Below are positions 1 to 64,000 of a stretch of DNA of 64,000 nucleotides, in pieces. The DNA comes from Acanthococcus lagerstroemiae. Lineage: Eukaryota > Arthropoda > Insecta > Hemiptera > Eriococcidae. The position numbers and the translations under genes are program-made. Where the stretch lies: NCBI GenBank assembly GCA_031841125.1, contig CM063108.1, positions 71,210,344 to 71,274,343 on the forward strand, written 5' to 3'. The notes below the pieces were generated by a model, which worked only from the letters and a program-made list of their open reading frames with translations, made no database searches and had not been told where the DNA came from. Numbering within the stretch: position 1 is the stretch's first letter; each line of letters opens with the position of its first letter.

Positions 1-332
1 TTCGATGTTCAATTTCAGTTTTCCGATTTCTTCACTTCTATTCTAATACTCAGCGAAAACTGCACCATACTACAAACTGATAAGAAAAATGTAAACATTG
101 TAAAAGCCCTATAGATCGCGCAGAATGCATCGCTATCCTCCGTTGTGAAGAACATAACGTGACATCTTAACAGCAGCGCACGTATTTAACAGCCGTGCAC
201 ACGTATCTAACGAGCCTTCATTCCCCGTCAATTTTTCAACATGACGCAATAAAATATCTTACACAAAAACGTTTGTGTGTAACATACTATATTTGAACTG
301 TTTATGTGTCATTGAACTATTATATATAGATA
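1..332. other. Intronic AT-rich DNA, no feature seen
   Basis: No open frame, splice-bounded exon or repeat end was recognised. Because the first syntaxin exon in the window begins with an acceptor and in phase 1, this stretch should lie in the intron upstream of it. Confidence 0.5.
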
Positions 333-365
333 CTAGCTGACCCGCATCGCGGCTCATCTAGACCG
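333..365 (-). mobile_element. Helitron-like 3' terminus
   Basis: Read on the minus strand the segment has a small GC hairpin (CCGC, loop GAT, GCGG), then a few bases, then a terminal CTAG at 333-336 followed by T. A hairpin just inside a CTRR end that abuts T is the Helitron 3' signature. The element would extend rightwards, but its TC end was not found before the LINE, so its length is unknown. It could also be a short repeat tail of another class. Confidence 0.45.
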
Positions 366-1109
366 TGGGCTAAGGTGAGCTGGCTAAAGTGAGTTGGCCT
401 AAGTATGTTAGATGGGTGATAGGGGGAGGGGGGGTGCTACTCGCCAAATTTTAACATAGTGTGACTAAGTTCAATGTAAAATAATTCCAAAAAGTTCTAG
501 TTGAAGAATAAGTTTGGGCCTGTGGGGGAAAATATTGTGGCCCTCCTCTGTGGTGTGGAGACACGCGAATACATGTCAAAATTTAACCGCACGGAGCTCC
601 GCGGGCAGTAGTATGTCTTCTCTTCTTCCCGTTACCGCAAACTGCTTTCCCATCTTCCCTCTCGGTCGTTCCAGCGATTCCCTGTGATTTACACCCGTGA
701 TCTTTTCCTGACTGAAAACTCTTGCAGTTTTCGTCCCTCTACCCTTCCCGCACTGCCAGCATCGGCTGCTAATGCGACTGATTAGCGGGTGGTCACTTCA
801 CTTTTATGGCCGACGAACGGCAACCTGTTACCGTCGCTACGTTAAGGAATATTCCAAACGAAACATTAAACCTGAAATGAGCAGCGGATAATGAAGTTAT
901 AAGAAAAAATGTAGTTCTGAAAAATCGCATCGAGTTTTTAGAGTTGAAGGTAGAAGAACTAAAGAATTACTCGAAAAAAAAGCATAACCTGGTGGTCTAT
1001 GACGGACCCTAAATAAGTTAACGAAGACCCTTTGAAGTAGCAATTAGTACGTGCAAGGTGATCGGGGTACAGGTAAATAAGACAAAAATTGACGCAGCCT
1101 ACAGACTAA

Positions 1110-1136
1110 AGCCCGTTCTAGACGATCAATAATATT
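1110..1136 (+). repeat. Left terminal inverted repeat of the Harbinger element
   Basis: It is identical over 27 bp to the reverse complement of 1991-2017. TAA precedes it at 1107-1109. Confidence 0.95.
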
Positions 1137-1254
1137 AATCAGTAGTATCATACTTTGCAATATTATTGACCATGTGGGGAAACTCATTCAGTAATATTGA
1201 CACAACGATCAAAAATTGAGACATCATCAATAAATTGACAGTTCATCAAAAATA

Positions 1255-1755
1255 TCAAAACGAAATAGATATTTTTGATACATTGACAATATTTTTGCAT
1301 TGATTAAGTTTTATCGTATCTTGTAGTATTCTGATCAAAGCATCACAGGTTTCCATAATAATGATACCAAGTGACTGCGGAGACATACAAGTGATGAACT
1401 TCAACTTTTCAAATGATAATCCGCTTGCAAAATATACAAGGGTTGCTGACAATCGCTGTGATGCCGAAATTGCTTCTCTCATAACTGTATTCTGTTTTTG
1501 AATCATGGGTGCAACCAAATTTAACAACTTCTGAAATGTGTCGCTCTCAAGTCTTAAACAATTCCTGAAATCTTTTGGTTCTGTCAGTCTGATGACATTT
1601 AATAGATTTTCTTGTGTACACACTTTTCTCTTATTCAACCATTCTCTTGTCCATCTTCGACCTTTCTGGCTTCCCTTCCTTCTGTTTTCCTCGCGTTCGT
1701 ATTCTGCATACAGATAAAGAGAAAGGCTGATGACTGCTACATCGTAATCATCCAT
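1255..1755 (-). pseudogene. Truncated Harbinger transposase (N-terminal part)
   Basis: A 166-codon minus-strand frame. It matches the N-terminal half of HARBI1-like transposases: an RRWTREWLNKR segment, a YRNYLRM-like stretch here read FRNCLRLESDTF, LLNLVAPMIQKQ, and TVMREAISASQRLSATLVYFA. A CMSPQSLGIIIMETCDAL block corresponds to the helix-turn-helix-like region. The DDE catalytic domain that should follow is missing; the frame runs into AT-rich DNA and then the left terminal repeat. It would need a complete transposase elsewhere to move. The family cuts and pastes DNA at TWA sites. Confidence 0.85.
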
Positions 1756-1990
1756 TTCACTGAGTACACGGGTACAAATTCAACCAACCGAACAACAATA
1801 CAAAATAAAATACCTGATTTTAATTAGAAAATCGGACTAAATAATATGTTCAGGGTCCGTATGCTGTAAACTTTAGTGATAAAACAGCTGCTGATAATAG
1901 TTATCAATTTTTGATCGTCTAGGGAAACAACATTGATCATACGGATGATACCATCAATTTTTCTTTTTTTGACACAATATTATTGACATC

Positions 1991-2017
1991 AATATTATTG
2001 ATCGTCTAGAACGGGCT
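1991..2017 (-). repeat. Right terminal inverted repeat of the Harbinger element
   Basis: It is the reverse complement of 1110-1136 over 27 bp and is followed by TAA at 2018-2020. Confidence 0.95.
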
Positions 2018-2859
2018 TAACGTTAAGAACATCGCCCCTGCCTTTTATAATCAAATTTGTTAGCCGAATCAAGAAAAATGGAATAATGCAGCGAAGCAAA
2101 TAGAACCCTGCGCAGATCAACTAGGGGAGAAAAAAGAGATCAAAATAATATTCAGGGAGTATCTCTCACCAGATGGTTAACAGATAATACACTAAACGAA
2201 ACGATTATGGGACACATACTTTGTATGGTTGAGAGGTGGAAGAAGTTACTACAGGCAGCAAGAGGAAAGTGGTAAGATTATCAACTTAAACTCAGCTGAG
2301 GATATCAAAGAAATGATAAGAGATAACAGACGTCGAAAGCCCGGAAAGGTGACCCTGCTATAAGTTCAGAAATGATATTTACAGGAACGTAGCCCTAACA
2401 ATTCAGATGGAAACAACGCGCACGAAAATACTAACAAAGAGGGCAACAAACTTGAAAACTACGGGTTTGGTGCCAGTCAACCGAAGATATGAAATTGCGT
2501 AAACTTTCCAGCCCCAGTTCGGAAGGCAGCAACCGCGGGGCCTAAATGCTTCGATCCCCCACCTTCTTCCTTGGTGGGAAAAAGTGTAAAAATACAAAAA
2601 AAAAAAAGCCGAAAGGTCGGGAGATTTGAAACATTATAATAGTAAACTGTCAAGGACTAGCAGAGAAGTCACGTCTTTACCAGTTTGAACACGTTAGCAA
2701 TAATTATTTCGATATAATCGATCTACCTATTAGAAACGTGTCGCTATGGCGAAAAAAACAGAAAACGAGAAAACTGTAATTATTTGTACTATACGAATAC
2801 GAATAAAGGATACCGGAAGACAGAATTTTACATAAACAAAAACTGGACTGGAAAAATTC

Positions 2860-5250
2860 TGGTAATACTCGTAGATATCCGAAAGATTATCGTAGGATAA
2901 AAATTAGCCAACAATATTGTAATTGCACTTTTTCAAGTTTACGCCCCTATGGCAGTAGCCAGTCCAACAGAAGCGGCCAACTTCTACGAATACGTAACGA
3001 AGACATTGGAAACAGAAAGCGAATACTATAACGTAATTATGGGAGATTTTAATATCCAACGAAAAAAAGAGAAGCTAATATAATCCGAATGTAGTGGTAT
3101 TTATTGTTCCGGAGATAAAACCAATAATAACGGGGAGAAATAAGTGAATTTGTTGAGAGTCTCGGGTTAAACATCGCGAATACATTCTATAAGGAAAAAA
3201 GCTTTGTAAAATGCACATGGGAATCGCCAAATGGTAGAACTAGAAATGAAATAGATTAACTTCTTAATGAATGATATGCGAATAGTAAAAGATGTTAGCT
3301 ACACAACAAATGTGGACTTCCTATCAGATCATGGGGTTATTCAAACGAAACTGGAAGTACCAAATAGGATTCGTATCACGAATCGGATAGAAGGCTCGAA
3401 AATAATGAATAGTTCAGATCCGCTTTGTCACGAATGAGAAAACATAAAAGGAAAAATTAGTAGATTGTTGGAAAATCAGGGCAGATTAGACATATGTAGG
3501 TAGATAATACAGTACAAAACGAATACGACAGACTAATGAACGCGATGGCTAAGGTGATAAGCGCAATTCAAGAAAAGCAAATAATGTGACTGAAACAAAT
3601 GATAGAATAAAGGGTACAATGAAGGACTTGATCGATAAAATAAAAGTCCTTAGGAAAAAAGCGTATAAAAGCCATAGAGATCGTATCGAAATTATTGAAC
3701 TAAGGAAAACTACAAGGGGGAAAATAATGGAGAATATAAAGGAATATGACGTAGGTAGAATTTTGAAAACGGAGAATTCGAGATCAATAAAAAAGGTTAG
3801 ATGAGAAATCTACCCACATCCACGAGTCTGACAATGGAGTACAATTAATTATGAGTCTAATAACGAACCAATACCACATACCCTTGAGAATGAAATTAAA
3901 AAAATATGTATAACAAACAATTTTTAATCCGGCAGAACCCCTGGCCCGGACAATATTAATAATAATATTCTAAAAGAACGAAACACAATAATTACACCAA
4001 TTTTAGCAAAAATATTTAACAAGATGTTAATAACTGAACAAATCCGAAGCCAGTGGAAGGAATCAACAAAAAGGGAACAGAACGGATTTATCAAATTACA
4101 GACCAATAAGTTTAACACCAAACTTGAACAAAGTCTTCTCCAAGTTGTTGAAAAGTATATATTATGTAATATTCTCGATGCAGCCCAAAGCCAGGAACAA
4201 GCTGGCTTTCGCCAGAATCATCTAACGGTGGATCAGACGTTCGTAATTAAGCAATTAATGGAAAAAACCGAGGAATACAATTTGGATTTACAGTTATTTT
4301 TTATATAGACTTCCGGAAAGCATTCGACACAATTAACCAAATCTATCTCTGGCAAGCACTGGCTAGAGAAGGAAAAAGTTGTTTTAAAAAAGTGTACAGG
4401 GTACGTTTCGACATGGACGGAGAACTATTTGAATTGGAAAGGGAGGTAAAACAAGGAAACCCACTTTCACCAAATTTATTTAACTGTGTAATAGAGCACA
4501 TTTTTTTGGAGTTAGGCTAGGAGGAAAAGGGGATAAATATCGATGGAAAATGGCTCAGCAACTTACGATTCTCCGATGACCCGGTCCTAATTGCGACAAA
4601 CACGAAAGAATTACCACAGATGACTTTAGAACTGGAAGGTATTAGCAAAACAGCTGGGTTTATATAATAGCGAAAAACTAATCTCGCAAACAAAACTATC
4701 GAAGAACAATTATTTTGGACGGGGGCGTAATCGAACAAGTAGAGAAGGTAGTATACCTTGACTAAATCAATGCACTTAATAATAGATCGAATAAAGAAAT
4801 ATCGAGGGGAATTAACCAAGGGTTGAAACATTTCTGGCCGCTAAAAAATATTTATAAAGCAAAATTACCATTTAAACTGAAAACAAAGGTTATGGAAAGA
4901 TGCACGTTCTCAGTCCTTACCTGTGGAGCGCAAATGTGGCCCATAACAGACGAACAACTCGACAAAATTTATAGGACTCAAGTAGCAATATAACGAAACA
5001 TACTAAGTGTAAGAAGGATAGATAAAAATTAGAAATAAGGCTGTAGGATCGGCCACAAAAAATGAGAGATATTCGCTGTACAGTGAAGAAATCAACATTG
5101 TCGCACGCAGGACATATCATAAGAAACAAAGAAGAGAGATGGGAAAGAAGAGTCATAGATTGGCTACCTTACGATTACGAAGAGAAAAAGAGGTGGACCA
5201 AATATTAGAAATTGCAGGTTAGGCAGGGGTCGCCTGAGAAAGGAAGGTCA
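2860..5250 (+). pseudogene. LINE endonuclease and reverse transcriptase remnant
   Basis: The apurinic-like endonuclease part shows QVYAPMAVAS near 2935 and MGDFNIQR at 3039-3062. The reverse transcriptase part shows QEQAGFRQNHLTVDQTF near 4194-4245, a frameshifted FRKAFDTINQ segment at about 4312-4340, QGNPLSPNLFN at about 4450-4485, and FSDDPVLIA in place of FADD near 4569. The last stretch resembles the C-terminal tail of RTE proteins. Frames change several times and there are in-frame stops, so it is dead. The family copies itself by target-primed reverse transcription. Confidence 0.75.
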
Positions 5251-5601
5251 CGGGATCAGGGTTGAGGAGGCAGGCACATGCCCAAAGTTGAACCGCGTGG
5301 GTAGAATTAGTAACTAACCTATAAACGCTGTAAATAAATACATTCTAATAAGATACAAACAAACAAAAAGAAAAACGCATTTTTTCAATTAAATTAAGGA
5401 CGTAAAGCATCGTTCGTGCTGTCTATAAAATTCCGCCCAGTCTGTGTGAGTATATTTTGATGAAAATCTGAAATCGAAATAGTGTCCCAACAAGCCTCAT
5501 TTTCTTGCGCAGAAGGCAAAATGATAAATTATCGAAGCCGCTCGCGAAGAGAGTGATCTGATGTTACTTTATTTTAATTTCACTTCGTTATTTTCTTACA
5601 G

Positions 5602-5784
5602 TGATAGAACAAAATATAGAACAAGAAGAACACACAAATAAATCTTCTGCCGATCTTAGGATAAGAAAAACTCAACATTCCACGTTGTCTCGTAAATTTG
5701 TTGAAGTGATGACTGAATATAATCGAACACAAACGGACTACCGAGAACGCTGTAAAGGCAGAATTCAAAGACAACTAGAAATAA
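5602..5784 (+). CDS. Syx1A: Syntaxin 1A exon: Hc helix to linker
   Basis: Internal coding exon of the plasma-membrane t-SNARE syntaxin 1, which pairs with SNAP-25 and synaptobrevin to drive synaptic vesicle fusion and is held closed by Unc18. The exon starts in phase 1 after a pyrimidine-rich acceptor ending TTCTTACAG and stops at AAATA-A before GTAAGT (phase 1). It encodes (V)[18 protein letters not shown] then [20 protein letters not shown] and onward to GRIQRQLEI. These are hallmark residues of the third helix of the Habc domain and the start of the linker, around residues 110 to 170 of animal syntaxin 1. The sequence is nearly identical to insect Syntaxin 1A, so I see no decay. Earlier exons (N-peptide, Ha, Hb) are not in the window. 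Confidence 0.96.
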
Positions 5785-8355
5785 GTAAGTGAGCCTAGTT
5801 TCTAAGTAATTCTTTTCTTTTTCCGCCGTTCTAGTTATTTTCGAGTAATCCATGTGCGTATAAATATTGGATGTACGAGTATCCCGACGGATGTCGGAAA
5901 AGAAAAAAGAGGAAAAACCCGAGAAGAATAAAAGTGCATTTTTACGCTATACCTGCGGGGCAGTTGGGCAGTCGCCTGTAGTATCATTGCGTAGGACGCC
6001 GAGCTCAACTTGTGAAATAATTAATTGACCCTGTGTGGGGGACTCGAAATGTAGGTTATGGAGTTCCAAATGGCGTAGTAACCTGATTCGGTGAAATGCG
6101 TTTTCTGTTCGCGGCGGGCGTCGTAAGGGCTCATGGCTCATTCTATCGAGCCAGTCGCAAATTTCGTTCACTTTTACTCGAGCACCGAAGGTGGAGGCTG
6201 CATGGTGTTCAATTCGCGAATTCGACGATCGAGTTGGATTTCGTATAGAGTGTACGTGTGCTTATCTACGTGCTCTGCGCGCACTCGTAGGATTTACTCG
6301 TACTCTCGTACTCGTCGTATTCTACAGATTCGAGAGTACCATTCGGGAAAAGGCCGACGATGCTTTTCATTCGTCCGTATTCTGGGGGTTTCATGTTTGA
6401 ATGCGCATATACGTACTTAACTTTTATATTATACCCGGCCCTTATAATCTTTTTAGTCTTCTCGTTCACGTGGATTGTATGTGCTCGGTGCGACTCGGAA
6501 GGCCGCGGATTTAGTCGAACCGTATTCGGAGAAAATTTGGTCGCCTAAATTAGTATCAGCTTATCGAGCGGAAATCCGGGCATTTCAAATGCTGACGACG
6601 TTTCTTCTTCTTCTTTTTCTTTTCTTTTTTTCTTTCTTTTCTTTTTCTTCACTTTCTTTCTTTTCACTTTCGTCGATGCTGAGCTGGTATAGCGACGGAA
6701 AGTCGTTTATGGTAATTCTCCGACCGCGTTTTCGAGATATTAGTCGTAACGCGGCGAAACGAAAGGCAGGTCTAACGCGGTTCGAAAATCATTTTATGTA
6801 AAATTGTGTTTGAAAATTGACGACGAGCGGCGCGGGTTTATGTCGAAGAGACTGAACAGGCTGATCGCGTCGCTCTTTGCTGTCTGTATGGAGTCACTGA
6901 CGCTGTGTGTTTTCTCGACGACCATCCGACATGCTTCACGAAAAGCTGGCCGGCCGTTTACCAATAGGTATCTACCGAAGTGTAAATAGAGAGAAATTTC
7001 ACCCGCCAGCTAATGCAAAGACTTGTTTCCTCGATGCTGATGGATTTCGAAATTAGTACAGCCGGTAAACTTGAACTAATTCGGAAACAAGATCTGAAAT
7101 ATACAAAACTATTCTCGAATCAAAGTTTGAAATTTAATTTTACTCATTCATTTCCTTGAGAAACCCTGGAATGTGATTAATACTCAATTCATGTGTATCA
7201 TAATCACTTACGTCGCCAGTGACGTTTATTTTTATTTTTCACGCCGAATTCGAATCTGAGGTTGTAATTTCAGTTCAGATTTTGGTTTCCTAAGGAAGCC
7301 CTCACATTTGAGTAAATATACTACATCTATGAAGATGGCATGAATTCCCGCTATCATATTAAATTCTTTCTTGCGCTATTTTGGAATGGGTTATCACTAT
7401 GGAAGATAAGAAGGAAACTGTATCAAGTTCAACGAGAGTAAGTCCGCAGCAGCTGTAGGTCGATGCACGTTTTGTAAGGACCGAATAGCAAGTTCACAGT
7501 GCATGCAGTGTTGTGAATTTTCTCGTCCCAACCACTAACTCAAAAATATTATATGCCTTCTCATAAATCAAAATATTCGATCTACTATTTTTATGCAAAG
7601 TTCTGGTACATGAATTCTCTGATAATTACACTACACAACGACCAAAAAGTCACAAAAACAAGAGTAGCCAATTGTGAGTATTTTTCACGGTAAATTCAAT
7701 GCTGTTCGTTTTTTGTTTTTCTTTTTCTTAATTAGCTTCCCTTTTCTCGTAAATTCATTCTGAATATTTCCCCATATTTCCCTTTTTTGTTTTAAATATT
7801 AAGGAATGTGGCTGCACTTCATGCACTACCATACATAAACTCACCAACACAGGTGTATGGACGTGTGACTTGATATCCAAAGATGAAAAGAGCTTATCAG
7901 TAGTATCAGTTCAATGCATCATCAGTGTCGCCACATAAAATAAAAGAACTTCTCAAAATACGCTATTTCATTTCCCAATAAACGTAATAAAATGATTAGC
8001 TAATTGAGCATTTTCAATATTATTTGAATTCAGCGTTAAGTATACGTTAAGGATCGTCTATTTTCCTTTGTGTGGTTTCCAAAAAATCTCAGTTTGTTGT
8101 GTAATGTTACTAAAAAATAAAAAGATGATTTTTTTTTTGTAATAATTATTACAAACTGAAAATAGGGGGGAAAATCAAAAATAACATCAAATTTATGGAT
8201 TGCACCCGCCATAAAATGGAGTGTTTCTTCAAATTTAAAGATCCTGCGAGCCAAAAAACTAAATTTCCGTGTGAAGATATTATCGGATGCGATTATGCGA
8301 ATAAATCTCAACTCAGTCCAGAAAATATTCGAGATCGTCTTGAATTTATATCATA
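5785..8355 (+). other. Syx1A intron, first part
   Basis: Starts with donor GTAAGT. The stretch 5940-7000 is CpG-richer and of mixed composition, and holds several open frames on both strands without convincing splice borders. A pyrimidine tract lies at about 6600-6670. From 7000 to 8355 I see only AT-rich intron with no recognised element. Confidence 0.6.
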
Positions 8356-8402
8356 CTAGCCTCTGACGGGGTGCCTTTGGCGCCCCTTGGGGCTAGGCGC
8401 CT
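8356..8402 (-). repeat. Helitron 3' end with terminal hairpin
   Basis: On the + strand it reads CTAG, a short spacer, then GGGGTGCC TTT GGCGCCCC. The inverted arms of eight bases (one G-T pair) close to the CTAG terminus form the presumed termination hairpin of rolling-circle transposition. Confidence 0.75.
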
Positions 8403-8620
8403 GCGGCGCACGCCGTTTAATTTGTGAGTTATTTTCACTCGAACAATGTAGTAGAAATTATAATGAAAATAGCTCTTTCTGCTCATATTATAGATAGGAA
8501 TAAGGAGGAACAGTTGAAACTGAAGTACATCTTTTGAAGTTCTCTCAACTTTGTAGGACGTCATTCAAAAGAACAAAAACTGTTCGTCATGTAACATCAA
8601 ACATTTATTTGTAGAACGCA

Positions 8621-9246
8621 AGATTGTCAAAAATTTCTGCCGTTGAAATAGAGATTGCAGTGTACGAAGAAAAGAAAAGACAAATACCTAGTGTCACAAA
8701 AAGAATGAATAAGTATACCATAAAATTTGTAGGAACCTCAAAACACAATGACATAACATACATTGTACCAAAAAAAATTTAAAAAAAAACAGATAACTTA
8801 TTGAATCTATAGAAAAGCTGTTACATGAATTCAACAAAATAATAAAGTTGCCACTTAGAAGAAAACGTTTGGAAAAAGAAATTGAATATTTATCTAAATG
8901 AAAAAAACTATTTATCATTTTATCTCTAGTGGTAACTTTATTTTGTTAAATTTATATTATAGAGTTCTGATATCTATTATTAAGTTGGGTATTTATTTGT
9001 GTTTTCATTTTTTTAAATTTTTTTTTTTGAACATCCACAGTGTATGTTATGTTATTGTGTTTCTATATTTGTACTGATTTTACGATTTTTTTTTTTTTTG
9101 GGGGGGGGGGCAGTGTATGTTATGTCATTGTGTTTTGAGGTTCCTGCAAATTTTATGATATTCATTCTTTTTGTGATACTATTTCTTTTTCCTTTTCTTC
9201 GTACACTGCAATTTCTATTTCAACGGTAGATATTTTTGACAATCTT
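8621..9246. repeat. Long internal inverted repeat of the Helitron
   Basis: Arm 8621-8765 and arm 9111-9246 are near-identical reverse complements. Both contain GTTGAAATAGA/TCTATTTCAAC, CAGTGTACGAAGAAAAG and GGAACCTCAAAACACAATGA or its complement. About 345 bp separate them, including an 11-base G run at 9100-9110. A further partial copy (CACAGTGTATGTTATG) lies at about 9036-9060. Transcripts could fold into a long double-stranded stem. Confidence 0.8.
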
Positions 9247-9740
9247 CCCAACAAAATAAATCTGAAGGTATTGCGGCGATATATCCTTGTTGCTAGGGAT
9301 CAAACTACCAATCTGATGGTGCATCTGCCCCATAATCTTGAATGCTGGCATGTAACCGCCTTTCATTTCGTTACAACCAAGAAAAGTCATGGCAAATACA
9401 TCATTATATCGCCGAATTAATCGTAAAAAAGATGGATTTTGACCTTCGATCAATTTTCTCAACAATCAAGGTAATTTTGGCAGTGCAGGCAATTTAATCT
9501 GATCATTTGAGCAACAAAATCCGACAGTTTCACCTTTCCATTTTCTTGCATTGCAATGTGAACATAGAACTGAAAGAGTACCAATTGCTGCATCTTGTTC
9601 ATATGGTATAGCACTATTGTATAAAAATGCTTTTCTCGACTCAGACTTGGGACGTTTCTTATACAATGTTGCTGTTGTGGCTGTTTTCCGCCTTTTTCTA
9701 CCAACATTTTTTTTTTTTTTTTTTGCAGGAGTGGGCATAT
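9220..9740 (-). pseudogene. Helitron Rep/helicase N-domain fragment
   Basis: Two minus-strand frames joined by a shift. The upstream one (about 9740-9466) shows CSHCNARKWKGETVGFCCS and DQIKLPALPKLP, the cysteine-rich lead-in typical of Helitron proteins. The downstream one (9465-9220) shows FLRLIRRYNDVFAMTFLGC, GGYMPAFKIMGQMHHQIGSL and LQIYFVGKIVKNIYR, matching the Helitron_like_N domain. The HUH nuclease and the SF1 helicase that should follow are absent, and a poly-A/T tract marks the upstream side. It is not functional alone. Confidence 0.85.
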
Positions 9741-10265
9741 CAAAAAATTTTATAATGAAAATGGGCTTGAAAAAAATTAATACACAAAATCATTGCTCAA
9801 TTTATCATTGCCCACAAAAAGATAATAATTCAACCGCAATAACTGCAATTTATAACGAAAACGGGCCTGAAAAAATTAATTCCAACCGCTTACCACTGCA
9901 CAAAATCACTGCTCAACTGAATACTTACTATAACTTTTTTCCCTACATGCTCGAAAAGCATCTTATTTGTAACCACTTTTCAGTGCAAGAAGTGAAATTT
10001 CCCAATCGACAATGTACTATGTAAACAAAACACCAAAAAGGATGCAAAAATAATCCAGTTTTGCACTAGAGCAAAAAAGTGACGTCAAAACCGTATGTTT
10101 ACTTGGCAGTTGGCAGTAGAAGGAAGGTTCACACTAGACGGACAGGCGCGTCGCTTTCGTCGCTTGTGCGTGTTTTGATACCTAAGCATTCCAGCAACTT
10201 CTATAAACTACTAAACTACTGCTTTTCGAGCATGTATTAAAAAAAAAAAAATTGTATGCAGCTTT

Positions 10266-10359
10266 TGCAAGAAGCGCGTTATTCGCTCGTGCTTTTTGCA
10301 GCACGAGCAACGCGAGTGCTGTAAACTTTGCACTCGTCACGAATATCGCGCTTCTTGCA
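10266..10359. repeat. Imperfect palindrome inside the Helitron
   Basis: Arm 10266-10292 (TGCAAGAAGCGCGTTATTCG...) pairs with the reverse complement of 10330-10359 with few mismatches. The loop holds GCACGAGCAACGCGAGTGC. It is GC-rich against an AT-rich background. Confidence 0.7.
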
Positions 10360-12414
10360 CTTGTTGCAAAATATACTATTTCGACCGTTTCTGATGTAAC
10401 AGTACAGGAGAACCACCCCACTTCCCGCTGTCGTCTACATACCAACAATGCCGTTCCCTTCAAAACGAAAACGAACCTCGTCTCACCCCTGTTCAGTTAC
10501 CACACCGAGATGTCCATAAAAGTCGTCACTTTTTGATAACTTTTGAGCTTGAATACAGCTCAACCAAAGAACTTTTTGAAGTTTTCCTTTGCTATAAACC
10601 ATCTATGGGTAAAAGCCAGTATGTCAAAACAAATTTCACGAAAATCGACCTAGCAAAAAAAGCGTGATGCGGACAGGAAAAACGGGAGTTTCAATTTATA
10701 TAATAGATTCGTGAACTGATTATGTTCACTTAAACATAAGCGTTTTCTGGAGAAACAAACGGGTGAAATGATACCTACGTATTTTAACGTCAGATTCGGA
10801 CTCGGCGTAAAAAAATAAAAACTACCCCCTCGTTATCATGGGCAGTTACTGTATTCATTAACAGAACATTTACTTTAATTTGAAGGTTTCCTGAGGAAAC
10901 GAATGAATAAACTGAAATTTCTACCTCAAAATTCAGTTTTTTGTTCCATGTACCCATGTGTGGTTTTGCTTCAAACTAGAATTTGAGAAAAATAATGAAT
11001 TTGATGCCCCTTCAAACAGTGAGATATTCCACCCTATGCAGGCGATTAGAGACGTCACATAGCGACAAGGTCCATAAACTTTCGTCCCTGATTAGTTATG
11101 TTTTCAGGGGTTAGAAACAAACATAGAAGGGTTACAGGTGTACCTTCGTATGACAATATGTGTGATACAGCCCAGCTATGTGACATGGTTATTTCTTATC
11201 GCTAGTGGTCTCCGAAAAATGGATGCCACATTTTACCGACCGAGGGACCGACACGATCAAATGACATGACGGACGCCTAGAATGCCGACTCTTGCCGAAT
11301 ATTGTTTTAGTTGTTCATATTGGGCATCGACTGATTGCAAAATCCTTTTTGGTTTTGTACTATCGCAGTGTTTTAGTATGCGCCTTTTTCTGATGGCAGA
11401 GTTTCGATTTCTTGTGAATTATCTCGAATTCATTTGCAGTCACTGCCAGGGGTTAATCGACGTCGACATTCTTATGTTGACTAAATGTGTGGAACGTATT
11501 CCATAGCCATGACATGTCCATCCGCCGATGTTATCTGCATGCAGTGTAGATACTCGTCATCGGTTTACTGATGATAATTTAGTCTTCTTCTTATTTTTTT
11601 TCTTTCTCGATTTCGTAAAAAGTTGGAGCTGTGTTGACTCGTGTCTTTCACTTGAGAAAACCTCGGCACGTACATAATACCTATGGCGTAGCTGATTATT
11701 CTAGTTATTTGCCAACGCATTAATAAATTTGTGGAACTTCCTAGCTGCATTTTGCCGGGCAACTACATTTCGGATTCAGATTTACGTTTTCCCATGCACA
11801 CCTGAAGAAACCTGAATCTCAAAAATCTGAACCCAAAACCGAGCTCGGACTCGACCCCGAATCCTTGCTCGGTCTTCAAAAACCCAAGTGCAATTAAAAA
11901 CCCTGTTTTGAAAGCACCCGAATTCTTGAAACTGAAAAAGAAAATACATTCGGCCACAGTTACCTTGAATGAAGAACCGAACCAGGTGCCTATTGAAGTC
12001 GATCGGGTTCGACATCCGTACGTAGCTCATTCTGAAAGCGTTGATAACGCTTCAAATCTCTATAATATGTATTAACATTGCTAACAAACCGAAACAACGG
12101 ACAGATTTACGGCGTTTTAAGTATGCAAATTTATTAACATCTGTAGGCAATACGGATATTTGCGGAATATTCACGGCGTTACAATTATGCAATTATATTA
12201 ACACTCCTGCCGTGTTGTTACTGTATTCGAATAAGAAGTACAACATACTAGGTATCCATTTTTTATGTGACGTCTTGATTCGAAGTCACGAACATTAGGG
12301 TGGATGGAAAAACTTTTCTCCCTACCGATAATCGGAAATTGTGTTATTTTCATAATACTCCGCAGATTTTAGAGAAGTAACGAATTTTCAAGAAACTCTT
12401 GTGATTTCTATTTG

Positions 12415-12690
12415 ATGCAGGGACGAAACTATAGGGGCTGTGATGTGGACGAAACACCCCCAGTAATTTGGCAATCGGCAAATTCTGAAACTATTCATTT
12501 GAATTTTTAATCTTTTATGAATGTTTGTTTTTTTTTTTGTTTTTTTTTTTTAAATTAAAAATCTTTTGATCAGAAATCGGTAAATTTTTTATTTTTGTGA
12601 AATTTTGTCGGCGAAATTTTAGTTTAAAAAAAAATTGTGGGCAGACTTTTCTTCTCCACCTCTCCAAACTGAAAGTCAGATTTCGTTATC
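12415..12690 (+). repeat. Dispersed hAT-like repeat, copy 1
   Basis: Begins CAGGGACGAAACTATAGGGG. It shares, with gaps, the whole layout of 13410-13672: AATTTGGCA.TCGGC.AATT, CATTTGAATTTTT, GTCGGCGAA, and a CTTCTCC...ACTGAAAGTCA end. The terminal CAGGGACG resembles hAT inverted-repeat ends. No target duplication was found. Confidence 0.65.
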
Positions 12691-13409
12691 TGAAAATTTG
12701 AAAGATAGCTGAAATATGGAAGACATCTCAAAAATCTGAAAGTCTGTAGCAAACGTTGAATTTCGAATTTCAATGACTATTCTGTTTTTACTAGATTCTC
12801 TGCTTGACCAAGATCCTGAAATTTGAGAAAGTTGAACATTTTATTAAATTCTAAAAGTTGGCTTTGGTCCTGGTGAATATACTAGGAAAATCTAGTCTTG
12901 AACAAAAGTCAAAACTCCATGTGTTTTTCCCATAAGAACGAAAAGGAGCTTGTGACACGGACTCCCCTAATCCGACAATCAACCAAAAACTTTGTAGATT
13001 CTTTTTTTTTTTTTGATTGTATTTTATTGGAACCAATTTAAGAGACGACGAATCAGAGGAAATTCAGAAAAAAATATTACCAAGAGTAAATAACAACCAC
13101 GGTTATGTGTAAAGGAAGTTGTGTGTTCCTCTCAAGTATTCCTAAAATCCTTTCAGCTTACCCTTCCAGGTGCGCAAAAGTGAGTGCTTGGGGAATAAGG
13201 TTATTTATAATTGTAAATAAAAATTATTATTTTTCAATAAAAGTTAATTTTTTATTTAAATTATTAATAATTTTTTTGTTTATTTTATAAAATTTTTTAA
13301 ACTAATAAAATTAAATAATAAATAATAATTAAAATTAATAAATTTATAAAAAATATTTTTCATATTAAATCTAATATTAAATCAAATCGATAACGAACAT
13401 CTGCATTTG

Positions 13410-13672
13410 CAGGGACGAAACTATGGGGATCCCCCTCCCTCCCCAATAATTTGGCAGTCGGCCAATTTTGAAACGGTTCACTTGAATTTTTCGTTTTCTA
13501 AGAACGTTTGTTTGTTTTTTCTATTAGAAAATATTCTGATTAAAAATTCGGCACATTTTCAAATTAAAAAAAAATGTTGTCGGCGAATTCTTGATTTTCA
13601 AAACATATACGTCGGCAAATTCTTCTTCTCCCCCCTCCCTCGCCCTCCCGACTGAAAGTCAAGTTACACCTC
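13410..13672 (+). repeat. Dispersed hAT-like repeat, copy 2
   Basis: Starts CAGGGACGAAACTATGGGGA. The right end, read on the minus strand, is CAGAGGTGTAACTTGACTT, which is similar to the left end and fits a terminal inverted repeat. It is homologous to 12415-12690 about 1 kb upstream. Flanking 8-mers do not match, so the duplication is lost or the ends are misplaced. Confidence 0.65.
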
Positions 13673-14330
13673 TGGTTTAAGGTTTAAGTATACCAGTCTT
13701 ACTTATGAAAATATACATCATTTTAGCGGGTTCCCAACAGAAAATAAAAATACAATTTTTATTGGGTTTCCGTTATAAGTGTATTATGATATTCTCAAGT
13801 TCTGTATATAGTTTGTGAGGTTTTCTGAGTCTTTGAATCCGTTTCTGGATCCCCCCCCCAACCCTTCGGGCTCTACAGGGGGCTACACTGCGGGTACTCC
13901 AATTTTTATATTATTCAAATTGAAAACAAGATTTTGAGCGTTACTGAATTTATTTTTGGGATTCTTTTCGTTCTGCTTCCAATAATAATAAAACTTTATT
14001 TTTTCAAGAAAAAAAACTTCAGACTGGAGGAGGAGGGGACTACCGTTGAATAATACTAATTTGAAGATACAGTGGGTCATAAAAGTATTTGCACACCTCG
14101 AGAAAAGGATGCAGGATTGTACGGGAACGACTTAGGATCCGGAAACATTCATCAAACATAAGTAGACGAAAAAAGAAAGTAGATGAAAATATTTTATTCC
14201 GAAAGAAACAAATCACAGCCTCGAATTAGAGGAAAAAAGGCAAATGCAACCTCAAAAAAGTATTTGCACATCCACAGAATATAACGGGAAAACATAAAAA
14301 TAAACTAGTATCACTTCAAAAAACAGGAGA

Positions 14331-15353
14331 CTAATATTTGGTACGCATTCCTTTTGCATCTATAATCACGAGCAGACGTCCCGGTATTGACTCAACTAAA
14401 TTTGCTGTTACCCGGAGACAAACGTCTGACCACGCCGTTTGAAGGGCCGTTTTCAGATCTCCTCTGTTGGATATTCTCCTCTTACGAACTTCCACTTCTA
14501 GTAAACTCCATAAATTTTCGATTACATTCAAATCCAGCGATTGTGGTGGGCGTAAATAGCCGAAGAGTTGCGTTACAGAGCAGCAATTCACGGGTTTTTA
14601 GTACATTATGCTTGGGATCATTGTCCTGTTGAAAAATAAAGGACTCCTCCGAGCCTACTTCGCAGGCGCTGCTCTTCAAATTTTTGCGCAATATGCCTAT
14701 GTACATAGCTACATATCGGCTGTCATGTTTCCTTCAATATGAAGACTAGATTACCTACACCGCTGGCTGCCATACACCCTCACACTAGCACCTTGCCTCC
14801 AACGTATTTGACGGTAGTCTTTCAAGTCTCGGGACGCAGCTCTGTGTTCGCTTTTCGCCATACATATCCACGCCCATCTATTTTCGTCGGAGAATAAAAC
14901 TGACTGTCAGAAAGTTGCGAGTTCGTTTACGAACGCTCTTGCAAATTCTAAACGTTTGACTTGATTGGCTTCAGAAATAAACGGTTTCTTAAGAGGACAT
15001 CTTCCATGAAGACCAGCCGAATAGAGCACGTTCCATACAGTTTGAGGATGAACTCTTATTCCTGATGTAAATGCGAGGTTATCTGCAAGTACTGGGACGC
15101 TCCGAAATGGATTTTTTCGCGATTCTTGTACAAGAGATCTTTCATGTCTCGGTTTTAGTTGTTTTGGTCGCCCTGAACGAGCTTCATTTGCGATTGTTTT
15201 TGTGGCTTGAAATCGTTTGATTACATACTGTACTGCAGAAAATGTAAACCCAACTTTCTTCGCAATTTCGCGACAACTGTCACCTTTTTCATGTAAGGTA
15301 ACAATCCCAGGACGTACAGGTGGTGATATCTCAGAATTCTTCGGCGACATCAC
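14331..15353 (-). pseudogene. Tc1 transposase, frameshifted
   Basis: The N-terminal part (15353-14907) is intact. It shows a paired-like helix-turn-helix (GDSCREIAKKVGFTFSAVQY), the GRPKQLKPRHERSLVQ linker, and the second DNA-binding region with VHPQTVWNVLYSAGL. A frame change then leads to a SVLFSDENR-like block near 14890 (first catalytic Asp). Another frame holds FIFQQDNDPKHNV (second Asp) near 14610-14650, and a third holds PPQSLDLNVIENLWS (Glu) near 14500-14550, so the DD34E triad is recognisable but spread over shifted frames. It cannot make an active enzyme. Confidence 0.9.
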
Positions 15354-15533
15354 GCTTTAATTTCTTACTACATTTACGTTAATTTTTGTTGATGCATACA
15401 TGTTTCATTCTACGTACTACTGGCCACTCCGCTACTGCACTCGTACACACAGGTACGATAACTTGACGAATTTTTTCAAGTCCAAACCTGCACGTGTGAA
15501 TCTTCCATTCCTGCGTGTGCAATAGTATAATAT

Positions 15534-15635
15534 GCATCAAGGGAGAGAAGTGATCGTTTCGCGACGAGTGCGAAGATTCGGGAAACGAGCGAAGCGAACG
15601 CACGAGTGCGAACGATAACTTCACTCCTGTGGTGC
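15534..15635. repeat. Palindromic insert within the Tc1 element
   Basis: Arm 15534-15558 (GCATCAAGGGAGAGAAGTGA...) matches the reverse complement of 15611-15635 at 20 of 25 positions. The middle holds further self-complementary words (CGACGAGTGCGAA, AACGCACGAGTGCG). It looks like a small foldback element nested in, or captured by, the Tc1 copy. Confidence 0.6.
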
Positions 15636-16117
15636 ATACGATATTTTATGCCATGAGTACAAAAGTAACATGAACGTTTGTGGCTCAATTGTGAGGTGTC
15701 ACAAGAAAAAGGCCTTAGTACTTAGTGTGTGAACACCCTTTTTTTGTAACACGTCCATTCATAAGAGATAAGACACCATTTTGTTTTTGTTTTCTCCGTT
15801 TTCTCTCCCTGTTTCTTTTTTTCTCTCCCGCTTTGGCGAACTCTGTGGTTTGACCGAGAAAACGGCCCTTCTTCCCCGGAAAACTGTTTCATAATGAGCC
15901 ATTTCTAAGGTACGTATGGCATAAATACTTTTTTTGCGATAGTTTTCTTCTTTTTTGCCTCTTGCAATGCTGCTTTTATGTTTATTGGTAATAGTATGCT
16001 GCACTTGACAATTCTAGGTGATTCTCTGCATCAGATATTTTTTTCTTTTACCCGGAAACCTATCCTTCCCCTTTTTTATCGTTTTTGGTGGTGTGCAAAT
16101 ACTTTTTTGACCCACTG

Positions 16118-19100
16118 TATGTTACTTCGAAGCTATGGTATTTTCGATCAGTGAATCTATCTTCGAGGAAGTTCTCCTTCAAACACTTTCTTTTCAGATT
16201 CATCATAATTCTGTGTTACATATTGCATTTTTGCGTGTACATATCCATGAATTCAGTTAAGGCCATTCTTCTGATGTCGTACTGTACGCAGAACTAGAAT
16301 CAATATTTGCAGGGTTGACGTTTTCTGAAAGTTAAGAAAATGTATCACATCGAATTCAGACAAGGCATTTTTATGAGTAACCCTTACCAATGCGTAATTT
16401 AGGATGATACATGCTGAACGAGACGTAGAGGGCCTAGTGTATTTATTCTCCTCCCTCTTCTAGTAGCTTACAGAATTTAGTACATACTAGAGCGGTCTTT
16501 ATTTTCGAGTTCATTGAAACAAAAATGGAAAGGAATCTTTGGTATTGGCTTTTTTTGTGTGAAAATTATTTTTAGTACAGCCTGTTGATTAATAAAAGCT
16601 ATATTTCCGAGAGGGGAATTGCACTTGTGGATCGTTTCACAGAGGAGCACAAATCCTTCGTAAATCGTGACCACATTCGGCTTCTTATAGACCTGTATTC
16701 TTTAAAATGTTTTGTTCTTGCTGACAATCTGTTCTAGATTATGTAAACCTCCCAGCCAAAATTATTTTGAAATTAAAACATATTTAGGAGTCACTCAGTG
16801 GTGGTAAAGTTTATTATATGTAAGATTTCTCATGAGACCTGTATTTTTGTTTGAAGTTGTACTGAAATTTGAATTTTGCTGAAAAAAATTGTTTCGAGTA
16901 AAAAAAATTGTTCTGATGTGCATAGCAATGAAGTATCTACGCAGAATTTCGAGGAAAAACTTTTAGAGGTCAATACGTTTGGTTCCATCTTTGGGGGGAA
17001 AAAAAGTAAACATCATACGTTGGAACTCGCAAAATTATTTTTAAAGTGATTTTGATTTTCTTTCCCATCTCAAAGATTCCACTGGAGGTCAGAATCTGAA
17101 CATTGCTGATGATTCCTTCTAGTTTGTCGAAAATGAGGAAGTCCCGCCAAGTTTCAACTCAATCGGGTAAGAACCTATGCCACAAGATGAGAAAATACAT
17201 GGAGCTCGGCATTTCTCCTTAATTGAGTTTAAAATTTGTTTTCAGATATTTTAGTGAGCTATGTGATTGTTCTGCTTAAATATAAGGTAGTTTGGCTCCC
17301 AAATTTGGATCAGTAACCTCAAAAATGATTGAGGAGGTTTTAAGGAAATTTCATTCGGAATATGATTTATAGGTTTATGAGGTGGCTAAATTCGCAAATG
17401 TTGTTCATATTTTTGAGATGGTACTTTATTTGTAGATTTTCTAGATCACTGAACTCGATCCTACAAGCGATTATAGGATTCGACCCGACTGGGTCAAAAT
17501 TGAATAATAATCTATTTTTTTGAGATTTCTGATTGAAGTTGCTTCGACTTTGTTGACACCAGATGATCGGATTCAATAATAATTTTCAAAATCGGGGTTA
17601 GTGATCTTGAAAACCTGTAAATGAAGTACATACTATTTCGGATATAAAAATTGCCTTCAAAATCGAATTAAATGACCTCGAAATTCTACGAATCCATCCT
17701 GTTTCAAAAATTTATTTTTCAGATTACGGAGCTAAACTATTTTGTACTTGATCAGTATCATATACAGTCTGAAATTTGTAGAAACAAATTTTTAACACAG
17801 TTAAGGGTCGAGACTCTATTCATTTGCCTATGAGAAGGGAAGGGCGTGTGGAACATGTTTCTCTAGTCCAATCAAGCAGAAACTTTTAATGAATTGTTTT
17901 GTATGTTATTACAATGGGCGAAGGCAGGTGGGTGTATCGAAAAAATTTGGAGAAACCACCGAGAGTAATTAAGGGCTACTATAATAATAATCATTGACTC
18001 TTCTTCAGTTGGGTAACTGGTTCATATCCTGACGTGCTTATGTGTTTGCGTACCATTACTTATGAAGGGGCTTTAGGGTCTTTGCGACGAGGCGTGTGGG
18101 GGATATCGCCTCCCTCCCTCCTTTTTGTGGTTTATTGAGTTGCAACTCGGCCAGCTCTGATAGCCAGTTGGCAAAATTGGAAATTTTCAATATTTTAACT
18201 GGTATTCTTACTGTCTACACCCACCTCCAACCCCATTTAAAAATAAAACGAAAAACTAGTTAGCTGAGGCCCTGATGTACTGAGATGTATTAGATAAATT
18301 ATTAACTTCCTTGATAGAAATATTGTCACAGTTGCAAATATATAAGATTTTGAATTTCTTCGATAACAATAGAGAACAATAAATTAGCGAACCGTCAGAA
18401 TCGGTTTGACAACCAGTTTTCTTCGGTCACGTAGAAAAATTTCAAAAATTGGCAGTTGCAAATTTCATCTATCGATTAAAAAATGATTAAGGAATTTTAT
18501 GAAATATAAGGCGGGACGGCGAACCGAGCCGTACTTATAAAAGGTATGCATTGGATATATTGAGATATTGATTTTCCTTGAAAACAGTGTTGATGCGAAT
18601 GAATAGAATTAGAGACGATTTTCTTGTGATTCTTGCAATTGTCCTCAATCACTACCAGAAAGTTCTACAGTTCTATGCATTTTCGATCGTGAGAATATAT
18701 TTTATAAAATTAGCGTTATGTTAAGATTCTTCAAGAGTATTGCACGAGTCGAGACCCGTATTTAGATTATAGCTGAAGGCTCCTTAAGAAAAACGAAAAA
18801 AACAAGAAGTTAATCAATTCCAACTCATTAGGACTTTATTATGACTTGCTGAGATCATAAGCTGACGCAGATAGCTTTTCAATAGTAGAGTAGAGGTGGG
18901 CTAGAATATTTTTCGCTCGCAAATTTGTGAACTTAACCTCTTCCACTCTCCCCGTGTTATTTTCGATTTTCGGGGACAGGAGACCCTTATGGCTGAGACT
19001 CTCTTGAGACAGTTTTACACGCATTAGAATCTGGCAGGATTATTTATTTTAGGACACGTTCAGACGTTCAGTATCTGTCAAGACTCACTGAAACTTGGCA

Positions 19101-22100
19101 GATTTGCATGAGGTCTTAAGTAGAGCAATCTCAAGACTTCTTGAAACCCAAAAAAGAAGGGTAGATTGAGAAGCTAAATACCTGGAGGTATACCTGTGCA
19201 AGTCTTGTTCGCGATGTCAATTTTTGAAGTTTTCCGACTGCGTAACTGGAATTATGTATGCATAAAGCACGTTTCGGCTCCTTTTTTGGAAAGTTTTCTG
19301 GCAAGTAATTAAGATTTTGAAGGCTTCGACGTGATAATATGGAAAATCGAGAGATAAGAATTTCATTTTTTTCTGGAGCAAGACTAAGAAAATTGCTTTT
19401 CAGCAGTTTTCTAGTGGTCGAAAAATCACAGCTTCCCTCGAATTTTTCTGCGCCTCTCTTTCGCTCATTCCTGTCGGTGATCTGTCTTTTGTGTCTAAGA
19501 TTATCACTAACATGATAACCTGTGTTTCGGATACGTGAATGGCCGGCAGCTGTGTAATCAACCACGTGTGAAGTGTATATGCATGCATGCAGTAGAGTAA
19601 TGTAAGTAATACACGTTACACACACGGCACCAATTGCCGTCGCAGTGAACTTGTTGCCGAACTTTCGAACGACACGGTTGAACGAGAACGAACTCTATAC
19701 GGTGATTTATCCGGCTTAGGGACCACCGCAGCGTGCTGGGTGAACGCGAAGTTTCCCCCGAAAAACTGCCACCATTATGGGAAATCAACCAGCTTTCGAC
19801 GGAGGAAAGTAAACCGTTATACACGATGAAGAAAAGTACTTTGCTTTCCGACTTTTTCCTACACCCTTTCGGTCCCTTCCTCGAGTCTATTTCGCCACTT
19901 TATTATTATTATTTTTCTCTCTCCTAATGATGACGAGTTTGCTGAACTAATCGTCGTCCGGTTTGCCCTTCCGTTCCTCTAGCATTAATTAGAAGTCAAT
20001 ATTTTTCGGAACGGTTTATCTAAAACCTTACTCGTACGTGAATAAGAGGAGCAGAGCCGCCGGCTTCTGCTCATCGAAAGGAATAAAATTATCGTTCCTG
20101 GAGCGTCGCAGTTGAGAACCTCTTTAGAATCGAAATACTGGACCATTTCTTGAGGGCGTGCAGTAAAACTGAGAGACAACGAGGATGTACTTTGGCTGAG
20201 CGAGAAGAGAGAAGCATTAATGGGGCTACTGAGTTGCTTTCCTGTCACACTGAAATTAGATTTGACGTCGGTTTGCATTGGGCCAGTCCTGGAAATAAAA
20301 AACGGTTCGAATTGGTCGGCGTAAAATATAAATAATGAAAAATAACGAAAAAATAATGGTAATTTGTTAGTTTTAAACGAGAAACCGCGTACCGAATTAA
20401 TTTAATATTAAGTGGGCTTGCTCGGAATTTGAAATGTGCTCGTTAATGAAGTATACGTTACGAGCAATGAAACTTTAATTTTTGCCTCCTCTTTTGCCAT
20501 TTCTAATTTTCTTTTTTCCCCTCCGCACATTCTCGTTCTCTGTAGTTGTATATATGTATTTATGTATACTTGATTCCGTGAAAACTTTAAATCCTACGTC
20601 GGGTGACTGGAACTTTGGAATTATTATTATTATTTTTCGAAGTTGATACCTGGAATTTCATCCAATAAAATAATAAGCAAAATAAAGGAGGAAAATTGAT
20701 ACCGAAAATTTAGTTGCGATATTGATTTTCACCGTCTTAATTGCTTCAATGAACCTTTGGTGACTCGTTAATTTTTTGTGGCAGTTTAAGCCCCTTAAAA
20801 TTGTTTTTTCGCAGAAATTACAGAAACTGTTCGGGAAAAAATGTTTTAAAACAAAATTGTTACTTCGTGAGATTCCACGTGAGAAAGATTCTCTTATTCT
20901 TGTGGTTCTACCAGCTTCAGCGAACAGAAAATGTGCAAATCAAATCACCCACGAACCCGTTCCTCTACAACCACCCATCCCTGGAATTTTTCCTCCCTAT
21001 CCATATAATCGTACATACCTCACCTAAAAATTGGTATTTTTCTGTAGCAGAAGTAACCTTTTATCATAATTTGTTTTTTAAACTCTCATTAGCCCGACTC
21101 ATCGAATCAGTATATTGGCTAGAGCATTGTGTTATCAACAAGTTCATAAATTGCAGTAAGTGTATCGTTGTACAGGTTTTGAAGATCGCTGAACTCGTTT
21201 CTATAGAATCAGTTTTATTCTAAAATGAAAATTGTGATATCCAGGGAGAGGGGATAGTACATAACTGAGTATGAAAATAAGGGCAATATGGATATCACGT
21301 GTAGTGCAAAAATGAAAATGACATTATAGGTAATGTAGATATCATTATGCGGGTTTTCAAGGTCGCTGAACTCGTCTAGTAGTAAACAATATCTAGACAA
21401 CAAATTTTCGAATTCCAACTTTTTTTTTCATGTTTTTTTTTTTACTTAGAAAGTTTCGGAAGTGTACAGAAATTCCGAAATAAAAAAAATTTTTCTCTAG
21501 TTGTTATTTACTACTAAAACCTCAAACTCGACAAAATAAGTTTTCACTCATTCTTATTTAGAAGCAAGAATAAGGTTGAAAAACAGGCCAATAATGGTTT
21601 TCGATTTCTTTCCTGCTGTCACCAATGCACCCAAAAATATATAAGAATTGAAATCACAGATACCTTATTATTGTTAGACAAGTTTTGTTCCGAACATGTT
21701 TTCGTGTGTGCGATACCTCTTGAAATTTATGCCAAACACCGCTCGATGAGACATATAAGCTGCTTCCAAACATTTTGATGACTAGATGAGAGATCGGTCT
21801 GTGTTGGTTTGGATTCCCTACAGGTTTTTTTCCCTTGTCATCCCATTTGGGTTGTAAATTATCCTGCGCAAGCTGATCAGTTCGTAAATGAAGAAAGTGT
21901 TTCGTCACAGAATTGAATTTAGGTATCTACGAGTATAAATTTTTTTTTTCAACATTTTCAAAGGTGGCACATCTTGTAAAGATCGACATCAGTAATTTTA
22001 ATCAACTACAAAAAAATTCAAATTGATACTTTTTTATTTATTTAACTCGTGCTGCATTAGCCGTTAGGCATTAAATGTCTCGTTAGTAAAAAATAATAAA

Positions 22101-22839
22101 TAAATAAACTACTGCATTCTTCTCTCATTAGAAGTTTTCCCACGTGAATGCCAGAATTTTCCGGATGGAGCGTGTTATTTCTCTCCCTCATAGCGCCAGT
22201 CATGCAAATAGTCTGTTCAAAGTCGAGCATTCGCGCAGTTTTTGAAAACTTCCATTTGTTTCTGCGTCAGTCAAATAGACATTTTTTGTGGAATGTCTCG
22301 TTTAAATCCTTACTAATAAGTTCCAAATTATGATTGAAAACCCAGTTCTTCGTTCTTCAATTTTGGCATTACGATGGTGGAGATATTATTGGAATTTTTT
22401 GGAATTGTGAAGAGATCATCTCATCTTGACTGGGATAAAAATACGACTTCGATAATATGCCACGTGATTATCCACTCTGTTTTTAAAATGTAGTAAGTTT
22501 TTCCACTCGTAGTATCGCTGGAATTGCAATGTGGAAACTATAATTTTCGAATACTCGAGTGTAAAAAGATAGAAAGAAAATAAGAGAGAGAAAGGCCAGT
22601 ATGGGGATAAATTAAGGCAACTATTTTGGTTGAACGAAAAGTCTTTATTTAAAATTACGGAAATAGAACTGATTTTGACTACTGAATAATATTAGCGTGA
22701 AATCCTTCTGTGGATACGAGGGTCGGATCTTTAGTGCGTCTGCCAACTGGTACCACTTGGAATTCAAGAAAATAATCGCGTTTGAATTCCATAATTCGAA
22801 ATCTAACCAAATATGCAAAACTGTGAGGTATGACCTCAT
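16118..22839 (+). other. Syx1A intron, central part
   Basis: No exon recognised. Diverged repeats around a GATCACTGAACTCG-like core recur at about 17450, 17600, 17670, 21185 and 21362, suggesting an old dispersed or tandem family. The stretch 19500-20300 has more CpG and mixed composition. A 164-codon minus-strand open frame at 19131-19625 shows no protein-family signal. Otherwise it is AT-rich intron. Confidence 0.5.
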
Positions 22840-23530
22840 GATGTGTCCCGTGGCTTGGATGCAAGTCACACTGCCTCGTCGGCCAGTGCAAAGTATCGCA
22901 GTTAAGTACGCGCTAATTCACCCTGACCACACTTGTGCGGGGGTTAGGGGACCTCCGCCCCGGAGCTTGCGTACTCTACATTCTGAGTACGGACCGCCCT
23001 ATGACGTGAGACCGCTCGCGTGAGGCTCTACGTCGTATTCTCGCTTGAGCATCCTGCTGTGCGTAACGAGCGTACGTCGACACCCGGCAAAACAATCTGA
23101 GTATGCACAACTCTTTAGCCTAACTGATATAATGAAGCAATTCGATATCTAAGCCGGGTAAGTCTACAGAATGATTGATACTCCGTGAGTAAACTCACCT
23201 ATGATGCAATTGGGCTCTGCAGACTGCCACCACACTGTCACAATCACCGACAAGACGCGCATGCAACTATCGATTGGTGCTACAAGAATGATGTTCTTGA
23301 AGGTAACCAGTTGACGAAGAATGTACTATAAGCGTTCTGGGTCATCCCTACGAGTTCTTGTCCGCGTGGCGGAAGCACGTTACAAGTGTGTAGGTGGTAG
23401 CTAGAGCCTATTATTGCATCATCGGTTGCGGGATTAGGATGAACTACCTGCTCGAGAAGCAGGCTCGAGCCAGAGAAATGGCTTAATCGCCACAGCGAAT
23501 GCTGTCTGCAGTGATTCCTAAAGTAATGAA
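22840..23530. other. GC-rich block, unclassified insertion
   Basis: Base composition changes sharply here, to roughly half GC by eye against an AT-rich surround. Words such as GGGGACCTCCGCCCCGGAGC and CTGCTCGAGAAGCAGGCTCG occur. No terminal repeats, tRNA boxes or convincing protein match were found. It could be a fragment of a GC-richer transposon or a SINE-like unit. Confidence 0.4.
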
Positions 23531-24184
23531 GCCATGCACCCTAAAATTAAAGAACTAAAATTTTCCATTTCACAAGTATGTTGCTAGCACTGATTAGAGT
23601 TGCTTGATTTCAAGTCGCTAAATCAATTCAGTGTCAAAAAAGGCACTAATTCTTGATTTTGGGTATAGCAAATTTCTCCTGCGTTTCTCTAACACGCTAA
23701 TTCTAATCCTTAGCCTCTAAATTGACTTAGACAGTTGTGAAAACAACCTTAAGGTTCTTCCTGGCAAGTGTTTAATAAAATTGCGTTTCATGTATCTGTT
23801 CAATGTAGAATATTGTTGAAGCTTGTAAACTTCAGGAATTCTGGAATCTCGACTGACCCATCATAGAAAGCGTAAAAAGCAGTTTCTAACGTCTTAGTAC
23901 TCGGTCCCATGTTTGAAGTGTAATTTCCGTGACGATTCATATCACAGTACTGGAACGAATCGTTGAAGAAAAGTTTCTCCAGCATTGTACGGAAAATTGA
24001 ACTCCGATTCCAAATTCGTTAAACATGTCCCTCTTGTTTCCCGTTAGCGAACTAAGGTTATACGATCAGCGTTACCAGCTCACAACTTCAGAGTTGCCTG
24101 GGATTATATTACAAAAAATGCCGGAGACAGCAGGAAATTTTTGGAACTCGAGTTCGAGTCGAATCTACTACTGGAACTGACTCA

Positions 24185-24351
24185 CAGGGACGTACCGAAG
24201 AGGTTTTTGCTTTGGGGGGGGGGGGGGTGCGACTTATTGAATTTTTCCTACTCTACCGAAATTTTCCAACTTGGGCTGACTGAAATGGTGAATTTTCCCA
24301 ACTACTATTTCCTACGGGGAGGTCCCCCTCCCCTCTATCGGTGCGTCTCTG
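24185..24351. mobile_element. hAT-like MITE with poly-G core
   Basis: The left end CAGGGACGTACCGAAGAGG and the right end on the minus strand CAGAGACGCACCGATAGAGG form an inverted repeat. Flanking 8-mers CTGACTCA (24177-24184) and CTGACACA (24352-24359) differ at one base, the hAT duplication length. At 167 bp it has no coding capacity. It contains a 14-base G run at 24214-24227. Confidence 0.78.
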
Positions 24352-24580
24352 CTGACACACCAACTTACAACTAAAAACATTACTTCATTAGGCTTTCTGA
24401 GCTATTTCTCGTTTTACCAACAAAAACAGACAGCAGACTTGCAGCCAACTGATGAATGAAAGAATGATAGTTCGTAGCTCTCAGTATGCAGCAAAATTGC
24501 CAACATTCAAAACTGTGAAATGTAAAAAATAAGTGTAGACAAAATTGTAAGATATAGAAAATGCTTGACATTGATCTAAA

Positions 24581-24697
24581 ATACCTGAGTGCCGAGAAAA
24601 TGCCGGAAAAATCTAGAAAATACCTGAGTGCCGAGAAAATGCCGGAAAAATCTAGAAAATACGTGAGTGCCGAAAAAATGCCGGAAGAATCTAGATT
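24581..24697 (+). repeat. 39-bp tandem repeat, three units
   Basis: Units lie at 24581-24619, 24620-24658 and 24659-24697. The first two are identical and the third differs at a few positions. The unit is a multiple of three and leaves a 75-codon open frame (24561-24788) with the 13-residue repeat KYLSAEKMPEKSR; the opposite strand is also open. I treat it as a minisatellite, not a gene. Confidence 0.85.
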
Positions 24698-25684
24698 GCC
24701 TAAGATCTCAGGCAATTGCTGGAGGGTTGGTAACACTGTATACGACCTCAACTTCGAGCTTATGCTTCCTGAGACGAGAGATGCCTAAAATGTTCAAAAT
24801 TTTACCAGGGCTATTTGAGACCACTCTTTATCGACTTCCGATCTCCAAATCGATAGAAGAATTTGAAAATCTCTTCTTGAATTTAACGTCGTTACGTGGT
24901 ATTGCGTAAAAGATTGCTATTTTTGATTTACACCAGTGACTGAAAACAGATGATTACATTGCCTAAAACTTAGTTGTTTTTTCTTAACGCCCTTGGACTT
25001 TCCTTTTCTCAAGTGATTTTTGTTGTATGTATATCATGGGCGCGCACACTTTATGCGCGCAATAAGAATACGAGGGGGCAATTATAGTGCATTTTGCGCA
25101 TATGTATCCAGGCAGTATTCAGACCAGAGATAATACCGAGTATGCAATTTGCGCTCATTGTCATTCTGACTTTAACAGGCTTAGGACTACCTTCGGCGTG
25201 ATTAAAAGTATGCGATTTACGAGTACTACATCTCTATACTGTCTGTGTCGCATGCATCATGTATCCAACGACTTGAACGTAATGTTCCGGAGATATAGTG
25301 CCGTTACTCGTAGATGTAACCGAACAAGCTTGAGCGAATTGCTCAATTTTCCTGTTATGTCATACCGCATCTTTCCTATACTGTCATCGGCGAGTCCCAT
25401 CCTGTAGTTTTCCCCTCATCAAAGTTACTCGCTTATTCTTCCATTATGTCATACTTTCCTATTCCTACTGTCGCAGCTTTCTATCTCAATTTTGTATGTA
25501 TTACGACAACGTGTGCGCAAACTGTACGAACTGGAAAGAATCACCGGTGTGCAAAGTAATTATAATATTTTGCGCTAAGTACGTGTTAATATGCAAAATG
25601 CGTGCAAAGTGACTGCACCGATGTATCGTATGTATGTTTTCACGAATTATTTTCTATTTTATGTTTTTTTTTTGTTGTTTCCAG
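24698..25684 (+). other. Syx1A intron, before the linker exon
   Basis: No element or exon was recognised apart from the T-rich acceptor tract directly before 25685. Confidence 0.5.
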
Positions 25685-25758
25685 CCGGTAGAACCACAAC
25701 GAACGAAGAACTCGAAGAAATGTTAGAACAAGGAAATCCAGCCGTATTTACGCAAGGG
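25685..25758 (+). CDS. Syx1A: Syntaxin 1A exon: linker
   Basis: Short internal exon of 74 nt. The acceptor is TTTTTTTTGTTGTTTCCAG, and the phase-1 start completes a Thr codon with the A left by exon 5602-5784. It encodes (T)GRTTTNEELEEMLEQGNPAV then FTQG, and ends in phase 0 before GTAAAT. This is the acidic linker between the Habc domain and the SNARE helix, the part that helps set the closed, Unc18-bound state. The sequence fits insect and vertebrate syntaxin 1 at the same place (TGRTT..ELE.MLE.GNPA). The donor is weaker than the others. The intron before it is 19.9 kb and holds the Helitron and the Tc1 copy. Confidence 0.96.
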
Positions 25759-26577
25759 GTAAATATCTTATTGGTGTTTCTTGTCGAGACGTTGGGTGTC
25801 TGTTGAGAGCCGGCGATAGAATTTTACGACGGGATAGAAGAATCGTCGCATCTTGGCTGAGTTTCGTTGCAGTGGCGGAGCGCAGGAGATTGAATGCGGT
25901 TGTACTTGCTTGCGCGCAGAATGTTAAGGTGTGAATGGTGAAGTTTTTTTTTTTTTTTTTGTGAATGGAATGAGCTTTCCAGTGTGCAGGGACAGTTGAA
26001 ACCATTTAGGTCTTCAAGCTCTTAAAAAAGGAAAGAATCGTAATTTTGTAATTTTTTCCATTATAATCAAATTGTGCATTTTTGTTTGAGGGGTAAGTCC
26101 TTGATATATTTCTAAGGGCGTATTTTGCTCAAATACGAACCCTTTTCCGCATTTACTTGGAAGCTACCCTATGTCAACTAAATGGGCTACAGAGTTTGTG
26201 AAAAACTAAAACTTTGAATTTAATAAATAGTTGGGCTATTATTGCGAAAAACTATTCGATGTGTATTATGATAAATGAAAAAGTGTATGCAAAAGACACA
26301 AACACAAAAGACCGTGTCAGTATGTAATGTCGAAGTGAAATACGATGAACAAAAATCAAACGCCACTTCCCCAGTCAAGTAACAGGGTTTAGAATTGAAA
26401 TTTTCTAATGGCGTCGTTCATTTAGCAATCCCAAAAGAATGCTACTGAAGACACGTACAAAGTGTTCCCCAATATTTTTTTGATCGCGAAGTGAGATCTT
26501 TATGGGACGAAAATGAATTTAAGTGAAAGAGCCTTGTTATTTATTAGGTTAAAATATTTTCTTTCCGTCGAGAGGTT

Positions 26578-27990
26578 GCTCGAACGTATCACCAACTTTG
26601 GAATCTTAAATAGAAAGGTAACGAACCAAGGGGTTTCTTGGATTTGAACCCAACAGTCTCCTCAATTTTTAGACTCAAAATGGAAAAAAATCATTTTGGC
26701 TTGAAAATTTGAACAAAGTATCTGAATAGGGATTTTTGAATCGCTTATTCCGAATGAATCAAATATATGATCCGACCCTGATCTGGACCACAAAACCACT
26801 TTCTCCATGAAATGAGCAAGATTGACATAGATTGAAAAATTGACCAGCATCGCAAATGTGGGACACTACAATTCAAATTTCATTGGGAAGAGGAGAGGAA
26901 TCGATTTGATTTCTTACCGGCAAGTTAGAAAAACTGTAAACGAGATGTCGACTTGTTGACTTCACTTGTACGAGGTGTTTTCCGAAATTTTCTCTCCATT
27001 GTTTCTTTTTTTTTTATCGCGAAATCGGGTCTTCGCAGGACAAAAATGAATCATTAAGAAAAACAACGCGAAACGCGTAGATCACAAAATCAAGAACCAA
27101 AGATGACAATCACGGAAAATTCACAAATGTTACAAAAAATTACTAATTTACTTGAGGAAACAAAACAAAACAAAACAAAAATGAAATTAAGTTCAATAAG
27201 ACAAAATTATGACCAGTTATTCGCGTTCCAAGATATTATTTAACTCGCTACACCGTTGACTAGCTCAATAATTCGTAGTGTATTTACGGGGAATTGAGTA
27301 TGCAATTTCGTATACACATGACAACGTACGTTTTTCTGGAGTCGGATCGACGTGGGGTAAACGAGTAAATTCGAGTTAAAGAATACAGTTTCTTTTTAGG
27401 CGAAAAATTCTTTCTTCTCAGAAATGGGGACTCAAACGTACCATCTACCTTGGAATTATAAATGGAAAGGTTCCGAATAAAATATCAAAATAGGGGTTCT
27501 TCCTTTGGTCGCTGATTTCGAATGTTGCATTAGACTCTTTTGCTCCGACCCTGATTTGGGCTCACACATCCAAATTTTGAACCCAAAAAGGGGTCATTTG
27601 TTTGAATAATTGAAGCAAAACCGATTTCCTTCGCGGGAGTGGGGACATCGCTTAATCGCTTATTTTGAATAGCGCATCAAATTTCTTGTCCTGCTTCGAT
27701 TTAGACCACAAATTCAATATAGGAAAAAATAATTTTATTTTAAAGTTTGAACAAACTCACGTTTAAAAAATGTGTTCAAGTCGATCAAGGGGAAGAGTGT
27801 AACTAGCTGTGTCACACTGAGACCCGAAGAAGAAAAAATAAATGAATAAAAAAATTAGTAGTGAAAAAGTCACGTTTTATAATCTGAAAAGTTAAATTTA
27901 ATCCTAGAAATTCATTTTGAATTGTCTCTCTTTTGAAAAGAGAAACGAAGCTCGAGCGTATCACCAGCTTCGGAATTTCAAAGAGAACGA
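26578..27990 (+). repeat. Diverged repeat family, three copies
   Basis: A core reading CGAACGTATCACCAACTTTG followed by GAAT.TTAAATAGAAAGGT recurs at about 26578-26626, 27430-27478 and 27949-27990. Surrounding words are also shared (CTGATTTGG..CACA, CCAAATTTTGAACCC). Spacings are about 850 and 520 bp, so it is an old, decayed tandem or dispersed family. Confidence 0.6.
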
Positions 27991-28847
27991 TGTGCATTTA
28001 TGCTCGTTGTATTCAAAGCGAAATTCTAATCTGCAAAAAAAGAATATTAGTCTTCTGACTCTCACGCAGTTGATGAACAAATTAGGAACATGCTACTCGA
28101 AAAAATAAATTAAATTAGCGCATTTTATTTCTTGATTTCGGAAACTGTATCAGATTTTACATTCACATTTGTTTGAGGATCCTCAGTTACAAATTTGGAA
28201 TGCCTTGGAATTACGATATTTTCCAGTGCAGAATCAGTGTCATCGCCGATGAAACGAAATGTCAGTGGATAACTTGCCATTTTCGGAGTTTTCTCGGGGG
28301 GGGGGGGGGTATTTTTCTTAGAGGGTCCATATTTTGGAGTGATCAGCATTTCTTTAATCAATAAGTTATCGCTGAAACTGATTTGATTACATTTTGAAGA
28401 ATAAGATCTTACGTAGAATTTAAAACTGGGTTTAGTAAAAGTTTGGCGCTGAAAAGAAAAAAAAAAAAGCTAAAAATGTGAAATTAACTCAGAATTATTT
28501 CGAAGGCTCTCACTTATCGACGCGTAGCTTAACACGTTTGTGGGCTTTTCTACTTCTCGCATTGTGTTTCTCAAACAGATAATGGCGGATAAATGGAATA
28601 AAATTCGAGATGGGAATTGATTTATACATTTGCGAGGTCAGTTTTTCTATTTAGCACCCCATTGTGTCACCAAAGGCGGTTGAGACTTTCTTTTAGGATA
28701 GAATTTATTGAATTCCTAATAATGGGGTATTTAAAAATGTAGAGACCATAGCGTAACTATGCAACAAGGGTTTCTTTAATAAATGATTTAAAAATAAAAA
28801 TAAATTTAAAAAAAGGTAATTTTTTCCAATTAAGGAAATCGCTAGTC

Positions 28848-28873
28848 ATTATTATTATTATTATTATTATTAT
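28848..28873 (+). repeat. (ATT)n microsatellite
   Basis: About nine ATT units followed by a T run. A similar ATT tract lies at about 30470-30500. Confidence 0.9.
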
Positions 28874-29957
28874 TTTTTTTTTTTGATTTTTTAAAAAATC
28901 AGCTTTGTCTAGCTGGCTTTACTTTTGGGTCCACTGTATTGCAATGAAGGCCGGTAAATTCATTTTTAGTACGGTTGTACAATTGTCTTCAAGCTTTCCA
29001 AAGTAGTGCTGCGTATGTAGCGATACCTACCCGTTTAGAATTCGGACGTTGGTGTACATTGTGCCCCTTCTTTATCCAGAAAGAAACGTACTTTATCTAA
29101 CACCTGAAACACCCTACATAATGGTGCTTCTTATTCGTGACTACCGGCTGCCGACATATTCTTGTATAGGAAAGGACGAGCATTTTCCAACTTCATCATA
29201 GGAGATTAAAAACGAAAAGGATTCTCCTTTAAGAACGTCATATTCTGAGTACATTGGTAAAACATCATGCATGTACGTGATGTATATCACCGTTCTAGTT
29301 TTGTATTTTACAGTCTGCACAGTATAACGCATTCGTATTAATCAATTCGATTGAAAGGGTTATGTATTATCATACTCGTATTTTGTGTCGAAATTGAAAT
29401 GACAATCTGAACATGAATTTTTTTTTTTGTCGTAAACATTTATATGTACGAACGTAATCCCTCAAACTTACGGTAATGTTTCTTCAATTATAATACCTTG
29501 GCAAGTGAGCATCCTTATAACTGCAGATTATATGGCGGCTCATCGCCCTTTTTCTACATGTCATATTGACTGAGATTAGGCGCTCTGCGATCACCGAGCT
29601 CCAAACCCTACAATTTCACGAATATAGTTGTTACAAGTGCGATAAGCTTACAGTATTTTTGGGAGTTCTCGCATTTCTCTTCCTTATCTTGGAAAGTTTC
29701 ATCTCCTATCCCTTTGAGACTTTGAATATACCGTCGACCTTATGTAATCCTCCTAATGGCTTAACTGACTGCATCGGTCTTACGAAAAAGATTGTAACCG
29801 CTATTTAGGATCAGTGCCGTAGATATTTTGGATAACTCCCTCCCCCTAGAATGCTTGAAGTTATTCAATAAATTAAGAAGGGGAAAAATGTATATTTTGG
29901 CAATCCGCAAAAGGAGAGAATGGAAAAATTTGTAGTTTTCTTTCACTTATTTTCCTT

Positions 29958-29998
29958 CACACACACACCTGTTTTCTCTCTCTCTCTCTCTCTCTCTC
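29958..29998 (+). repeat. (CA)n and (TC)n microsatellites
   Basis: A short CA run (29958-29968) is followed by about twelve TC units (29974-29998). Confidence 0.9.
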
Positions 29999-31977
29999 CC
30001 AAAAATTGGTCTTGAGCATCTTCACTGTTCAAGAGTATTGAAAGCTCACCTTTTAGTTGAATAGAAAAGAAATCTTACGAGTTCCATGAAAAAATTACAA
30101 ATGTTTGTACGGGTCTCGGAAAAGGAATTAATATACATACATATATTCGAAAAAGAAATATAAATACCTACATGGTTCCTTTTTTTGTGGGGGGGGGGGA
30201 GAGGGGAGGGTGATGGGCGTCTAGATAACGATACCAAAAATCCTGTGCTCTTCATGTGTCTGCTTTTAAAAGGTTTATCAAGGGAAAGTGTCTACGTATT
30301 TCCAAGTTGTTGAAAAAAATGCTGCGAAATTGATCTCCAAAATACGGCTAATGGCTTGTACATTCGAAACCTGATTTGCGCTCTGTTTTTCAAGTGAATC
30401 CGCCGATGGTTATTGTATAATATTGTGAGCACAGTGATGCTAACTGGAATATTCTCACATTTAAATTTATTATTATCATTATTATTATTATTATTATTTT
30501 TTTAAAGAAAGCACATTGAGTATTGATGTGCATATTATGTTACGGGTCAATCACCGGGTTTTCTAGACATTTGCCTACAAATTTGGTGAATGTTGAAAAA
30601 ATTCTACAAATGCGGTGAATATTAACATTCACCGTCTGCAGTCGGGAAATGATAACACGTGATTAACTGGCCCTCTTTAATAAAATTTATTCAATTTCAA
30701 AAGACCCAAGCTTTCCACGAAAGTCTGTACTTAACGGTTAGCCATAAGAAAGTATCACTCGACTGTGACGTAAGTACTTTTTTTCATTTTTGGATATTGG
30801 AAGATCACCATACGGAGCCTTACTGGATTGTCCCGCAAGGTGTGGGTCGGGCTCCCTTAATATACCGTGTGGAGTAAAAAATACGCATGCCGTAGAGGAT
30901 TTAGAACGCGCTCTGACCGGAGATAATGCCATTCCAATCCAACTAGTGATGCCAACATTCAGAATACCTTGACCGCTGACAGAGTGCATTTAGTAGCACG
31001 TATAAACTCTTCTTCTCCCCGCCTCTCATGAGTGAAAAGTGGAATGTGTCCTCTAATAACTTATTTCTTCAAATTGCTGTAGTTGAAGCGAGATAAGTTG
31101 AGACCAAGATGCGTGTTCCTTGCTCATCCTGTTCACATTCCGAGAATGTATACTGGCTGATCTTCATATTGTACGTCTTTTCTCAATTCCCTTTTACGTA
31201 CAATATGTAAAATTATGCTCAACATTCAACATTTTCCAAACTCAATTTGTTACTGTCGGCAGCCTTCGGATATTATCGGTATTTATCCCCTAATAATCTT
31301 CTCAGTTATTGTTGCCGCAACTTACATACGTTTCTGGTGATTGTTGACAACTGCCGGCGACTGTCGACAGTAACCGATTGTCATCGTTTACCATGACACA
31401 TACATCAACTGGTGGGCTGTATAGTATACTCGTAGCTCACCGTCACGCTAGCCTTATCCGGAAACTAAATATGTATCCTATATCAGTACCTATCTCGCTA
31501 TTTTCGATTTTTCTTTTTCAAAAATAACTTCTGAAGTACTTATTTCGCAGCTTCGTTAAGTTGAACTTACGAAAGCGACGAGTCAAATTTGAATACTCCA
31601 TGGACTTGCTCTCTTTTTTCGCTCTCCTCTACCAACTTCATCGATCGGGAATAATGGAGAAAAAATTCTCTGTCCAGCGTAGAATTTGAAATAGTCTCGT
31701 ATTCCCACGCTGCACGGTAGTTCTTAATTATACGAAAAATACTCTCGCTTCAGTTTGGAAAGAAAGGAAGAAAAAGAGAGTATGAGAAAGAGAGAGAAAA
31801 ATGAGAGAAAAAAAGATACCGTGCTACGGGTTAAATTTTGTTAATTTATCTCGACTCCCCTCGCTAAATAAATGATCGAGCGAGGAAGATTCGTACTTTA
31901 GAAACGGTGGCGACCATGGTGGTGGTGATGGCGATAACGCGTGTTAATGCGGAACTATTTTTGATATTTTTTTTTAG

Positions 31978-32115
31978 ATTATAATGGAAACGCAGCAAGC
32001 GAGGCAAACGCTAGCAGACATTGAAGCCAGACACGCAGACATTATAAAATTGGAGAATTCGATAAAAGAACTGCACGATATGTTCATGGATATGGCGATG
32101 TTAGTCGAAAATCAG
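31978..32115 (+). CDS. Syx1A: Syntaxin 1A exon: SNARE motif, N-terminal half
   Basis: Internal exon of 138 nt, phase 0 on both sides, after a T-rich acceptor ending TTTTTAG and before GTATAA. It encodes [20 protein letters not shown], then [20 protein letters not shown], then MLVENQ. This is the N-terminal half of the Q-SNARE helix (layers -7 to 0) that zippers with SNAP-25 and synaptobrevin in the fusion complex. The last codon, CAG at 32113-32115, is the zero-layer glutamine (Gln226 in rat syntaxin 1A). The exon border therefore falls exactly at the ionic layer, and everything C-terminal to it can be swapped by splicing. The sequence is highly conserved. Confidence 0.97.
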
Positions 32116-35100
32116 GTATAAATGTTGATTCGATTGTGAAAATTTGCCGGCGAGGAATGGCGGTTGGAACGACGAAGTACGTGGAGAACCTTTGAACGGA
32201 GAGTGGGGAAGGAGCTATGACTCAGATAAAATTTCTGTTCTGACTGTCGAGAATTGGTCTGCGGGGAATCACTTGTAGTAAAATAGAATATTCGAGCTTG
32301 ATGTGTATATTTTTCTAAAAATTGATTCATATCTCGGTGTGAACCGTTTCGTGTTTATCTCGGAAAGAGGAACAAAGGGACATTTTATTACATATAAACT
32401 GTTGTTTAAAATTCGAGATCGAATACAAGTATATAATGATAGGTATTTATCAGGTGTACGTCCGATAATCTTAACAGTTGGAATGTCAGTTTGAAGTGTA
32501 CGTGGCGTATTTTACTTACCACGAACTGATGTGAAAATTCCTTTAATATTGCTAAATCGCGACGAGAAAAACCGTATGTGAAATTAGGTGTTTTCCAAAC
32601 ATTTTTCGCTTTTGAATCTCAACTTTTGAGCGTCTTGTTAACCTACAACAGGTAATATTGTCATCGTCCCGCGACTACCGTTAACCGTCTCGCTATGAAA
32701 AATGGTTACGTATTTAAAACAATCATCCCTTTTGAAATTTTCTGTACGATTAATTCTAATTCTGCAATGTCTATTAAGGCATTCGAAATAACAAACAGTT
32801 CATTCGTTTTAAAATTTCCATTTTAAAATAGTGTACTAATTTTTTGACATCCTTAATATATTTAGCATTTTATGCAAATCCTGTTTTCTTTTAAATTTTT
32901 TTAGACCCAAAATGAATTTTCTCACGGCCAGTAACTGTCCGAATAAAACGGAACATAGTTCGTCGAATATATTGAAAAAGAGCAGTGTTTTGTTGTTGTT
33001 TTTTTCCTAACATTATGGGATCTTAACTTTGGCCTAGTTTCAGGAAAAAAAAACTGGAGAAAAATAAATGGATTAATAAATATTATCTGCTTATCGTTCT
33101 GTGTAACTGTGAAGCACAATCATTAGGCCATGAAGTTGAGTATTTAAAAATATTTCGCCTTTTTAAAGTATTTCATTTAATGTAGGGTTTCTTTAATTTT
33201 TCCTGCTGAATCACTCGCTGTATACTGACGTAAGGTCGAAGAAGATGTTTTCCACAGGGTTGGTACGACCGCGTGCAAAAAGAATATTTTTTGTAAATAA
33301 AATGAAATCGGCATTGCATAGGATCGTATATTTCATTTGTTACTTAAATTACCACAATGAAGAATGTTACAGCTAACAACTATTTCATATTGTGTGTAAC
33401 TTATGCGAGTATGGCGATTGTTTTATTTGTATGACTGTTCTTGTAGTTTTACTCAACTAACATGTATATGTGATTTGAGCAAGGTGTAACCAAATTGAAT
33501 ATTTTAACTCATTTTCTGTTGTTCTGAGTTTACTTACACCAAATGATTGCTTCTGTTTTCGATTTAACCGAGTTGCAAGGTTTAATTAAAAGTTGAGTGT
33601 TTCTCGAAGTTGATTGCATATTTTGATCAAGAACCTATTAAACTGTAATGAGAAACGATATTCCATTAACAGCCCTCAGAATTCGTCTAGTAAAACGAAG
33701 TTTGTGTGCCTGATTCACACAGACACAGGGAATGATATGATTCCCAATTGAGAGACAACTAAATTATATCGACGTAACCAACATAGCAAAACGTTTCAAA
33801 AATTGGGCCTACATTTAGACTGATAGGAGATCCCTTTTTTCAAACGTTGTTCGAAGTTGATCAGATACCAATTCTTCTGCGAAGGTGTCGATATATTGTA
33901 AAGTGTGCGGAGGCGGGGAAGGAAGGAGATGAGTTAAAGAAAGTTATCAAAACGAATATTCTTATGTGAATACATTTTCCTGTTAATCAAAAGGAAGAAG
34001 TTGTGCTAATGGTAATTATAGTACGAGTATTGAAGACGACTTCAGTCAGTTACCATTCATTAATGTAAGTTCAACGGCTCTCGAACAAGTTCTCTCATCA
34101 AACGTGTTCTTCGTACTTCGTACTCCACTGTCATTAATCGTAAAAAACTACGAGTAATTATTTCTTCTTGTATTGATAATTGCGTGTATTTGTCGTTATC
34201 AGGGTTGGAAACTGTTCTGGAGGACAACTCCTGCAATTCCTCTCCCCCTTTCCCTGCTAATCCAAAATTCCCAGACCTTCCATCGTTTAGCTCATTTATT
34301 GAATAACAATACCTCATCCCACAATCTTCACCAAATTCGCAGTTGTTAGGTTTATTATTTCAAAAATAATCGTTGGAGACTTTTTTTGCTTCTTTGTACA
34401 AACACAGTCTAGGGTGTACATTTAACTGCAGAAATGAACATTTTTGATGACCTATCATCAAAATTAGCTTGGAGTGTATGCCCTTGCGTTCATTTTTTTT
34501 TTGTTCGCTCCACTAAGTCCGAAAACTAAAACCACTTCAGAGTTTCCAACCCATTTATGACAAATTAAAATCTAATACGTTTAATTTTAAACTTTAGTTA
34601 TTATGTTTTGCAATTACCGCAGTTTTGTTTCAGTTCTGTTTTCTTTTATAGCTAAATGCCATTTTAATTTGTAGCGCCAACGTGTTATTATTTGCTCACT
34701 TAATATTTGTCTGTAAGTTTTCGTTACATCATTTTTTTCTTCATCTTTCTTCGTTATTGCTTCTTTCACGTTGACTTTTTATTTTCGGTTAAATTAATTG
34801 GTAACTTGTAAAATTCTGCTTCGTTTATAGTTATATACTGCACGTAACTCTTACTTGTGCCCACTGCATCGCGTTTATTTCTGCTTTAATTGCAGCGCGT
34901 AAAACATATTATGCTGGAGTTTTACTTCGCCGTGTGGCTTGGCATATTACTTTTATTTTTTACTTTTTCATTTTAATGGAATAGCGAGCATGAAGTTGCC
35001 TTCCCTTTTTCATTCGTTTCGAAGTTACATTTAGGTTATTGAAGTTTTCCGATCTCTAGCGCCATTGAAAACTGAAATAACGAGAGGGAATTTTTGCACG

Positions 35101-36063
35101 AACGTAGCGCAGATTAACCCATGTAGAAAATTTGAGTGCACGAGCTGAGGAAATGATCGAGCTGATACTCAAGTCTGATCTATTGGCGGCTCCGCGAAAA
35201 ACGCTTCTCTGCGGACTTTTGCGATATAGTTCATTTTATTATGAGAATTTGAATCTGAAAAACCGATCTTTTCAGTCCATCTATCTTGCCTTCCAGATTT
35301 AACGTTATACTCTCGATAAAAAGTTTATTCATTAGACCGACGGTACTTGTTTTTCCCTCATTCGAAACTGTTGCTTAATACCGACGGGTTTTGATTCATC
35401 GCATGCGCTATCTCAGCCTGAATCTGATGATTTTTCATCTGCCACATCGTTTTCTACAGATTAAGTGCACGTTAGTTACTTGTTACAAGAACGAGAACGA
35501 TCACGAGTCATTTTTCTGAGGGAAGAGGGTTGTTGAAAAAATTATTCGATTCGTATTCGGACATTGTGGCGTTGAAAAGCAAAGTCCAGCAACTAACTGA
35601 GTCACAATCATTGTACAGAAATTTTTTTGGGTAAAAAGTTTTTTTTGTTTTTTTTTAATGTCTGCTTCAAACATCTCATATATAAAAGAATCCTCTCTCC
35701 CGACTGTAAAAAGAGCCTAATCAGATAGAGAAACAGACAGACTGTAGAGGAAACCGACAAAAAACAGCCTCCCCTCTCAGAAATGAAGTCGAAAGTTTGG
35801 AACCAAGAACCAAGATTCGGGATCTAGAAGCCAAGATCACGTCGACTACCAGAAGGCTACCAGAAAAGATTACGCTCAAGTTCCTGTGCCACATAGACAC
35901 GAAGCTTTCCCTTTTCCCTCCCCGTCGTGAATGGAAAAAATTCCGGCACCAAACATAAATAATGAACAGGTAGAGCTAGAAAGAAATGCAGATTCCGTAA
36001 TGATCTAATGCGCCGCTTTTCTATATTATGCTCGACAGATCCGAAGTCCTCTCTCTACTGCCG

Positions 36064-36065
<2 letters not shown>

Positions 36066-36094
<29 letters not shown>
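36066..36094 (+). repeat. 29-base A run
   Basis: Uninterrupted A tract in a purine-rich stretch. It may be the 3' tail of an old retroposed sequence. Confidence 0.9.
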
Positions 36095-37516
36095 CGGACT
36101 GGCGTATACTAAAAGACTGATAGACTGGCAGCCGGACAAAAAAAATCAGGGAGATCATTCCACTCCTCGATAGGTAGAAAGAAATTGAGCTACGCGCCAA
36201 GATTCAGAATTCGGAAGCTAATATTTCTTTAGCTCTCTTTATCCCCGTACTCAGTGTATATTTTGGTCTTGAATACTATACAAACTCAGAACTCCCTTCT
36301 GTCCTCATGGAAAGTAACTCTAGACTTGAAACAAGACGGACAGAGAAATCAGCAAATCAGTTAGTCAGTTCGAAAAGACAGATATACAGAAGTAACAAAA
36401 ATGACGGCATGCGACATCGAGTAAGGTGCCGGCATGAAACGAGCCGCAATCAACTAGAAGGTTGTGCCATGAAATGGCGAGGGCGAAGTTATCTTTCTAG
36501 ACGAACAAAGTGTAGCCTTATGAAATGAGCACGATGTATTTTCATTTTTCTTGTTTGATCCGAACTATGTCCGACCATCGATAGCAAGTGCTGGAATAAA
36601 TTGACTTAGAAATTTTGATATACTGTTTACTAAAATTAAACGACAGTCGAGTTCGTAGTTGGCCTAATCAGACTATTCGGGAAGAATGGCGGGGGGAGGG
36701 CAAAATGATTGTTCGAGGGGAAATGACGTTGCCCGGTCTTCTGCTCGTCTGTAATTAACTTAGTCAATTGAAATTTTGATAATGAACTTTCACAACTCTA
36801 ATTTGGTTTGAGTTCAGAAATGAGCCGAATCGGCCAATTTGATCGAAAGCCGGGAGTACTCAGAATGTGTGATTCTATTTTCAATAAAAATTCTATTTCG
36901 CGAACAGTAAATTCTATTAAACTTGCGACAAATACGTAGTATTATCTCTCTAAAATGTTCAAATTTTCTAATATAACTTTTGTTTTCATTCTTTTTTGTA
37001 GAATCAACAGTTGATTAGATTTTTGACATTTATGGTATTGGAAAATTCACTGATAATTATTCGATGAAATTACAGTATAAGCGATAATATTGTGCGCAAA
37101 TGTTGTTTTTTTTTTGCAGCAGAAGCTGTTAAACTGATACAATCTTAACTGTGAAGTTAAATAAGCATCTCTGTTAACGTAAAGTTTCATAATTATTACA
37201 GGAGGTGCTTAGTAGCAAGTCTACATCGGGTGTGGTGCATGCAACCCATTTGTTACATGTCCAAAGCATAATCTAAATTACACTTTATTATTACAAGACT
37301 AAGCTCACAACAAGAACGTCTTCAACGGGACAAATAACCAGCTGCGACGCTTAATACAGGAAGTCAAACGCGTTCTAATATTTAGATTTTGCAATCTGCA
37401 GTGTCCATTCTTCATCAGTTTGACTCGCATTGGGGAGGGGGTGCAACCAAGCAAATTTTAATTGCTTATGGCTTACCAAATACGCTGGTACGTAGTTGGC
37501 TCTATTATACAGAAGG

Positions 37517-37590
37517 TGTTGTAGCTTTGTGGTTTCGATGCTACCTAGCTGTGTCGAATGTCGATGGTTCAAACCCATATTGATAGTGAG
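37517..37590 (+). repeat. tRNA-derived SINE head or tRNA relic
   Basis: The segment has a D-arm-like A box (TAGCTTTGTGGTTTCGATGC) and a B box (GATGGTTCAAACCCA at about 37563-37577) at normal tRNA spacing. The cloverleaf is imperfect and the flanking sequence is not tRNA-like, so a tRNA-derived SINE is more likely than a working tRNA gene. Confidence 0.5.
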
Positions 37591-39319
37591 TTATATTGTA
37601 GCCATGAAGCTGAAATTTTAAAGTGCTGTGCATCCTGTTGCAGTGGCCTCTGAGTTTTGAGCTGGTGTAAGTCTGACTATTAAGGGCGGGGAGGGGGCAT
37701 TTTCTTATAGTCTATAGTTCGTTTCTTTTTTTCTTTTTTTTTAATTAATTTATTTATTTGTAAATAATTTTTTTACTCGTCTTCTCTTTTGGTTATTTCA
37801 CAATTTTCGATAGTTATATTCTTCTGTCGTCATATTTTATGAAGAATATTTTTCATCCCATTTATCAGCGTTGTTTCTCTAAACGTTGGTATTAATTACT
37901 CAATATGATTCATTCAAAATATGGGTAAAATGCAGCACATACTGAATGCTGTTATGAGAAAAGTGTCCAAGCGATGTAAAAATTCCATGACAGACTATGC
38001 TAACAAACATCATTTTTCTGGTGTTTTTTTTTTTTTTTTTGCATACTCTCTTATTTGATTTTTATATATTATTTAAACTTCTTTTATTTCATAGCGCCCA
38101 AATTCCATACAAAATTCTCTTGTAGCAAAATCTTTTAACTAACCACATTTCTTGAGTAACCCTGTTCAACTTGAGTTTGCCTCTTTAATTTGTTTCGAAA
38201 ATTCGGGGTACCTTTCATGGAAAGAGGCGAGTTGAAATACTGGCCCACTCGAAAAAGATTATTACGTTTTTATGTTAAGAACTAACATAAAGTTGAGTTA
38301 AGATCTAACTCGAAGATTTTGGACCGCAAGGGAAGGATTCAATATTCGAAGATTTTCGATTTCCTGACACTCAGTTGACGAAAGTAAAGAAAATATAGAA
38401 TCAATTGGAATAGATTGTGATGAATTTAAGAAAACAAATAATAAAGATATTTGAAAAGAATTGAACTTGGAAAATTTACGTAAGTATTTGACTGACACTT
38501 CGTGAATAGAGAAAGTGCCGGGTCTTATACGAGAAAATGAAGTATTATAATAACGCGAGACTTATAAAGTAAACGTCGGAATCGGCGATAATGTTAGAGT
38601 TTGACATACCTAATAAACAAGATAATTATAAGGTAAGTATGAGGTGATGTGTACAAAGGTTTTAATCTAAATTACAAAGTAGATACGTGGTATTGTGAAG
38701 TTAGAATTAGAGTTGTAATTAGTGCGATTGAATAAGCAGAAAAATGAGTATTCAGAAAGAATATCATTAAAAGGTTACGCATGACGTGGAATAAACAGGA
38801 TAAGCTAATGATAGATAGAAGGTAAATGGGAATTGATGAAGAGTGTAATATATTATGAAGTGAAAAATAAGTTCTAGAAAGTTGGGATAATTATTGGGAA
38901 AAATGTAAGACGTAAAAAGTGAGACATGATGGGTCAGGTCGTAACAACATCCTAGGCTCAAAAAGTCCCCAAATTTATTTTCCATAAATAGTATTTTACC
39001 CGCTGAGCTCTTGACTTGAGATTTGGGACTTAGGAGAAAGCTGTTGGCCTTAAATCTGACGCAGTACTTCTCGCCTCCAAAAGTTGACTGTTTCCTATAA
39101 AAATCAAGTAGCTTTTTAACTTGCGTAGTTTCGCATTTAGCTTTAAGACTGCCAATTATTATTATTACATATTACTTATATATGTAATATGTATTATTCG
39201 CTTTGCATGTAAATCGTTTCTTGGTGACGGTGTAACCGGCTGCATATGCGCACTAGTGTTGCAGGTGACGGGCATCTTTTTTCTCAGCTGTACGATGTGC
39301 TTGATTGTTACAATTTCAG

Positions 39320-39430
39320 GGAGAAATGATAGACCGTATCGAATACCACGTAGAACATGCTGTTGATTACGTTCAGACTGCCACACAGGACACCAAGAAA
39401 GCCCTTAAATATCAGAGTAAAGCTCGTCGG
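39320..39430 (+). CDS. Syx1A: Syntaxin 1A exon a: SNARE motif, C-terminal half (canonical)
   Basis: An exon of 111 nt (37 codons), phase 0 at both ends, between acceptor TTACAATTTCAG and donor GTGAGT. It encodes [20 protein letters not shown] then [17 protein letters not shown], which matches the canonical insect sequence. It supplies SNARE layers +1 to +8 and the polybasic KARR that, with the next exon's KK, contacts acidic lipids. Hydrophobic layer positions are I4, I7, V11, A14, V18, A21, T25 and A28 of the exon. It lies 565 bp upstream of a same-length, same-phase alternative (39996-40106). Confidence 0.97.
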
Positions 39431-39995
39431 GTGAGTCGTGTATTCTCGAAGAATCACCGTTGGCGCTCAAATTACATTTTCCTCGTTTTGTTTCCTTTTT
39501 TTTATTATTTTACTATTTATTTTTTAAATTTTATTTTCGTTTTTATTTTTCGCGCTAATGTTCTGTTTTATTTTGTCCACTTTTTTCTCTCGTTTTGTTC
39601 CTTTGACGATTCGCTTTCGTCCGACACGAAAACTCCTTCCTTTTTTTTCGTTTTTTTTTTCTTTTGCGTTATTTTTGTTTGTATTTTTATTATTATTATT
39701 ATTTTTTTGCCGTGATTTGTTCGTCTTACGACGCTTCATGCACGTATTTATGGTTTAACTTGCGGTCCTGTAAATGCACGCTAATTCGGTTTAATGCTCG
39801 GTGTCAATGTTCGCAACGTCGCTGCTTTTTTGTCTAACCTTTATCGCGTGTAACTCGGTTTTTAAACGTTGAACGTATAATCCGTCTTGCTCTGTTTTCC
39901 CTTTCCATTCGTGCCTTCGCTCTTCGCTCTGTTTCCTCTGTATCTTCCTCCCTCTTTCACCCTCCGCGTATGTGTACATTTCTCGGACCGAGTAG
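39431..39995 (+). other. Short intron between the two alternative SNARE exons
   Basis: 565 nt. It opens with GTGAGT, then carries a long T-rich pyrimidine tract (about 39475-39715). A second pyrimidine-rich stretch (TCCTCCCTCTTTCACCCTCC) lies before the acceptor of exon b. Such a tract could bind PTB- or Sxl-type splicing regulators; that is inference. Confidence 0.75.
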
Positions 39996-40106
39996 GGCGA
40001 ATTAGTCGACAGAATCGAGAATAACGTATCCGAGACAGCGTTTGTAATAAACCGCGCCAAACTAGAGATGGAAGTCGCCGAAAAGTACACGCAGAAAGCG
40101 AGAAAA
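39996..40106 (+). CDS. Syx1A: Syntaxin 1A exon b: alternative SNARE C-terminal half
   Basis: An exon of 111 nt with the same length and phase as exon a, between acceptor GACCGAGTAG and a perfect GTAAGT donor. It encodes GELVDRIENNVSETAFVINR then AKLEMEVAEKYTQKARK. It aligns without gaps to exon a, with 14 of 37 identical. Positions at the helix layers stay core-compatible (V4, I7, V11, T14, I18, A21, M25, A28), and DRIE and the basic KARK end are kept. Outward-facing positions differ strongly, for example Y9 to N, H13 to E and Y17 to V. I infer a mutually exclusive alternative to exon a that would change SNARE partners or regulators such as synaptotagmin, complexin or Unc18. Including both exons would also keep frame but would break the SNARE helix register length. 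No stop or decay is seen. Confidence 0.85.
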
Positions 40107-41284
40107 GTAAGTTTTTTTCCTCTACGTCGATTTCGACGGTCCCGTTTTCCCTGAGCATGGTTTTTTCCTCGGTCTCGCGTTTTTTCGCATACTCGTCGAT
40201 GTCGCGGTCCGTGTTCGAACGCTGTCCCTTACTGACGTATCCGACGAAGCGAATACGTAGGTACTCGTACGTACACAAATGTACGTCGCCGAACTGGAAT
40301 CCGCGTACTTGGAAGTGCACCGATACACGTCAAGTCTAAGTCCCGCGTCGTATCGAAATATGACAACGAACGCACGAACACAATCTATCCGTCCCCATCT
40401 TCGAGATTCCGAGAAATTGCTCCTTTGTATACAGTGGTCGGGGTTTACCACCATCACGACCTGGGTTCACACTTTGGAACGCTACAGCATATCTGAGGTT
40501 TTCGAATATTATTAAGACTCTCGGTTTGCCGGATTCAAAATTGTCATCACCTAAGTTCAGTAACGATTTTCCAGGGAGCAGTTCCCCCGTCTGCTCGCGC
40601 ATGATCGCAACTACTTCCCAAGTTCGTGAATGTTGTGATCAAATTTCCCAGTTCAAAGCGTTCCCGAGATCTTGAACAGCGACGTAATTTTTGAAAATGG
40701 CCAGCTAATACATTTGCCTTCCGCCGAATATATTTAAATGAGGAATTAAACGTACATTTCAACTCTTTTCACCTCGCTAAAAACTGAAGAAACCCTGGTT
40801 CCTCGTGTTCCCTTCTCCCCCAAAATAAAATAACATATCTTCTTCCTAGTCTTCGGGATTTTTTTTTTTTTTTTTACAATAATTACTTTTAGACCTATGA
40901 TGTACGACTTCAGGTTTCACGATATTCAGAGTTCTAAGTAATATTCCCGATTATAGTCAAGAGTTTGCGATTTAGCCGATCATAATTTCCAGTTTGTATT
41001 CGTAACAGTTCTCCAGATTTTTATGAAACCCAAGTAGTGGAAGGGATGTTTTCAGTTTCAAAATCACCACAGCGGGTACTAAGCCGTATTTTTAGAGTGT
41101 TAATCAATAGGGGGAATATATAATCGCTCATCAGAAAAAATGAATTTGCGCATCAAATTATCTACGAATATATATTCCTAGAGAACATCGAGTAAAATGA
41201 ATTTGCACGTCAATACGCGTACATCTGTTTTATCAATGTACACGTCATAATACATATGTTAATGAGCCCGTCATTTCGAACGTA
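40107..41284 (+). other. Intron after SNARE exon b
   Basis: The first 500 bp are CpG-richer and of mixed composition, with overlapping open frames but no clear exon borders. The remainder is AT-rich with a T run at 40861-40876. Nothing else recognised. Confidence 0.5.
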
Positions 41285-41705
41285 TGCACAATCCAGTTCG
41301 ATGTAGCCTATTTGATCCAGTTCTGTGACCATTAATTGGAGTTCATCCCTGTCCTGTGCTATTAAGGCGACGTCATCTGCGAACCTTATTGTTGAGCCAG
41401 ACCTCGTTTATTTTCAACCTCTTCTCCTCCCAGTTTAGGTTATGGAAGATTTCCTCCAGTAGGCAGTTGAGAAGATTTTGGGATAGAGGGTCTCCCTGGT
41501 TCGCACCTCTTTTGATTTCGAAGTATTGTTCCGTTTTATCCAGACGTACCCTCCCCTTTGAATTTCTATACATTTCTTCTGTTATTCTTCCCAACTTTCT
41601 CGGAACACCTTGTTCCCAGAGAGCCTCCCATAGTGCTGAGCACAAGATCGAATTCTGAAAGTCAAACAACAGTATTAGGTATTCAGGTTTTGATTGGATT
41701 CGGGG
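41285..41705 (-). pseudogene. RTE reverse transcriptase fragment 1
   Basis: The minus-strand frame 41726-41373 shows ALWEALWEQGVPRKLGRIT, a RVRLDK segment, FEIKRGANQGDPLSQNLLN and LEEIFHNLNWEEK. A frameshift then leads to IRFADDVALIAQDRDELQLM, so the FADD catalytic box is intact. The fragment is cut off at about 41705 where a foldback repeat begins. It belongs to the same broad family as the LINE at 590-5385, but it is better preserved. Confidence 0.85.
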
Positions 41706-41710
41706 GCAAC

Positions 41711-42775
41711 GGCTGAATTGCGCCAAATATAGGTTGAATTGCGCTTACTGCTCTTGGGAAGATAGACTGAATTGCGCCAACTCCGAGGAATACGATGGGC
41801 CGAATTGCGCCACGAAAGATTAATCGGAAAACCTTACAGAAGAATCATTCTTCTCGTCACACTTTATGCAGACTCTGCTACTTTTATTAGCTCACTTTCA
41901 GTCTTGATTCGTTTACATAGTTTCGCGTTTGTTAGTAGCACCGTTTTGTTGGCATTTATTTTTGATCCTACTTTCCGACATTATGCTCAGCTAGTTCGTT
42001 TGCCATTTTTTCCAGTCCCTTGCTGTCCTGAGAGATTGGCGCCACATTGTCAACAAATCTCAGATTACTGAGCCATTCCCCATTGATTTTTATGCCCTCC
42101 CATTCCCATTTTAATATTGAATAGATTGGGTGAGAGAGCTTCGCCCTGTTTAACTCCTCTTTCTATTTTGAATTTTGGTCCCGATTTGTCCAGACGTACA
42201 CCCTCCTCTCTGAATTTTTGTACATGTCTTCTGTGATTCTTATCAGTTTCTGTGGTATTCCTTGGCGACTTAGGGCTTTCCGAAAATCTACGAATAATAG
42301 GTATAATGGTTGATAATATTTCCTTGTTTTTTCTATTAGTTGTCCAATCATGAATAACTGGTCCCAGTGGTAGAATAATTTCTACGAAATCCTGCTTGTT
42401 CAGCACCTTGGCATTGATCCAGTTGTGAGTATTTGCGGTTTTTGATTATTTTGGCAAACATTTTTCCTAAATTTGACTTCAATCTTACTGGCCTGTAATT
42501 ACATATTTATATAATTTTTATCTCATTTCTTAAATAGTAATATGATTTTCGAAAATCGCCCCTATGTACGGACGTGCATGGCTGACGTGATTGAACGTGT
42601 CTTGTAGTTTGCAAGATGCTACACACATTTGCAGTCTTCAGTGTAACTTTCCTCGTTCTTGCGGTAAAATGAATCGTTCGCGGCGCAATTCGACCTATAC
42701 CTTTTCTGTTGCTAAGCGCAAATCAGCCTAAACCTTTTTCGCTCTCCGGCGCAATTCGACCAGAGCCAATTGGGG
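41711..42775. mobile_element. Foldback-like element carrying an RTE fragment
   Basis: The decamer GAATTGCGCC (or GAATTGCGCT) occurs in direct order at 41715, 41736, 41769 and 41802. It recurs in inverted order at 42682 and 42748, with a degenerate copy near 42714. These clusters bracket a second RTE fragment (41835-42510) and truncate the first. Iterated short repeats in opposite orientation at the ends suggest a foldback element. The exact ends and the target duplication were not found. Confidence 0.5.
41835..42510 (-). pseudogene. RTE reverse transcriptase fragment 2
   Basis: Read on the minus strand from about 42500: a YRPVRLKSNLGKMFAKI segment, AEQAGFRRNYST in a shifted frame, LFVDFRKALSRQGIPQKL, and then KFKIERGVKQGEALSPNLFN. 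It ends with a decayed ADD-like block and KINANKTVLL near 41900. There are several frameshifts. It covers much of the same RT region as fragment 1, so it is a separate copy. Confidence 0.8.
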
Positions 42776-43000
42776 CACCACATCCATCAATTTTTATGTT
42801 CATTTCTCATACGCGCGTGCAAAAAATTATTTCACGCCTTTATAATTTAACTCTGCCGTGAATTTATTATTTCAGTCGCGCAATTTTCTTAATGCGATGT
42901 AATATTCTGATAGTGATGGGATTTTATAAAATTTATGTGCAAAATATTCTTTATGCGTGCTGATTTTTTTTTTTGCTCTGAATTAGTTTTATTCTTGATA

Positions 43001-43270
43001 GGGGGTCTGGTTGGATGAATGGATAGCGCGCTGATCTCGGAATCCGAAGGTCTTGGGTTTGAGCCCATGTAACAACTCGCTACATTTCGACCTAGGCCGG
43101 TTTTTCGGCAATTAGAGAAGAGGGCTGAAACAATCCTAACAGCCTCCCCGGCGTCTCTGAGGTAATGCTCGAAAGGGCGAATTCCAGGACTCGGGTTGAG
43201 AGCAGAAAATTAGGGAAAAAAAGAGTCTTTCTCTTGATGGGCGATTAAATGGTACCCAATCAATAGACTT
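43001..43270 (+). repeat. tRNA-derived SINE
   Basis: The head resembles a tRNA gene, with an A-box stretch GGATGAATGGATAGCGCG and a B box GGGTTTGAGCCC at 43055-43066. An unrelated body continues to about 43270. The internal RNA polymerase III boxes are intact enough to be recognised. No terminal duplication was identified. Confidence 0.75.
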
Positions 43271-45878
43271 ACCTGTGACAATTTTCTGAAAAATTTCGCT
43301 TTCCGACCAAAAATATATTTTTGTCGTATTTTACGTACAAGTACAATTCGTCTAAACTACTGCTTAAAATTTCCGAAAGTAACAAGCAGACGGAAGATCC
43401 TTCCATTTTGATTTTAGTAATGTTGCCCCAATTTCAACGGCCCCGCTGTGAGAGATGTACGCTTCTATTAAAATTTCAAAAATTCAGATTCGTCATTACC
43501 AGTGTTCACAATTAACAGTATTGGCGATGATCACAGGGTCGTTAGCAAAACAGCAAATGAGTACATTATCTTCTAGCAACCCCCAAGCACAAAATAAAAT
43601 CGACGTTACCGCTTTCCCTTGCTGAAATTCCTTCCTCGAAATATTTGGCTTTCCCTTTCTGATATGAAAGGTTGGTTAAGGTTTTGAATTGTCATCACGA
43701 AGGTTTTAATCCAATGACTGGATAGGTATGTTGTATGTTGTAATCAAGAAAATCAAATTCACAACATTGGTTCTGAGAAATAATCTATTTCAAGGCTTAC
43801 AACAAATGCTAGTAAAATTATGCTCATATCATCGGTTCGGAAGTGAGAAATTTATTTTTTTCTCAGAATAATAAATAGTGTTACGTATAATTTTTAAAAT
43901 GTCAGCTATAAATCAGATTTTTTGATGTCGGTATTTGAAGAACTTTTCCCAAATAGAGGTTTAGTTTTTTGAGAATCCTTTCTGGTGAATAATTAGTGGC
44001 CGAAATTTCGAACTCGCTACATCCGATTTTGAGGGTATTTAAATGCATTCCCACTTCCGAAGTTTTCACAAGGGTTTGCAATCTGAAAATACCTATTTTG
44101 GTCCCTGAATTCATTATTAAATTCAATTTTATTCTCCTCCGTATTCTTCAAGTTCCTTAGCAGGTCGAAATACGCATTTAAAAAAAATGTTAGTTGCATG
44201 CTTTGCATTTCAATAAATGGGGGGGGGGGTCGAAATTCGAGTTGAAAATCTTCAACATTCGGGTTTTGTAATTCTGAGAATTTAGAACCGTAAGTACGTA
44301 AATATAGAAGTTGACTGCTCTACCGAGAAGTACCGTCTACAGGAGGAACATACTAAATTTATGAACTTCAGAATAGGAAGAAAAGAAAGAGAAACATTTA
44401 AATAATAATACCATTCATCGATTTCGTATCCGTATATGTACCTGAATGACCAAATCATATTTCCGTTGGAACCAAAGACTTGCATAAGTAGTTTAGACCT
44501 GTAACTAACCTCTTGTGTCGAGAGGACGGAGAACGAACATTTCTAAAAATTTTATTATTCTATCGTGGTGGATTTCATTATGTCAGTCCCTAAGAAGTGA
44601 TGCGAAGCTCATGTGCGAATAAAACGGAAATTTTTATTTTATTTTGAACCATCAGGATACTAACCACCAAAATCCTACTTGCTCCTCATCCCTCCTCACA
44701 CCAAAAATGGTTTTGCTCGCGGGCTATATTCTAACCGAAATTATGACTTGGTTACTTCTCATCGTCCATTGTGATTCCAGCTTGACAATATACCTACTTC
44801 TAATATCACCGGACAAATTCGAAGACTGTTCGTCGTTCAATTTCCCCTTTATTTGCTCCCGCGGTAGGTTGTACTCGCGAAATAAGACGATTTATAGCTT
44901 TTACACTACAAATCTCCGTCAGCAGTCTCACCAGTTCCACGTTATAATGAACTGGAGATCGGGGTGAATTTGTCGTATCATTTAAAACGTCCACCGAGTG
45001 CAGTAAAAGAGTAATTTACAAACCTCCTAGATACTATTAGGCGACGTAATCGATTTTTACTAGCGCGTCGCGTCGTACTCGAAAACGGACGGCTTCTTGA
45101 TTCGGCAAATGCTTTTTTTCTTCCTTCAATTTGTTAATTAGTTTAATTCGTAGAAACGTGTGACATGAGCGTATAAGTTGTAGAGTTTACTCATTTTTAC
45201 AATCGTTCGTTTGAATAAGACGCTGGCAGTCAACTCTTCTCATTAACAAAGCAAAAAAAAAAAATAAAATAAAAAAATGGAAAGTATGCAATGATCGACC
45301 AAACAGACTCGCGATCCATCTTTCTACCCTTCAAAATTTTTTAATTTGAGGAGGGAAGTTTTCAAACGTGTGTATGATTATTTCAACTTAGTAACTTATT
45401 AATTAACTGAGTGGCAGAAAGATACAGAAAATTCTATTCTCTGTTATGCTGTGGGTATTCAGTTTTTCAAAGTACACCTCGAAAAAAATTATTCTGAATC
45501 AGTTTGTGGCACAAAATATATTCTTCATATCTTTTCTTATTCAAAAGTCTTTATTGTTTAGATATCAAGCATATTAGAAAATACGAGCTGTGTTAAGTAA
45601 AACTCGTAGGTTGAATATCATCAATTCGATTATGGTCTGTCACTTTGTGTCTATTACTGAAAAACTCTGACAGTCTATCGTAAGCAATAGCGGAAATTGA
45701 TAGCGAAGATTTTCTGTAAAAACTTACTGCCCATTCCAACCTACAGCTAGAGGAACCCTCGAAGAATTTTTCGACCACACGTTCGTATTTTCTAGCATGT
45801 ATTTACAGTAAAAGTTGATAATAGTTTCTAGATCTACTTCGAACGTGCTAATATGTTCTGTCTTTTTGTTCCGAGCAG
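43271..45878 (+). other. Intron before the transmembrane exon
   Basis: No exon recognised. It includes an 11-base G run at 44219-44229. Several open frames (for example 44644-44967) have no family signal and are likely chance. Confidence 0.5.
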
Positions 45879-45962
45879 AAGAAGATCGCCATCATGATAT
45901 GTTTGATAATCCTGGTATTAATATTAGTCGGCTTTTTATCAAGTTTTGTTCCGTGGCCCTAA
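45879..45962 (+). CDS. Syx1A: Syntaxin 1A terminal exon: transmembrane anchor
   Basis: The last coding exon, phase 0 after acceptor TTGTTCCGAGCAG. It encodes KKIAIMICLIILVLILVGFL then SSFVPWP and TAA at 45960-45962. The two lysines continue the basic juxtamembrane stretch (KARR-KK or KARK-KK). About 20 hydrophobic residues then form the C-terminal anchor that fixes syntaxin in the presynaptic plasma membrane, with one Cys where syntaxins are often acylated. The residues after KKI differ from the Drosophila anchor, and the SSFVPWP tail is unusual, so this could be one of several alternative terminal exons. I found no second membrane-anchor exon in the window. Confidence 0.9.
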   Translation, partial: KKIAIMICLIILVLILVGFLSSFVPWP

Positions 45963-47744
45963 TGACGGACGCAAACGAATATCAGCTGGTGCCGCTGCAT
46001 TGAATACTCCATTCTGTTATTGTAAGTGTTTACATTCAAATACGAGTAGCTTTTATGTGTACTTGCTAAACCGCTGGAGACAAACGGGACTTCGTTCTCT
46101 TCAGGGTATTTTCAACTTTAAAAAAGAAAAAAAATTCCTTGAGGCTGTCACAACTAGAGATGGAGATGGGCAACATAATCTGAAAATGGATCTATTTCAA
46201 GTCATTCACTACTAAGGTCTGTACCTCGAAATATATCCCAGCGTAGATTGGGTCCGACCATTTTCGAATGAATCTTAGATCACCGTCAAGATCATGGTCC
46301 TGAGTCATTTTTTCGATCTGAATGATCTTCTTGACCAAGATGATGCCCATTAATGGCTAAAGTCAAGACTCGTTCAAACTTTCTTCAAGAGTCGGTAAAG
46401 ATTCATTTACGCAATATTGGAAACTCATTTAGGTCATTTTTATGGCGTATTTAACGTTATAAATCTCGAATAAACTCGAATTTGATTTCAGTTGTGTTTT
46501 GTGCCTAAAAATTTTCAGTATCATTTCATCATCAACTTGACTCAGGCCCCTACGCTGCCTCTTCCCACACCCCCTCTCTCTTCATCAGTAAAATCTCAGT
46601 TTTTAGCATTATGTGTTAGAAATCTAGAAATTTTATTATTATTATTTAGTAATTTTTTTTTTTGTGAAACCTTTATCGTGAATAAATTCTTCGTACAGGT
46701 CTAACTTGACTACGATCAAACCACAAATACGCTGATTCTAGTGAAATTGAGCCTTATTTCATACAAAGAATTTTTCAAACTCTGTTACTTATATGTATAT
46801 TTACGTTTGTAAAAACGAATTCTGACTCTTTTATAAAACATGGACTCTGCAGAAACTTCAATTAAAAGAAACCATAGCTCTTGGGTAAATTTTGTTTCAA
46901 TATGGGGGGGGGGGAGCAGACGTCCATGATTGATTCAGAGAGAAGGAGAGTTTGAAGATATCAACTTCTGGATTCTGAATTTGCGCACTTGGATCAATTT
47001 GTCACAAGGCTTCGAAGCCGGATCAGTATTTCACGGGATTAGGAAGCCGAAGCCAAATAAATTATTTTATCCGAAATTAAATTTGGCTCCGTTTTGGTTT
47101 CGTAGCACCAATTTTGACATTTCAACCAGTTATATGTAACAGTCTTCCAAGTTCATGAGTTTAAAGTTATTTCAAATCCAATTTTCTATTTCTGGACGTC
47201 CTGAATTTTGACTCTCTCTTCCTCTTACATTTAACGTTGAAAAAGTAAAATCTTGAATCGAAGCTCAGAGAAGCAATTTTCCGTCAAAGCCGAAGATAAA
47301 CGAATAATTTAGCCTGAAGCCGAAATCCCGGTAGAAATGTTGTCCTAAGTTGAAGTCGATACCGGAAGCCACGGTTGATCGGCCTCGCAACTCTAGTTGT
47401 TCAAGGTTTTCTTCCTGTTAGGAAAAGTGGCATGGGTCAGACCTGTACATGTATAGAAACAGTTTTTATTTGATTTTCATATTTTTTGAGCATTATATTA
47501 TGATGTATGTAGTATTCCAAAATGTCACTGGAATCCTGGACATGCTCCTTTCCCTCGCCTTAATCCGTCACTATTCTGACTGATGCCAGACTTGGTCGGA
47601 ACACCTTATTGTATATTCGTCTAATTTTATTGTATTGCTGGAATCAGTTAGGTTCAGTTTCCTTACCATATTCGTAAAATGCATTTTATTATATTCGTTT
47701 AGTACCCGATGAATGTAATGCAGCTTTTGTTTTCCCGTTTGCAG
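45963..47744 (+). other. Presumed 3' UTR of the anchored isoform, then intergenic or intronic DNA
   Basis: AATAAA motifs at 46469-46474 and 46681-46686 could end the transcript, but no cleavage context is decisive. An 11-base G run is at 46904-46914. Words like GAAGCCGAAGCC repeat at about 47010-47400, as in a decayed simple repeat. Confidence 0.4.
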
Positions 47745-47810
47745 ACTATCGAGAAAAAGACGACCTGTTTGGGTTTCCGAGTAGAAATGAAAAGTTCGTT
47801 AGAATGTTAA
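47745..47810 (+). CDS. Syx1A: Possible alternative soluble terminal exon of syntaxin 1A
   Basis: A strong pyrimidine tract and acceptor (CTTTTGTTTTCCCGTTTGCAG, ending at 47744) precede a phase-0 frame. It encodes TIEKKTTCLGFRVEMKSSLE and C, then TAA at 47808-47810. Joined after a SNARE exon it would give a syntaxin with no membrane span and a short cysteine-containing tail. Soluble syntaxin splice forms are known in vertebrates. The support is only the splice context, the phase match and the T-rich UTR-like DNA behind it. A non-coding exon or chance is also possible. Confidence 0.33.
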   Translation, partial: TIEKKTTCLGFRVEMKSSLEC

Positions 47811-48402
47811 CATTATACAAATATTTTTCTTCATATTACACTTCTTCGATTGTTATTATTATGTATTATCTGCATTAAGTACGAGTATTTGATTTAGTTA
47901 ATTATGTTGTAACTTTTTTTTTTTTTTTAATGTTTATTTTTCCGATTTACTTACTGAATCATCTTTCGTTTACTTCCTGTGGAAAGGATAACTTAATATA
48001 TTCTTACGATCGTGTTTGATAATCGTCAATAATTATCGACGTGAAAGAATTTTAAAGTTACAAGGTATTTACCTGACTGAGTTGATAGCTGAGTTGGCAG
48101 TAAGAGAATCAATAAAAGGTGGATGAAAAGCAGTCTAGTAACCGAGTTACTGTTATTCGTTTATACTTTTCGTACTTGTTATTTACTTTTTGTCATCCTA
48201 AATCCTATAAGTTATTATTAGAGATTAGGCGTTTTATAAATGCGAAAGTTTATTAAAGTGTTCAATTTTTCCCTGCATCTATTTAATTTTCTTTTGTTTT
48301 ATTTTCTCTATCTCCCTCTTTCTCTCTTTATATATCCGCTTTCGCGCCAGTCGGTATATTTTTTGCTTCACAAAATTTACATTTTCTCTCTTGTACAGTG
48401 TC

Positions 48403-48433
<31 letters not shown>

Positions 48434-48990
48434 GATAATGTAATATTTGTAGATTGTAATGTGTTTGTAAAACCGTTTAAAACACGAAGCGTGCGAGTAG
48501 TTTAATTGAGGCTGCCCGCCTCGGACGCGAAACTTCAGTCGCTGTCACCGAGTTACTTTTTCTACATACGGTATATTCTGTCTTTCAGCGGGATACACTG
48601 TTTCTCTCGTTACTTATCAATTTTATTTTCTCCTTTTTTCTTTCTTTTGTAATTATCAAATATGTACTTAACTTATTTTTATCACGTATTACTAATTGTT
48701 ATGTAGTTTTTAATAATATGGATATAATTGTTTTGTTTTTGTTTTTTTGTTTTCTTGTTTCATGTATTATAATAGTACCAAATGAAAGATTAACGTTTAT
48801 ACGCGGATACACATTATATAAATTGTTTTACTTAAATATTCGAAAACCAAATTTTAGTGATTTATTAACTTTTTTTTTTTGAAATTATTTTACTTATTGC
48901 ATTAGTTGCGTAAAGTTTGTGTTCATGACTGGCTGGACGTATGTGAACAAGTTTTAATAAATTTACAAATTTGGATTCATACAAGTTTCC
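47811..48990 (+). other. Possible long 3' UTR
   Basis: T-rich, low-complexity DNA without open frames, with a 28-base T run at 48406-48433. It ends near AATAAA at 48956-48961 with T- and G/T-rich sequence behind. This fits a long neuronal 3' UTR for the exon at 47745, but nothing proves transcription. Confidence 0.35.
48956..48961 (+). promoter_or_regulatory. Candidate polyadenylation signal AATAAA
   Basis: A canonical hexamer in a T-rich region, followed within 40 bases by a T-rich downstream element. It would serve a transcript ending in the exon at 47745. Confidence 0.35.
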
Positions 48991-51588
48991 TCTTTTATTT
49001 CTTACTTATCTACGTTTTTTTTTTTTTTTTTTTTTTTAATATTCTGACAATTTAATACCACACGATCGTACGTGCATTAAAGCTTCGTTGAGAATGTACG
49101 TTTGTCCATTTAACGCTTGTTTTATACAATATATTAAAAGTTTTTATTTACTTGTGTACGTTAGTTTTTTGTCCTATTCGTTGTAATTTTTAAATCGACG
49201 TTCCGTTTACATAGTTGCTTATTTTGTAAATAGTAGTTTTTTGAATTCGTGAAGAAAGCACGGTTACGATGAAGTTTACCAGTCCTTTGATTTTTATTCA
49301 CTTTGTAGGATCATGTTTTGCTTCGATTTTAGAAGTTACGTTTTTTTTCCCTGAGTTGCGTTGAAAATATGGTGTTGGTATTTGCCAGGGCATAGAAGAT
49401 TCCTACATGTGATTGAGAAAGTGTGTTCTTAAAAAGACTGCGCGAGCTTTAAGCTCCTATAGACTAAAATTTTTTCTCTTGTGAATCCTTAAACTAATAG
49501 TGTCATTCACAAGGTAGATTACTATGTTCCAACTCACGATTTTAAAAATGTCCGAGGAAAGGCGTAACTTGTAAATACAGCCTGTATTTTTTTAGTCGAT
49601 AGAGGTGAGGTTTCTGTACATGGGATTTGTCATCTGTGTGAAATTTTGTGCCTTTTACTAAAAAACTTGACGTTTTTAATATTACTTTCATTGGTACTTA
49701 GTGTGCGTAGTACAGCTTGCATCAATCAAAGTCAGTTCAACACTTCTTTTCCTTTCCCTCTGTCATTTTGTTTAATTTTTCTTTTCCAATTTCATTGTTA
49801 AACTAATATTTTAGTCGACTGAAAATTTTATTCAGCTCGTTGGTTTCATTCCAGTTGGCTCAATTTAATTTGTTATTGTTATCATCAATATTCTTAATAT
49901 TTTTATTTCTTTTTACTATTACCGTATTTTAATCACCAACTACTATTATTATTATCATCGCTATGATTCTTTCCTATTATTGTTGTCATTTCCATAGTAT
50001 CTCTAGTACTGTGTTATTGTTATTTCCAAATTAATCAAGCGACTGGATGATATGGTAGCGAGTTGACAATAAGATACTCTTATTACGTAGGTATTAGAGG
50101 ATTACGAATGGAACAGAAGTGTGTCAAACTGTTGTGGTTGTATTTAGGCGCAGAAAGAGCAACAGCTGCGGTATGTACGAATATAACCGCTGCTTTGGGA
50201 ATCGAACAGATGAGACTGAAATTTGGTTATTAGTTCACCTAATGTTGAATAATATCAAACATATAAGATCTCGAACTAGATCTGGAACTATTTCTAGCTT
50301 ATAAACAGGGTAGATCTTTAGGAAGAAAGTCATTCAAAATTATGGCAGTAAGACAGGAATGAATTTCATGTTGATGTGCTGGAAGGAATATGGAGGAAAA
50401 TGTGAGCTGGAGTCCACAAATAAATTTCATAACTTATGTACCTTCCGTATATTCTTATTATAATCTGATTTTTTAAATTAATTTGTTTTTAGTTCATCAG
50501 GTTCATCTTGATCTACCATCTCCTCTATATGTTATGAAAACGCCTATATATATTATGTATAGGTATCCCGTATGTTATAAAATACTAACATAATCTCGAT
50601 CTTTACCCATGCTAGAAACAGATAGACAGTGTTTTGCTTAGAATTGGGATCAACAAAATTTTTCCGTGTCTGTTATTTAAGTTTGGGGCGTACCTGCTCA
50701 ACTTTTTTGGGGGAGGAGGGAGAGAAGAGCTCCGGAATTATCCAACTTCAAAGTTTTAGTTTTTCTAATTGGTAATTTTTATTTTTAGAATCAGCAAACA
50801 GTGCAAAAAGAGAATATGAAAACGTCCTCACCTCAAGTTTCCAACTTCCATACTTTTGTAAAGATCCCTCCCTCCCTTTACTCGGCAAATCGTTGATTTC
50901 AGTCCACCCATGACGGTAACTGAACCGTAAATCTAGATTTCATTTGGTGCCTGCCCGTGTTGGAAACAAACATACGATTTTTTGTTTGTTATCGGAATAA
51001 ATAAAATCTGTTTCTTTTTCAAAATAATTCATTCGACGAGTCATTTTGAACACTTCTCCAGTTACAGACTTCCCTGACAACAGGCTAGAGGCTACACAAT
51101 GTATCCTGCAAAGAATCATACTCGTAATAATGCATAGATAGATGTTGACTCATTAACATTCTAACAAAATTGACTGTAAGATGCTAAATACTTTTCTATT
51201 CTGTGTTATTTTTCTCTTCTAAAAATCCATTTCATTTTCAAGACAATTGTAGATACGAGTATATGTAGTAGGTACTGTTATTTGACCGTCGCTGTAGATT
51301 ATATCAATTCGCTGAAATGTTTCAACTGACAACAAATTTGCCTTTGTGAAGAGGAATGTGAAGATAATTTATTATAACTTCTGTTAGTCGCCATAAACAT
51401 ACTATTATACCAACTTGGAAAATCATGATTATGAAAATATGTACTTCAATATATCCCTTGTTATATTTAGAGGATGATATTATAACGCTCTAGTGCAGAA
51501 AACGTATGAAAAGCTAACGTACTGACAAGATATCTAACGGAACGGAAATGAGACCCTATTCAAGTATATGGAATTTTTAGGGTTAGTA
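48991..51588 (+). other. Intergenic AT-rich DNA
   Basis: No exon or intact element recognised. A T run lies at about 49015-49037. A decayed relative of the CAGGGACG repeat family may lie at about 50690-50930 (GGGGGAGGAGGGAG and CCCTCCCTCCC words). Confidence 0.4.
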
Positions 51589-51899
51589 CAGGGTGCCCAC
51601 TCTTCTGGAAAAACTGGAAATCAGGGAAAAGTCAGGGAATTTTCAAAAAATAAGTTCTTAATAAAATTGCGTCGTTTAGGAATATCATGGTGGCTGGTAC
51701 CTATGTTTAGTTCTATATAAGATTTTTGTTAACTGCTGTTGGTAGAATATTACGGTACTAGAATTTGAAAAAATAAAAAATAGGTGATAACACTCATCAA
51801 TGAACTTTCAACCAGTAGGCTTATTCGTGGAGAAAAAAATTGAGAAGTGGATCTGGAAAAGTCAGGGAAATTCATAATTGTAGAAAAGTGGCCACCCTG
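51589..51899. mobile_element. hAT-like MITE
   Basis: The left end CAGGGTGCCCACTCTTCTGG and the right end, read on the minus strand, CAGGGTGGCCACTTTTCTAC are near-matching inverted repeats. Both are followed by related AGTCAGGGAA words further in. At 311 bp it is non-coding. The flanking 8-mers GGTTAGTA and TTGCATTT do not match, so the duplication has decayed or a border is off. Confidence 0.75.
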
Positions 51900-54800
51900 T
51901 TGCATTTCTCTCGATCGAAGTAAATTTCTTGACTTGCATAATATGTTCCCGATTAGATTTCAGTCACTCCCATTTAATTTTCATGATCCATGCTGAGATA
52001 AATGTACAGGTATCGACGTAGATAGCAATTCTTTTTTTAAAGGGTATGGACAGTTAAAAATGCCGACTAAATTTGAACAGTTCCTTTGGAAAAAGTAATT
52101 TTTCTAAATTTTGTCGACTAGATACTAGAATTTGACGAGTACCAACTTTAGAGGTAGAATGACACTCCCCACCCCCTTCTTCTGGTAGTATGGTCCTATT
52201 AAAATGTTTTCATTATATGTCATTTCTGGAAACGTATTCAGTTGTCACTGCGTAAGATGTACTTAGATAAATGAAACAGCTATTGATTTTTGAAGTCCAC
52301 TTTATGTTCATATAGCTTATAAAAGTACTGTTATCTATCAATAATGAATCTTGAATACTTGTTTTTAATGAAACATGGTGCTACTATCCCCATTTACATG
52401 TAGTTTTAAAAGTGAAGTAGATCTCTAAACCACATTGTGAACAAGCTTGATGCTCACTGTAACTGCCTTGGGTCCGAAAAAAAAATTTATTCGGCGGCGC
52501 GAGAAGTTCCAAGTTTCAGGGTTCTGTAAAATATAATGGTATTTTGTTTTCGTACTGAATATCAAAAACAACGCCTAAAAATGTACTGTTTAAAATAATG
52601 ATGATTGGTAATTATTGTAATAGTGTTGCATTTTAGAACTCGGAATTTCACGTATGTGCCCCCTCCCTCCAAAGTCCTAGATAAGCACTTGTACCTATTC
52701 ATTTATATCCATTTTTTGTTTCAGTTTGGTCTAATGTATTGAATCTCGAATCAGTTGTACCCAGCCAAGATAATATGTACATGAAATCAGGAGATTACAT
52801 TCCATGTTATTGCAGAAGGTTAATGGCTTTTTAATAACATAGGTCATCATATTGTACAATTCAGAACGTGAATATTATGTCTCAAATGAGTACTGCGTAC
52901 TTCTCAAGTTTCAAAAAGCCCCCTCCCCTTACCCGATTTTCTGAATGAACATTTATGAGCTACCTACCTATTCTCCATGGAACTTTCTGTCATCAAATTA
53001 ATGTAGAAACCTCTTTTTCGTTTTTTGATTCTAAAGACGTAAGAATTACAAAAACGCGTTGTCAGTCAAGAAGTGAATTCTAGGAACACCAAATTTGCTT
53101 CGACACTTCACCAATCTTGACAATTACCAATCACGATAGATACCTACCCGCTCAAGTCAAGTCTCGTACTGGTGAGTTTTATTTTATTCGACACAAAAAG
53201 TGGGAGTATGCAACACCTTCGACGAGTTGAAAATTTTCTCGAACCCTGATAATCCAGAATCAATTCAGAAAAATTACCAAGTTGTTTTTTTTTTGTTTTT
53301 TTTTTTTTTTTTTTGGCGAAGAGAAAATCATTACATCGCGCAGTTTAATATCGAATACCTTCTTATTAGAAAATTTGAATAGGTGCAGATAAATTCTTAT
53401 TGGCTGTAGATTGAAGAAAAAAATTGCCCAGATGTGTAAGGAACCAGTAAAATTGAATAGGTAGTTGTGCTAACACATCGAATAAATCATACCGAGCCAT
53501 TTATTTGTGCTGAATTGGGAAAGTGTACTTATTAGTTCTGACTATAGTCATAAAGTGAAATTCGTGATGTTAATCAGTGACCGTAATATTGCTTATTCAG
53601 TGATTTTGTGAGGACATGCTCGCGCAGTACATACCAACCAATAGTTCGAAACTCTATCCCAATTTGAATAATTCTGCAGCGTTCCTGTCTTTGTTTTAAA
53701 GTTCTAATGGAATCACCTTTGTTAAGAGCTTATTACGCATATTTTAGACTTATACATATGTATATCACCTTATGTTATGAACGACCGTCTCACAAATCTT
53801 ACCATATTGGTGGTAAGACAGTGTTTCGATTCGGTTAATTTGCTCACAGTCGGCTATACTTGAATAATTGATTTTACTTCCATAAAACTTCCGGTTATGA
53901 TGATGTTGGAGCTTGAGCTAAGCTGTTCTCAGTCTCTCGCTCCATTACCCAATCCAAAACTGCGAAAAAATCTCCAAAAGAAAACTAAGCACGAACACGT
54001 GCGTTCATTTTTGTACCTACTGTTTGGTTGCTCGCATAGCTGTGAAAGCTACCTCAAGCAATATTGGAGAAAACATTTCGAATCTTACGTCCTAAATTAT
54101 TTAGCTTAATAATTTACCTAGTTTTCGTATCGCCGATATTATTGTACATTTTTTGATGAATTTGTATTATTATATAATTAATTTTGCTCGGGATTCGAGA
54201 GGTTTTTCGAGCCTATCCTGTTGAGAAACGTCGAGTCAGCAAAGCATGTTCGATCGAGCTCATGTAGGAGAACGAGAACCACTCGTCTAATCAGACGTTA
54301 AAATTTTGTAGGATAGTTCATTTCGATCATGTAAATGACATTCGCTGAATACTTGTCAATTTGAATTCATAGGTTATATTTATGTAATTATGCAATTTTT
54401 TAAATCTTTTCATTCCTATCGTTAAGTTATTGAACCAACATACAAAGCATACCTATTCACATCCATTTACACCGCTCTATTATAATATTATTTTTTTTCT
54501 TTTTCTGTTTACTAGTCTATTCCTTATTATTGATTACCTACTTAACCAGTCGCTGTCGCTACCGAATATTTGTATTTTGTACCTATCTTATCAGTTCATT
54601 TTACCAAGATAATTCAGATGCGACGAATTAAAATTTCCAAAAGCTTATTTACAGTCTTAATATTATATTCTTTTTCATTTTTGAATTTTTTGGTTTTGTC
54701 TCCAATTTAAAAGTTTTCAAGTTATTTGTAAGGATTTTTTCTGTAATTATGAAGAACGTACTCGAATTCTGTTATTTTATAGAATTGTATCGTTAAATAA

Positions 54801-55071
54801 CATTAATCTATACAATTTTTATTGTAAATGTCATAACCGATTATTAAAAGTTTTCAATAGTAAATAATTAGAAACATGTTTTTCAAACGTAGTAAAATTC
54901 ATCGGACTAGGAAAGAAGTCCCTGCCAATTTCACGAAATTTATCGTCGTACTGATTTAATGTGAATATGAGACGTACGGAGCCGTCTGCATTTGTACTCA
55001 TTTTTGAATTAAAGAGACGTTGGACTAAAACACGAAGTACACATAATTACACATATATGCAGATGTAGATA
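51900..55071 (+). other. Intergenic DNA, nothing recognised
   Basis: AT-rich. Open frames at 53897-54109 and 54430-54612 have no family signal. A T run lies at 53297-53314. Confidence 0.4.
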
Positions 55072-55192
55072 CAGGCCCGTAACTAACGCCAGGGTAGCCT
55101 GCGAAAATTTTTTTTGTGTTGTATCCTTATGGCTCATGCCCTGGATAAATATCAAATGCCTTGGCACTCACAAGCGCTTAGCTACGTGTCTG
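55072..55192. mobile_element. Small hAT-like MITE
   Basis: The left end CAGGCCCGTAACTAACGCC resembles the minus-strand reading of the right end, CAGACACGTAGCTAAGCGC. It is 121 bp long. The flanking 8-mers TGTAGATA and TGTAATAT match only in their first half, so the call rests on the ends. Confidence 0.55.
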
Positions 55193-55571
55193 TGTAATAT
55201 GTTTAAATTGTCTGTGTGTGTGTGTGTTTTTGTTTGTCTGTTTGTAACCGGATTTGAACTTACCATCAAAAAATTTAGTTTTTATTTTTCATTATCTTAG
55301 TACTAGTCAGAAATATCTCAAAAGGTTCTAAGCACGAGTGAATAAATAGAACACTCCTGAATTATTTTCTTTAAAACAATCTTTCAGTTCGGATATTTCT
55401 GCATGTAATGTTCTCAATCATTTTCGATTTGATTTTCAATGTTAAATTCGATATTGGCCTTCGTGTGTACTTTCCCCTTCCATGAACCATCTAGTACAGT
55501 TCCACCTGTAATACTTCGACTTGTCACTTTTCCAACTTATGAAACGGATGTAAAATAGAATCATATAACGG

Positions 55572-55750
55572 CAGGGCCGCCGAGAGACCATGTCAGCCAA
55601 GTCTGAAACTAGGGTCCCGAGTTCAAGAAATTTTTTTTAGCGCCCGAATCAGGCGTTTATATTTAGCCATAACAAAATTACGATGTCATAACTCCGGCTG
55701 AAACACTAGACCTGTAGACTTGGGGACCGGCCTGGCTCTTGGCAGCCCTG
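55572..55750. mobile_element. hAT-like MITE with 8-bp duplication TATAACGG
   Basis: Exact 8-bp flanks TATAACGG lie at 55564-55571 and 55751-55758. The ends CAGGGCCGCCGAGAG and (minus strand) CAGGGCTGCCAAGAG form the inverted repeat. At 179 bp it has no coding capacity. The exact duplication points to a fairly recent insertion. Confidence 0.88.
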
Positions 55751-56029
55751 TATAACGGTGCGCATATAACGTGAGAATAGAGACTAAATTTTATCACATA
55801 ATTCCAGCATCGAAGCACCTGGTTAATACACTCGAGTAAAATCAGCTGTATCAAATCTGATCCGTAAGGCCACACTCCTTCAACTTGATCTACTAACACT
55901 AAAACAGTATTAGCAATAAATTATAAGAAAAGCAATTAGAATAGGTAATGGAAGGAAGAGTTTGATTAAATGCGGGCTCATTAAGAAACATGTCAAATCG
56001 CAGATAGAATGGCCAATGATTATGTCAAG

Positions 56030-56660
56030 GTCATTTAACGGCCAGCCACGATATTAGGCCACTGCCAATGTGCGCCAATATGGCTGGTGGCACGAGAAGC
56101 GACAGCGGTCCATCTGTGACCGTATTATTAAGTAATTCGTTTCGCACTGCGACACGAGACTATGGGTGACGCGTCCGACTATCGGGTATAACGTTTTGCG
56201 GTAATCATGTCAAGAACACGTTAATGATATAAATCATCTTTGGCTATCGGTATTCTTACGCATAAAAATGGTTTCAGTAAGTTCGCGAACCATCCCATGT
56301 CGTGCAATATGTAACTGTGCGCATTAATATCATCAGACAACACCGACTGAATTTATAAGGAGAGAACTTGCAAAATAGTATTTGGTTACCGGACCACTAA
56401 CTGCCTCGTAGAGCGACTCCATTTCGTGGGCAGTAAGCTCTGTGCCCGATTTCCTGAACGTCCATCCTTCCGAGATACCGATATGACTTCGTTGACGCAG
56501 TCAATCCACCCATAATAACTGCTAAGCCTGCATGAGATGGTTGGTGCTTCTAAACATCTAACCCTCGACTAAAGAATGGCTTTTCTACTATCCCGAAAAT
56601 CTGTAAAAAGACTTACGTCAGCCAGCTATCAAGCGATCGTTCCGCTGCTGGAGTGGAGAC
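56030..56660. other. GC-richer block, unclassified insertion
   Basis: By eye close to half GC, against AT-rich flanks, like the block at 22840-23530. No terminal repeats, pol III boxes or protein match were recognised. It may be a piece of a retrotransposon. Confidence 0.35.
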
Positions 56661-56975
56661 TTGTTGATGTTAGGTAAGCAAATTTTTCAATAAATCGCAC
56701 AAGTGTGTAACAAGATAGTTCCACGTGGGTCGTCTGAAAAATTCAATGAACAAAAGCTCATGTCCGTGATCTGTTTCTTGTTTGTAGTTGAGCTAGGAAT
56801 GTGATGGTTGAGGGCAAACCAGTTAGTAGTAGGTACTAATCCTGTAATAAGAGGTACCCGTTTGATAAAGAGTTTTACTTGAGGCAAAACTTGAGGTAGT
56901 GTTTCGGAGATACAGATATACCTAGGGTGGCCAACCAGCCAATCTTTCGGTAGGAAGGCCGTTAATCAATATTAA

Positions 56976-57271
56976 CAGGCCCGGATTTGGGGGTATACCA
57001 TGAGGCCCCTACCAGCAGGGAGCCTCATCAAATGAATGAATGAATGAATGAATGGGGGGGGGGAGAATTGGTTGCCGATTGCCAGTCGATTATCAATATA
57101 TGTACACGAAAAATATCGACTATGAAAACACATACCTCCTCCTCCCCTGGAAAATTCAACATTCTAAAAACATTACTGTTTGGTACCGTGACCAGGTTTC
57201 TTTTCTACCCGGGGGGGGGGGGGGTCACCAAGCTTGGATCCTGCTGCCCAAGAATCTTAAATCCGGTCCTG
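56976..57271. mobile_element. hAT-like MITE with 8-bp duplication AATATTAA
   Basis: Exact flanks AATATTAA lie at 56968-56975 and 57272-57279. The inverted ends are CAGGCCCGGATTTGGGGG and (minus strand) CAGGACCGGATTTAAGAT. It holds a 10-base G run (57054-57063) after an AATG microsatellite, and a 14-base G run (57211-57224). It is 296 bp and non-coding. Confidence 0.9.
57035..57053 (+). repeat. (AATG)n microsatellite
   Basis: A run of AATG units inside the MITE, leading directly into the G run at 57054-57063. Confidence 0.85.
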
Positions 57272-57919
57272 AATATTAAGTCATAACGGTCATGTACAAG
57301 GCCGGTATTTTTGAAAGTCACGGCCAGCAACTCAGTTATTACAACAAAATTACGATCAAAACCCGCGTTTTGTTCGAGAAATCGTTGAAAATAGCAGTAG
57401 TTTGCTAATAATTTACACAAAATTTGCAGTCAACTTAATATAATTATCTCATTCTCTCATCTCTGAGAGAAATGACCTTTTATCATCCCTCTAACTTCGC
57501 TTCTTCTTATCATTTGTTATTTATTTATTATCTGCTATTTTCGATGGGTCGGTATTGATCTTAACAGTTGGCAACTCTACATTTTCCATATTTTTGATTT
57601 GAGGCAAAATTTTGTTGAGCTTCGCTCACTTTGAAATAAGGATTCATTTTGGTTTAGGAACGAGGTGGCCAGGACTCTCCCCGCAATTACCGATGTGTCT
57701 AAAAGTTACATTTCCTTTTGTCACTTCGTCCTTACACCCAAATTCGTCTTGCTTCCTTTGAAGTTACAAAAATGCCTCACCTGCCATTTGTCCTTTTATC
57801 TATTTTATGTCCTCTGCGTTTTGATTGGTTGAGTGAAACTGTTTTGCCTCAAATCCCATTTTTTAGGCTTTTTGTGGGCTGATCAGTCGGCTAGAACGTG
57901 GATAGAACATAGAACATTT

Positions 57920-58400
57920 GAACGCTGTTCAACAAAAGGGAACCAACTAACATTAGTAAGCAAAATGAGTTATTAGTATCGTTGGAAAGAGCGTAAAACG
58001 TAGAATTTTTCAACATTGGGCCCCCGATTCAAAAATGTGTACTCACGTTGAAAAAAGCTTATCAGTAAACGCAATGTCATATAGTTTCTACATGGCTCTT
58101 TCACGTGTTCTCGAAAAGCGGATTTTGCTAGTTGGTTCCCTTTTGCTGAACGGACGCTGTTAAGTAAAAATTGCTTAAGCGACATCTGTTGACAAAATAG
58201 TGTAGGAAAGAGCGTAAAAAGTAGAATTTTTCAAAATTGAGCTCCCGATTCAAAAATGAGTACCCACGTTGAAAAAAGCTTGCCAGTAAACGCTATGTCC
58301 GTAAACCGGCATTATTCATTGGCTTTTAATGTTAAGTTTTCTCAAAAAACAGATTTTGTCGCTTGAGCTCTTTTTGCTTAACAGCATCCATTTCAGTAGG
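57920..58400 (+). repeat. Two-unit tandem duplication with an inverted arm
   Basis: The unit from about 57983 (GGAAAGAGCGTAAAACGTAG, TTTTTCAACATTG, GTTGAAAAAAGCTTATCAG) recurs from about 58205 with few changes. The tail of each unit (CTCGAAAAGCGGATTTTG or CTCAAAAAACAGATTTTG) is also shared. A segment at 57921-57950 is the near reverse complement of 58129-58161 (AGTTGGTTCCCTTTTG core), so the region can fold. Confidence 0.75.
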
Positions 58401-58692
58401 TTTATCTATTTGCCTCAAAAAGCTTGGGTACTTATGTTTACCTGTTTCGTTTTTTCTGGTCAGACGTTCAAAACGAAATATTTTATTAACATTGTCACTT
58501 ACGAGAAACAAAACAAAATAAATAAACATTCTGTTTCGGTTTCCCATAAGCGATCGTGTGAATAATACCGTTTTGAACCCCTGCACCTCGTAGCCAAAGA
58601 GAAAGCCATTCTTAATCGGGTTCCTGATGGCTTCCATGCAGCTTAACTTCCTCGATCGCCGATAGCCCGTAACTATAAGAGCCAGTGTCTAA

Positions 58693-58799
58693 TGGTCACG
58701 ATGGATTTCATTCGAGTCGGCGACATGTCGCGGACACACTTTTAAATGGTAAAAGTGTGTTCGCGGCCTGTCGCTGACTCGAATGTAAATCCACGATCA
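58693..58799. repeat. Strong imperfect hairpin (about 50-nt arms)
   Basis: The left arm 58693-58744 and right arm 58750-58799 are reverse complements with only a few mismatches. The shared core is ATTCGAGTC.GCGACA and CGAACACACTTTTA, around a 5-base loop AATGG. Weaker pairing extends beyond the arms. It could be a small foldback MITE or a miRNA-precursor-like structure; no target duplication was found. Confidence 0.75.
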
Positions 58800-59372
58800 G
58801 AAGCCAATAGCCAGACGTTATTGGCTGAATGAAAGCTAGAAGCCGAATAAAAATGTTCAAGGAAGCCGTTGTGTTTTACAACCCTATAGCGAAAATCTTA
58901 TCAATATTTTTATTTCCACAACATTGGTTTTGAATTTTAGTTTTTACGTTGCTGCTAATTTTTTATTTCATAGTTTGATACACTCAAGTTATAATATTAT
59001 GAAAAAAAGCCCGCATCCAAGCGGCATTAAAATCGAGCGATGAAGTATGATGAACAATATTCGTTATTTCATTGTTCCTTAGCAGATTCCGTTATTCTAT
59101 TTCTGTAGTGCTCTTCAACTTTTCTTTTATAATCTGCTGGTTTATCATTTTGTCAAAAAGATGTCTTGTCCTCTTGATGTCTCACGGTATGATATTTTTT
59201 GTTTGAAATTACCATAAAAGTTTTACAGCTTATGGTTAGCTTATAATAATAATAATTCTTGACTAGTTATCTACAGAAACAGTAATACTTACTCGTATTT
59301 TGTTTGATATCAGATGAGTGAGTAAAAATATGTTTACGCACAATGAATTATTGTCTTCATTCTGACGCTTAA

Positions 59373-59488
59373 GTGAGTTTCAACTCATACGCGGAGTCTC
59401 CATATTTATATGACATACTAGACAACGCAATGAAGATTTCAATCCGAGGTACAAACGATTGCTTTTATACAATAGACGTACCTATCAG
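59373..59488 (+). CDS. Candidate exon A of an unrecognised gene
   Basis: An open frame SFNSYAESPYLYDILDNAMK then ISIRGTNDCFYTIDVPI ends in phase 2 at a good donor (CTATCAG|GTATGT). The 5' border is uncertain: an acceptor TTAAG at 59371-59373 or a start at ATG 59430. The residue composition looks protein-like rather than low-complexity. I do not recognise the family. It joins in frame to 59792-59866. Confidence 0.35.
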
Positions 59489-59529
59489 GTATGTGGCATT
59501 TTCCATTACCTGGAAGAACTCCACGTACA

Positions 59530-60160
59530 AAGATGGGCATGAGAGTTTTTTTCTTGCTCTTTTCTTTTCACAGAACAAAAAATTTTGCTCTTAATCTTGA
59601 AAAAAAAACTGCTCTCGCTCTTGCTCCCGAAAAATTCGTTATCAGTTTAAGTTATGAGCAAATCTCTGAGATCAGCACTGATCAGCACATCTGCTATCAG
59701 AGAGGCAAGGATACAATTATTTTAACAGCAAATTCATTCCTATGATCGTGATTATTAAATTGGCGAATACCTACATCCTCTGGATTCTCAGGCACGGTCA
59801 GTTTAATCCAGACATACCCAGGATAACAAGTTACAGCGCACCGCGGACTTCCAATTCTAGAGGTAGGTACAATGTCCGAAATCTGAAACCAAGAGTCCAG
59901 TCGCAGTTAGTTACGGAATTATTTTATCACTGAAGCACGGAACATAAATTCACATTGGAAATTGTTGGAAATCTGAAAAAAGTAGAGAAAGGAAAAAATA
60001 GGAAAGAGCAAAAGAGCAACTTGCTCAACCGTTAATCTGTATAGCCGATAAAGGGAGCAGCTCTTGCTCTTGCTTTTCTGGTTTTTTCTCAAAGCTACTC
60101 TTGCTCTTATACTCTCTGAGCAAAAGAGCAACAATAGCTTTCTATCTTGCTCTGTGGAAA
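59530..60160. repeat. GCTCTTGCTC / GAGCAAAAGAGC word clusters
   Basis: The words GCTCTTGCTC and their complement recur at about 59545, 59615, 60007, 60060, 60100 and 60120 in both orientations, flanking and inside the candidate introns. Transcripts could pair locally. The origin is unknown. Confidence 0.5.
59792..59866 (+). CDS. Candidate exon B of the same gene
   Basis: The acceptor CTCTGGATTCTCAG is followed by a phase-2 start that completes an Arg codon. It encodes RHGQFNPDIPRITSYSAPRT then SNSRG. Two overlapping donors exist. GTAGGT after 59862 is the better consensus but puts a stop in the next exon, whereas GTACAA after 59866 keeps the frame open into 60354. The choice, or a missing small exon between, needs transcript data. 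Confidence 0.35.
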
Positions 60161-60353
60161 ATAGTGTCTATCTCTGCTCCATAAGGTGAACAAAAGTATG
60201 TCACAAAAGATAAACTTGAAAATAGTAGTTTGAACTACTTAAGTAAGTAGGTACATATATAGGTATCATGTTACTGTGTAACTAGATCTTGCTTTCTAGC
60301 AGTATATTTTTCTATGAAAAACTAATCCTATCCTGATTGATTTATAATTTCAG

Positions 60354-60438
60354 CGCGATAGAGAATAACGATGCTGTTGATTTTTTATGTGCCAGTCCTC
60401 ATATTTCAACATCGCTTTCTGATTCTGATTCAAAGTTG
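60354..60438 (+). CDS. Candidate exon C of the same gene
   Basis: Between acceptor GATTTATAATTTCAG and a perfect GTAAGT donor. In phase 2 it reads AIENNDAVDFLCASPHISTS then LSDSDSKL and ends in phase 0. It is Ser/Asp-rich and not low-complexity. This is the best supported segment of the candidate gene. The family was not recognised. Confidence 0.42.
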
Positions 60439-60740
60439 GTAAGTACAGTCTTCAGTCTAGACTTCTGCTACCTAGGTAGGTTTTCTAAGATTGATATCGA
60501 AATAGGTATGTAGCAGTAGGTACATTGAAGACAGATGCTGGAAACTTACCTGCAAAGCTACTCATTCCATTCCTCACTATTGACGCTATTGATAAGAGAT
60601 GATGGTGGCAGGTTTCTCTGTTTTATACTAATTGTTAGATTTATTACCTACATTATGTAAGTTATGTTCTATCATTTTACCACTTTTCGTCAGTATGTTT
60701 GGTATACCTACAAACATAATATTTTCGGCTTTTATTGTAG

Positions 60741-60761
60741 AGTGGTCCTGCGATCGTTTAG
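60741..60761 (+). CDS. Candidate terminal exon D of the same gene
   Basis: The acceptor GCTTTTATTGTAG is followed in phase 0 by SGPAIV and TAG at 60759-60761. It would give a short hydrophobic C-terminus, loosely like a PDZ ligand. Support is only the phase match and the acceptor. Confidence 0.3.
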   Translation, partial: SGPAIV

Positions 60762-60939
60762 TTTGTTCCTGTCATCATTTTTAAGCAGATAGATGGTTGA
60801 AATTAATTCGTGTAAAATGTCGGAATACAAGGTAGGTACTAGCAATTTATTGTCGTCGAGAAAGTCGGTGATTCCTGTAACAGTTCGACACCTGTTCATC
60901 GATAAATTTGTTCATTAGAGATTAACCTATGTAAATATT
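60762..60939 (+). other. Downstream flank of the candidate gene
   Basis: AT-rich. The word GTAGGTAC and its complement recur here and over 59800-61320. Confidence 0.4.
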
Positions 60940-61290
60940 GAGTGGCTTGGTGGCCGAGTACATTCGAACGCTGCCTCCGAAACCACAGAACGCGGGCTTC
61001 AATCCCAGTACGGAAGGCGAATTTTTAAGATTCACGATAAGAAAATAATAAAATACAAGATAGGTATACGAGTATGAAAAACTTTAACATCCGACCAAGC
61101 CACACCAATTGTAGCAATCAATTTAATTGTTCCGTCGGAATTCAAAAAGACTACAATTGGTTAGCTACATCTATTAGACTACTAACACCTGACTAGTCTG
61201 GTGTGCCATGCAGGTTGCATGCCCCATGACCTTATAAGAAAGGTCTCAATTACTACAAAAGACTAATAACACCAATATGATGTGACATTT
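60940..61290 (+). repeat. tRNA-derived SINE (Leu/Ser-tRNA-like head)
   Basis: The head GAGTGGCTTGGTGGCCGAGT gives an A box and GGGCTTCAATCCC (60994-61006) gives a B box at tRNA spacing. The GGCCGAG D-arm recalls class II tRNAs. A non-tRNA body runs to about 61290 with the palindromic word GGTTGCATGCCCCATGACC. It is a retroposed element, not a working tRNA. Confidence 0.65.
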
Positions 61291-62334
61291 CTGCTAGAAT
61301 ATTGTACCTATCAACTATAGTAGGTAGTTCACATTTTTGTAGCTCAGTGCAGAAACCAAAAGCACTTCTTTGAAATAATCAAAGAGACTGTAATGGAGCA
61401 TACAGAAAGACAATATGTGCTTATTTATGTTTACCTTTATGACTTGTGAAGCAGGGAAGACTAAGGTTCGAGAATTACACTGAAGCCTCTCAGTCTCTCA
61501 TACACTTCTAAATTCAACTAAAACAGAGTATCTCTAGTTGTACCTACATTTATGCTTCATGATACATTAATGAAAAATACTAATATCACTCGAACAGCCC
61601 ATTTTCAACGAGAGCGCTTTTAGGCGCTACCCCACTATCTGCTACCTTGCTATAAAATTAAATACGCCTTTATCGTATACAAATATATGTTGTGTTTCTG
61701 TTGTTGTTTGAGTAGGTACCTTAGTTCAGTTAGTTCACAGTCTTGTATTCTCAGCAGTTAGCTGGGAAACAGATTGTCATACAGTCATGGCCCGCTAAAT
61801 TGGCTGTAATTAAGGGATCAAAACGTTATACTTTCCGTTGATTCTTTAATAAAAATTAAATAAAACAATCCGTAGAGATAAATCTACTCGCCTATTGAAT
61901 ATTATTTTTTGTAACTTTGATTCTTGCGCATTATCGGTTGCAAAACACTGCTACGTTCTCGTGTTTGCTGTGACGGTGTGCCCATTTGTGGTGTCTATCT
62001 AGTGTACCGCGATCCTGCAACTATAAACTTTTTTTTTCTCTTTTCTGTTAAATAATCAGAATTAAGTTTACAATTTTTATAAGTGTCCATTTCAGAGTAT
62101 GAGTGAACTTGGTAATATCCCATTTGTAGGGTGTGCCAATTCACTTTTTCTTCTTCTGTGGTCCAGAGCGCTTTCAGCTGTTACGATAGTACAATTTTTG
62201 TGTTTATCTGTTAAAACTTTTTACACATGTGGTTACCAGGGTCGGATATTGTTCTTATTTAAATTTAAAGGCAGATCCTTGGATTTAAATATCTCTTCAG
62301 TCATCGGATCTCTTGGTTATTGTCTAATAGCTTG
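61291..62334 (+). other. Intergenic DNA, nothing recognised
   Basis: AT-rich. An open frame starting at 62099 shows no family signal. Confidence 0.4.
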
Positions 62335-64000
62335 ACGGTTGTAGAATTTTCCGGTCGTTAAGTCATTTTTCATATTGCGTAGCGAACCAGCGTATTTCTT
62401 CTAGGACCGTCGGCATTTTTAGGTCGCGATGGATGTCAGCGTTGCGTTCAAATCGACTGATGGCTCCAACTATGGTGCATAGTGCTATGTTTTGGCCTCG
62501 TTGGATGTTGTCAATATTGGACTTACTTGCACAGCCCCACAGCTGGATGCTGTATGTCTAGACTGGCTTCAAACCACAACATAGAGTAGCCACTGGCACT
62601 TCAAAAATAACCAGGATTTTCGTCCCATTAATCAGTACGTCTATACAAATAGGTTTCTCATACATTCCCTCATCTATTGACCTTTCTGCGTCGTGTAATG
62701 CTGTCAATTCAGTTTTCTGTCGATATGCATTCCTAGGCGCGGTACTTTACCATATTCTTTTGTGGAATGATTCGACTCTCGGGTATGTATTGCCACATGG
62801 TGAAGTTAATACGTGTTGATTTCATGGCCTTCAGATTTTCCACTGGTACATCCGCCTGTGGAAGTTGTCAACTGCCTTTGTAGTTTTGCGGCCGCATTGG
62901 TGAGGGTGTCGGACACTGCTAACTAATATGGCCATGTCATTGGCGAACATCGCTGTTGTATTAATAAACGTAGGAGCATCTGCAGAGAATAGCAGGAACA
63001 AAATGGGTCCTAGGACGCTTCCTTGGGGCTCTCTTGTTGCGATGTGGCCTTGTTGTAGATTAGTCGAATCTGTCTTTCGCTGAAGCACGAGTCGATCAAG
63101 TCGCAGTAGTTCGTCGGCAGGTGTTGCCGCAATTTGTTGAGTAAGCCTATGTGCCATTCCTTATTGAAGGCTTGGGCGATATCCAGAAATACTCCACAGA
63201 AGGACTTTTTCTCCTCCTGAACTTTTCTTATTACATTGGTAACTCGATGGACTTGCTCTACTGATGTGAAGTGTTTTTGTCAGACCCGAACTAGTGGTCC
63301 GGTATTGGTTCTTTTTCCTCGATCAATAGTCTCAACCTTTTGTGAAGTTTCTCAAAGAGCTGTGACATGACTGGAAGAAGAGACATTGGCGGATACGACG
63401 CTGCTTATTCTGCTGGTTTGTCTGGCTTTAGTAGCATTATTACCCGGGCTTTTTTCATACTTTTGGTATATAAATTTAAGCATCGTATGGCATTAAATAT
63501 GAGTGTAAGCAGTACTATGCCTTTTTTAACAGCTCCTTAAGCATCCGCGCAATTATTTGGTCAAAAATTGAGAGGTTTTGGTCTATTTCTTTAGCAACCT
63601 CAGGGGGTGTGGAGTAACGAAAGGTTGCGGTTTCAATTAGATTTATCAATGGCATAGACCAGTCGGGTTCAGATAGTATATCATTTGTTTGGAATACTCT
63701 TTCAAAGTACCTCGCGTATGTACGAATATCTGTTTTCTCGGTCGCCGCGGGCCCACGTCCCGTCTTCTTTTCGGATGGGTGGTACATGCGCTGAGTATAT
63801 TTTCATACGTTTAGCCTTCTACAGAAAGCACTTGATGTCTTCTGTTGGTGTGAGTTGACTAATATAACAATGTGTTTTAAGGGTCTCGTTTTTAACCTCT
63901 TGAATTTTCACATACGTAGTTCCTTGTTTATATTCTATTAAGCCCAGTCGTGTCTTTCTAGCTTCGCGACTGGTGCCATGTCCGTCTTGCTTTCCATCGT
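62335..64000 (-). mobile_element. Jockey-like non-LTR retrotransposon, 5' end beyond the window
   Basis: A minus-strand LINE ORF2 runs from the right window edge to about 62335. Recognisable parts are PIRKEDGTWARGDRE and YARYFERVFQTND (about 63810-63680), the linker before RT, an LNLYTKSMKKARVIMLLKP-like block (about 63475-63415), QGSVLGPILFLLFSADAP (about 63035-62980) and a C-terminal tail with MPTVLEEIRWFATQYEK near 62370-62420. The organisation and motifs are of the jockey clade. No poly-A was seen at the 3' end. Confidence 0.85.
62335..64000 (-). pseudogene. Jockey reverse transcriptase ORF, broken
   Basis: The reverse transcriptase frame changes several times: 63787-63515 and 63157-62831 are open, and the parts between are shifted. 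The catalytic FADD box reads FANDMAILV, replacing an essential aspartate with Asn, so the enzyme would be inactive even without the shifts. The family reverse-transcribes its own RNA at a nicked chromosomal target. Confidence 0.85.

Follow-up and report, generated by a model that had tools for sequence, protein, structure and literature searches.

The half of the syntaxin 1 SNARE motif that spans layers +1 to +8 is involved when zippering comes to completion, at its last step. A neuronal t-SNARE is altered by mutually exclusive exons in the case of SNAP-25 (SNAP-25a/b), a system which differs from the syntaxin exons described below in that it concerns another SNARE and another segment, with few residues changed. 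In insects, syntaxin 1 is generally regarded as a single, unvarying t-SNARE of neurons.

A close parallel to the present case is found in vertebrates, where the splice forms 3A and 3B of syntaxin 3 (STX3) arise by the same kind of exon swap and resemble the insect exons in the anatomy of the exchanged SNARE half (PMC11476516). STX3 is, however, a different paralog from insect syntaxin 1, and no anchor swap is visible in the window, i.e., the whole stretch of 64,000 nucleotides analysed here. Table 1 of PMC3907290 includes, among the predicted PTBP1-repressed exons, a mouse Stx3 exon spanning 111 positions, with an acceptor score of -3.62 and a repression probability of 0.84, as one of the model's 50 top-scoring predictions; from its length, we infer that this is the SNARE-half exon. 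A further likeness is offered by C. elegans unc-64 (UNC-64A/B), a syntaxin 1 gene with alternative 3' exons, 8a and 8b, which are chosen by tissue, UNC-75/CELF promoting the neuronal form. In that gene, unlike the one described here, the choice concerns the 3' end, each isoform has a C-terminal transmembrane domain, and the passages on exons 8a/8b show no exchange of the +1 to +8 half (PMC4946901).

Here we describe two exons of an insect syntaxin 1 gene, a and b, which, as judged by sequence comparison, are very probably used alternatively, one per mRNA, so that the +1 to +8 half of the SNARE motif is exchanged. Whichever exon is chosen, the resulting t-SNARE would keep its Habc domain, its N-terminal SNARE half and its zero-layer Gln unchanged and differ in the +1 to +8 half.

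Syntaxin 1 gene in the window

The window contains most of a scale-insect-like syntaxin 1 gene. Its exons were located by tblastn, using as query the Drosophila Syx1A protein, which placed the first two at about 5604-5786 and about 25687-25761. The exon limits were then set by splice-site inspection, which also showed that the introns between the syntaxin 1 exons are of the GT-AG type. The features identified are the following:

5602-5784, + strand: syntaxin 1 coding exon, Habc part (IEQNIEQ...RQLEI); tblastn, 95% identity to the Drosophila Syx1A query; splice sites
25685-25758, + strand: syntaxin 1 coding exon, GRTTTNEELEEMLEQGNPAVFTQG; tblastn; splice sites
31978-32115, + strand: syntaxin 1 coding exon, N-terminal half of the SNARE motif, the last codon being that of the zero-layer Gln; tblastn; splice sites; rat alignment
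39320-39430, + strand: exon a, canonical C-terminal half of the SNARE motif (+1 to +8); tblastn; 19 of 25 collected exon a peptides identical to it
39928-39967, + strand: CU-rich tract 5' of exon b, candidate PTB-type regulatory site (putative role); 35 of 40 pyrimidines, 18 of them C
39996-40106, + strand: exon b, alternative C-terminal half of the SNARE motif; tblastn; homologous alternative segment in many insects
45879-45962, + strand: transmembrane exon (KKIAIMICLIILVLILVGFLSSFVPWP) and stop codon; tblastn; splice sites; tails of Planococcus P0004 and Kerria P0003 similar

Since residues 1-98 of Drosophila Syx1A gave no convincing tblastn match in the window, the 5' exons of the gene probably lie to its left. 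A search within the window for extra copies of the SNARE exons, or for a second transmembrane exon, returned nothing convincing.

Exons a and b as a pair

The coordinates proposed for exons a and b in the preliminary description were confirmed, as were their equal length of 111 nt, phase 0-0 and 14 identities over 37 residues; both are open and have AG/GT flanks. The upstream exon ends in ...MLVENQ, and in alignments with PDB entries its final Gln is matched to the zero-layer Gln of rat syntaxin-1A; both exons start directly after this residue. Numbering the following layers by rat positions 230, 233, 237, 240, 244, 247, 251 and 254, exon a reads I I V A V A T A and exon b reads V I V T I A M A, in agreement with the earlier claim that the layers of exon b are hydrophobic or small.

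Neighbouring and homologous, with lengths and phases that match, a and b have the anatomy of a mutually exclusive pair. Five open 111-nt stretches in phase 0, bounded by AG and GT, occur in 32116-45800 (+ strand), of which only a and b resemble SNARE segments. The Pfam SNARE model (cut-off 26.8 bits) scores 71.7 bits on the protein with exon a and 41.3 bits with exon b, and finds no match at E 0.001 when both exons are skipped. With exon b, the protein retains a Qa-SNARE motif, with a Pfam match and with hydrophobic or small layers after the zero-layer Gln. The inclusion of both exons, or of neither, would keep the frame of the mRNA, so exclusion is not enforced by the reading frame.

Splice sites and control of exon choice

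The donors of the two exons read GTGAGT and GTAAGT. The strong splice sites initially attributed to the pair need correcting at the acceptors, both of which turned out to be pyrimidine-poor, with 13 of 22 pyrimidines at -25 to -4 for exon a and 12 of 22 for exon b, compared to 16-18 for the other four exons. As the poor acceptor is common to exon a, it does not single out exon b for repression. The exon b acceptor has an extra AG 3 nt upstream, and the same is true of the transmembrane exon. At 39990-39998, the exon b acceptor forms a tandem GAG/TAG, in which splicing at the upstream AG would bring an in-frame TAG directly after the zero-layer Gln codon.

The CU-rich tract at 39928-39967 is equalled in pyrimidine content by 207 of 127,920 40-nt windows on both strands; seven of these match its C count too, and they map to two places only, the tract itself and 29960-29962. 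In addition, the 100 nt before exon b hold 20 PTB-like motifs, a number reached by 0.4% of the + strand windows, against three before exon a (51%) and zero to six before the other exons, the thresholds and the motif set having been chosen with the sequence already in view. The tract suggests a PTB-type control of exon choice, in which a PTB-type protein bound to this candidate site would repress exon b.

Alternatively, the swap may be real and exclusion be brought about by competing intronic RNA base pairing in place of a PTB-type repressor, a mechanism that we consider possible but doubtful for this gene. Docking/selector systems of base pairing do occur in insect mutually exclusive exons, and one of the three region pairs assayed here, using about 450-500 nt per intron in 60-nt pieces of the window sequence alone, fell slightly below all 12 shuffles (-35.7 compared to a minimum of -35.3). 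The other two pairs, however, remained within the range of the shuffles (-42.0 against a minimum of -43.1, and -33.1 against a mean of -33.3).

Exon b in other insects

It had been proposed to look for the exon b peptide in other insects. Three protein searches that used exon b as seed (6, 13 and 78 matches), run on a database clustered at 90% identity, yielded 82 distinct proteins (P0003-P0084); one of them, P0084, is a nematode syntaxin and was left out of the counts, leaving 81 insect homologs. Homologous segments were recovered from many orders, and many of the proteins are named as syntaxin-1A isoforms. By exon content, 55 homologs carry only b, 20 only a and six both in tandem. There are no intermediates: b segments share 11-22 identities with a, while a segments share at least 34. 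Given seeding on b and clustering at 90%, missing groups (no Hymenoptera and no Drosophila are present) carry no meaning.

The sources of exon b comprise beetles, cockroach, termites, scale insects, whitefly, moths, mosquitoes, flea and lacewing. Among the named carriers are Kerria lacca (placed in Coccoidea), Planococcus citri, Bemisia tabaci, Diaphorina citri, Clastoptera arizonana, Periplaneta, Zootermopsis, Cryptotermes, many beetles, Chrysoperla, Ctenocephalides, Timema, Cydia, Choristoneura, Leguminivora and the mosquitoes Uranotaenia and Wyeomyia. More diverged homologs were found in the mayflies Cloeon and Neocloeon and in the locust genus Schistocerca. Exon b of the window is closest to that of P0081 (28 of 37 residues; CDS of 873 nt, contig no longer than 1379 nt), followed by those of Planococcus and Kerria (22 of 37 each). 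The 131 residues preceding the exon are identical to those of Planococcus P0004 at 130 positions. Taken with the KKIAIMIC anchor, which is also shared, this indicates a scale insect or close kin as the source of the gene. On these comparisons, exon b is a real, homologous segment conserved in many insects.

At first, no such pair was known for Drosophila Syx1A; that the isoform is unknown is not supported, as b forms are already annotated in many insects and vertebrate syntaxin 3A/3B is a close parallel. Annotated insect syntaxin-1A isoforms carrying exon b include Planococcus citri X5, Bemisia tabaci X2/X4, Periplaneta americana X3 and Tenebrio molitor X4, for which we found names only and no described function. 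A search of open-licence PMC papers gave no description of the insect exon pair. Three insect papers (PMC6194137, PMC5717273 and PMC12853126) deal with syx1a expression, methylation or genetic variation, and neither 'isoform' nor 'splic' occurs in the main text of PMC6194137. The a/b pair is a conserved insect counterpart of a vertebrate syntaxin 3 arrangement, present in annotations and undescribed as far as our literature search reaches.

Probable use of one exon per mRNA

Six equal-length comparisons of a and b forms could be made within five species (Periplaneta, Zootermopsis, Cryptotermes, Bemisia, with two comparisons, and Onthophagus). These show 20-24 differences, every one of which falls within the 37-residue segment. 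In the pair P0062/P0012, the a and b forms differ at 17 positions. The 19 proteins encoded on contigs below 2 kb comprise ten with b, nine with a and none with both. These contigs have 152-899 nt to spare beyond the CDS, which leaves little room for several introns, so that they are probably spliced transcripts.

The six proteins holding both segments (P0019, P0022, P0040, P0041, P0052 and P0071) always have them in the order a then b. Five of them derive from contigs of 0.6-36 Mb and are thus gene predictions, while P0071 has no listed contig. The psyllid protein P0040, which contains a and b, is identical but for exon a to P0079, which has b alone and is encoded on a contig of at most 1034 nt. 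If a and b were independent cassette exons, both of them includable, a t-SNARE helix longer by 37 residues would result; joint inclusion stays in frame and is what the six tandem proteins display, yet none of the 19 proteins on short contigs carries both, the named-species pairs have one or the other, and tandem inclusion would put an extra 37 residues between the zero layer and the membrane anchor. We consider this very unlikely.

Altogether, exactly one of the two exons is present in 75 of the 81 insect homologs, a set seeded on b, in which mRNAs with neither exon could not turn up. The mutually exclusive swap put forward in the preliminary description is supported by these one-or-other counts, by the same-species forms differing only in the segment and by the conservation restricted to the layers, described below. 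Alternative use in the window's own species would follow that of its relatives.

Constraint on exon b

Across the 52 distinct b peptides, that of the window included, each of the 416 layer cells holds a hydrophobic or small residue; the share is 26% for the non-layer cells (positions 5-31 of the same peptides) and at most 69% when the comb of layers is slid to nine other registers from -3 to +6; the peptides are related and their cells not independent, so that the figure is not a probability. The set does not include the two Schistocerca proteins (37-residue segments; P0082 and P0083), whose divergent b-like segment, in one of them beginning DATIDRIQYHV..., has neither the usual GE start nor the KARK end. 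Their omission does no harm to the result, because their layers, I I V G V A L A, fit the rule and keep the pattern. At layer +7, exon a has Thr, 43 of the 52 b peptides have Leu and the b peptide of the window has Met.

Whereas exon a hardly varies, exon b is far more variable: mean pairwise identity is 54% among the 52 distinct b peptides and 95% among the four distinct forms found in the 25 collected exon a peptides. Such fast evolution would also fit relaxed constraint. In 58 of 61 proteins, the distance from the start of b to the membrane anchor is exactly 37 residues; in the other three (P0052, P0066 and P0071), a different tail takes the place of the anchor. With the layers and the anchor spacing kept and the rest variable, exon b is retained as a SNARE segment, much of its outer face being free or under changing selection. 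Its much faster evolution and its pyrimidine-poor acceptor (shared by a) might suggest that b is a duplicate of a in decay, used seldom if at all. This is highly implausible and was rejected on the conservation of b: every layer cell is kept, the anchor spacing is maintained in nearly all proteins, and b is present both in isoforms annotated for a wide range of insects and in proteins whose contigs could hardly accommodate several introns.

As its layers are kept, exon b would be expected to make a working t-SNARE. The changed outward face, together with the replacement of Thr by Leu or Met at layer +7, may alter the last zippering step or the binding of partners, and the b form would presumably serve cells other than the standard synapse.

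Relationship to vertebrate syntaxin 3

The 37-mer taken for STX3A, which matched no syntaxin 3 chain in the PDB, shares 20 of 37 residues with the b consensus, compared to 18 for exon a and 18 for rat STX1A. Averaged over the 52 b peptides, the values are 16.0 for this 37-mer, 17.0 for exon a and 16.3 for rat STX1A. Identity to the vertebrate paralogs does not, on these figures, separate shared ancestry from convergence.

One scenario, which we judge unlikely and offer as speculation, is that insect a/b and vertebrate 3A/3B both descend from a single exon switch in an ancestral animal plasma-membrane syntaxin, a single gene from which splicing under PTB-type control would have generated one t-SNARE for the synapse and one that is non-synaptic; in vertebrates, the switch would have been retained in STX3 and the two forms later shared out among STX1-4, and some insect lineages may have lost it. 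The insect pair is in any case relevant to the question of whether the syntaxin 3 switch of vertebrates has an ancient origin or arose by convergence. In addition, exon b is a natural, conserved variant with the layers kept and most outward positions changed, and could help to separate core zippering from partner binding. Owing to its spread in insects, its expression and function are testable in beetles, mosquitoes, moths and cockroaches.

Two transmembrane tails

The b form occurs with either of two transmembrane tails in Cryptotermes, Bemisia and Diorhabda (pairs P0005/P0007, P0010/P0011 and P0031/P0067), and the a form is found with a KKILIIIC-type tail in Periplaneta, Zootermopsis, Cryptotermes and Bemisia. 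Two SNARE halves and two tails make up to four forms per gene possible in insect relatives. Only one anchor exon (45879-45962) was found in the window, which ends at 64000; a second transmembrane exon may lie beyond this position or may have been lost.

Other features of the window

A 166-residue ORF lies at the left end of the window (1255-1755, - strand), and a 152-residue ORF (39862-40320, - strand) runs antisense to exon b. The four ORFs of at least 150 residues in the window, these two included, gave no Pfam match at E 0.01, and Rfam returned no match at the gathering threshold anywhere in the window. Finally, the region of the exon pair (39000-40500) has a CpG observed/expected ratio of 1.73, against 1.12 for the whole window.
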